Shown here one piece after another: positions 1 to 35,499 of a stretch of 35,499 nucleotides of DNA; position 1 is the stretch's first letter; every line of letters begins with the position of its first letter. The notes beneath the pieces are model-generated. The model was not told the DNA's origin. It saw only the letters and a program-made list of their open reading frames with translations, and did not search any database. Source of the stretch: Tissierellia bacterium (lineage in GTDB: Bacteria; Bacillota; Clostridia; Tissierellales; Tepidimicrobiaceae); contig JAAYHX010000013.1 of assembly GCA_012735215.1 (NCBI GenBank), positions 1 through 35,499 of the forward strand, given 5' to 3'. Position numbers and translations under genes: made by a program.

Positions 1-154
1 CTATATTGTCATAGCTTACGAATTCTCCAGATCCATATCTTTTATTCAATACTAATGTGATTGCTGCTGTTAATGTAGTCTTACCGTGGTCAACGTGACC
101 TATTGTTCCTATGTTTACGTGAGGTTTTGTTCTCTCAAATTTAGCTTTAGCCAT
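1..154 (-). CDS. tuf: Elongation factor Tu, N-terminal part (runs off the window)
   Basis: This is the N-terminal 51 codons of EF-Tu, the GTPase that delivers aminoacyl-tRNA to the ribosome. The translation begins [20 protein letters not shown] and continues into the G1 motif GHVDHGKT. The ATG at 152-154 follows a GGAGGAAGG ribosome binding site, and the gene is cut by the window edge at position 1. It lies about 70 nt downstream of tRNA-Thr with no terminator between them, so both are probably transcribed from the promoter at 319-347. A sigH then tuf order is common in Clostridia. Confidence 0.97.
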
Positions 155-223
155 TTTTCCTTCCTCCCTTATATAAATAGTAATTCCCTCTAGAAAACTC
201 ATCCGGGTGTATCTAAATAAGTA

Positions 224-299
224 TGGAGCCCATGACCGGACTCGAACCGGTGACCTCTTGCTTACCATGCAAGTGCTCTACCTCCTGAGCTACATGGGC
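224..299 (-). tRNA. tRNA-Thr (anticodon GGT)
   Basis: A 76-nt cloverleaf with an encoded CCA end. The acceptor arms GCCCATG and CATGGGC pair. The anticodon stem CTTGC/GCAAG encloses the loop ATGGTAA, giving anticodon GGT, which reads ACC/ACT threonine codons. The T arm contains the GGTTCGAGTCC signature. It lies between sigH and tuf and is read in the same direction as both. Confidence 0.97.
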
Positions 300-318
300 A
301 TTAAAATCGTTCAGAATA

Positions 319-347
319 ATTTTACTACCTATATCTTACCTTGTCAA
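319..347 (-). promoter_or_regulatory. Sigma-A-type promoter for tRNA-Thr and tuf
   Basis: A -35 TTGACA (342-347) is separated by 17 nt from a -10 TAAAAT (319-324), about 20 nt upstream of the tRNA 5' end. This near-consensus promoter fits a stable RNA and translation factor unit. Confidence 0.8.
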
Positions 348-371
348 TAGTGAAAATCAGTTTAACTGCTT

Positions 372-1004
372 TTATAAGTACCTTTCTAGCTTCCTTTTTA
401 CCCTTTGAAGAGCATTATCAATGCTCTTCACATGCCTAGATAATTCCACTGCAATCTCTTGGTAAGTCTTGCCTTCTAGGTAAGCAATAAGCACCTTCCA
501 CTCCAGATCGCTCAATAGTTGGGCCATCTTGCTTTCCATAGAACATAGCTCTTCGCTGTTGATTACAAGCTCTTCAGGATCTGTAATTTTTGCCTCGCTT
601 ACTACATCTAGTAAAGTTCTATCCGAATTCTCGTCAAAGATTGGTTTATTTAATGAAACATAAGAATTTAATGGAATATGCTTTTGCCTAGTTGCCGTTT
701 TTATGGCCGTAATAATCTGTCTTGTAATACAAAGTTCGGCAAAGGCCTTAAAGGAAGTAAGCTTGTCCCTCTTGTAGTCCCGGGTAGCCTTAAAGAGACC
801 TATCATCCCTTCCTGAATGATATCCTCCCTATCAGCACCAACTAAAAAGTATGCTTTAGCTTTTAATTTAACAAAATTCTTGTACTTCCTAATCAAATAT
901 TCCATAGCTTGGGTATCTCCAGTTCTGGCTTCTTCAACTATATCCTCATCTTCCATATTGTCATAAATACTAATATCAACTTGATCTAGTGATCCTATAG
1001 TCAC
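372..1004 (-). CDS. sigH: RNA polymerase sigma-H factor
   Basis: This is a sigma-70 family factor of the SigH type, which directs transition-phase and early sporulation transcription in endospore-forming Firmicutes. Region 2 is visible as DREDIIQEGMIGLFKATRDY. The C-terminal region 4 helix-turn-helix is KTYQEIAVELSRHVKSIDN. The reading frame is open further upstream, but the ribosome binding site GGAGGG at 1012-1017 places the start at the GTG at 1002-1004 (8-nt spacing) or the TTG at 1005-1007. The GTG gives 210 residues, typical for SigH. It is the last protein gene before tRNA-Thr and tuf and has its own promoter at 1051-1079, so it need not depend on yacP transcription. Sporulation itself cannot be concluded from this gene alone. 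Confidence 0.95.
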   Translation of the reverse strand: MTIGSLDQVDISIYDNMEDEDIVEEARTGDTQAMEYLIRKYKNFVKLKAKAYFLVGADREDIIQEGMIGLFKATRDYKRDKLTSFKAFAELCITRQIITAIKTATRQKHIPLNSYVSLNKPIFDENSDRTLLDVVSEAKITDPEELVINSEELCSMESKMAQLLSDLEWKVLIAYLEGKTYQEIAVELSRHVKSIDNALQRVKRKLERYL

Positions 1005-1050
1005 CAAACATCCCTCCAAAGTTGTTGAAAATACCCACACAATTAACTAA

Positions 1051-1079
1051 ATTATAAGAAATTAACAGAAAATAGTCAA
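1051..1079 (-). promoter_or_regulatory. Promoter of sigH
   Basis: TTGACT (1074-1079) and TATAAT (1051-1056) are spaced by 17 nt. The promoter lies directly downstream of the yacP stop codon and about 45 nt before the sigH start. Confidence 0.75.
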
Positions 1080-1080
1080 G

Positions 1081-1614
1081 CTATTTGTTCTTTTTTGTGA
1101 ATTTGCTAAGCTTCATTATAGTTTCCTCATCTAAACCACCTAATAACAGTTGGTTTTTTACTTTTTCCCTTTTCTTCTTTCTGCTTAATATTCTCTTCAT
1201 ATTGTCTATCTGTACTTCCAATTCCCTTGCAGAAATTCTGGTGCCCCCTCGGCCTAGCACTATCTGCTGCTCCATCCAGTCTGAAGTAGCAACCTTAACA
1301 GATTTTACCCTACCGATTTCATCTAGTATTTTTTCAATGTACTGGTCGGCCGTTTCCTTTTCCTTAGTATATATTACATCTACTCCCTTTATAACTTCCT
1401 TCTTGCCACTATTTCCTCTAACCATATGAGCATCAAAGACTATGACTACTTTTATATCTGCAAAATGTTGATATTCTGCCATAATTTCTATTAGCTCTTC
1501 CCTCGCCACCTCTAAACTTAATTTGCTCAATTCCCTCAAGTTGTCCCAGGAATTTATAATATTGTATCCATCTACAAACAGGTATTCATTGTAACTATTC
1601 TTTTTCATTCCCAT
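1081..1614 (-). CDS. yacP: YacP/Rae1-type NYN-domain ribonuclease
   Basis: A 177-residue protein of the NYN (PIN-like) family. In Bacillus subtilis the homologue Rae1 (YacP) is a ribosome-associated mRNA endonuclease. The N-terminal strand carries the acidic motif LFVDGYNIINSW. A second acidic segment, KVVIVFDAH, and the later motif KEKETADQYIEKI are typical of the fold. The ATG at 1612-1614 follows GGTGAGG and overlaps the 3' end of rlmB by 20 nt, indicating translational coupling. The C-terminus is lysine-rich, consistent with RNA or ribosome binding. The family assignment is firm; substrate and specificity are inferred from the homologue. Confidence 0.9.
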   Translation of the reverse strand: MGMKKNSYNEYLFVDGYNIINSWDNLRELSKLSLEVAREELIEIMAEYQHFADIKVVIVFDAHMVRGNSGKKEVIKGVDVIYTKEKETADQYIEKILDEIGRVKSVKVATSDWMEQQIVLGRGGTRISARELEVQIDNMKRILSRKKKREKVKNQLLLGGLDEETIMKLSKFTKKNK

Positions 1615-2344
1615 GATTCTGCCTCACCACTTCATATATTAGAATAGAGGCAGCATTGGATGCATTGAGAGAAGAGACTTTCCCATACATAGGAATCTTA
1701 ATCAAGAAGTCACATTTTTCTTTCACAAGCTTTGAAAGGCCCTTACCTTCACTTCCAATTACTAGAACTACAGATCCCTTTAAATCTGTATCAAAATAAT
1801 ATTTATCTCCATCAGCATCTGCTCCGTAAATCCATAAACCTTCCTTTTTCAAACTGTCTATTGTATTGGGGATATTGTTTACCTTTGCTATAGGTATGTG
1901 CTCCACCGCCCCAGCAGAACTCTTATAAACCGTTTCATTTACATGAGCTGCCCTTCTCTTTGGAATTATTATGCCATCTACTCCCCCACATTCAGCAGTT
2001 CTAGCAACGGAACCTAGATTATGGGGATCTTCTACCCCATCAAGCACTAGTATAAAAGGAGGCTTATTGGATTTTCTAGCCCTTTCTAAAATATCTTCCA
2101 CCGAATAATAATCATAAGGAGCAACTAAAGCAGCTACTCCTTGATGATTTGCTCCTTGGGCAATCTGATTTAGCTTTGCTTTATCAACATACTGAATAAC
2201 AACATTTCTATCTTTAGCAATGCCGATGATCTTTTTAACAGAACCCTTAAGTTCCCCTTTAGATATATATATTTTCTCTATTTCCTTATCTGTCTTTAAT
2301 ACTTCTAATACTGGATTTCGTCCTACAATATATTGTTCTTTCAT
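1595..2344 (-). CDS. rlmB: 23S rRNA (guanosine-2251-2'-O)-methyltransferase, TrmH/SpoU family
   Basis: A SPOUT-class RNA 2'-O-methyltransferase of 249 residues. An N-terminal substrate-binding domain (about 1-80) precedes the trefoil-knot domain. The three SpoU motifs are visible: NLGSVARTAECGGVDGIIIP, VLVIGSEGKGLS and SSLNASNAASILIYE. RlmB methylates G2251 in the peptidyl-transferase P loop of 23S rRNA using S-adenosylmethionine. It starts at an ATG preceded by AGGGG, lies 24 nt after thyX and overlaps yacP. The rlmB-yacP-sigH order is classical in Firmicutes. Confidence 0.94.
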   Translation of the reverse strand: MKEQYIVGRNPVLEVLKTDKEIEKIYISKGELKGSVKKIIGIAKDRNVVIQYVDKAKLNQIAQGANHQGVAALVAPYDYYSVEDILERARKSNKPPFILVLDGVEDPHNLGSVARTAECGGVDGIIIPKRRAAHVNETVYKSSAGAVEHIPIAKVNNIPNTIDSLKKEGLWIYGADADGDKYYFDTDLKGSVVLVIGSEGKGLSKLVKEKCDFLIKIPMYGKVSSLNASNAASILIYEVVRQNHGNEKE

Positions 2345-2368
2345 CCTGCGCCCCTGCTTTCCTTAATA

Positions 2369-3127
2369 TTATAAATTTTTAAACTTTTCCCTTACTTCTT
2401 CTATTTTCCCGCAGGTCATCTTCCCCTCGGGACAAGGTCCTGAAACACATGCAGGACCTGCTTTTTTGAATAAAGTAGGATATACTCCTTTTACCAACTT
2501 TAACATTTCTGTAGCTAGACTTCTTATCTCCCATTGAGCTCTATTACAGCACCTTAGCCTAAAGAAATTCAAGAGAGATCTAGTATTCATAGTAAAAACT
2601 ATTTTAGTCTCACAAGCATTAGGAAAAACATATCTAGCATCCTCAATAGCTATCTTTTCAGCCTTCAGCCGTGCTTCCTTTTCGCTCTTTTCACTTTTTA
2701 ATAGTTCTCTTAAATTACTCTCATATAGTATTTGGGTTATCTCATTATAGTATTCTTGATCTTTTTCCATAGCTTCTATAAAGAGTCTTTTAGCCCTTTC
2801 ATCTTTTTCAATAGAAGGAGGAATTACATACTCAAACTGCTCCAACTTTACATATCTTTGAGACTGCTGAGAGTAGCTGGCAAGCCTATGCCTTACCAGC
2901 TGATGAGTTAAGGTTCTGGAAACTCCTTCTACTGCAAAAGTAAAGGTTACATGTTCTATTGGGGACTCATGACCTAAGCTTACCAGCACATTCAAAAACT
3001 TTGAAACCTCTTCGTCATCTAAGTTTTCCTCTATGTCGCTTATACCTACAGGTGAGTAGCACAGCTTAGCTGCAGAAGCAACTAGCTTTTCTCCATCAGG
3101 TGTGTACCTTAACAGCTCTACCTTCAT
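2369..3127 (-). CDS. thyX: FAD-dependent thymidylate synthase
   Basis: ThyX makes dTMP from dUMP using methylene-tetrahydrofolate with NADPH and FAD, and needs no separate dihydrofolate reductase step. The signature [14 protein letters not shown] spans about residues 79-92, matching the RHRxxS...SxR FAD/dUMP motif. The length of 252 residues is slightly longer than the shortest ThyX proteins. The C-terminus carries several cysteines (FLRCC-like segment and [15 protein letters not shown]) seen in clostridial versions; their role is unknown to me. The start follows AAGGGGGAAAAT. It lies 39 nt after cysS with no terminator between them. In some relatives an mrnC gene sits between cysS and this position; it is absent here. 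Confidence 0.95.
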
Positions 3128-3166
3128 ATTTTCCCCCTTTTCTTTTGTTAGATTCTCAATCTTTTA

Positions 3167-4564
3167 TTAGATTCTCTTCCACTTAACTCCTTCAGGTGTA
3201 TCCTCCAAGACTATGCCTTTTTCTCTTAACTGGTCTCTCATCTTATCAGCTAAAGCATAATCCTTATTCTTCCTAGCTTGAGTTCTCTTTTCTATTAGTT
3301 CCAATATATCCTCTTCCAAAATCTGATTTTCCTTATACAATATACCTAATACTCTAGATAAGCTTAGTAAGTTATCATAGGTATATTGTATCACAGATTT
3401 AGATGTTTTCTCATTGAAATTAGAATTTGTAAACTTGATTAGTTCAAACAGGCTAGCTATGGCTTCTGCAGTATTTATATCATCTTCCATACTGTTTATG
3501 AAATCTTCAATATACCCGTCCACCTGTTTTAACATCTCTTTTTCTTCTTCATTAACTTCCCTATCTTCAGCCTTAGATAGAAGGTACTCCAGATTATATT
3601 TTCCATTGTAAAGTCTTTCTAAAGCTCTTTTAGATGATTCCATCAGTTCCTTGCTAAAGTTTATTGGGTTTCTATAATGGGCTGATAGTATGAAAAATCT
3701 TAATACCTCTAAATCAAATTCCTGACTTATCTCTCTCACGGTAAAGAAATTCAACTCTGATTTTGACATCTTCCTGTTATCTACATTGATCATAGCATTA
3801 TGAAGCCAATAATTGGCAAAAGGCTTGCCTGTTAAGGTTTCTGTTTGAGCTATTTCATTTTCATGGTGAGGAAACTGTAAGTCCTCTCCTCCTGCATGAA
3901 TATCAATGGTCTCACCCAGAAGCTCCTTAGCCATTACAGAACATTCAATATGCCATCCGGGTCTTCCTTTTCCCCAGGGGCTATCCCATGAAGGTTCTCC
4001 TGGCTTAGCCTTTTTCCATAAAGCAAAATCCATAGGATTTTTCTTCTCTTCACTTACTTCTATCCTTGCTCCACTCTTTAGTTCATCAAGGTTCTTCTTG
4101 GATAGCTTTCCATATTCATAGGCTTTAGTTATGTCGAAATACACATTTCCATCCACATTATAGGCGGCACCTTTTTTAACTAGGTCATCTACAAATTCTA
4201 TTATCTTACCTATATATTCTGTAGCTCTAGGATGAAGGGTTTCTTCCTCATACAAGGATAAACCCTCAGCATCTTTTATGAACTCTTCTATATATCTGTC
4301 TGCAATTTCCTTAACTGTAGTATTTTCTTCATTGGCCTTATTTATCAGCTTATCATCTATATCTGTAAAATTAACTGTGTACTTAACCTTATATCCTTTA
4401 TAGACAAAGTATCTTCTCAAGGTATCAAATACTACCAATGGTCTTGCATTGCCCACATGTATATAGTTGTATACTGTTGGTCCGCATACATACATGGTGA
4501 TTTCATTTTCCTTAACAGGTTTAAACTCCTCTTTTTTTCTAGTTAATGTGTTATACAGTTTCAT
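3167..4564 (-). CDS. cysS: Cysteinyl-tRNA synthetase
   Basis: A class I aminoacyl-tRNA synthetase that attaches cysteine to tRNA(Cys). The HIGH-type motif appears as YIHVGNARP and the KMSKS loop as NRKMSKSELNF. The N-terminal CGPTVYNY and the later GWHIECS and FPHHENE segments hold the zinc-binding Cys/His/Glu ligands that discriminate cysteine. An ATG 15 nt upstream is in frame but lies inside the GGGAGG ribosome binding site. The start at 4562-4564 has correct spacing and gives 465 residues, normal for CysRS. Transcription is controlled by the upstream Cys T-box (4616-4840). thyX, rlmB and yacP follow without a visible terminator and are probably in the same unit. Confidence 0.97.
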   Translation of the reverse strand: MKLYNTLTRKKEEFKPVKENEITMYVCGPTVYNYIHVGNARPLVVFDTLRRYFVYKGYKVKYTVNFTDIDDKLINKANEENTTVKEIADRYIEEFIKDAEGLSLYEEETLHPRATEYIGKIIEFVDDLVKKGAAYNVDGNVYFDITKAYEYGKLSKKNLDELKSGARIEVSEEKKNPMDFALWKKAKPGEPSWDSPWGKGRPGWHIECSVMAKELLGETIDIHAGGEDLQFPHHENEIAQTETLTGKPFANYWLHNAMINVDNRKMSKSELNFFTVREISQEFDLEVLRFFILSAHYRNPINFSKELMESSKRALERLYNGKYNLEYLLSKAEDREVNEEEKEMLKQVDGYIEDFINSMEDDINTAEAIASLFELIKFTNSNFNEKTSKSVIQYTYDNLLSLSRVLGILYKENQILEEDILELIEKRTQARKNKDYALADKMRDQLREKGIVLEDTPEGVKWKRI

Positions 4565-4615
4565 TTTTATACCTCCCATCTATTCATAAATAAATAGTAC
4601 TTAACTAACTATTAT

Positions 4616-4840
4616 AAAAAAACCGCCTCTAAGCAAAGAGACGGTAGATCCGCGGTTCCACTCTATTTGGCTAAAGCCCACTTCACTATTATTAACGGAA
4701 TAACCCGTATCCCCCTACAATAGCTTCAGAGGATCTGTTCAGAGGTGCACTTCAACTATAATTTAACCTAAGGACCTCTTTCAGCCTAGGAAAGTCCCTC
4801 TCTTTTAGGTGATTATAGTCTACTCTCCCCATCACAACCT
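4616..4840 (-). promoter_or_regulatory. T-box riboswitch, specifier TGC (cysteine), upstream of cysS
   Basis: The T-box element TGGAACCGCGG is at 4650-4660 (minus strand). It is followed by an intrinsic terminator whose 9-bp stem ACCGTCTCT/AGAGGCGGT occupies 4622-4645 and ends in a T run at 4616-4621. Stem I is formed by CTATAAT pairing with ATTATAG. The AGTA and GAA elements of the specifier loop flank TGC at 4747-4749, followed by the conserved purine A. Uncharged tRNA(Cys) should pair with TGC and its 3' end should stabilise the antiterminator, allowing cysS transcription. I see no convincing promoter immediately upstream; transcription may enter from gltX or from an unusual promoter. Confidence 0.93.
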
Positions 4841-4874
4841 TTATCTATTTACTTAAACTTAATGTAAGTATAAC

Positions 4875-6359
4875 TTAAATGTGATTCTTCTCTACATATT
4901 CTATTCTCTTTATGATATTTTCCTTGCCCAAAAGATAGATTATGTTTACAAGCTCTGGGCCATGGTTAGCTCCTGTTAAAGCAACCCTAACAGGCATAAA
5001 GAGCTTCTTGCCTTTAACTCCTGTAGATTTTTGAATAGTCTTCATGACTTTTTTTGCAAACTCCATATCAACTTCTTCTACTTCATCTACTGCTTCCTTT
5101 AAAGCCTTCAGAACCAAGGGAGTTTCTTCCCATTTCAATATTTCCAATGCCTCTTCATTTTCTGGCTCTACAGTATCTGCAAAGAATATATCTACCTTAT
5201 TCACTATTTCAGATAGATAGGATAAGCCTTCTCTTACAGTTTCCACCAGAGTCTTAATCCAATCAAATCTTTCATTTATAAAGCCATCATCAATATAGCC
5301 TGCATCTTTTAAGTATGGTATAGCAAGTCTAGTGAGTTTATCTAGGTCATAACTTCTTATATAATTTCCATTTACCCAATCTAGCTTATCATTATCAAAT
5401 ATTCCCCCAGCATTAGATACCCTTTCAAAGGTAAACTCCTCTATCAGCTCCTCCATGGATAAGATCTCCCTATTGTCTTCAGGAGTCCATCCCACTAAAG
5501 CTAGATAGTTTACTAGGGCTTCTGGAAGATAACCTTTTTTCCTAAAGTCCTCTACTGAAACATCTCCGTGACGCTTGCTCAACTTCTTCCTATCCTTATT
5601 AAGAACTGTAGGTAGATGAACATAGGTAGGCTTCTCCCATCCAAAAGCCTCGTATATATATACATGCTTAGGGGTTGAAGGAAGCCATTCCTCTCCTCTT
5701 ACAATATGAGTTATACCCATTAGGTGGTCATCTATAACTACTGCTAGATGGTAAGTTGGAAATCCATCTGACTTCAAGAGCACTTGATCATCTAGATCAT
5801 TAGTATTTATAGTTATATCTCCTCTAATAAGATCCTTGAACTTTATATCCCTGTTAGCAGGCAGCTTAAGTCTTACTACATATTCCTCACCATTAGCTAT
5901 TCTTTCCCTTGCCTCTTCTAGACTCAAGCTTCTACATAATCCATCATATTTAGGAATCTGACCCTTAATTTTTTGCTCTTCTCTAACCTTATCTAGCCTT
6001 TCCTTGGAGCAGAAGCAATAGTAGGCATAGCCATTTTCAATCAACTGGTCAACATATTCCCTATATATATCCAACCTTTCTGACTGTATATAGGGACCAA
6101 AATCTCCCTTTTGTACAATCTTACCATCTTCTACAAATACGCCTTCATCATATTTTATTCCTGCCCATTGTAAGGAAGCTATTAGATTTTCAATAGCTCC
6201 TTCAACATATCTAGTCCTATCTGTATCTTCAATTCTCAATATGAATTTTCCACCATGGCCCTTAGCAAACAAGTAATTATATAAGGCTGTTCTAAGTCCA
6301 CCTATATGTAAATATCCTGTAGGGCTAGGAGCAAATCTTAGTCTAACTTCTTTCAACAA
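4875..6359 (-). CDS. gltX: Glutamyl-tRNA synthetase
   Basis: A class I synthetase that charges tRNA(Glu). The N-terminal ATP-binding motif is [17 protein letters not shown] and the second signature is [14 protein letters not shown]. The helical anticodon-binding domain fills the C-terminal third. Its length of 494 residues is usual for bacterial GluRS. The start is a TTG: two consecutive TTG codons (6357-6359 and 6354-6356) follow GGGAGG at 6365-6370, with spacings of 5 and 8 nt, so the exact first codon is uncertain by one. It has its own promoter at 6391-6419 and no T-box, unlike cysS and ileS in this window. Confidence 0.96.
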
Positions 6360-6390
6360 TATATCCTCCCTTCGCTGCTGATTACTTAAT

Positions 6391-6419
6391 ATTATATATT
6401 AGTATATACTTGCTGTAAA
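6391..6419 (-). promoter_or_regulatory. Promoter of gltX
   Basis: TTTACA (6414-6419) and a perfect TATAAT (6391-6396) are spaced 17 nt apart, giving a short leader of roughly 25 nt before the TTG start. Confidence 0.8.
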
Positions 6420-6432
6420 CGGGTTGACTTAA

Positions 6433-7287
6433 CTACCCAAACAATCTGTTGAAAAAGTTTATAACTGCATCTAGTATTCTCTGCAATAAGGACTTTACCT
6501 CTATATTTTGCTGCAATACCTGGTCAATTTTCCCAGATATATCCTTTAGCTGCTCTTTTATCTTATCGATATCTAGGTCTAGCTTTGATACCTTTTGCAT
6601 TAGAGAAATAATTTGATCAATTTGTTCCTGAGTTAACTGTATGGATAAGTCTTCTGCTATTTCCCTAATAACCTTTTCAATAGAATCTTTATCCTTAATA
6701 TTCTTATCAATTATATAAACCTTTACGCTATTTATCAACTCCTGGGCCTTTTCTTTCCCAATGGCTTCTCCAAGTTCAGCAGTAATTACTATTTCTTCGC
6801 TGGCTGTCTTCTTTTCTTCTTCTGTAATCTTCTCCCCACTCGCATCTTCAAATGCTTTAATAATACCAGTTAAAGCTGCTGTTCCTGATACCCTTACAGG
6901 GCACCCAACTACTATCTTTGCATCCTCTATTCCCGCTGTAATACAGGCGTTTCTATACATGTCCTCAGTTACCCAGAATATATTGTGGGTTTCTACAGTA
7001 ATACCTGAACCAGCTGGCAGCTTCTCCACATAGGCAGAAGACAAGGCCTTACGCCCAATTAGACTTTCATCAATGTATTCTCCAAAGTAATCCCTTTCCT
7101 CTTGGTTAGTTACATATACAATCCTTACATTCTCATCTACATTAAAGAATTCAAGCATCTGTTTCTTTTGCTGATCAGTTAAATCATTTCCTAAGGTAAC
7201 AACAATATTATCCTCCGTATCAGCATAGGACAAGGTTGAAATACCAAGCATGCAAACTATTAAAATACAGGTAATAAACTTTCTCAC
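6433..7287 (-). CDS. Secreted DUF1002 family protein (YpuA-like)
   Basis: An exported protein of unknown function that I recognise as the DUF1002 family, related to B. subtilis YpuA. The frame is open further upstream, but the site GAGGTGA followed by GTG at 7285-7287 gives a clean signal peptide. That peptide starts RKFITCILIVCMLGISTLSYA, with probable cleavage after the final alanine. The conserved central block includes VVGCPVRVSGTAALTGI and a glutamate/lysine-rich helix. The last 90 residues look helical, with heptad-like leucine/isoleucine spacing that may form a coiled coil. It lies between gltX and the ProRS-like gene and has its own -10 box and an inverted repeat upstream, so it is probably independently expressed. 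Nothing in the sequence reveals a biochemical activity. Confidence 0.85.
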   Translation of the reverse strand: MRKFITCILIVCMLGISTLSYADTEDNIVVTLGNDLTDQQKKQMLEFFNVDENVRIVYVTNQEERDYFGEYIDESLIGRKALSSAYVEKLPAGSGITVETHNIFWVTEDMYRNACITAGIEDAKIVVGCPVRVSGTAALTGIIKAFEDASGEKITEEEKKTASEEIVITAELGEAIGKEKAQELINSVKVYIIDKNIKDKDSIEKVIREIAEDLSIQLTQEQIDQIISLMQKVSKLDLDIDKIKEQLKDISGKIDQVLQQNIEVKSLLQRILDAVINFFNRLFG

Positions 7288-7327
7288 CTTAATCACCTCA
7301 TTCATTTCCAATTGTTTAAATTGTTCT

Positions 7328-7353
7328 AAGATAATTATTGACTCAATTATCTT
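7328..7353 (-). repeat. Perfect 9-bp inverted repeat (possible operator) upstream of the DUF1002 gene
   Basis: AAGATAATT (7328-7336) and AATTATCTT (7345-7353) are perfect inverted copies separated by 8 nt. They lie just downstream of a TATAAT on the minus strand (7359-7364), about where transcription of the DUF1002 gene would begin. No T run follows, so an operator is more likely than a terminator. Confidence 0.5.
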
Positions 7354-7411
7354 AAAAGATTATACCCTAACTTTTAAAAATAATCTATACCATATTATAT
7401 AAAAGAGAATA

Positions 7412-7436
7412 AAAGGCTAGATAAATTCTAGCCTTT
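7412..7436 (-). terminator. Intrinsic terminator after the ProRS-like gene
   Basis: AAAGGCTAGA (7427-7436, read on minus) pairs with TCTAGCCTTT (7412-7421) around a 5-nt loop, followed by TTATT. The stem begins at the stop codon of the ProRS-like gene. Confidence 0.8.
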
Positions 7437-9033
7437 ACAATTTAAGTCCTTGTATCTCATATTCTTCTTTTATCCTATCCAAGATCTCATCAGCAGGTAT
7501 TTCACTCTTTTCATCTTCTCTTCTTAAGGAATACTCAACTATCTTTTCTGCAGCTCTCTTCCCTACTGTAATTCTTATAGGAATACCAATTAAATCCCTA
7601 TCCTTAAACTTAACTCCAGGTCTTTCATTTCTATCATCTAATAATACTTCTATACCTTCTTCCTTTAACTTCTTATAAATATCTTCTCCTAGTTTAGCTT
7701 GTTCTTCATCCTTTGCTTTCACAACTGTTATTATTGCTTGGTAAGGTGCTAAAGCAAGGGGCCAAACAATACCATTTTCATCATGATTCTGCTCAACTGC
7801 AGCAGCTAGTAATCTAGAAGCATTCAGCTTATAGCTTCCCACAGCAAAGGGCTTTTCTTTACCATCTTCATCTAAAAAGGTAGCATTGGCAGCCTCACTG
7901 CATTTTGTTCCCAATTGGGTCATGCGTCCTACTTCTATACCCCTATCCACATTTAATAGTTGGCCGCACTTTGGACACATATCTTTATCCTCTACTAAAA
8001 GCAGATCCTCTACTACCTCTCCTTCAAAATCCCTTCCATAGTTTACATTCTTAATATGATAATCGGTTTCATTTCCACCTACAATCAAGTTTTTCATCTT
8101 GGTAATTCTTGAATCTACAATTACCCTAACCCCTTCTTTTAAACCAACAGGTCCTGCAAATCCTTTTACTGCACCAGTTATATCCTCAACTACTGTTTCA
8201 TCAGCCATCTCTAACTGATCCTGAGAAATACCTAAGTAATTACATAGCTTGACTTCATTTAACTCTCTATGGCCTGGAACAACAACTAATATTGGCTTTC
8301 CATCGGCCACATATATTAAAGACTTACCAAAATTGCTCTTATCCATATCAAAAAATGCTTCCAAATCCTCTATGGTGGTTACATCAGGAGTATGTACCTT
8401 CTCCATGGGCATTTCAGCTTCCTCTTGTTCCTCCATATTATATACTACCTTTGCATTATGAACATTTGCCCCGTAATCGCATTTATTGCAATAGACAAAT
8501 ACATCCTCCCCTACTTCTGCTAGGGCAATAAACTCATGACCTTCTTCTCTTTCTGTTATCCTATACTTTAATTTTAGCCTTTCTAAAATGCTTTCATAAG
8601 CTTTCCTCACATGGCTATAGGAATTGTTCATTCCATCTATATCTTTATCATAACTATAGGATTCCTTTTCCAGGTTTTCTTTAGCCCTTATCAGTCCATA
8701 TCTTGGCTTTATCTCATCCTTGTGGCTATTATAAACCTGATAAAAAGTCAAAGGTAATTGCTTGTAAGATCTAACCTCACTCTTAATCAAAGGGGTTAAA
8801 TGGTCTTCGTAGGTAGAAGCTAAATAAAACTCTTGAGCCCCTGTTTTATCCATCTGCTGCCTTATTATATCCTCTATTTTCTTTAATACTCTATGTCCAA
8901 TAGGTAAGTAAGAATATACACCCAAATCAATTCTTCTAATCATTCCTGCTCTAAGTAGTAATTGATGACTTGGAACTTCCGCTTCTGATGGAACTTCTCT
9001 TAAGGTTGGCATGTACAGTCTAGACATTCTCAT
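7435..9033 (-). CDS. Bacterial-type prolyl-tRNA synthetase-like protein with degenerate catalytic core and intact INS editing domain
   Basis: It aligns with bacterial ProRS from the N-terminus (SEAEVPSHQLLLRAGMIRR) to the C-terminal anticodon-binding domain (DDRNERPGVKFKDRDLIGIP). At 532 residues it is shorter than the usual 565-575. Compared with E. coli ProRS, about 35 residues are missing between GAQEF (65-69) and STYED (73-77). Motif 2 FRDExRPR is HKDEIKPR (104-111). The segment GSIGGS before HEF is lost. Motif 3 GIGVxR has become KLNASR (402-407). The INS editing domain (about 220-345) keeps the lysine of NFGKSL (K237), the GPVGL loop, the IVDSR aspartate and the histidine in NETDYHIKNVNYGRD (H326). 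I infer loss of aminoacylation with retained Ala-tRNA(Pro) deacylation. The frame is open throughout, so this is not an obvious pseudogene. Automatic annotation would call it proS. Confidence 0.88.
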   Translation of the reverse strand: MRMSRLYMPTLREVPSEAEVPSHQLLLRAGMIRRIDLGVYSYLPIGHRVLKKIEDIIRQQMDKTGAQEFYLASTYEDHLTPLIKSEVRSYKQLPLTFYQVYNSHKDEIKPRYGLIRAKENLEKESYSYDKDIDGMNNSYSHVRKAYESILERLKLKYRITEREEGHEFIALAEVGEDVFVYCNKCDYGANVHNAKVVYNMEEQEEAEMPMEKVHTPDVTTIEDLEAFFDMDKSNFGKSLIYVADGKPILVVVPGHRELNEVKLCNYLGISQDQLEMADETVVEDITGAVKGFAGPVGLKEGVRVIVDSRITKMKNLIVGGNETDYHIKNVNYGRDFEGEVVEDLLLVEDKDMCPKCGQLLNVDRGIEVGRMTQLGTKCSEAANATFLDEDGKEKPFAVGSYKLNASRLLAAAVEQNHDENGIVWPLALAPYQAIITVVKAKDEEQAKLGEDIYKKLKEEGIEVLLDDRNERPGVKFKDRDLIGIPIRITVGKRAAEKIVEYSLRREDEKSEIPADEILDRIKEEYEIQGLKL

Positions 9034-9191
9034 ATTTATTCCTCCTCAGAATTAGTATTTGAAACCGCAACAAATTATATCTTGCTTACCAAACACGAAA
9101 GCCCTATATTAATTATGCTTTTGCAAATAAAAGTCTTCCCTTTCCCTATAAACAATATAATTTATGAAATTTTCGCAAAATATAATAAAAA

Positions 9192-9219
9192 CTTTCATCT
9201 CATGTACATGAGACGAAAG
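9192..9219 (-). terminator. Terminator-like hairpin between promoter and ProRS-like gene
   Basis: On the minus strand CTTTCGTCTCATGT is followed directly by ACATGAGATGAAAG, a 28-nt palindrome with one G-U pair, then TTTTTATTATATTTT. It may be the ispD-ispF terminator, or an attenuator for the ProRS-like gene, because a promoter lies upstream of it at 9297-9325. Confidence 0.75.
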
Positions 9220-9296
9220 ATTTATCTAGTTTTGTTTACTTACAGCTCTTTATTCTATGGGATTATAGATAATATGGCTATGTTTTCCATATATAC

Positions 9297-9325
9297 AGAA
9301 TATCAAAAGATAAATAGATTGTCAA
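9297..9325 (-). promoter_or_regulatory. Promoter upstream of the hairpin and ProRS-like gene
   Basis: A consensus TTGACA (9320-9325) is separated by 17 nt from TATTCT (9297-9302), immediately after the ispF stop codon. A transcript starting near 9290 would meet the hairpin at 9192-9219 after about 70 nt. Confidence 0.65.
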
Positions 9326-9333
9326 TTTTTTGA

Positions 9334-9813
9334 TTATTTATCGATAGGTACTATTGAGCATATGCTGTAGGCAGCTAAGCCTTCTTCTTTGCCTACAAAA
9401 CCTAACATTTCTGTAGTTGTAGCCTTAATGTTTATTTTCTCCTTAGGTACATTTAAGACACCTGCTATCTTTTCTTTCATATCTTCTATATAGGGAGCCA
9501 TCTTAGGCCTTTGGGCAACTATTATGGCATCAATATTGCCAATTGTATAGTTTTCTTCTTTCATAATATCATATACCCTCTTTAGGAGTATTAGACTAGA
9601 AATATCCTTGTACTCTGCATCAGTATCGGGGAAATGCTTACCAATATCCCCTAGTCCCAAGGCTCCTAAGATACTATCCATGATAGCATGAGTTAATACA
9701 TCTGCATCAGAATGGCCAAGTAAGCCTCTTTCAAAGGGAATATCAACTCCTCCAATGATCAACCTTCTTCCTTCTACCAACCTATGAACATCATAACCTA
9801 TGCCTACTTTCAT
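9334..9813 (-). CDS. ispF: 2-C-methyl-D-erythritol 2,4-cyclodiphosphate synthase
   Basis: The fifth enzyme of the MEP pathway for isoprenoid precursors; it cyclises CDP-methylerythritol 2-phosphate with release of CMP. The N-terminal metal-binding motif GIGYDVHRL, the segment [17 protein letters not shown] and the C-terminal [15 protein letters not shown] are all present. The length of 159 residues is standard for this homotrimeric enzyme. It starts at an ATG preceded by AAGGTGA, 10 nt after ispD, so the two form an operon. Confidence 0.97.
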
Positions 9814-9823
9814 CTATTTCACC

Positions 9824-10564
9824 TTACCTTGTGTTTAAAATGAACTCTTTCCTAGAATATATTCGAACTCTATCCTTCAACATGGATTCTGCTATTATAA
9901 TATCTTCTGGTGTAGTTATCTTAATGTTTTCATAGCTTCCCATCACTATCTTCACATCTATTCCTAGTCTTTCCACTAATACACTATCATCAGTTCCTAT
10001 AAAATTATCTTCTATGGCCTTTTTATAACCTTCCATCAATATTTCTCTTCTAAATGACTGGGGAGTTTGAGCAGCCCATAGAACATCTCTATTTGGTGTA
10101 TGATCAATATTTTGATCATCTTTAACAAATTTAATAGTATCCTTGACAGGGGTAGCAATAACACAAGCACCATACTTTTCTGCTCCCTTTATACTATCAA
10201 CAATATTTTTAATCTTGACAAAAGGTCTTGCTCCATCATGGGATACTACTATATCGGTTTTGCTATTTAATGCTAAGATACCATTATATACAGAATCCTG
10301 CCTTTCTTTTCCTCCACGGACAATCTTTGTAACCTTATTGAATCCATATCTTCTAACTATTTCCTTCTTGCAATAGCTTATCTCATCTTCTTTTGCTACT
10401 ACTATTATTTCATCTATAAATTTACACCTTTGGAATTTCTCTAAAGTGTGAGCCAGTATAGGCTTGCCATTTATATTTATAAATTGCTTGTTGATTTTGC
10501 TTTTCATTCTGTTGCTCATGCCTGCAGCTGCAATTATAGCGGAAATATATTGATTTTTATACAT
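9824..10564 (-). CDS. ispD: 2-C-methyl-D-erythritol 4-phosphate cytidylyltransferase
   Basis: The MEP-pathway enzyme that joins MEP to CTP. The nucleotide-binding N-terminus is SAIIAAAGMSNRMKSKINKQ. The mid-protein motifs VVSHDGARPFV and VIATPVKDTIKFV and the C-terminal TTPEDIIIAE are diagnostic. A GTG 9 nt upstream is in frame but is part of the GAGGTG ribosome binding site; the ATG at 10562-10564 is correctly spaced and gives 246 residues. It is co-transcribed with ispF from the promoter at 10583-10610, diverging from the type-3 ProRS gene. Confidence 0.96.
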   Translation of the reverse strand: MYKNQYISAIIAAAGMSNRMKSKINKQFININGKPILAHTLEKFQRCKFIDEIIVVAKEDEISYCKKEIVRRYGFNKVTKIVRGGKERQDSVYNGILALNSKTDIVVSHDGARPFVKIKNIVDSIKGAEKYGACVIATPVKDTIKFVKDDQNIDHTPNRDVLWAAQTPQSFRREILMEGYKKAIEDNFIGTDDSVLVERLGIDVKIVMGSYENIKITTPEDIIIAESMLKDRVRIYSRKEFILNTR

Positions 10565-10582
10565 GTGCTTCACCTCTTGAAT

Positions 10583-10610
10583 ATTATAGCATAGTTAACA
10601 AAAACATCAA
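10583..10610 (-). promoter_or_regulatory. Promoter of ispD-ispF
   Basis: An extended -10 (TGC then TATAAT, with the hexamer at 10583-10588) lies 16 nt from TTGATG (10605-10610). The predicted leader is very short, about a dozen nucleotides, and consists mostly of the ribosome binding site. Confidence 0.65.
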
Positions 10611-10758
10611 ACAAATTAATAAAATCCCTAATATATTGTGTAAAAATGAACATAATAATAAGAACCACATTTTTACTATTTATATATAAAAAGGTAGCTG
10701 GATTGTTATTTAAGATTCTTATTATTGACGATACTTTTATAATGGTATATAATAATCT

Positions 10759-10787
10759 TTAACATTTAAACAATATATCGCTATAAT
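10759..10787 (+). promoter_or_regulatory. Promoter of the type-3 proS gene
   Basis: TTAACA (10759-10764) and a perfect TATAAT (10782-10787) are spaced 17 nt apart, about 55 nt upstream of the start codon. The rest of the 283-nt divergent gap to ispD is very AT-rich and shows two loose inverted repeats (10640-10648 with 10668-10676, and 10654-10664 with 10716-10726). There is no T-box. Confidence 0.75.
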
Positions 10788-10847
10788 GTAAAAATATCAT
10801 ATCACTAATAATAATATATCAATATAAATAACTATGAGGTGATGGAA

Positions 10848-12296
10848 ATGGGTAACTCGAATAACGAGCAAAAGTTTGTTAAAGAAATAACACCTATGGA
10901 GGAAAATTTTTCCCAATGGTACACTGATGTAATCTTAAAAACTGATATGGTAGACTACTCTCCCGTAAGAGGATGTATGGTTATAAAGCCATATGGATTT
11001 AGCGTATGGGAAGGTATCCAAAGAGTTACAGATTGGAGATTTAAGAAGACTGGTCACAAAAATGCTTATTTCCCACTTCTCATTCCTGAAAGTTTCCTAG
11101 AAAAAGAAGCTTCTCACTTTGAAGGTTTCGCTCCTGAAGTACTATGGGTAACTCATGGAGGTTCAGAAGAACTTACAGAAAGACTATTTATAAGGCCTAC
11201 TTCTGAAACCATTATATGTACCATGTATTCAAAATGGATTAAATCCTATAGAGATTTACCAGTACTGATAAATCAATGGTGTAACGTAGTTAGATGGGAA
11301 AAGACGACAAGGCCCTTCTTAAGAACTGCAGAATTCTTATGGCAAGAAGGCCATACTGTTCATGCTACATATGAAGAAGCCCAAGAAGAAACACTACAAA
11401 TGTTAGAGATCTACAGACAAGTTGCCGAAGATGAATTGGCTATGCCTGTAATATTGGGAGCTAAGAGTAAACAGGAAACCTTTGCTGGTGCTGATAGAAC
11501 TTATACAATGGAAGCAATGATGCACGACGGTAAAGCTCTTCAAGCTGGAACTTCCCATAACTTAGGTCAAAACTTTGCTAAGATGTTTGATATCACCTTC
11601 TTAGATAGAGATGGAGAATTGAAATATGGCTGGAGTACTTCCTGGGGTATATCTACCAGATTAATTGGTGGCTTGATCATGGTTCACGGAGATAATAGAG
11701 GATTGAAGATGCCTCCAAGAATTGCACCAATTCAAGTTGTTATCATACCAATTGCTACTCATAAAGAAGGAGTACTTGATAAAGCCTATGAATTGAAGAA
11801 ACAACTTGAAGACAAGTTCAGGGTTGAACTAGATGACAGAGAAGAATATAGTGCTGGATGGAAATTTAATGAGTGGGAAATGAAGGGTGTTCCATTAAGA
11901 CTAGAAATGGGACCAAGAGATATAGAAAATAATCAAGTAACAGCTGTTAGAAGGGATACATTAGAGAAGTTTACATTGCCATTAGACAACCTAGAGGAAA
12001 AAATTGAGGAAGTTCTAGAAGACATCCAAAATACAATGTTTAAAATGGCACTTGAAAATAGAGAAAAGAAGACTTATGCTACAGTAGACTATGATGAGAT
12101 CAAGAGGATCTTCAAAGAAAATCCTGGATTTGTGAAAACCATGTGGTGTGAGAATGATGAATGCGAGGATAAATTGAAGGCTGATACAGGAGCAACTATC
12201 AGATGTATACCTTTCGAACAAGAACACATTGGGGATACTTGTCCTATGTGTGGTAAAAAGGCAACTACAATGGTTTATACTGCTAAAGCATATTAA
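10848..12296 (+). CDS. proS: Prolyl-tRNA synthetase, archaeal/eukaryal-like type 3 (no INS domain)
   Basis: A complete class II ProRS that charges tRNA(Pro). Motif 1 (YSPVRGCMVIKPYG), the proline-binding TxE loop (RPTSETI), motif 2 (VVRWEKTTRPFLRTAEFLW), EGHTVHA and motif 3 (SWGISTRLIGGLIMVHGD) are all intact. The C-terminal domain has the type-3 zinc-binding cysteines (CENDEC and CPMCGKK) and ends in the conserved tyrosine. No INS editing insertion is present. The ATG at 10848-10850 follows TGAGGTG at good spacing; the GTG at 10839 and the ATG at 10842 lie in or too close to that site. The gene gives 482 residues. It is on the plus strand amid minus-strand genes and has its own promoter and terminator, so it may have been inserted into the cluster later. 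It is probably the only catalytically competent ProRS here. Confidence 0.97.
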   Translation: MGNSNNEQKFVKEITPMEENFSQWYTDVILKTDMVDYSPVRGCMVIKPYGFSVWEGIQRVTDWRFKKTGHKNAYFPLLIPESFLEKEASHFEGFAPEVLWVTHGGSEELTERLFIRPTSETIICTMYSKWIKSYRDLPVLINQWCNVVRWEKTTRPFLRTAEFLWQEGHTVHATYEEAQEETLQMLEIYRQVAEDELAMPVILGAKSKQETFAGADRTYTMEAMMHDGKALQAGTSHNLGQNFAKMFDITFLDRDGELKYGWSTSWGISTRLIGGLIMVHGDNRGLKMPPRIAPIQVVIIPIATHKEGVLDKAYELKKQLEDKFRVELDDREEYSAGWKFNEWEMKGVPLRLEMGPRDIENNQVTAVRRDTLEKFTLPLDNLEEKIEEVLEDIQNTMFKMALENREKKTYATVDYDEIKRIFKENPGFVKTMWCENDECEDKLKADTGATIRCIPFEQEHIGDTCPMCGKKATTMVYTAKAY

Positions 12297-12310
12297 TATG
12301 AATATAAAAA

Positions 12311-12329
12311 GCACTCTTTTACAGAGTGC
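12311..12329. terminator. Bidirectional terminator between proS and yacL
   Basis: GCACTCT and AGAGTGC pair around a 5-nt loop. A T run follows on the plus strand (12330-12335) and an A run precedes (12306-12310), so the hairpin can end transcription of both convergent genes. Confidence 0.9.
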
Positions 12330-12345
12330 TTTTTTATGTCTTACT

Positions 12346-13443
12346 TTATATTGCCTTATCAACTAAGGTTTTAGGTTTTGCGAATATCATCCTACCAGCT
12401 GAAGTCTGTAGGACACTTGTCACAAGTACATCTATTGTTTCTCCAATATGCTTCTTTCCACTTTCTACAACAATCATAGTACCATCATCTAAGTAAGCTA
12501 ATCCTTGGCCAGATTCCTTTCCATCTTTAATCACTTGAACTACCATTTCTTCTCCTGGTAATACGATAGGTTTGACGGCATTCGCTAGCTCATTTATATT
12601 CAACACTTCAATGCTTTGAACTTCAGCCACCTTGTTCAAATTGTAATCATTTGTTATTATCTTTCCATTGATTGCTTGAGCTAACTTCAACAGCTTGGTA
12701 TCTACCTCTTTAATATCATCAAATTTTTTATCATCAATTATTACTTCTATATTCAATTCCTTCTGTATTCTATTTAATATGTCCAAGCCTCTTCTTCCCC
12801 TATTTCTCTTCAGTGAATCTGAAGAGTCAGCTATATGTTGAAGTTCTTCCAGTACAAACTCTGGTATTACTAAAGGGCCTTCAATAAAGCCACTTTTTAG
12901 TATATCTGCTATTCTTCCATCTATTATTACACTTGTATCCAGTACCTTAGGACAGAAAGGTTGCTTTTTACTTGTTTTATCCTTTGTAACATTTTTCTTT
13001 AGATTTGTAAACAAATTCATTATATCTTCTTTTTTCCTAACTGGTATTTTTATTCCTAAATAACCAAATGCCACATAAAGGATTATGGATATGGCAACTC
13101 CTAGGTATGGGATTTGTAGTTTATAAAAGGGTTGACTTAGTAAATAAGCAATTATTAAGCCAAAAATAAAACCTATTGTTCCTATGATTATTTCATATAT
13201 GGAAACATCCTGAAGCTCTACTTCAATAAACTTTATAATTTTTCTGCCGCCATTTTTTATTCTAGGGGATAATAAGAAAAATATGATTCCAAAGATTAAA
13301 CTTACTCCTACATAAAAAAATAACTTTACCCATCCCTTGTCATCTAGACTCAAGATATCCAGCACTGCAATACTGGAAGCTACACCATAACCAATCAAGA
13401 GTCCAACTAGTGCGATAGTACCTTTTATTACTCTATCTATCAT
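12346..13443 (-). CDS. yacL: YacL-type membrane PIN/TRAM domain protein
   Basis: A 365-residue protein with four hydrophobic segments in the first roughly 130 residues, then a PIN-type nuclease domain and a C-terminal TRAM domain. The PIN domain begins KVLDTSVIIDGRIADI, with conserved acidic residues, and includes ITNDYNLNKVA. The TRAM domain includes GEEMVVQVIKDGKESGQGLA and is a likely RNA-binding module. YacL homologues are widely conserved next to disA, carD and ispD in Firmicutes, but I know of no settled function; a membrane-anchored ribonuclease is a reasonable inference. The ATG follows GGGAGGTG. It lies 71 nt downstream of carD. Confidence 0.92.
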   Translation of the reverse strand: MIDRVIKGTIALVGLLIGYGVASSIAVLDILSLDDKGWVKLFFYVGVSLIFGIIFFLLSPRIKNGGRKIIKFIEVELQDVSIYEIIIGTIGFIFGLIIAYLLSQPFYKLQIPYLGVAISIILYVAFGYLGIKIPVRKKEDIMNLFTNLKKNVTKDKTSKKQPFCPKVLDTSVIIDGRIADILKSGFIEGPLVIPEFVLEELQHIADSSDSLKRNRGRRGLDILNRIQKELNIEVIIDDKKFDDIKEVDTKLLKLAQAINGKIITNDYNLNKVAEVQSIEVLNINELANAVKPIVLPGEEMVVQVIKDGKESGQGLAYLDDGTMIVVESGKKHIGETIDVLVTSVLQTSAGRMIFAKPKTLVDKAI

Positions 13444-13514
13444 CTATTCACCTCCCATAATATATTTATTACCATTTAACCAAAATATATAACTTATTTC
13501 AATATTGAATTTTC

Positions 13515-13997
13515 CTATACACAATTAACAGCTTCATCAATCAGTTTTTCCGTTTCCTCTTGAGTGTATTCAGTAGATAATACAATTTCACTTATAAGTA
13601 TTTGCTTAGCACTGTTTAGCATCTTTCTCTCCCCTGTAGATAGAGACTTTTCAGCATCTCTTAACATTAGATTCCTAACTACAACGGCTATTTCAAATAT
13701 ATCACCAGATTTTATCTTTTCCATATTTGCTCTATACCTTCTATTCCAATTTTGAGGCATATGGGTCATTTCTCCCTTTAGTATATTTATAACCTTACTA
13801 ATCTCTTCATTGCTTATTATCTCTCTAACTCCAATTTCATCCACACTATCAACGGGTATCATAACACTCATATCACCAATAGGCATTTTCATTATATAAT
13901 ATTTTCTTTTTTCCCCAAGTATCTCTTTTTCTTCTATCCCTTCTATTATGCCTGCACCATGCATAGGATATACGATCTTGTCTCCGATATTAAACAT
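13515..13997 (-). CDS. carD: CarD family transcription regulator
   Basis: A 160-residue CarD/CdnL-type protein. The N-terminal RNA-polymerase interaction (Tudor-like) domain begins FNIGDKIVYPMHGAGIIEGI. The remainder is the helical domain that contacts DNA upstream of the -10 in studied homologues, where CarD stabilises or tunes open complexes. The ATG is preceded by GGAGG with 7-nt spacing. Two promoters lie upstream (14033-14061 and 14068-14097). It probably forms an operon with yacL. Confidence 0.93.
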   Translation of the reverse strand: MFNIGDKIVYPMHGAGIIEGIEEKEILGEKRKYYIMKMPIGDMSVMIPVDSVDEIGVREIISNEEISKVINILKGEMTHMPQNWNRRYRANMEKIKSGDIFEIAVVVRNLMLRDAEKSLSTGERKMLNSAKQILISEIVLSTEYTQEETEKLIDEAVNCV

Positions 13998-14032
13998 ACC
14001 TCAACCTCCTATTTACTTCTTCCATATTTTAT

Positions 14033-14061
14033 ATTATACAATAATACGGAATAAAAGTAAA
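14033..14061 (-). promoter_or_regulatory. Proximal promoter of carD
   Basis: TTTACT (14056-14061) and TATAAT (14033-14038) are 17 nt apart. The -35 hexamer lies just downstream of the distal promoter's -10. Confidence 0.55.
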
Positions 14062-14067
14062 GATATT

Positions 14068-14097
14068 ATTCTATCATAGACTCAATCGCATTGTCAA
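14068..14097 (-). promoter_or_regulatory. Distal promoter of carD
   Basis: TTGACA (14092-14097) and an extended -10, TGA followed by TAGAAT (14068-14073), with an 18-nt spacer. Confidence 0.65.
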
Positions 14098-14155
14098 CCA
14101 TTTATTTCTTATATTTTTTAAAATAATAATATCACAATAATATTATCAGAAATAT

Positions 14156-14185
14156 TTGACAACAACTTGTCTCAATCTGTATAAT
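14156..14185 (+). promoter_or_regulatory. Promoter of the small MazG-like gene
   Basis: TTGACA (14156-14161), an 18-nt spacer and a perfect TATAAT (14180-14185), diverging from the carD promoters and about 40 nt upstream of the ATG. Confidence 0.75.
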
Positions 14186-14222
14186 TAAAGATAATAAATA
14201 ATGTATTGACAGGGGTGGCTAT

Positions 14223-14645
14223 ATGGACACAAATTTAAACACAATAAAGATTCAGGATAGCTTAAGCTGTAGTGATTTTCAAAAACAAGTGGATGATGTG
14301 CTTATAAGGCATAAAAGTATTTTAGATATAACAACAAAGTTAAATGAGTATACCAATAGGATTAATAGGGCTGTAGCCAAATCCGTTACTTCTTGCGGAT
14401 GTATAGAAGTTCATGCAACTAGGCAAAACTATAACATGGATTCGCTAAATGAAGCAAAAAATATTATGAAAAGCCATATTGAGGGGGAGCTTTGTCCTAA
14501 CTGTAAAGAAATAATTGAAGAAGAAATAGGCACTTGTATGTTTTATCTATCCGCTCTATGCAATGTCTTGGATATTGATTTATCAGAAGCTATTATTAAA
14601 GAATATAACAATATTAAAACCCTAGGAATATTCAGTCTTAAATAA
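14223..14645 (+). CDS. Small cysteine-containing protein resembling a degenerate MazG-like fold
   Basis: A 140-residue protein of no certain function. The C-terminal half (EIIEEEIGTCMFYLSALCNVL then DIDLSEAIIKEYNNI) resembles the last helices of MazG-type nucleotide pyrophosphohydrolases. The aspartate expected in EExGDxxFYL is replaced by threonine, so the metal site looks damaged. Four cysteines, SCGC (58, 60) and CPNC (91, 94), could bind zinc. I believe similar proteins occur widely in Clostridia, but I cannot confirm a family name. The ATG follows GGGGTGG and a strong promoter. It is a plus-strand gene placed between carD and disA and ends in a hairpin shared with the disA 3' end. Confidence 0.8.
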   Translation: MDTNLNTIKIQDSLSCSDFQKQVDDVLIRHKSILDITTKLNEYTNRINRAVAKSVTSCGCIEVHATRQNYNMDSLNEAKNIMKSHIEGELCPNCKEIIEEEIGTCMFYLSALCNVLDIDLSEAIIKEYNNIKTLGIFSLK

Positions 14646-14646
14646 A

Positions 14647-14670
14647 ATGCTAAGGCTATTGCCTTAGCAT
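14647..14670. terminator. Bidirectional terminator overlapping the disA stop codon
   Basis: ATGCTAAGGC and GCCTTAGCAT pair around TATT. A T-rich tract follows on both strands. The stem includes the last codon and the stop of disA (14664-14666). Confidence 0.85.
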
Positions 14671-15716
14671 TTCTTTATAGACCCTTCTTGGATCTCCCCT
14701 ATCACCTCTAATACCCTTGCTGCCCTAACCCTACCAACTCCGTCTACCAACTCCAAGTCCTTACTAGAGGCTTTCATAATGTTTGCAAGGTTTCCAAAGG
14801 TGGATACTATGTTCTCTATAACACTAGCAGGTATGTTGTATATTTTGCTAAGTATTCTATAGCCCTTAGGCCTAAGCTTTAACTCCAAAGAATCACTTCC
14901 CTTTTCATAGCCTAAGATATTTGCAATAAGCTCTAAGTCCAATAGCTCCTCTAGCTTCAACTGACTTATCTCCTTTAAAACCTCCACATGATCCCTGTTT
15001 TCTGGATTAATATAATCCTTCAATATGTTAATCCTTTCTGCTGGAAGGCCTCTTACAGATTCCATGACCTGCATGTTAAATAGTCTTCCTTCTATGCCTA
15101 GTTCAGCAATATAAAGGTTTATTTCATTCACTATCCTCCATAACATTTCCATTCTATGTATGACATAAGTCACGTCATTTAAAGTAACAGCATCCTTGAT
15201 CTCTAAACAGGTTAGATTATCAATTGATTCATCTAATATATCCTTGTACTTTTCAAGGGTCTTTACAGCTTGGCTGGTCTTGTTGATTATTTCATTTATA
15301 TCCTTTAATACATATTTTATATCCGACTTATATAGAGTAATGATATGCCTTCTTTCAGAAACAGCTATTACTAGAGCCCCCGTCTGCTTTGCCACCTGTT
15401 CCGCTGTTTTATGACGGGTCCCCGTTTCCTTGGACTGGATCCTATGGCAGGGATACAGCTTTACATTTGCATAAAGTATTCTTTTCAAATCACTACTTAT
15501 GATAATTGCCCCATCCATTTTACCTAGTTCATAAAGATTTGAAGGTGTGTATTCACAGTTTATATAAAATCCATCCTGAGCAATATCTAGCACTTCCTTA
15601 TTATTGCCTATTACTATTAGGGCTCCTCTCTTGGCCTTAAGAATATTATCCAGACCTGCCCTTAGTGGTGTTCCTGGAGCTACTAACTTGAGAATTTCAT
15701 ATAATTCAAAATCCAT
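14664..15716 (-). CDS. disA: DNA integrity scanning protein, diadenylate cyclase
   Basis: DisA synthesises the second messenger c-di-AMP from two ATP and scans DNA for branched structures. The DAC catalytic domain is N-terminal, with DGAII at about 68-72 and GTRHKTAEQ at about 99-107. A helical linker follows, and the C-terminal helix-hairpin-helix domain ends near VDGVGRVRAARVLEVIGEI. The frame is open 57 nt further upstream, but the ATG at 15714-15716 has GGAGG at 7-nt spacing and gives 350 residues, matching known DisA. It lies 75 nt after radA, with which it is classically linked; RadA is known to modulate DisA in B. subtilis. Confidence 0.97.
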   Translation of the reverse strand: MDFELYEILKLVAPGTPLRAGLDNILKAKRGALIVIGNNKEVLDIAQDGFYINCEYTPSNLYELGKMDGAIIISSDLKRILYANVKLYPCHRIQSKETGTRHKTAEQVAKQTGALVIAVSERRHIITLYKSDIKYVLKDINEIINKTSQAVKTLEKYKDILDESIDNLTCLEIKDAVTLNDVTYVIHRMEMLWRIVNEINLYIAELGIEGRLFNMQVMESVRGLPAERINILKDYINPENRDHVEVLKEISQLKLEELLDLELIANILGYEKGSDSLELKLRPKGYRILSKIYNIPASVIENIVSTFGNLANIMKASSKDLELVDGVGRVRAARVLEVIGEIQEGSIKKC

Positions 15717-15791
15717 ATAATATCCTCCATGCTCATTCTTGTAAGATATTATATGGATTTTACAAAGATTCAATTCTATAATTCTTTTAGA

Positions 15792-17162
15792 TTAGGAAAA
15801 CATAAAATCTAATACTTCGGTTAAATACCTAAACTCTATTATCTCAATATTATTCAAGTCTAACTTCTGCTTCAAGCTGTCTTTGGGTATAATCACTCTA
15901 TTAAATCCCATCCTGTCCAGTTCCTTGATTCTAGTATCAATGGAAGGTACCCTTTTTAATTCTCCCGTTAGACCAACATCTGCAATAAATGCCACATCTC
16001 CAGGGATACCTTTTTTAAACACAGACGAGGCTATACTCATGATTACCGCCAAGTTTGCAGAATGCTCTCTTAACCTTAATCCTCCTGTCACCTTGATTAC
16101 CACGTTTTTATCATAAAGGTTTACTCCTCCTCGCTGCTCTAAGATGGAAATCAAAGTATTTAACTGATCCTTTCTTAGGCATTCCCCAATCCTAGAAGGA
16201 TATGGGGTGTAGGATTGAGATACCAGGCTCTCTATTTCTATTATCAATTGTCTAGATCCTTCCTTCATAACAGACAGGGCTGCTCCTGGAACCAATTGAC
16301 CAGCATCCCTCTTAGTAGTGAAATACTCTGAGGGGTCCTCTATTGGGAAGAGGCCCTCCTCCTCCATGGAAAACAATCCGATTTCTCCAGTCCTTCCAAA
16401 CCTATTTTTTGTTGAAATCAAGGTTCTTAACTGTTCATCACTTTCTCCCTCAAGATATATTACCGTATCTACTAGATGTTCTAAGGTTCTAAGACCTGCC
16501 ATCTCATCTGCCTTTGTCATATGGCCTACCATTATGACTGCCCTCGGCCTATTCTTATTCTTTGCTACATCTACTAATGCATTGGCACATTCTATAGTCT
16601 GTGTAGGAGAACCTGCCCTAGAATCAAACTCCTCTAAAACAAAAGTCTGTATACTATCTATGATTATCAAATCTGGGTCTACCTTCTCTATGGACTTTAA
16701 CACATTGTTCATGCTCATATCAGATAAAATCCATATGTTATCAGATATATCCTTCAAGATCCTTAAAGATCTATTTCTAATCTGGGATTCACTTTCTTCT
16801 CCTGATGCATATAAAACCTTATACCCATTCTTTGCAATATCACTGGATATTTGGAGCAGTAAAGTGGATTTACCAGCCCCAGGACGTGCACTCAATATTG
16901 TAACAGAGTCTTTTACAATGCCTCCACCCAGTACTCTATTAAACTCATCTATGCTGGTTACTATCCTTTGGCTGCTATCCACATCTATCTCAGATAGCCT
17001 TACAGGGCTTACACTTTGCCTTTTGTTAGCTGATTGCTTTTTACTGATACCAACTTCAACTTCCTCCATACTATTCCAAGTTCCACACTGTTGGCAAACT
17101 CCTGCCCACTTTGCAGCTTCATATCCACAATTTGTACACCTATAAACAGTCCTTGTCTTCAT
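15792..17162 (-). CDS. radA: DNA repair protein RadA (Sms)
   Basis: A RecA-related hexameric DNA-repair and branch-migration ATPase. The N-terminal zinc finger has cysteines at 9, 12, 23 and 26 (CTNCGYE and CQQCGTW). The Walker A motif is PGAGKSTL at about 96-103. The RadA-specific KNRFG motif occurs in STKNRFGRTGEIG. A Lon-protease-like domain (VIKVTGGLRLREHSANLAV) occupies the C-terminal third. The 456-residue length is standard. The start follows GAGGAGG. An extended -10 promoter at 17191-17199 separates radA-disA from the clpC operon. Confidence 0.97.
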   Translation of the reverse strand: MKTRTVYRCTNCGYEAAKWAGVCQQCGTWNSMEEVEVGISKKQSANKRQSVSPVRLSEIDVDSSQRIVTSIDEFNRVLGGGIVKDSVTILSARPGAGKSTLLLQISSDIAKNGYKVLYASGEESESQIRNRSLRILKDISDNIWILSDMSMNNVLKSIEKVDPDLIIIDSIQTFVLEEFDSRAGSPTQTIECANALVDVAKNKNRPRAVIMVGHMTKADEMAGLRTLEHLVDTVIYLEGESDEQLRTLISTKNRFGRTGEIGLFSMEEEGLFPIEDPSEYFTTKRDAGQLVPGAALSVMKEGSRQLIIEIESLVSQSYTPYPSRIGECLRKDQLNTLISILEQRGGVNLYDKNVVIKVTGGLRLREHSANLAVIMSIASSVFKKGIPGDVAFIADVGLTGELKRVPSIDTRIKELDRMGFNRVIIPKDSLKQKLDLNNIEIIEFRYLTEVLDFMFS

Positions 17163-17190
17163 TTTTCCTCCTCGCTCAGTCTTTTTTACT

Positions 17191-17199
17191 ATTATAGCA
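17191..17199 (-). promoter_or_regulatory. Extended -10 promoter of radA-disA
   Basis: TGC immediately followed by TATAAT (17191-17196) on the minus strand. No good -35 is visible at the right distance, as expected for an extended -10 promoter. It is located between the clpC terminator and the radA ribosome binding site. Confidence 0.55.
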
Positions 17200-17230
17200 T
17201 ATGTAGCATGTTGGAGATTATATCTTTCCC

Positions 17231-17271
17231 AACAAGAAAGGTCATAGATTAAATCTACGACCTTTCTTGTT
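17231..17271. terminator. Long inverted repeat / terminator between clpC and radA
   Basis: Two arms of about 20 nt (17231-17250 and 17252-17271) are nearly perfect inverted copies with AACAAGAAAGGTC at their outer ends. Read as a terminator, the stem GGTCGTAGAT/ATCTATGACC is flanked by A-rich and T-rich tracts in both directions. It starts within about 10 nt of the clpC stop codon. Confidence 0.75.
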
Positions 17272-17276
17272 GCTTG

Positions 17277-19712
17277 CTATATATTACCTTTTTCAAAAAC
17301 CAACTTATCTTCCTTAAAATCTATTATTATCTTATCATCCTTTGATAGGTTTCCTTTTAATATCTCTTCTGCCAATCGGTCCTCTATCATCTTTGTAATT
17401 GTCCTTTCAAGAGGTCTTGCCCCATATACTGGATCAAAGCCTTGTTTACTTATCTCATTAATGGTTGCTTCAGTAACTTCTATATCCACATCAAGTTTCT
17501 TCATTCTCTCTTCTAAATCTCTAACCATTATGGTTACTATCTTCTTCACATCTTCTTCCTTTAATGAATGGAAGACTATTACCTCATCTACCCTGTTTAA
17601 GAATTCTGGCCTGAAGGTTTTCTTCAGCTCCTCCATTATGGTTTCTTTCATTCTTTCATATTCTTCTTTTTGTTTTTCATCTTGAGCAGTAAAACCTAAT
17701 ACATTTTGCTTCCTAATAGTAGTAGCCCCTACATTGGAAGACATTATGATTATGGTATTTTTAAAGCTAACTGTACGTCCCTTTGAATCTGTCAATCTTC
17801 CATCGTCAAGTATTTGCAACATCATATTAAACACATCTGGATGGGCTTTTTCAATTTCATCGAATAAGACTACAGAGTAAGGCTTCCTTCTAACAGCTTC
17901 TGTCAGCTGACCTCCCTCATCATATCCTACATACCCTGGAGGGGAGCCAATAAGCTTAGATACTGAATGCTTCTCCATATATTCACTCATATCAATTCTA
18001 ATCATTGCTTCTTCATCACCAAATAAGATCTCAGCCAAGGATTTAGCTAGGTAGGTCTTTCCTACTCCTGTAGGACCTACAAATATAAACGTACCCACTG
18101 GCTTGCTTGGATTTTTAAGTCCTACCCTTGCTCTTCTAATGGCGTTGGACACTGCTTCTACAGCTTGTTTTTGGCCAACCACTTTCTTATGAAGTTCTTC
18201 TTCAAGATTTAACAGCTTCTGGCTTTCTTCAACAGTCATCTTGCTTACTGGTACTCCTGTCCAATCAGAAACAACCTTGGCTATATCGTCATATTCTAAA
18301 GTTAAACTTGTATTTTGCTTCTCCTTCTGCCATCTGTTTTTCTCTTCTTCTAATTGCTGTCTTATCTGCTTTTCCTTATCCCTTATTTGGGCTGCTTTTT
18401 CAAAATTTTGAGTATTTATAGCCTCTTCTTTTTCCTGTAATAGTTCTTCTAACTTTTCTTCTAAATCCTTTAATCCATCAGGAGCCACATAGGAATTGAT
18501 CTTTACCATGGAAGAAGCTTCATCTATTAAGTCTATGGCCTTATCTGGTAAAAATCTATCAGTAATATACCTATTGGACAGTTCAGCTGCTGCCTTAATG
18601 GCCTCATCAGAAATCTTGATTCCATGATGGGCTTCATACCTATCCCTTAATCCAAGTAGAATTTTAACAGTATCCTCTACAGTAGGCTCTTCTACCATTA
18701 CAGGCTGGAATCTTCTTTCTAAAGCCGCATCCTTTTCTATATACTTTCTGTATTCATCAATGGTAGTTGCTCCTATTACTTGTATTTCTCCTCTGGCTAA
18801 TATGGGTTTTAATATATTGGAAGCATCTATTGCCCCTTCAGCTGCTCCTGCTCCAACGATAGTGTGGAGTTCATCTATAAACAAGATAACATCTCCATTA
18901 TCTCTTAATTCTGCTAATGTTGATTTTAACCTCTCCTCAAACTCTCCCCTATACTTAGAGCCAGCAATCATACCTGGTAGATCTAAGGTAATAATTCTCT
19001 TATCACGTATAATCTCTGGTACTTCACCTTCTACAATTTTTTGTGCTAATCCCTCAGCAATAGCTGTTTTCCCTACTCCAGGTTCTCCAATAAGCACCGG
19101 GTTGTTTTTTGTTCTTCTGCTTAATATCTGAATTACCCTTTCTATTTCCTTTTTCCTTCCAATAACCGGGTCTATCTTTCCATCCCTAGCAAGCTTGGTC
19201 AAATCCCTACCATATTTGTCTAGGTTAGGTGTATTGCTCTTGCCACCTTTTTGAGCAAATGCTTGCTTAGATTGACTATCAGTTAGCATTTTTATGATGT
19301 TTTCTTGTACCATTCTTATATCAACTCCAAGATTTCTTAATACTGCTATAGCAACTCCTTCATTTTCTTCTAGTAATCCTAATAGGATATGTTCTGTTCC
19401 AACATAGTTATGTCCTAAATTTCTAGCTTGTAAAAAACTTAATTCAAATATTCTCTTTGTTCTGGGAGTAAAGCCCATAATATCTACTTCAAAACTGCCT
19501 TCTCCAATAATATTAACAACTTCATTTCTAGCCTTTTCTAAGTCCACTCCTGCCTGATTCAATACCTTAGCAGCAATACCTTCTGATTCGGCTATAAGTC
19601 CTAGTAATATATGCTCTGTACCTACATAGTTATGATTTAATCTTTTAGCCTCTTCCTGAGCTAATAAGATTGCTTTTTGAGCCCTTTCAGTAAACCTACC
19701 AAACATTGCCAT
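17277..19712 (-). CDS. clpC: ATP-dependent Clp protease ATP-binding subunit ClpC
   Basis: An AAA+ unfoldase that feeds phosphoarginine-marked or adaptor-delivered proteins to ClpP. Two N-terminal Clp repeats (about 1-140) contain [13 protein letters not shown] twice. The first nucleotide-binding domain has Walker A GEPGVGKT at 209-216. The UVR-containing middle domain (about 410-460, [20 protein letters not shown]) separates it from the second domain with GPTGVGKT at 546-553. The length of 811 residues is normal for ClpC. The ATG follows AGGAGGG. It is the last gene of ctsR-mcsA-mcsB-clpC, 15 nt after mcsB, and is expected to be CtsR-repressed. Confidence 0.98.
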
Positions 19713-19727
19713 ACTATCCCTCCTATG

Positions 19728-20744
19728 CTATATCTTTTCTCTAATATGTTTGGCCCTCATTATATCTCTTTCATTGTCGTCTAATTCCCTTTTAAATATC
19801 CTTTGTATGGATCCTGGTTGTATTTCTATCATTAAGCTTTCAATTTGCTTAAATTCCATATCTTTAATTATACCCATTTCTTTTCCCAACCTTACATTGG
19901 AAAGATGTTTCATAGCTTCTTTGGAAGATATTTTCCTTGCATATTTAAGTAGCCCATAGGACCTAAATATCTTATCCTCTATTTCATATCTTTTCTTCTT
20001 TAATAAATCATCCCTTACATATCTTTCCTTGTTAATTATCTGATATATTACATTTTTTAACTTCCTTATTATCTCCTCTTCATCTTCTCCCAAGGTCACC
20101 TGATTGGATATTTGATAAAGATCCCCGGCAGCTTCAGTACCTTCCCCATAGATTCCTCTAACAGTCAGCCCAATCTTGTTGAATCCCCTTATCATGTCAT
20201 CCACATGGCCGATCATGGATAGGCAGGGTATGTGTACCATGGCAGAAACCCTAAGGCCAGTGCCTACATTGGTAGGGCAGGCTGTTAAATATCCAAACCT
20301 ATCATCGTAGGCATATTCTAAGTAACCCTCAAGAAAGTCATCAATTTGATTTATCCCATTCCAGCCCTCTTCAAAGTTTAGACCGGGAAGCAAGACCTGG
20401 ATCCTTAAATGGTCCTCTTCATTTATCATTATAGTTGCCTTTTCATCATCCCTTAATAAAAAGCTGCTGTGATCTGGTTTTTGTATTAGTCCTGGACTTA
20501 TAAGATGCTCTTCAATGTATGCAATTCTGTCAGTTAAGGTTAAAGCATTTATCTTATAAAACTTATAGCTTACATCACTAGGGATATTCTTCATCACATC
20601 TAAAATCTCTTGGGTCAACCTCTCTGATTCTTCAACGCTCATCTTATGTGGAAAACGATAGTTGTCTAAATTTCTTGCTATTCTTATCCGGGTGCTTACC
20701 ACCACATCTTTATACTGTCCATTTCCTTCTATCCATTTTGCCAT
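19728..20744 (-). CDS. mcsB: Protein-arginine kinase
   Basis: McsB phosphorylates arginine residues, marking proteins for ClpCP, and inactivates CtsR on heat stress. It has a phosphagen-kinase fold: VVSTRIRIARNL near the N-terminus, the NEEDH catalytic motif at 108-112 and CPTNVGTGLRVSAMVHIP at about 156-173 with the active-site-region cysteine. The length of 338 residues is slightly shorter than in B. subtilis. The start lies 4 nt after the mcsA stop, indicating tight coupling with its activator McsA. Confidence 0.96.
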   Translation of the reverse strand: MAKWIEGNGQYKDVVVSTRIRIARNLDNYRFPHKMSVEESERLTQEILDVMKNIPSDVSYKFYKINALTLTDRIAYIEEHLISPGLIQKPDHSSFLLRDDEKATIMINEEDHLRIQVLLPGLNFEEGWNGINQIDDFLEGYLEYAYDDRFGYLTACPTNVGTGLRVSAMVHIPCLSMIGHVDDMIRGFNKIGLTVRGIYGEGTEAAGDLYQISNQVTLGEDEEEIIRKLKNVIYQIINKERYVRDDLLKKKRYEIEDKIFRSYGLLKYARKISSKEAMKHLSNVRLGKEMGIIKDMEFKQIESLMIEIQPGSIQRIFKRELDDNERDIMRAKHIREKI

Positions 20745-20748
20745 CCTA

Positions 20749-21261
20749 TCACTCCCTATTATCCCCTAAGCTTTTTTCCAGTTCTCTAATTTGGTCTCTT
20801 ACCTTGGCTGCCTCTTCAAAGGCTTCTTTCTGTACTAGTTCATTTAACCTTACCTTAAGCTTCTCAATCTTCCTTTCATTAGCAACCTTTTTATTAGCCC
20901 TAATAGGAACCTTGCCTTCATGCTTATCATGACCATGTATCCCTTTAAACAAGGGTACTAATTGGTCTTCAAATACTTCATAACACTTACTACATCCAAA
21001 CTTCCCTGTTTTTCTAAACTGGGAATAATCTAATCCGCAAAAGGAACAGGTTAAATTATCAACCGACTGTTTTTGCTTATTATCATGAAAGCCTTCAATT
21101 AATCCTGTCCATAGCTTGTGGAAGGAAAAGGGATTATCAAAGCTAAACTCGCCGCTGTTGGCTGCACATTCCTCACACACATTTAATTCCTCTATCTTGC
21201 CATTTATTATCTTGGTATAATGTACAGTAGCTTGATTTTTTTTACATATTTCACATAACAA
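20749..21261 (-). CDS. mcsA: Activator of McsB kinase, zinc-binding McsA
   Basis: McsA activates McsB and links it to CtsR. Two four-cysteine zinc sites are visible: CEIC (3, 6) with CEEC (29, 32), and CSFC (72, 75) with CSKC (90, 93). A C-terminal UVR motif follows (about 131-166, RLNELVQKEAFEEAAKVRDQ). The start is TTG at 21259-21261, preceded by GGAGG; the nearby ATGs are in other frames. It lies between ctsR and mcsB with short spacings. Confidence 0.95.
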   Translation of the reverse strand: MLCEICKKNQATVHYTKIINGKIEELNVCEECAANSGEFSFDNPFSFHKLWTGLIEGFHDNKQKQSVDNLTCSFCGLDYSQFRKTGKFGCSKCYEVFEDQLVPLFKGIHGHDKHEGKVPIRANKKVANERKIEKLKVRLNELVQKEAFEEAAKVRDQIRELEKSLGDNRE

Positions 21262-21277
21262 TGGTCATTCCCTCCTC

Positions 21278-21736
21278 TCATCTGAAAAGAACAAGAATCA
21301 TATTCTTTAATATGTCCGCCCTTAGCTTATTCCTGTCAATATTTACTTCTGATAAAGCGGTATCTTCAATGGAAGCCTTCATTATAGCTTCTTCCCTTTC
21401 GGTGATCATGCCCTGTTCTCTTAAGCCCTTAATAATATGATAAGCCTTATTTTTGGTTATGGAATCTCCCACTGCTTCTTTTATTAGACTCCTGGCTTTT
21501 GGCTCTTCATTAAAGGCTATTTTCATTATTTTAATATATCCGCCACCACCCCTTCTACTCTCTATATAGTATCCATTGTAAGGAGTAAATCTTGTTGTCA
21601 ATACATAATTTATCTGAGAGGGAGCACATCCAAAACGCTGTGCCATTTCATTTCTTCCTATTTCTATTATTCCATCTTCCGCTTCATTTAACATCTCCTT
21701 GATAAATCTTTCTATTAAGTTGCTCAGCCTAGGCAA
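21278..21736 (-). CDS. ctsR: Transcriptional repressor CtsR
   Basis: CtsR is the heat-shock repressor of clp genes. A winged helix-turn-helix occupies the N-terminal half. The glycine-rich wing, which acts as the thermosensor in Bacillus, is RRGGGGYIKI at 61-70. The C-terminal half is the dimerisation/McsB-target domain. The length of 152 residues is typical. The start is TTG at 21734-21736 following GGAGTG. A matching operator (21760-21782) lies immediately upstream, so autoregulation is expected. Confidence 0.96.
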   Translation of the reverse strand: MPRLSNLIERFIKEMLNEAEDGIIEIGRNEMAQRFGCAPSQINYVLTTRFTPYNGYYIESRRGGGGYIKIMKIAFNEEPKARSLIKEAVGDSITKNKAYHIIKGLREQGMITEREEAIMKASIEDTALSEVNIDRNKLRADILKNMILVLFR

Positions 21737-21759
21737 GTTATCACTCCTTTATTATTATA

Positions 21760-21782
21760 TTTGACTTTGACTTTCTTTGCTC
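21760..21782 (-). promoter_or_regulatory. CtsR operator of the ctsR-mcsA-mcsB-clpC operon
   Basis: The minus strand reads GAGCAAA-GAA-AGTCAAA followed directly by GTCAAA. This fits the known CtsR box (two RGTCAAA heptads separated by NAN) with one mismatch in the first heptad, and adds an extra adjacent half-site. It lies just downstream of the -10, where bound CtsR would block transcription. Confidence 0.85.
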
Positions 21783-21788
21783 TTTATT

Positions 21789-21818
21789 ATATTATCATAT
21801 GCTTTCTTAATATATCAA
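21789..21818 (-). promoter_or_regulatory. Promoter of the ctsR operon
   Basis: TTGATA (21813-21818) with an 18-nt spacer to TAATAT (21789-21794), preceded by an extended TGA. It is immediately upstream of the CtsR operator. Confidence 0.7.
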
Positions 21819-21843
21819 TACCCTTTTTAATAAATCATTAAAA

Positions 21844-21884
21844 TAAAAAAAGGCCTTCATTCTGCATAAATACAGATGAAGACC
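21844..21884 (-). terminator. Terminator of the EF-G paralogue gene
   Basis: GGTCTTCAT...ATGAAGGCC (9 bp with a G-U pair) extended by CTG/CAG with one bulged A, followed by TTTTTTTATT on the minus strand. Confidence 0.85.
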
Positions 21885-21895
21885 CTTTATAATCC

Positions 21896-23959
21896 CTATT
21901 GTTTTTCAGCTTTTGCTTCTTCTATTATCTTTTCAGCAATGTTGCCTGGTACTTCTTCATATCTAATGAATTCCATCTTGAAGCTTCCTCTTGCTTGAGT
22001 CATACTCCTCAAATCTATGGCGTATTCAAATAATTCGGCTTGGGGTGCTTCTGCAACAACTAACTGATACCCATCATTTTGTGGTTCCATACCCAAAATT
22101 CTGCCTCTACGCTTATTCATATCTCCCATTATATCTCCCATGTAATCTTCTGGTACCAATATTTCTACTCTCATAATAGGCTCTAATAATACTGGGTTAG
22201 CTTGTTCCATTCCCTTCTTAAAAGCTAAAGATGCAGCAATCTTAAAGGCCATTTCATTAGAGTCTACTGGGTGATAGGAACCATCAAACAAGGTTGCCTT
22301 TACATTTACAACTGGATATCCTGCAAGTACTCCATGCTCTAAAGATTCTCTCAATCCCTTTTCAACTGCTGGGAAGAAGTTTCTAGGTACTGCTCCTCCA
22401 AATACTTCTTCTGCAAATATGAATTCCTCTTCACAAGGCTCAAATCTTATGTGAACATCTCCATACTGTCCAGCTCCACCAGATTGCTTCTTATGCTTAC
22501 CTTGTACACTAGCTGTTCCTCTAATAGTTTCCCTATAAGCAACTTTTGGTTTGCTTAAGCTTACATCTACCCCAAAATTATTTTTCAATTTATCCACTAT
22601 AACGGTAAGCTGCATGTTGCCTTGGCCGCCCATTAACAGCTGTTTAGTTTCTGCATTTCTATTTACAATAAAGGATGGATCCTCTTCTGTAAGCCTATTT
22701 AAAGCAGCACTGATCTTTTCGTCATCTCCTTTAGCCTTTGGCTCTACAGCTAAGAACAATGTTGGTTCTGGGTATTGGATTCTATCGTATACTATTTGAT
22801 TGGACTTGTCACATAAAGTATCTCCTGTCTGGGTTAGTTGTAGCTTTGCCGTTGCACCAATATCCCCAGCTACTATTTCTGATACTTCTAGTTGATTCTT
22901 ACCTCTTAGTACAAATAGTCCACCTAATTTTTCACTTCTCTCTTTACTTGCATTATAGATTTCTTGATCTTTTGTGAGTTTTCCTGATAATACCTTGAAT
23001 AGGGATAGTTTTCCTACGAATGGGTCTACAATAGTTTTAAATACTATTGCTGAAAATGGTTGATTTACATCTAGTTTCCTTTCGACTTTTTCGTCATTCT
23101 TATAACCGATGCTTACATCAATATTTAATGGACTTGGCATGAAATTCTTGAATAGATTTAAAATAGTATCAACAGCCATGATCTTTTCAGCTGAACCGAC
23201 AAGCAATGGAATTAAGTCTCCATTTTTTACTGCAAGCCTAATTCCTTTTTTAATCTCTTCATCTGTGAAAGCTTCACCTTCAAAATACTTTTCCATCAAT
23301 TCTTCATCTGTTTCCGCTATCCTTTCCATTAATTGCTCTTTTATAGCTTGAATTTCATCCTTTATATCTGCAGGTATATCAACCTTTGTTGAATCCTTAC
23401 CATTGTATTCATAGGCTACTTCTTCTATTACATCTACTATTCCCTTAAAATTCTCAGCTTCTCCTATAGGCAGTGTAAATGGCAAAACCTTATCTCCAAA
23501 GGTGTTTCTAATATCATCTAAGACCTTGTTAAAATTAACATTTTCTTTGTCTATCTTATTTACAAATATAGCCTTTGGAAGATTGTATTCTTGGGTATGC
23601 TTCCAAGCTTTCTCTGTACCTACTTCAACGCCTGCTGATGCATCTACCAATATTAAAGCGCTTTCACTTGCCCTAAGCGCACTATAAACATCACCAACAA
23701 AATCAAAATAGCCAGGAGTGTCCAATAAATTAAACTTAGTATCCTGCCATTCTACGGGTATTACAGCAGTTCCAATTGAAACTTTTCGCGAAATTTCTTC
23801 TTTGTCAAAGTCTGACATAGTGTTCCCATCATCAACTCTACCAGGTCTTTTTGTTACGCCAGTTGCAAACAACAGTGCTTCAGTTAAAGTTGTTTTTCCA
23901 CTACTACCATGCCCAATTAATGCTAAGTTTCTTATTTGTTCAGTTTTGTATACTTTCAT
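21896..23959 (-). CDS. EF-G-like GTPase (EF-G2-type paralogue)
   Basis: A 687-residue translational GTPase with all five EF-G domains, but of the second, paralogous EF-G type rather than the str-operon fusA. The P-loop is GHGSSGKT (16-23) instead of AHIDAGKT. The G3 motif is DTPGY (80-84), with tyrosine where canonical EF-G has the catalytic histidine. NKID is at 134-137. Domain IV shows the GGAGQYGDVHIRFEP segment. Such paralogues bind ribosomes and GTP in some bacteria, but their physiological role is not settled. It has its own likely extended -10 promoters and terminator and separates ileS from the ctsR operon. Automatic annotation will probably call it fusA. Confidence 0.92.
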   Translation of the reverse strand: MKVYKTEQIRNLALIGHGSSGKTTLTEALLFATGVTKRPGRVDDGNTMSDFDKEEISRKVSIGTAVIPVEWQDTKFNLLDTPGYFDFVGDVYSALRASESALILVDASAGVEVGTEKAWKHTQEYNLPKAIFVNKIDKENVNFNKVLDDIRNTFGDKVLPFTLPIGEAENFKGIVDVIEEVAYEYNGKDSTKVDIPADIKDEIQAIKEQLMERIAETDEELMEKYFEGEAFTDEEIKKGIRLAVKNGDLIPLLVGSAEKIMAVDTILNLFKNFMPSPLNIDVSIGYKNDEKVERKLDVNQPFSAIVFKTIVDPFVGKLSLFKVLSGKLTKDQEIYNASKERSEKLGGLFVLRGKNQLEVSEIVAGDIGATAKLQLTQTGDTLCDKSNQIVYDRIQYPEPTLFLAVEPKAKGDDEKISAALNRLTEEDPSFIVNRNAETKQLLMGGQGNMQLTVIVDKLKNNFGVDVSLSKPKVAYRETIRGTASVQGKHKKQSGGAGQYGDVHIRFEPCEEEFIFAEEVFGGAVPRNFFPAVEKGLRESLEHGVLAGYPVVNVKATLFDGSYHPVDSNEMAFKIAASLAFKKGMEQANPVLLEPIMRVEILVPEDYMGDIMGDMNKRRGRILGMEPQNDGYQLVVAEAPQAELFEYAIDLRSMTQARGSFKMEFIRYEEVPGNIAEKIIEEAKAEKQ

Positions 23960-24052
23960 TAGATTTCCCCCTTAGCCAACATTTTGTATTTATTAAAAGA
24001 CTTATAATATATTAAGCCCTTTAAGTCCAACTTTATGTAGCTACCTTTTTTG

Positions 24053-24140
24053 ATTATATCATGAAATAGCCCTTGTTCATAGTGTTTTTGGTAAGTATGT
24101 GAATTAATTATTAATTTTTTCAGATAATTCTATTATAACA
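24053..24140 (-). promoter_or_regulatory. Two candidate extended -10 promoters upstream of the EF-G paralogue
   Basis: TGA-TATAAT (hexamer 24053-24058) and TGT-TATAAT (hexamer 24132-24137) both read toward the EF-G paralogue. Neither has a convincing -35. The remaining leader down to position 23960 shows no recognisable riboswitch. Confidence 0.45.
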
Positions 24141-24180
24141 TAAATTCTGAATTCATTATTCATAATATAAGAAATTTAAG

Positions 24181-24208
24181 AATAAAACCCTTATTTAAGG
24201 GTTTTATT
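24181..24208. terminator. Terminator overlapping the ileS stop codon
   Basis: A perfect 28-nt palindrome (13-bp stem AATAAAACCCTTA, 2-nt centre) with a T-rich tail on the minus strand. It includes the ileS TAA at 24204-24206. Confidence 0.8.
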
Positions 24209-27200
24209 CTTGTACCTTCTCTAATTTTATTCCAGTCATATGACCATTTAGATCCTGTTTTTCGAGGGAATCATCTTCTACTCTGCTTATAGACAAGGCT
24301 AGTGTTTCAGACTTGATATAGTCTTCAAATAGCTCTACAGCTTCTTTTATCTCATCATTACCATCATAGTAGATGTTAATATTATCTAAAACATCGTAAC
24401 CATTAGCCTTTCTCATCTGCTGAACTTTTGAAATGAACTCTCTAGCATATCCCTCGTTTAATAAATCCTTTGTTAGGGTTGTATCAAGAATCACAAACAG
24501 ATTGTTTTCCATGGCTACGTCAAAGCCTTCTTTTGCAGATATAGTAGCCATTACGTAATCCTTTGTAATCTCTATATCCTCACCATCTAAATGCAAGGTC
24601 ATCTTTCCATCCTCATCTAACCTTCTGACAACCTCGTGAGAATCAAGCTCATTTAATGCCTTAGCAAAGGATTTAACCTTTGATCCTAATACAGGTCCTA
24701 CTACTTTAAAGTTTGGTTTCAAGGAGTAGTTCATAAACTGACTTAGATCCTTCTCAAAGACTACATCTTTAACATTTAATTCCTCTTTTATAAGGGGAAC
24801 TAGATCCTTAATCATATCTTCGTACTTACCATCTATTAAGACCTCTTTTAATGGTTGACGAACCTTTATCTTTACTTCTTCTCTTGAAGCTCTACCTAGC
24901 CTTACCAATTCCCTTACTAAGTCCATTCTTTCTTCTATTTCTAGGTCAATTAAATCTTCATTAGCTTCTGGATAGTAATCTAGGTGTACTGATTCATTGC
25001 CTGTCAAGCTTCTGTATATTTCTTCTGAAATAAAGGGTACAAATGGTGCTATCATCTTACATACACCTATTAGAATTTCATAGGTAGTGTTATAAACAGA
25101 CTTTTTGCTATCATCTAATTCTGTTGACCAGAAGCGTCTTCTAGTACGTCTTATATACCAGTTAGATAGGTCTTCAACTACAAATTCTTGTATAGCTCTA
25201 ACCACTCTTGTCAACTCAAATTGGTCCATATCTTCCTTAACCTGTTTTATAAGGTTGTTGTATTTGGAAAGAATCCATTTATCTATTTCTTCTCTCTTTT
25301 CATATTCGATGAAGAATTCCCTTGGATCTATATTATCTGTATTAGCATATAGGGAGAAGAAATTATATACATTTCTTAAGCTTCTGAAGAACTTGCTCTC
25401 TACTTCCTTTAAGCCTTCTTCATCAAACCTTGTTGGTGTCCATGGTGGAGACACATAGATTAGATACCATCTTAAAACATCAGCACCATATTTGTCGAAT
25501 AGTTCAAAGGGATCCACTGTATTACCCCTTGATTTTGACATCTTTTTGCCATCCTTATCCAGTACTAAGTCATTAACCAATACATTTTTGTAAGGGGACT
25601 TGCCTGTTACAAAGGTGGATATGGCAATCAATGAATAGAACCATCCTCTAGTTTGGTCTATACCTTCGCATATAAAGTCTGCTGGGAACAGCTTATCGAA
25701 GTTCTCCTTGTTCTCAAAGGGGTAATGATGCTGTGCAAAGGGCATTGCACCACTATCAAACCATACGTCTATAACATCCTTTTCCCTCTCCATTGTACCT
25801 CCACATTTTTCACATTTAAAGTGGATATGGTCTACATAAGGTCTGTGAAGTTCAATGGATTCATCTATTTCTTCAATAGCCCTTTCTATCAATTCCTTCC
25901 TAGAACCTACACTGTCCACATGGCCACAGTCTGTACATCTCCATATTGGAAGTGGAGTTCCCCAGTATCTACTTCTTGATATAGCCCAGTCATTTAGGTT
26001 CTCCAACCAGTTGCCAAATCTCTTTTCTCCAACAAAGGCTGGATACCAATTAACGCCATTATTGTTCTCAATTAGTTTATCCTTTAGCTTGGTCATCTCT
26101 ATATACCAACTAGGCCTTGCATAGTATATTAGAGGAGTACGGCATCTCCAGCAATGGGGATAATTATGAGCTACTTTTTGTTTTTTATAGAGCTTTCCAT
26201 TTTCTCTCAACCATTGGATGATTTCTGGATCTACATCCATTACAAATTGGCCTTTCCAGATAGTATCTGTAAACTTACCTTCATCATCTACAGGTTGTAA
26301 CATAGGTAAATTATATCTAACTCCTGTATTGTAATCATCTTCTCCAAAGGCGGGTGCAGTGTGGACAATTCCAGTACCATCCTCTGTAGTTACATAGTCA
26401 GCCACTGTTACAAAGAAGGCTTTCTTGTTTTTATCAACCTCTATAAAAGGAATAAGCTGCTCGTATTCCATGTATTCCAAATCTTTTCCAGTTAACTTTT
26501 CCATTACTTCATAGTCTTCTCCCAACACTTGGTCTGCTAGGGCTTCTGCTACATAGTATATTTCTTCATTTTGTCTCACCTTTAAGTATTTAACATCAGG
26601 ATTTACTGCCAAACAAACATTACTTGGTAACGTCCAGGGTGTTGTAGTCCATGCTAAAAAGTATTCATTGTCCTTATCTTTTACTTTAAACTTAGCAACT
26701 ACAGTTTCTGTTTTGATTTCTTCATAGCCCTGAGCTACTTCATGGGAGGCAAGGCCTGTTCCACATCTCGGGCAGTAGGGTAGTATCTTATGGCCTTCAT
26801 ATATGAATCCTTCTTTAAAGAATTTATCCAATATCCACCATACAGATTCTATATAATCATTATTTAAGGTTATATATGGATTATCCATATCAATCTCATA
26901 GGCCATTCTGGTGGTCATTTCTCTCCACAATTTCTCATATTGAAATACGGATTCCCTACACTTTTCATTAAACTTCTCTATTCCGTATTCCTCAATTTCA
27001 TACTTGTTATCAATGCCTAACATCTTTTCTACTTCAATTTCTACAGGCAATCCATGGGTATCCCAACCAGCCTTCCTCTTGACCTGATATCCTTCCATGG
27101 TCTTATATCTACATACTAAATCCTTAAGAGTTCTAGCCATAACATGGTGAATTCCAGGCTTACCATTAGCTGTAGGAGGTCCTTCGTAGAAGATATAGGG

Positions 27201-27320
27201 CTTGTTTTCATCCCTAGTTTCAACAGATTTATGAAGTAAGTCTATCTTTTCCCAGTACTCAGAAATCTTCATTTCTCGTTGGCTTACGGGTTGATTTGAC
27301 AATTCTGGAAATCTCTTCAT
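24204..27320 (-). CDS. ileS: Isoleucyl-tRNA synthetase, eukaryal-like type 2
   Basis: A large class I synthetase of 1038 residues that charges and edits tRNA(Ile). The HIGH motif appears as NGKPGIHHVMART and the KMSKS loop as GKKMSKSRGNTVDPFEL. The CP1 editing domain lies between them (about 180-390; TTTPWTLPSNVCLAV). Cysteine pairs CTDCGHVDS and CEKCGG form a zinc ribbon. The overall pattern is that of type 2 IleRS, often associated with natural mupirocin resistance; that phenotype is inference. The ATG 9 nt upstream abuts the AAAGG site, so the ATG at 27318-27320 is preferred. A T-box with ATC specifier controls it. Confidence 0.96.
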   Translation of the reverse strand: MKRFPELSNQPVSQREMKISEYWEKIDLLHKSVETRDENKPYIFYEGPPTANGKPGIHHVMARTLKDLVCRYKTMEGYQVKRKAGWDTHGLPVEIEVEKMLGIDNKYEIEEYGIEKFNEKCRESVFQYEKLWREMTTRMAYEIDMDNPYITLNNDYIESVWWILDKFFKEGFIYEGHKILPYCPRCGTGLASHEVAQGYEEIKTETVVAKFKVKDKDNEYFLAWTTTPWTLPSNVCLAVNPDVKYLKVRQNEEIYYVAEALADQVLGEDYEVMEKLTGKDLEYMEYEQLIPFIEVDKNKKAFFVTVADYVTTEDGTGIVHTAPAFGEDDYNTGVRYNLPMLQPVDDEGKFTDTIWKGQFVMDVDPEIIQWLRENGKLYKKQKVAHNYPHCWRCRTPLIYYARPSWYIEMTKLKDKLIENNNGVNWYPAFVGEKRFGNWLENLNDWAISRSRYWGTPLPIWRCTDCGHVDSVGSRKELIERAIEEIDESIELHRPYVDHIHFKCEKCGGTMEREKDVIDVWFDSGAMPFAQHHYPFENKENFDKLFPADFICEGIDQTRGWFYSLIAISTFVTGKSPYKNVLVNDLVLDKDGKKMSKSRGNTVDPFELFDKYGADVLRWYLIYVSPPWTPTRFDEEGLKEVESKFFRSLRNVYNFFSLYANTDNIDPREFFIEYEKREEIDKWILSKYNNLIKQVKEDMDQFELTRVVRAIQEFVVEDLSNWYIRRTRRRFWSTELDDSKKSVYNTTYEILIGVCKMIAPFVPFISEEIYRSLTGNESVHLDYYPEANEDLIDLEIEERMDLVRELVRLGRASREEVKIKVRQPLKEVLIDGKYEDMIKDLVPLIKEELNVKDVVFEKDLSQFMNYSLKPNFKVVGPVLGSKVKSFAKALNELDSHEVVRRLDEDGKMTLHLDGEDIEITKDYVMATISAKEGFDVAMENNLFVILDTTLTKDLLNEGYAREFISKVQQMRKANGYDVLDNINIYYDGNDEIKEAVELFEDYIKSETLALSISRVEDDSLEKQDLNGHMTGIKLEKVQE

Positions 27321-27349
27321 AGTATTCATCCTTTCTAGATATTTTTCAT

Positions 27350-27600
27350 AAAAAAAGTCCCTAAGTAAAATATACTTAGGGACGGATTAATTCCGCGGTA
27401 CCACCCATCTTGTAAGGCAAAAATACATACCTTACCTCTCCTTTTAGTATAACGCACTAAGCGTAACATCCTACTGCTATTTCAGATGCTATGCTCCGAA
27501 GTGATCTTCGTAAAAGGATTCATTAATAATCTCTCACCAAGCGATTATTTCTCTGTATAATGAATTCTTTTACTACTCTCTTCATCATCGCATGTTCCTA
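27350..27600 (-). promoter_or_regulatory. T-box riboswitch, specifier ATC (isoleucine), upstream of ileS
   Basis: The T-box sequence GGGTGGTACCGCGG is at 27393-27406 on the minus strand. A terminator follows with an 11-bp stem GTCCCTAAGTA/TACTTAGGGAC (27357-27383) and a T run (27350-27356). In the 5' part, GAAGATCACTTC presents the specifier ATC at 27503-27505. Uncharged tRNA(Ile) should promote read-through into ileS. Confidence 0.94.
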
Positions 27601-27615
27601 TGTATTTTGAATATT

Positions 27616-27645
27616 AATATACATCAAAACTGTTTAACTTGTCAA
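27616..27645 (-). promoter_or_regulatory. Promoter of the ileS T-box transcript
   Basis: A consensus TTGACA (27640-27645), an 18-nt spacer and TATATT (27616-27621), directly after the lplA stop codon. Confidence 0.75.
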
Positions 27646-27649
27646 GCTA

Positions 27650-28636
27650 TTAAATTATACATCTCATTATTTCCTTATTTGATATGCCAGAAAAATAATG
27701 GCCTACATCAATAGAATCTAGCACTTTCTCTATCTCATCCTCTTTGTATTTAACACCAATAAATTTATTCTCCACATCAGATATTTCTCCACTACCAAAG
27801 AAATCTCCATAGATCTTTATACCTTTTATAATTCCATTTTCCACATGTATCTTGGTCTGAACCTTACCTGTTTTAAACCTTTCGGACTTCTCTATATTAA
27901 ATTCAGGAGATATACCAAAGTTCCACTCCCAGGTTGCATATCTTTCTTCCATCAACTTGTTTATCTTATCATAATCCTCATCAGTTAACTTATACTCCCT
28001 AAAATCCTCATTGTTTTCCTTCATATGTTCCAGTAGAAGCTGTTTAAAATCCTCTATGGTGATATCTTCCTTTAAATGGTCTTTTATATTAGTAACTCTG
28101 CTTCTAACAGACTTTACCCCCTTGGACTCAATTTTGTCCTTGGATACTTTTAAGGCCCTAGTAAGCACTTCTAGGTCAGTATCAAATAGCATGGCTCCAT
28201 GATGCAAAACCTTTCCTTTCTTCATGTACTGGGCATTGCCACAAAACTTCTTACCATCTATGGTTATATCATTTCGGCCTGTAAACTCTGCCTTAACCCC
28301 AAGCTTTGCAAGTACTTCTATTACAGGGCGACTAAAGGCTTCAAAATTAAAGGCTGTAGATTTTTGAGACTTAGATATTATAGTATAGTTCAAATTGCCA
28401 AAATCATGATATACAGCTCCACCACCAGATAGTCTCCTAACAACATTAATGTTGTTCTCTCTAACATAGTCTAAGTTAATCTCCTCAATAGTATTTTGGT
28501 TCTTCCCGACTACTATTGTAGGTTCATTTATCCATAAGATGAATATTTCATCAAACTGATCTAGATTATCAAATACATACTGCTCCAAAGCTAGGTTAAA
28601 TTGTGGTCTATTATCATCGTTCCTTATATAAATCAT
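27650..28636 (-). CDS. lplA: Lipoate-protein ligase A
   Basis: LplA activates lipoate with ATP and attaches it to lipoyl domains such as GcvH or E2 subunits. The signature RRLSGGGAVYHDFGNLNYTI is present (about 69-88). FCGNAQYMKKGKVLHHGAML and the C-terminal accessory domain (WNFGISPEFN) complete a normal 328-residue protein. The ATG follows GGGGGG. It lies 75 nt downstream of the SAF-domain dehydrogenase and may be the last gene of that unit. No lipoyl-domain protein is encoded in this window. Confidence 0.94.
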   Translation of the reverse strand: MIYIRNDDNRPQFNLALEQYVFDNLDQFDEIFILWINEPTIVVGKNQNTIEEINLDYVRENNINVVRRLSGGGAVYHDFGNLNYTIISKSQKSTAFNFEAFSRPVIEVLAKLGVKAEFTGRNDITIDGKKFCGNAQYMKKGKVLHHGAMLFDTDLEVLTRALKVSKDKIESKGVKSVRSRVTNIKDHLKEDITIEDFKQLLLEHMKENNEDFREYKLTDEDYDKINKLMEERYATWEWNFGISPEFNIEKSERFKTGKVQTKIHVENGIIKGIKIYGDFFGSGEISDVENKFIGVKYKEDEIEKVLDSIDVGHYFSGISNKEIMRCII

Positions 28637-28711
28637 AGTATCCCCCCTACATAAGTGATAATTAAATATATTTTACCCAAATTTCCACTCCAGTAAAATA
28701 TTGTTTGCTTA

Positions 28712-30004
28712 TTAACCTATATTTTTATCCTGTAATCTCCTCAGCTTATATACAGTTTTATCCTTGTTTAGTTCCACCATATCGTAGGTAATAAACTGCC
28801 CCTTCTTTATATCCTTTTTAACTATAGTATTTTCATCAATAAGTCCTATTGGAAGCAGGTTTTCCTTCTTAGCTATATCATGTCTTTCTATGGTGCCATA
28901 TACTGTATATCCACCAATATTGTCTAGCCTATCCCCTACTTTCAAATCCTTCTTAGCTACAGTAACCGTATCCGCAACCTGCCCCTTTACAGGAGCAATA
29001 GTAGCTTTTTTATAGAAACAAGCATCAAATATGGTTATGGGGGTTTCTAAACAGGTTAAATGATAAGGCCTATACAATACATAGTTAGGACCAGGACCCA
29101 TACTTAAATACTTTAATTGCTTATGGACTTCTTCCTGATCTGTAGTAAAAATAATAAATACTCCTGGAGCAATCCCCTTAACAAATTCCACTACGCCATA
29201 GCTATTTAAAACTCCTCCATCTTCCTTTAAACTCAATATATTGGTTAAATTCTTTAAATCACTTTCCACACCATGGCAGCCCCTTATATCTGGTATTAAT
29301 CCCGTAGCATTGGCAAGGGATGTTAGTTCTATCATAGTATTGGTGCCATCTACAAACTCAGTTAACATACCTGGCTTTAGTTCCTTTTTCATGGCTTCCT
29401 CATAGAGCATATCAGGAGTTACATAAACGTTTAAAGGATTGTTCTTTCCTTTACCAATGACAAGTACATCAAAACCTAAACCTTCTGCAAAATTATATAA
29501 TTCCATTGTAGCCCCTGGTTCATCTCCTGCTGTACCAGTATAGACTACTCCAGCCTCTTTGGCCTTTCTATAGAGAATAGGCCCCACGACCGCATCTGTC
29601 TCAACATTGAGCATTACTATGTGTTTCCTATTATCAATAGCATCCAGTGCCACATTGGCACCTACCTCTGGTACCCCTGTTGCATCCACAACAACATCAA
29701 TAAGATTGGCTCTTGTAGCTAGCTCAGTATTTTCACTAACAACAAATTTACCCCTTTCTAAGTAAAAGTTGGCATCTTCAAGAGAGTCGGTTACCACTAT
29801 ATCCTCTTTTGAAAATCCTGTAGAAATCAATGCATCTACTGCCTTTTCTACGTGCCTATTTACTACCAAGGCTGGTATCATTGCCTTTATCCTGGACATC
29901 TGACTTATCAATCCCTTGCCCATTTTCCCTGCTCCAACTATAGAAACCCTTATGTTCTTTCCTGAATTGTATAATTCCTGTAACTTATTGTTCATTGTAA
30001 ACAT
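28712..30004 (-). CDS. Homoserine-dehydrogenase-like NAD(P)-binding protein with C-terminal SAF domain
   Basis: An oxidoreductase of unassigned substrate, 430 residues from the chosen start. A Rossmann nucleotide-binding motif, IRVSIVGAGKMGKGLIS, lies near the N-terminus. VDVVVDATGVPEVGANVAL-like and VYTGTAGDEPGATMELYNFA segments resemble homoserine-dehydrogenase relatives. The last 90 residues contain a SAF domain (VAKKDLKVGDRLDNIGGY ... KKDIKKGQFITYDMV). Several in-frame starts exist; the ATG at 30002-30004 has GAGAGG at a suitable distance. It lies 25 nt after the flavoprotein gene, so the two are probably co-transcribed. Automatic pipelines often call such proteins homoserine dehydrogenase or SAF-domain protein; threonine biosynthesis seems unlikely because no other pathway gene is present. 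Confidence 0.85.
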   Translation of the reverse strand: MFTMNNKLQELYNSGKNIRVSIVGAGKMGKGLISQMSRIKAMIPALVVNRHVEKAVDALISTGFSKEDIVVTDSLEDANFYLERGKFVVSENTELATRANLIDVVVDATGVPEVGANVALDAIDNRKHIVMLNVETDAVVGPILYRKAKEAGVVYTGTAGDEPGATMELYNFAEGLGFDVLVIGKGKNNPLNVYVTPDMLYEEAMKKELKPGMLTEFVDGTNTMIELTSLANATGLIPDIRGCHGVESDLKNLTNILSLKEDGGVLNSYGVVEFVKGIAPGVFIIFTTDQEEVHKQLKYLSMGPGPNYVLYRPYHLTCLETPITIFDACFYKKATIAPVKGQVADTVTVAKKDLKVGDRLDNIGGYTVYGTIERHDIAKKENLLPIGLIDENTIVKKDIKKGQFITYDMVELNKDKTVYKLRRLQDKNIG

Positions 30005-30029
30005 TGAATTCATCCTCTCCAATAATTAT

Positions 30030-31253
30030 CTAGTCTAAAGAAGCATTTTTACCCGCTACATAGCCTGATGACCATGCCCATTGGAGATTAAATCCTCCAC
30101 AATCCCCATCTACATCTACTATTTCCCCTGCAAAATACAAGCCCTTAACCAACTTGGACTCCATAGTAGAATTATTGATCTCATCTGTTTTTACCCCTCC
30201 TGCGGTAACTTGAGCATCATCCCAAGGTCTACTGCCAATTACATTGAAGCGTATATCCGTCAATATATTACATAGCCTTCTTATTTCACGGGAGCTTAAA
30301 TGGGCAATCTTCTTGTTTTTATCTATTTGAACCTCTTTGAGAATTGGAATAATAAGCCTTTTGTTTATAAAGCCTATAAGTCCAATTTCTATGGTCTTCA
30401 TCGGCATAAAGGAAAATCTATACTGTAAATACTCATAAAGGTCTTCCACGGTCTTATGGTGTATTATGGATACTTTTAATTCTGCCTTTTCCCCCTGGTT
30501 TAACAGTTCTAAAGCTGTTCTGCTCAACTGGAGAATAGGAGGCCCAGATATTCCATAATCGGTAAACAGTATATCTCCTTTGTCCCTTTTTAACAATTTA
30601 TGCTCATGATAGAGTTCTGCTACTCCAATGATCTTAACACCAGATACCTGTTTGAAGAAGTTCCCTTCCAGCTTTAATTGGACAAGGCCTGGAAAGATAT
30701 CTTCTATAGTGTGACCTAGCTTCTGTGCCAAAGTATATCCATTGCCATCAGAACCTGTATTTGGTGCAGCTTTACCTCCTGGAGCTAATATAACCCTTTG
30801 GCCATGAATTTTCCTACCATCCTTTAAGGTTACCACAAAATCCTTCTTCTTTTTTATGTCTACAACATAAGCTTCTGTAAGTATCTCCACTCCTAGATAG
30901 TCCAGTTCAAATCTTAAAACATCCAAAACACTTGAGCTTTGAAAGGATTGAGGAAATACTTTTCCCCCTTCTTCCACTACTGGAGTAATCCCCAAGCCTT
31001 CAAAAAAATCAATGGTTTCTTCTACACTAAACTGAGATAAACAGCTAAAGGGAAACTTGCTGTTCTTCCCATGGTAATTATTTATGGATAGATGTACATT
31101 TGTATAATTGCATCTTCCATTTCCAGTAGCCAATATTTTTCTTCCAACCCTATTATTTCTTTCTAGTAAAATTACATCTGCTCCATGACTTCTTGCAGAG
31201 ATTGCAGCCATCATACCTGCTGCCCCTCCACCAATTACTATCACTCTTGGCAT
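30030..31253 (-). CDS. NAD(P)/FAD-dependent oxidoreductase, YhiN/HI0933 (BaiN-like) family
   Basis: A 407-residue flavoprotein. The FAD Rossmann motif VIVIGGGAAGMMAAISA is at 4-20, followed by the family signature GRKILATGNGRCNYTN. The C-terminus has TAGGVKTDEIN and LYFAGEIVDVDGDCGGFNLQ, characteristic of HI0933-like proteins. A relative, BaiN, has been linked to bile-acid dehydroxylation, but most members have no proven substrate. The ATG follows GAGAGGAG. A likely promoter lies at 31297-31324. It is paired with the SAF dehydrogenase gene downstream. Confidence 0.9.
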   Translation of the reverse strand: MPRVIVIGGGAAGMMAAISARSHGADVILLERNNRVGRKILATGNGRCNYTNVHLSINNYHGKNSKFPFSCLSQFSVEETIDFFEGLGITPVVEEGGKVFPQSFQSSSVLDVLRFELDYLGVEILTEAYVVDIKKKKDFVVTLKDGRKIHGQRVILAPGGKAAPNTGSDGNGYTLAQKLGHTIEDIFPGLVQLKLEGNFFKQVSGVKIIGVAELYHEHKLLKRDKGDILFTDYGISGPPILQLSRTALELLNQGEKAELKVSIIHHKTVEDLYEYLQYRFSFMPMKTIEIGLIGFINKRLIIPILKEVQIDKNKKIAHLSSREIRRLCNILTDIRFNVIGSRPWDDAQVTAGGVKTDEINNSTMESKLVKGLYFAGEIVDVDGDCGGFNLQWAWSSGYVAGKNASLD

Positions 31254-31296
31254 TTTTGACTCCTCTCCAATTAACTAGTAACATTTACTTTCTTAT

Positions 31297-31324
31297 TTTA
31301 TACTTATTTTGTCCATTTGTCTAA
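31297..31324 (-). promoter_or_regulatory. Likely promoter of the flavoprotein gene
   Basis: TTAGAC (31319-31324), a 16-nt spacer and TATAAA (31297-31302), about 45 nt upstream of the start. The match to consensus is moderate. Confidence 0.45.
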
Positions 31325-31423
31325 TATATGCTTATAAATATTCTAGGAAGTAAAATCCACATCCACTACTTATTATTTGAATATATACCCTTCCATTGGG
31401 TAAGGAATAATTGATAAAGAAAC

Positions 31424-31429
31424 TATAAT
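31424..31429 (+). promoter_or_regulatory. Possible -10 box of tpx
   Basis: A perfect TATAAT stands about 20 nt before the tpx start. No good -35 hexamer is seen at 16-18 nt, so this call is tentative. Confidence 0.35.
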
Positions 31430-31450
31430 AATGTAAAGGGGTAATGCTAG

Positions 31451-31966
31451 ATGGATAGAAGAAAAGGTTTGGTTACAATGGGAGGAAATCCTGTTACTCT
31501 TTTAGGAAAAGAGATAAAAGTAGGAGACATAGGGCCAGATTTTACTGTATTAAAAAACGACCTAACTCCCTTTTCTCTAAAGGATGCAGGTGACAAGATT
31601 AAGATTATAAGTGTAGTGCCTTCAATTGATACGGGGGTCTGCGAACTACAAACCATCAACTTTAATGAAGCTGCCACAGAACTAGGGGAAGATGTACTAA
31701 TTTTAACCATATCAGTTGATTTACCCTTTGCACAAAAGAGATTTTGCGGAGCCAAGGGTATAGATAGAGTTATAACCCTATCAGACCATAAGGATCTGTC
31801 CTTTGGGCTAAATTATGGATTTGTAATGGAAGAAAACAGATTGCTAGCAAGAGGAGTTATAATACTGGATAGGGATAATACTGTAAGATATGTAGAGTAC
31901 GTAAAGGAAGTAACTACCCACCCCGACTATGACAAGGCCCTAGAAATAGTAAAGAAACTAATATAA
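31451..31966 (+). CDS. tpx: Thiol peroxidase (atypical 2-Cys peroxiredoxin)
   Basis: Tpx reduces hydrogen and lipid peroxides using thioredoxin. The peroxidatic cysteine is C64 in PSIDTGVCELQT and the resolving cysteine is C99 in FAQKRFCGAKGIDRV. The usual proline of PSIDTPVC is glycine here. The 171-residue length is normal. The ATG at 31451 follows AAAGGGG with 9-nt spacing. It is transcribed alone, divergent from the flavoprotein and convergent with the uracil permease, with which it shares a terminator. Confidence 0.96.
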   Translation: MDRRKGLVTMGGNPVTLLGKEIKVGDIGPDFTVLKNDLTPFSLKDAGDKIKIISVVPSIDTGVCELQTINFNEAATELGEDVLILTISVDLPFAQKRFCGAKGIDRVITLSDHKDLSFGLNYGFVMEENRLLARGVIILDRDNTVRYVEYVKEVTTHPDYDKALEIVKKLI

Positions 31967-31969
31967 AAA

Positions 31970-31990
31970 ACTCCCCATTATATGGGGAGT
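31970..31990. terminator. Bidirectional terminator between tpx and the uracil permease
   Basis: ACTCCCCAT and ATGGGGAGT pair around a short loop, with a T run after it on the plus strand and an A run before it. Confidence 0.9.
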
Positions 31991-32013
31991 TTTTATGTGG
32001 GGAGCTATTTAAT

Positions 32014-33270
32014 TTATTGTAATTCTTTTTTATTTAAAATGATATTTAGTGCTATTCCAACTATAGCTGCAAAACTTAGACCAGAGATAGTTACTGATTC
32101 ATTTATCGGAATACCTATGGTAATTCCAAGTTTGCTTTCTATGATTCCACTTCCAAGCCCAAGTACTAGAATAATTCCCATAACCAATAGGTTTTTCCAG
32201 TTGAATTCTACCTTTTCTGATTTTATGGTCTTTACACCTATTAAGGCAATCATGCTAAACAGCATTAAACTAATTCCACCCATGACTGGTTCAGGTATTG
32301 AACTCATTGCTGCTCCTACCTTTGATACGAAGCCTAAAGCTATAGCAAATACTGCTGCAAGCCTTAATATGGCTGGGTCATAGTTTTTAGTTATTGCTAG
32401 AACCCCTGTATTCTCACCGTAGGTTGTGTTTGCTGGTCCTCCAATTAGTGCAGCAACTGCTGTAGCTAGACCATCTCCTAATAAGGTCCTGTGCAAGCCT
32501 GGTTCTTCAATATAGTTTTTACCTACTATCTGACTAATAGTAGTTACATCTCCTAAATGTTCCATAAAGACAGCTAATACTACTGGAGCTATTATAGCTA
32601 TGGCTCCTATATCAAATTTGGGAAGATTGAAGGCTGGCACTGCTACAATTGGTGCACTGCTTATAGCATCTATATCTACAATCCCTAGGGCCATTGAAAG
32701 GGCATATCCTGAAGCAACCCCTATCAATATTCCTAGCTGCTTAATGAATCCTTTGCCTTTGAAGTTTATCAGTAATGCTACACCTAATGTTATAGCAGCT
32801 ATTAACAAGTTTTTACTTGCCATTCCATAGGCTGTAGGTATAAGGTTCATACCAATTACCATTATCATAGGTCCTACTACTTGTGCTGGAAGGTATTTTT
32901 TAATTCTTTCTACACCAATTTTTTTGATAAAGAAGGAGATTATAACATATAGCAATCCAGCTACTACTATGCCTCCTTGGGCATAGGCTAAATCTCCATT
33001 GTACATTTCCTTTACTGTTAATATCACTGGGATAAATGCGAAGGATGATCCTAAAAAGACTGGAACTTTACCACCAGTGCAGAAGTGGAATATTAGTGTT
33101 CCAAGTCCTGCTGTAAACAAGGCTACAGATATATCCAATCCTGTCAATATGGGTACTAATACTGTAGCCCCAAACATGGCAATTAAATGCTGTAAAGCTA
33201 ATACCACCTTTTTTGATTTTTCAAGCACAGTCAATTGGGTCTGACTATTAGTAATTACATTTTCAGTCAT
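32014..33270 (-). CDS. uraA: Uracil permease, NCS2 (nucleobase:cation symporter-2) family
   Basis: A membrane protein of 418 residues with about 14 predicted hydrophobic segments that imports uracil with protons. The opening segment QHLIAMFGATVLVPILTGLD, the mid-protein FMEHLGDVTTISQIVGK and GGPANTTYGENTGVLAITKN are typical for UraA/PyrP. The frame stays open into the leader, but the ATG at 33268-33270 follows a perfect AAAGGAGG (8-nt spacing) and starts TENVITNSQT; the 42 codons upstream are regulatory RNA. Two PyrR-binding hairpins in the leader support uracil as substrate. A terminator follows, shared with tpx. Confidence 0.95.
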   Translation of the reverse strand: MTENVITNSQTQLTVLEKSKKVVLALQHLIAMFGATVLVPILTGLDISVALFTAGLGTLIFHFCTGGKVPVFLGSSFAFIPVILTVKEMYNGDLAYAQGGIVVAGLLYVIISFFIKKIGVERIKKYLPAQVVGPMIMVIGMNLIPTAYGMASKNLLIAAITLGVALLINFKGKGFIKQLGILIGVASGYALSMALGIVDIDAISSAPIVAVPAFNLPKFDIGAIAIIAPVVLAVFMEHLGDVTTISQIVGKNYIEEPGLHRTLLGDGLATAVAALIGGPANTTYGENTGVLAITKNYDPAILRLAAVFAIALGFVSKVGAAMSSIPEPVMGGISLMLFSMIALIGVKTIKSEKVEFNWKNLLVMGIILVLGLGSGIIESKLGITIGIPINESVTISGLSFAAIVGIALNIILNKKELQ

Positions 33271-33295
33271 AAAAAAACCTCCTTTTTTTAATCTT

Positions 33296-33321
33296 AAGGA
33301 GAGTTTTGTACTTCTCTCCTT
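33296..33321 (-). promoter_or_regulatory. Hairpin competing with PyrR hairpin 2, next to the uraA ribosome binding site
   Basis: AAGGAGAG (33314-33321) pairs perfectly with CTCTCCTT (33296-33303). Its 5' arm overlaps the lower stem of PyrR hairpin 2. Its 3' arm could instead pair over 7 bp with the ribosome binding site AAGGAGG at 33278-33284. This geometry suggests control of translation initiation. Confidence 0.6.
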
Positions 33322-33349
33322 TTCAGTCTCACGGGACTGATTTAAAGGA
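33317..33349 (-). promoter_or_regulatory. PyrR-binding hairpin 2 (proximal)
   Basis: Upper stem CAGTC/GACTG closes the hexaloop CCGTGA, matching the PyrR loop consensus CNGNGA. A perfect lower stem TCCTTT/AAAGGA flanks a 4-nt internal loop. The 24-nt core (33324-33347) repeats that of hairpin 1 with one change. Confidence 0.85.
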
Positions 33350-33372
33350 CTGTTAGATTGTAATTTGGCCAT

Positions 33373-33401
33373 AAAAAAACTTCTTGCTGGCAGCAAGAAG
33401 T
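33373..33401 (-). terminator. Attenuator terminator of the uraA leader
   Basis: ACTTCTTGCT/AGCAAGAAGT (10-bp stem, 3-nt loop, 33379-33401) is followed by seven T residues on the minus strand. Its 5' arm TCTTGCTG can alternatively pair with TGGCAAGA in the 3' arm of PyrR hairpin 1, giving an antiterminator. Confidence 0.88.
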
Positions 33402-33443
33402 AATATTCATGTTTGGCTATTTATAACCATCACCGTTAATTAC

Positions 33444-33478
33444 AATCTTGCCAGCCTCACGGGACTGATTTAAAGATT
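33444..33478 (-). promoter_or_regulatory. PyrR-binding hairpin 1 (distal)
   Basis: CAGTC-CCGTGA-GGCTG with lower stem AATCTT/AAGATT. It matches the PyrR recognition hairpin that acts as an anti-antiterminator in Bacillus pyr leaders. UMP-bound PyrR should favour the downstream terminator. Confidence 0.88.
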
Positions 33479-33496
33479 AAATCTTAATTTTCAATA

Positions 33497-33525
33497 ATTG
33501 TAACATAATCATATAATTAATGCAA
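33497..33525 (-). promoter_or_regulatory. Promoter of the uraA leader
   Basis: TTGCAT (33520-33525), a 17-nt spacer and TACAAT (33497-33502), about 20 nt before PyrR hairpin 1. Confidence 0.75.
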
Positions 33526-33613
33526 TAGTTTTTTATATTTTTTCTGCATCAAAAATATTGCTGCATTCGCTTTAAACATGATAATTGTTGTACCATATGC
33601 TATTCAAAATACA

Positions 33614-33645
33614 ACTGGCTAGCATTCTTTTGAATGCTAGCCAGT
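33614..33645 (-). terminator. Terminator of the APC permease gene
   Basis: A 14-bp perfect stem ACTGGCTAGCATTC/GAATGCTAGCCAGT with a 4-nt loop, followed by TTGTATTTT on the minus strand. Confidence 0.85.
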
Positions 33646-33682
33646 CCCATAATCTTATTGTATTTGCAAATATAATGTAATT

Positions 33683-35095
33683 CTACTCTTGTATTTGTTC
33701 GAAGGTTCTTTCCCCAAAATCCGGAAAAGTTTTCTTAGCTTTAATATAGAATGCTACACCTAATGCGATCCATGATAGTATGATAATCCACTCAGGTAAG
33801 ATCAGTCCTGAAGGCATCCCAGGTAAATACAAAATGCCCATCAATGTACTGGTGGCAACAGCCAAATAACCAACTGCAATGTTAGAAACCTTATATGGTC
33901 TTGGCAAGTCTGGTTCTATTTTCCTCAATCTGACAAAGGACATAGAAACAATAATATATGCTAGAACTATAGCAAAACCTCCTGCATTAGTTAGCCAAAC
34001 CAATGCTGCCCTACCAAAGAATGGTGCTATTGCTGAAATTGCTCCTATCATTAGTATTGGTATTGTTGGAGTTTTTCTTTCTGGATGCAACATGCCAAGG
34101 GACTTAGGTAGCATTTTAGATTGTGCCATAGCGTAAATTGCTCTACTACCACCGATAAAGAAGGAATTCCAGCTTGTGATGATTCCTGCCACACCACCAA
34201 GCGCCAAAATATTCCCGGCTAATGTGCTGTCTCCAAATACTCTTTTCATAGCATCTGCTGTAACCAACACGGATTCACTCATCTCTCCTTCAGTTAGGCT
34301 TACAGCAATAGCAAAGATAATAAATATATAGAAAGCAGCAGCTATTATGATTGAAACTATCATTATTTTACCAAGCTCTTTATAAGGCATGTTTATCTCT
34401 TCAGAGGCCTGAGGTATTACATCAAAGCCTACAAACATAAAGGGCGTCATTATGGCTACAGATAAAACCCCTTTAAAGCCATCAACAAATAAGGGTTCCA
34501 TTCTACTAACGTCACCATTCACCCCCGCTGCTGCCATCAACGCAAGCCCAATGGTTATGATGGAAAAGGATAGGATATTCTGTAAGTTTGCAGCAGCCTT
34601 TATACCTTTTAAGTTGATATAGGTGATCAATAATGCTGCAATAACCCCTACTGCTACCCAAGAAGCATATACATCAAAACCTGCAATGGTATACATATAA
34701 CCTTTTAAGAAATTGGGAAATATGTATTGAATTACCGTTGGCAATGCAACTGCTTCAAAGGCAGCCACTCCAGCATAACTCAATATAAGGGTCCATGTAC
34801 ATATATAGGATACATTTTTACCAAAAGCACGATAGCTAAAAACATGTTCTCCACCGGTTTCTGGAATAGCTGATGTTAATTCTGCATAGACTTGCCCAAC
34901 AAAGATGATCATAATGCCACCTATAACAAAAGCCAACATTGCTCCTAGGCTTCCAGCACGAAGAATCCATTCTCCAGCTAAAATAACCCAGCCCCATCCT
35001 ATCATGGCTCCAAATCCAATTGCCAAAACATCCTTTTTACATAAAACTCTTTCAAACTTCTGATCACTTAACTCTTGACTTAAATGCGCACTCAA
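33683..35095 (-). CDS. APC family amino-acid permease
   Basis: A 470-residue integral membrane transporter with about 12 hydrophobic segments and the APC signature near the first helix (DVLAIGFGAMIGWGWVILAG). GGEHVFSYRAFGKN and FMFVGFDVIPQASEEIN are typical of the amino acid/polyamine/organocation superfamily. The substrate cannot be deduced. The start is TTG at 35093-35095, preceded by AAGGGGG; no better start is visible. It is monocistronic, with its own terminator, and its promoter region carries two 19-bp repeats (35181-35235). Confidence 0.9.
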   Translation of the reverse strand: MSAHLSQELSDQKFERVLCKKDVLAIGFGAMIGWGWVILAGEWILRAGSLGAMLAFVIGGIMIIFVGQVYAELTSAIPETGGEHVFSYRAFGKNVSYICTWTLILSYAGVAAFEAVALPTVIQYIFPNFLKGYMYTIAGFDVYASWVAVGVIAALLITYINLKGIKAAANLQNILSFSIITIGLALMAAAGVNGDVSRMEPLFVDGFKGVLSVAIMTPFMFVGFDVIPQASEEINMPYKELGKIMIVSIIIAAAFYIFIIFAIAVSLTEGEMSESVLVTADAMKRVFGDSTLAGNILALGGVAGIITSWNSFFIGGSRAIYAMAQSKMLPKSLGMLHPERKTPTIPILMIGAISAIAPFFGRAALVWLTNAGGFAIVLAYIIVSMSFVRLRKIEPDLPRPYKVSNIAVGYLAVATSTLMGILYLPGMPSGLILPEWIIILSWIALGVAFYIKAKKTFPDFGERTFEQIQE

Positions 35096-35383
35096 AACGC
35101 TTCCCCCTTTGTAAAAAAAAAGATTTTTTGTGCTAAATAAATAGTTTTATTGACTTGTGTGTACCTGGCTGCATTAACAATTGTTAATAATGTAACATTT
35201 AATTATAGTATAATACTTGTTAATAATATAACATTGTATCACATTTTTTGTCTTATTTCAGCATATCTCGTTTTTTAATTGAAGTTCTAAGATTCTAATT
35301 GTTCATACTTTTTAGATTTATATAGCTTGCTCCTTGTATATATTATATAGTTATTGGATTTTTAATACAAAAAAATTTAGTAA
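35096..35383. other. Gene-free stretch between the APC permease and the 5S rRNA terminator
   Basis: The left part holds the permease leader and the repeat-flanked promoter region (35173-35235). From about 35240 to 35383 I see only AT-rich sequence without a credible reading frame, RNA structure or repeat. Confidence 0.5.
35181..35235. repeat. Two 19-bp direct repeats flanking the -10 region of the APC permease
   Basis: TTGTTAATAATGTAACATT (35181-35199) and TTGTTAATAATATAACATT (35217-35235) differ at one position and start 36 nt apart. Between them the minus strand contains TATAAT (within 35200-35213). The first copy also overlaps the perfect palindrome ATTAACAATTGTTAAT at 35173-35188. They look like operator sites. 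Confidence 0.65.
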
Positions 35384-35419
35384 ATAAAAAAGACCCTACT
35401 TCACCAAGAAGTAAGGTCT
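35384..35419 (-). terminator. Terminator of the rRNA operon
   Basis: AGACCTTACTTC/GAAGTAGGGTCT (with a G-U pair) around a 5-nt loop, followed by a T run on the minus strand, about 15 nt after the 5S end. Confidence 0.85.
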
Positions 35420-35433
35420 TTTCCTATGTATTT

Positions 35434-35499
35434 ACCTGGCAGCGTCCTACTCTCCCAAGGCGTCTCCACCTTAGTACCATCGGCGCTGAGAGGCTTAAC
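35434..35499 (-). rRNA. rrf: 5S ribosomal RNA, 3' portion (runs off the window)
   Basis: The minus strand contains GTTAAGCCTCTCAGCGCCGA at the window edge, then GGTACT, and ends GGGAGAGTAGGACGCTGCCAGG. These are the conserved 3' half of bacterial 5S rRNA. Only about 66 of roughly 117 nt are inside the window, and the exact 3' end is uncertain by a few bases. Confidence 0.93.

Follow-up and report, generated by a model that had tools for sequence, protein, structure and literature searches.

A decayed prolyl-tRNA synthetase paralogue as a candidate editing-only protein near a type-3 ProRS in a Tissierellia bacterium

Introduction

In archaea, a free-standing editing paralogue of threonyl-tRNA synthetase (ThrRS), called ThrRS-ed, is described as serving an editing-less synthetase in trans (PMC7373986, PMC11295145). 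The Anabaena ThrRS proteins T1 and T2 are described in similar terms, with one duplicate supplying editing in trans to its editing-weak partner (PMC4787780). For prolyl-tRNA synthetase (ProRS), PMC3973320 reports that editing by the INS domain of the E. coli enzyme requires the anticodon-binding domain (ABD) to read G35/G36, and it treats as open the mechanism by which this signal reaches the INS site, ≈70 Å away. A search by title or abstract opening, with most subscription papers outside its range, found no paper on a ProRS-derived editing-only paralogue. The putative class discussed below, for which we use the term ProRS-ed, appears to be unnamed in the literature searched, and its genes carry the name proline--tRNA ligase.

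Here, we analyze a window of 35,499 nucleotides from a Tissierellia bacterium (contig JAAYHX010000013.1), in which an unusual INS-containing ProRS paralogue is encoded near a type-3 ProRS. It had been predicted from the letters alone that this paralogue gave up aminoacylation and now proofreads in trans.

Results

The paralogue ORF (7435-9033, minus strand) starts with ATG, encodes 532 aa and has no stop codon inside the frame. Domain and equivalog models, PDB matches and motif comparison identify its product as a decayed INS-containing ProRS paralogue and an editing-only candidate. Its old neighbors lie on the same strand in an order that is conserved in relatives: 9334-9813 and 9824-10573, which we take to be ispF and ispD, and 4875-6359, presumably gltX, the names being those of the original prediction. 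Between gltX and the paralogue, a 292-aa putative exported protein (6433-7311, minus strand) was found by order comparison to follow proS in family relatives, too. By domain content and gene order, the 532-aa protein is a bacterial ProRS, unmoved from its ancestral gene neighborhood, and the proposed ispD–ispF–proS–gltX position is borne out by the order shared with relatives.

The type-3 ProRS gene is located upstream of the paralogue, past ispF and ispD, at 10848-12296 on the plus strand, with a possible alternative GTG start at 10839. The protein scored 615 bits against TIGR00408 (cut-off 437), with a proS_fam_I core, a C-terminal ProRS-C_1 domain and no INS, and its best PDB match was 1h4q. 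Family model, domains and structure match all agree that this is a complete type-3 (archaeal/eukaryotic-like) ProRS without INS, as predicted.

Pfam analysis of the paralogue showed a tRNA_edit domain at residues 215-331 (97.6 bits; 8041-8391, minus strand), corresponding to the INS (YbaK-like) editing domain, and an HGTP_anticodon domain at residues 432-523 (7465-7740, minus strand), corresponding to the ABD, while the class II core was weakened to 58.5 bits. The INS retained K237, GPVGL, D307, N321 and H326, with K237, the GP of GPVGL, D307 and H326 invariant across a 14-sequence alignment, and the ABD retained DDR..ERPGVKFKDRDLIGIP. The protein thus has the catalytic Lys and the conserved GP, D, N and H of an INS domain, and both domains are present as the original prediction had claimed. 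The paralogue is not a single-domain protein of the ProXp or YbaK kind, consisting instead of INS, ABD and a remnant core, and its best PDB match, Enterococcus faecalis ProRS, was found in two pieces. Identity to 17 normal relatives was 65% in the INS and 66% in the ABD (75% between normal relatives for both), and 47% in the N-terminal core (normal–normal 85%).

When aligned with E. coli ProRS, the paralogue was found to lack 35 residues of the region 66-108, at approximately residue 65 before the TxE loop (≈8820-8845), and seven residues of the region 196-208, the GGS loop, at approximately residue 165 (≈8525-8550). Both losses had been predicted; nothing was missing from these regions in any of 65 ProRS from genomes scored negative for type-3 ProRS (T3-negative; the 66 described below less the sequence G298). 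In motif 3, G445 and G447 were lost and R450 retained; in motif 2, R140 and R153 were changed to K and F155 to N, with E142 and R151 retained. The predicted loss of the motif 3 glycines was therefore correct, and that of the motif 2 arginines only in part, R151 having been kept. In an active INS-containing ProRS the class II motifs are undamaged and both TxE and the GGS loop are present; the paralogue departs from this, although TxE itself (T109/E111) remains. The paralogue retained 62% of 58 invariant N-core and 67% of 18 invariant C-core positions. Because of the partial motif 2 loss and the kept R450 and T109/E111, it ranks by alignment among the least decayed members of its class, with only two others (G504 and G298) comparable. 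AlphaFold models (pLDDT 87.5 and 83.0) predict that the ProRS fold is retained, with VIA Z scores of 44.3 and 34.1 to bacterial ProRS; these models speak to the fold, not to ATP or proline binding. Taken together with the conserved neighborhood, the comparison indicates that the paralogue originated in place and that the damage is concentrated in the synthetase site. An assembly error is unlikely as the source of the deletion and was rejected, since the frame is intact, the deletion is internal to the contig, the neighbors are conserved and similar deletions occur in other genomes.

A survey of genomes with type-3 ProRS (T3+) did find paralogues with similar deletions, consistent with the suggestion of a wider class hidden under the name proS. 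Decayed synthetase cores were seen in 29 of 130 aligned INS-ProRS sequences, one split ORF (G029) having been left out before alignment. Twenty-seven of these were among 63 sequences from T3+ genomes, a set partly chosen as decayed-looking, including eight of one genus and some possibly drawn from one species or very close ones, such as N167 and G495. Only one, G298, was among 66 T3-negative sequences, a subset of the INS-positive, T3-negative genomes found, and the G298 genome has an INS-less, 421-aa bacterial ProRS. The last, G046, is of unknown type-3 status, no type-3 gene having been found in a genome that is 82% complete. The alignment indicates that the same change recurs in bacteria with a second ProRS lacking the proofreading domain, and almost only there. 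The only even sample, a class sample of 393 genomes, contained both enzymes in 34 genomes, with the INS-ProRS decayed in six, although the overlap of its two lists was judged by eye and a copy decayed further still might be missed at the E limit used. Since the other 28 keep the INS-ProRS undecayed, decay is not inevitable. Among six relatives scanned, four strongly decayed members matched only tRNA_edit and HGTP_anticodon, with no Pfam match to the class II core.

Lys279, Asp350 and His369 were retained in 29/29 decayed sequences. In 31 rows (the 29 plus G006 and G294), K279, G336, G339, P340, D350, G362, N364 and H369 were all unchanged, and I263 and L266, which presumably form the alanine pocket of the INS, were each retained in 30. 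Across the alignment, the catalytic and alanine-pocket residues of the INS are thus strictly conserved.

Two trees were built, one with 97 and one with 43 of the 130 aligned sequences, each together with E. coli (98 and 44 rows). A single ancient decayed family, constrained as 17 rows with G006 but not G298, was rejected (AU p = 0.0009), as was a single origin without G006 (16 rows, p far below 0.001), both by a quick search on the 44-row tree. Placing the paralogue with Aedoeadaptatus alone failed the test on the 44-row tree (p = 0.009) yet passed it on the 98-row tree (p = 0.08); placing it with G006 was not rejected (p = 0.52, 44-row tree).

ProXp-ala had been expected to be absent where the ProRS is decayed. 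Instead, the same genome encodes a 171-aa free-standing ProXp-ala-like protein (PDB relatives 1vki, 8huz and 5vxb) and a TTHA1699-like protein. Among genomes of the order at least 90% complete, ProXp-ala-like matches were found in 11 of 13 with a decayed INS-ProRS (one, G058, only as a broken fragment) versus one of five T3+ genomes whose INS-ProRS was whole or almost so. The paralogue therefore does not simply replace a missing ProXp-ala, and its activity may be redundant. These counts would fit an editing-only protein acting on something other than Ala-tRNA(Pro), such as tRNA(Pro) charged with a different small amino acid, the ProXp-ala-like protein already clearing Ala. Such a change would be expected to alter the pocket or catalytic residues, and their retention makes this reading unlikely, though it is the strongest of the alternatives.

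Ten titled records show the decayed gene behind a type-3 proS on the same strand. A T-box was found ahead of the type-3 gene in 10 of 11 such operons searched and at the proS of relatives in 18 of 21 loci; none was found at 11 decayed copies searched outside such operons, nor at the paralogue or its type-3 gene. Synthetase paralogues of the HisZ type act as partners or regulators. The operons, which occur in several lineages, and the predicted retention of the overall fold would suit a similar role, in which the protein binds tRNA as a partner or regulator of the type-3 enzyme and edits only incidentally. The INS hydrolytic positions are among the most strictly retained, however, and would be superfluous for a mere partner, so we consider this quite improbable.

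Whole-gene dN/dS was 0.09–0.26 in seven of eight decayed pairs, the eighth being saturated, which shows purifying selection on related decayed genes. For the paralogue against two normal relatives it was 0.07 and 0.10, values in which the normal branch shares and for which dS is near saturation. The leader (9034-9333, minus strand), at the position of the proS T-box in relatives, aligns only loosely with their proS leaders and contains a terminator-like hairpin at 9192-9219. A promoter scan found sites no more numerous than in shuffles, and weak Rfam matches to microRNA and snoRNA families at this locus, below gathering scores, were taken as chance. Searches found no second genome of the genus; with a single genome and a leader hairpin without T-box, expression of the paralogue is uncertain. 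Given the one genome and a leader that looks broken, the gene could be in the process of being lost from this species and no longer functional, but the full-length open frame, the low dN/dS values and an INS and ABD far less changed than the core leave this little probability. Least probable of all is a working, perhaps specialized, prolyl-tRNA synthetase: the retained TxE, E142, R151 and R450 and a score above the NCBI proline--tRNA ligase equivalog cut-off (588.5 versus 558 bits) favor it, but the core and GGS-loop deletions, the altered motif 3 glycines and R140, and the missing T-box speak against it.

Discussion

The most probable explanation, in our judgment by a good margin of confidence, is that the original bacterial ProRS has turned into a proofreader only, a ProRS-ed, clearing in trans the Ala-tRNA(Pro) made by the type-3 ProRS. 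An INS-less type-3 ProRS would have entered the genome, after which the original enzyme ceased to charge tRNA. The ABD would hold tRNA(Pro), reading its anticodon, and the INS would hydrolyze alanine wrongly attached by the type-3 enzyme. The need for G35/G36 reading in INS editing would explain why the ABD was kept. For the paralogue, we infer the hydrolytic activity, its substrate, that aminoacylation was lost and the sequence in which these changes took place; the retained T109, E111, E142, R151 and R450 make weak synthesis possible.

With rather less assurance, we lean toward a recurrent class of multi-domain trans-editors, in which an INS-less ProRS took over charging and bacterial ProRS then became, repeatedly, a hydrolase of Ala-tRNA(Pro) that reads the anticodon, often fixed with the new enzyme in one T-box operon, with T-box control staying with or moving to the active synthetase. 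If so, then in a cell that also has ProXp-ala, Ala-tRNA(Pro) would be checked twice and independently, once at each end of the tRNA, and ABD-to-INS signaling could be followed in an enzyme dedicated to editing. Annotation, metabolic models and drug-target lists are affected as well, since some clostridial genes that pass proline--tRNA ligase models probably do not encode ligases.

The parent enzyme, INS-containing bacterial ProRS (2j3l, 5znj), agrees with the paralogue in domain order, position among neighboring genes and predicted fold, but its synthetase motifs are whole, whereas those of the paralogue class are damaged or lost. ProXp-ala, PrdX and other single-domain INS proteins belong to the same family, and ProXp-ala clears Ala-tRNA(Pro) in trans, as is proposed for the paralogue; it reads the acceptor stem, however, whereas the paralogue has an ABD of its own and still contains most of the ProRS body. 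Anabaena T1 retains aminoacylation and switches with zinc, while the synthetase site of the paralogue is decayed. ThrRS-ed shares with the putative ProRS-ed an editing domain and ABD without an active synthetase core, an architecture matched by the four strongly decayed relatives, the paralogue itself retaining its weak core match. It differs in being archaeal, in acting on another tRNA and amino acid, and in the fold of its editing domain, which is a homologue of DTD and not of INS; a ThrRS-type editing domain is absent from the paralogue, the NCBI Ser-tRNA(Thr) hydrolase model covering only residues 411-527 on the ABD side (21.3 bits, cut-off 362). It differs also in that intermediate stages of decay are seen in the ProRS case, which may trace a route from synthetase to dedicated proofreader and so bear on the origin of free-standing editing factors.

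Two ProRS genes in the window

The ORF at 7435–9033 (minus strand) encodes a protein of 532 residues with Pfam matches to tRNA_edit, HGTP_anticodon and, weakly, the class II core, and a PDB match to E. faecalis ProRS. With the NCBI proline--tRNA ligase equivalog model it scored 588.5 bits, passing the cut-off of 558. By sequence, it is a bacterial ProRS carrying the INS editing domain. Its predicted structure had a pLDDT of 87.5 and could be superposed on bacterial ProRS crystal structures over ≈520 residues (VIA Z 44). A complete type-3 ProRS, the archaeal/eukaryotic-like enzyme without INS, is encoded at 10848–12296 (plus strand), with profile and PDB matches.

Numbered on E. coli K-12 ProRS, the INS-type protein lacked 35 of residues 66–108 and 7 of residues 196–208, regions from which no residue was missing in 65 sequences checked from genomes lacking type-3 ProRS. 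R140 and R153 were changed to Lys, F155 to Asn, G445 to Lys and G447 to Asn, and T109, E111, E142, R151 and R450 were still present. The original prediction was thus right about the loss of ≈35 core residues and of the motif 3 glycines (G445 and G447), and only partly right about the motif 2 arginines, as R151 is kept. It had also described the INS catalytic residues and the anticodon-binding domain (ABD) as retained: K279, G336, G339, P340 (the GP pair), D350, G362, N364 and H369 were intact, as were I263 and L266 of the pocket and all ABD positions inspected. Identity to 17 normal family relatives was 47% in the N-terminal core (85% among the normal proteins), 65% in INS and 66% in the ABD (75% among the normal proteins in both).

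A 13-kb stretch of G006, a genome from the window's family, has the order disA-carD-PIN/TRAM-ispD-ispF-proS-292aa-gltX-cysS, and in other family members, whose loci are shorter, the same order was seen within reach, from ispD or ispF to gltX; the neighbour names are those of the sequence-alone reading. The window has the G006 order, plus the type-3 gene on the opposite strand between PIN/TRAM and ispD. This conserved order identifies the paralogue as the old proS, still in the usual position proposed for it. The type-3 protein shares 82–83% identity with its Lutispora and Anaerosalibacter counterparts, and its gene was probably gained by transfer. The 292-residue putative exported protein (6433–7311, minus strand) came directly after proS in 18 of 18 family loci examined (L005–L019, L021, L024 and L025). 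A T-box leader (4634–4844, minus strand) lies immediately upstream of the ORF at 3167–4579, presumably cysS; the window also contains a second T-box leader (27375–27597, minus strand), a tRNA (227–299), a PyrR site (33371–33480) and a partial 5S rRNA (35434–35499).

Decayed copies in other genomes

We collected 131 INS-type ProRS sequences, of which 130 were aligned, and called decayed those with less than 75% of 58 invariant N-terminal core positions. These made up 27 of 63 sequences from genomes with type-3 ProRS, a set enriched for decayed cases, and 1 of 66 from genomes without, plus G046, a genome 82% complete in which type-3 ProRS was not found. The single exception, G298 (loci L221 and L231), had no type-3 ProRS that we could find. 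It appears to fit the same rule, with the same division of labour and a different partner, because a 421-residue INS-less bacterial ProRS with intact-looking motifs is on the same contig.

In a survey of 249 genomes of the order, type-3 ProRS (E up to 1e-80) was found in 49 and INS-ProRS-like sequence (E up to 1e-30) in 213. Both were present in 19, and the INS-type copy was decayed in 14: eight genomes from a single genus (Aedoeadaptatus, judging by matching titled records), G024, G042, G043, G045, G113 and the window. G213, G020, G052 and G187 had an intact INS-ProRS alongside the type-3 gene. The G006 ProRS (L072, 6066–7799) had a motif 2 Arg changed to Ile, a motif 3 Gly changed to Asn and an altered GGS loop, with frame and length intact; its type-3 ProRS, on a separate contig, is 61% identical to that of the window. 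G006 looks like an early stage of conversion. In G029 (97% complete, no type-3 match), a stop or frameshift, possibly a sequencing error, divided the ProRS gene (L070, 5786–7538) into two ORFs. An even sample of 393 genomes of the class had type-3 ProRS in 224, INS-ProRS-like sequence in 188 and both in 34, with 6 of the 34 decayed and 28 undecayed.

Scanning the type-3 protein against genome contigs yielded 80 loci, with short flanks in some, and 13 had a flanking INS-ProRS-like ORF. Ten of these were decayed, and each lay downstream of type-3 proS in the same orientation. They came from Tepidibacter (3), Alkalithermobacter, Marinisporobacter (2), Alkaliphilus sp. CROMO_A_126, Thermosediminibacter litoriperuensis, UBA3567 and UBA8670; the UBA8670 copy is identical in sequence to G045. 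The gap, judged by ORF bounds, was at most ≈150 bases in nine and ≈1 kb in one Tepidibacter locus (L133). Among six decayed proteins, Pfam found only the editing and anticodon-binding domains in four, and two still matched the class II core. The original prediction of a possible wider class hidden under the name proS is supported by these records together with the order survey. The three intact cases were Alkaliphilus peptidifermentans, Metaclostridioides mangenotii and Clostridioides difficile CD160; in the last (L167, 8750–12077), a T-box precedes adjacent type-3 and intact-motif INS-type genes, and both synthetases seem to be kept.

T-box control

A T-box leader preceded proS in 18 of 21 loci searched from relatives without type-3 ProRS; two of the three misses had almost no upstream sequence, and L025 was a real miss. 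The G005 leader specifier, read by eye, looked like the proline codon CCC. The INS-ProRS genes of G006, G020 and G213 also had T-boxes, as did the G006 type-3 gene. No T-box was found upstream of either ProRS gene of the window; the leader of the INS-type gene was only loosely alignable and had a terminator-like hairpin. Nor was one found at the ten other decayed genes searched outside type-3 operons (those of G024, G113 and the eight Aedoeadaptatus), each with >1 kb of upstream sequence. The type-3 genes of G024 and G113 carried a T-box, G113 just at the cut-off, and none was found at those of four Aedoeadaptatus and G020. In operon cases, a T-box lay ahead of type-3 proS in 10 of 11 searched, all but Thermosediminibacter.

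Repeated origin and selection

A 98-row tree was built from the INS and ABD columns alone. Placing the decayed state of 29 rows on it required at least 10 changes (gains or losses), or 11 with G006 counted as decayed, 5 of these 11 being forced by well-supported branches. On a smaller, 44-row tree, a single origin was rejected when the decayed rows were constrained to group together, both with G006 (p 0.0009) and without it. The window gene fell beside the normal G005; grouping it with Aedoeadaptatus was rejected in one set (p 0.009) and not in the other (p 0.08), and grouping it with G006 was not rejected (p 0.52).

Whole-gene dN/dS was 0.09 to 0.26 in seven of eight decayed pairs, the eighth being saturated, and 0.05 to 0.06 in normal pairs (n=3); core segments reached 0.57 in one pair. 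These low values, higher in core parts, indicate that related decayed genes are kept by selection with a relaxed core.

Proposed function

According to PMC3973320, editing by E. coli ProRS relies on the ABD reading G35/G36 and does not depend on the acceptor stem, and ProXp-ala, a free-standing INS protein, recognizes the acceptor stem. Loss of synthesis with INS and ABD kept would be expected of an anticodon-reading trans-editor of Ala-tRNA(Pro), and a type-3 ProRS, having no INS, would need trans-editing help. Most likely, the window protein provides this help. The reading is complicated by a ProXp-ala-like protein in the same genome and by the several synthetase residues that the window protein has kept; it is among the mildest clear cases of decay, together with G298 and G504.

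A decayed protein replacing a missing ProXp-ala was not supported. Of 35 genomes of the order (≥90% complete, type-3 ProRS present), 13 carried a decayed INS-ProRS, 5 an intact or nearly intact copy and 17 no copy; ProXp-ala-like matches (E up to 1e-8) were found in 11, 1 and 16 of these, respectively, and in 10, 1 and 7 at E up to 3e-30. The window genome itself encodes ProXp-ala-like and TTHA1699-like proteins, and the expected absence of ProXp-ala did not hold. The decayed INS-ProRS thus usually accompanies a ProXp-ala-like protein and does not replace it.

We found no publication on an editing-only ProRS in the literature searched. A 2024 review (PMC11295145) counts eight families of single-domain trans-editors, with the INS superfamily single-domain except for the INS domain itself. 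In design, ThrRS-ed, the free-standing editing paralogue of archaeal ThrRS, comes closest. We class the decayed ProRS as a candidate ThrRS-ed-like solution made from ProRS.
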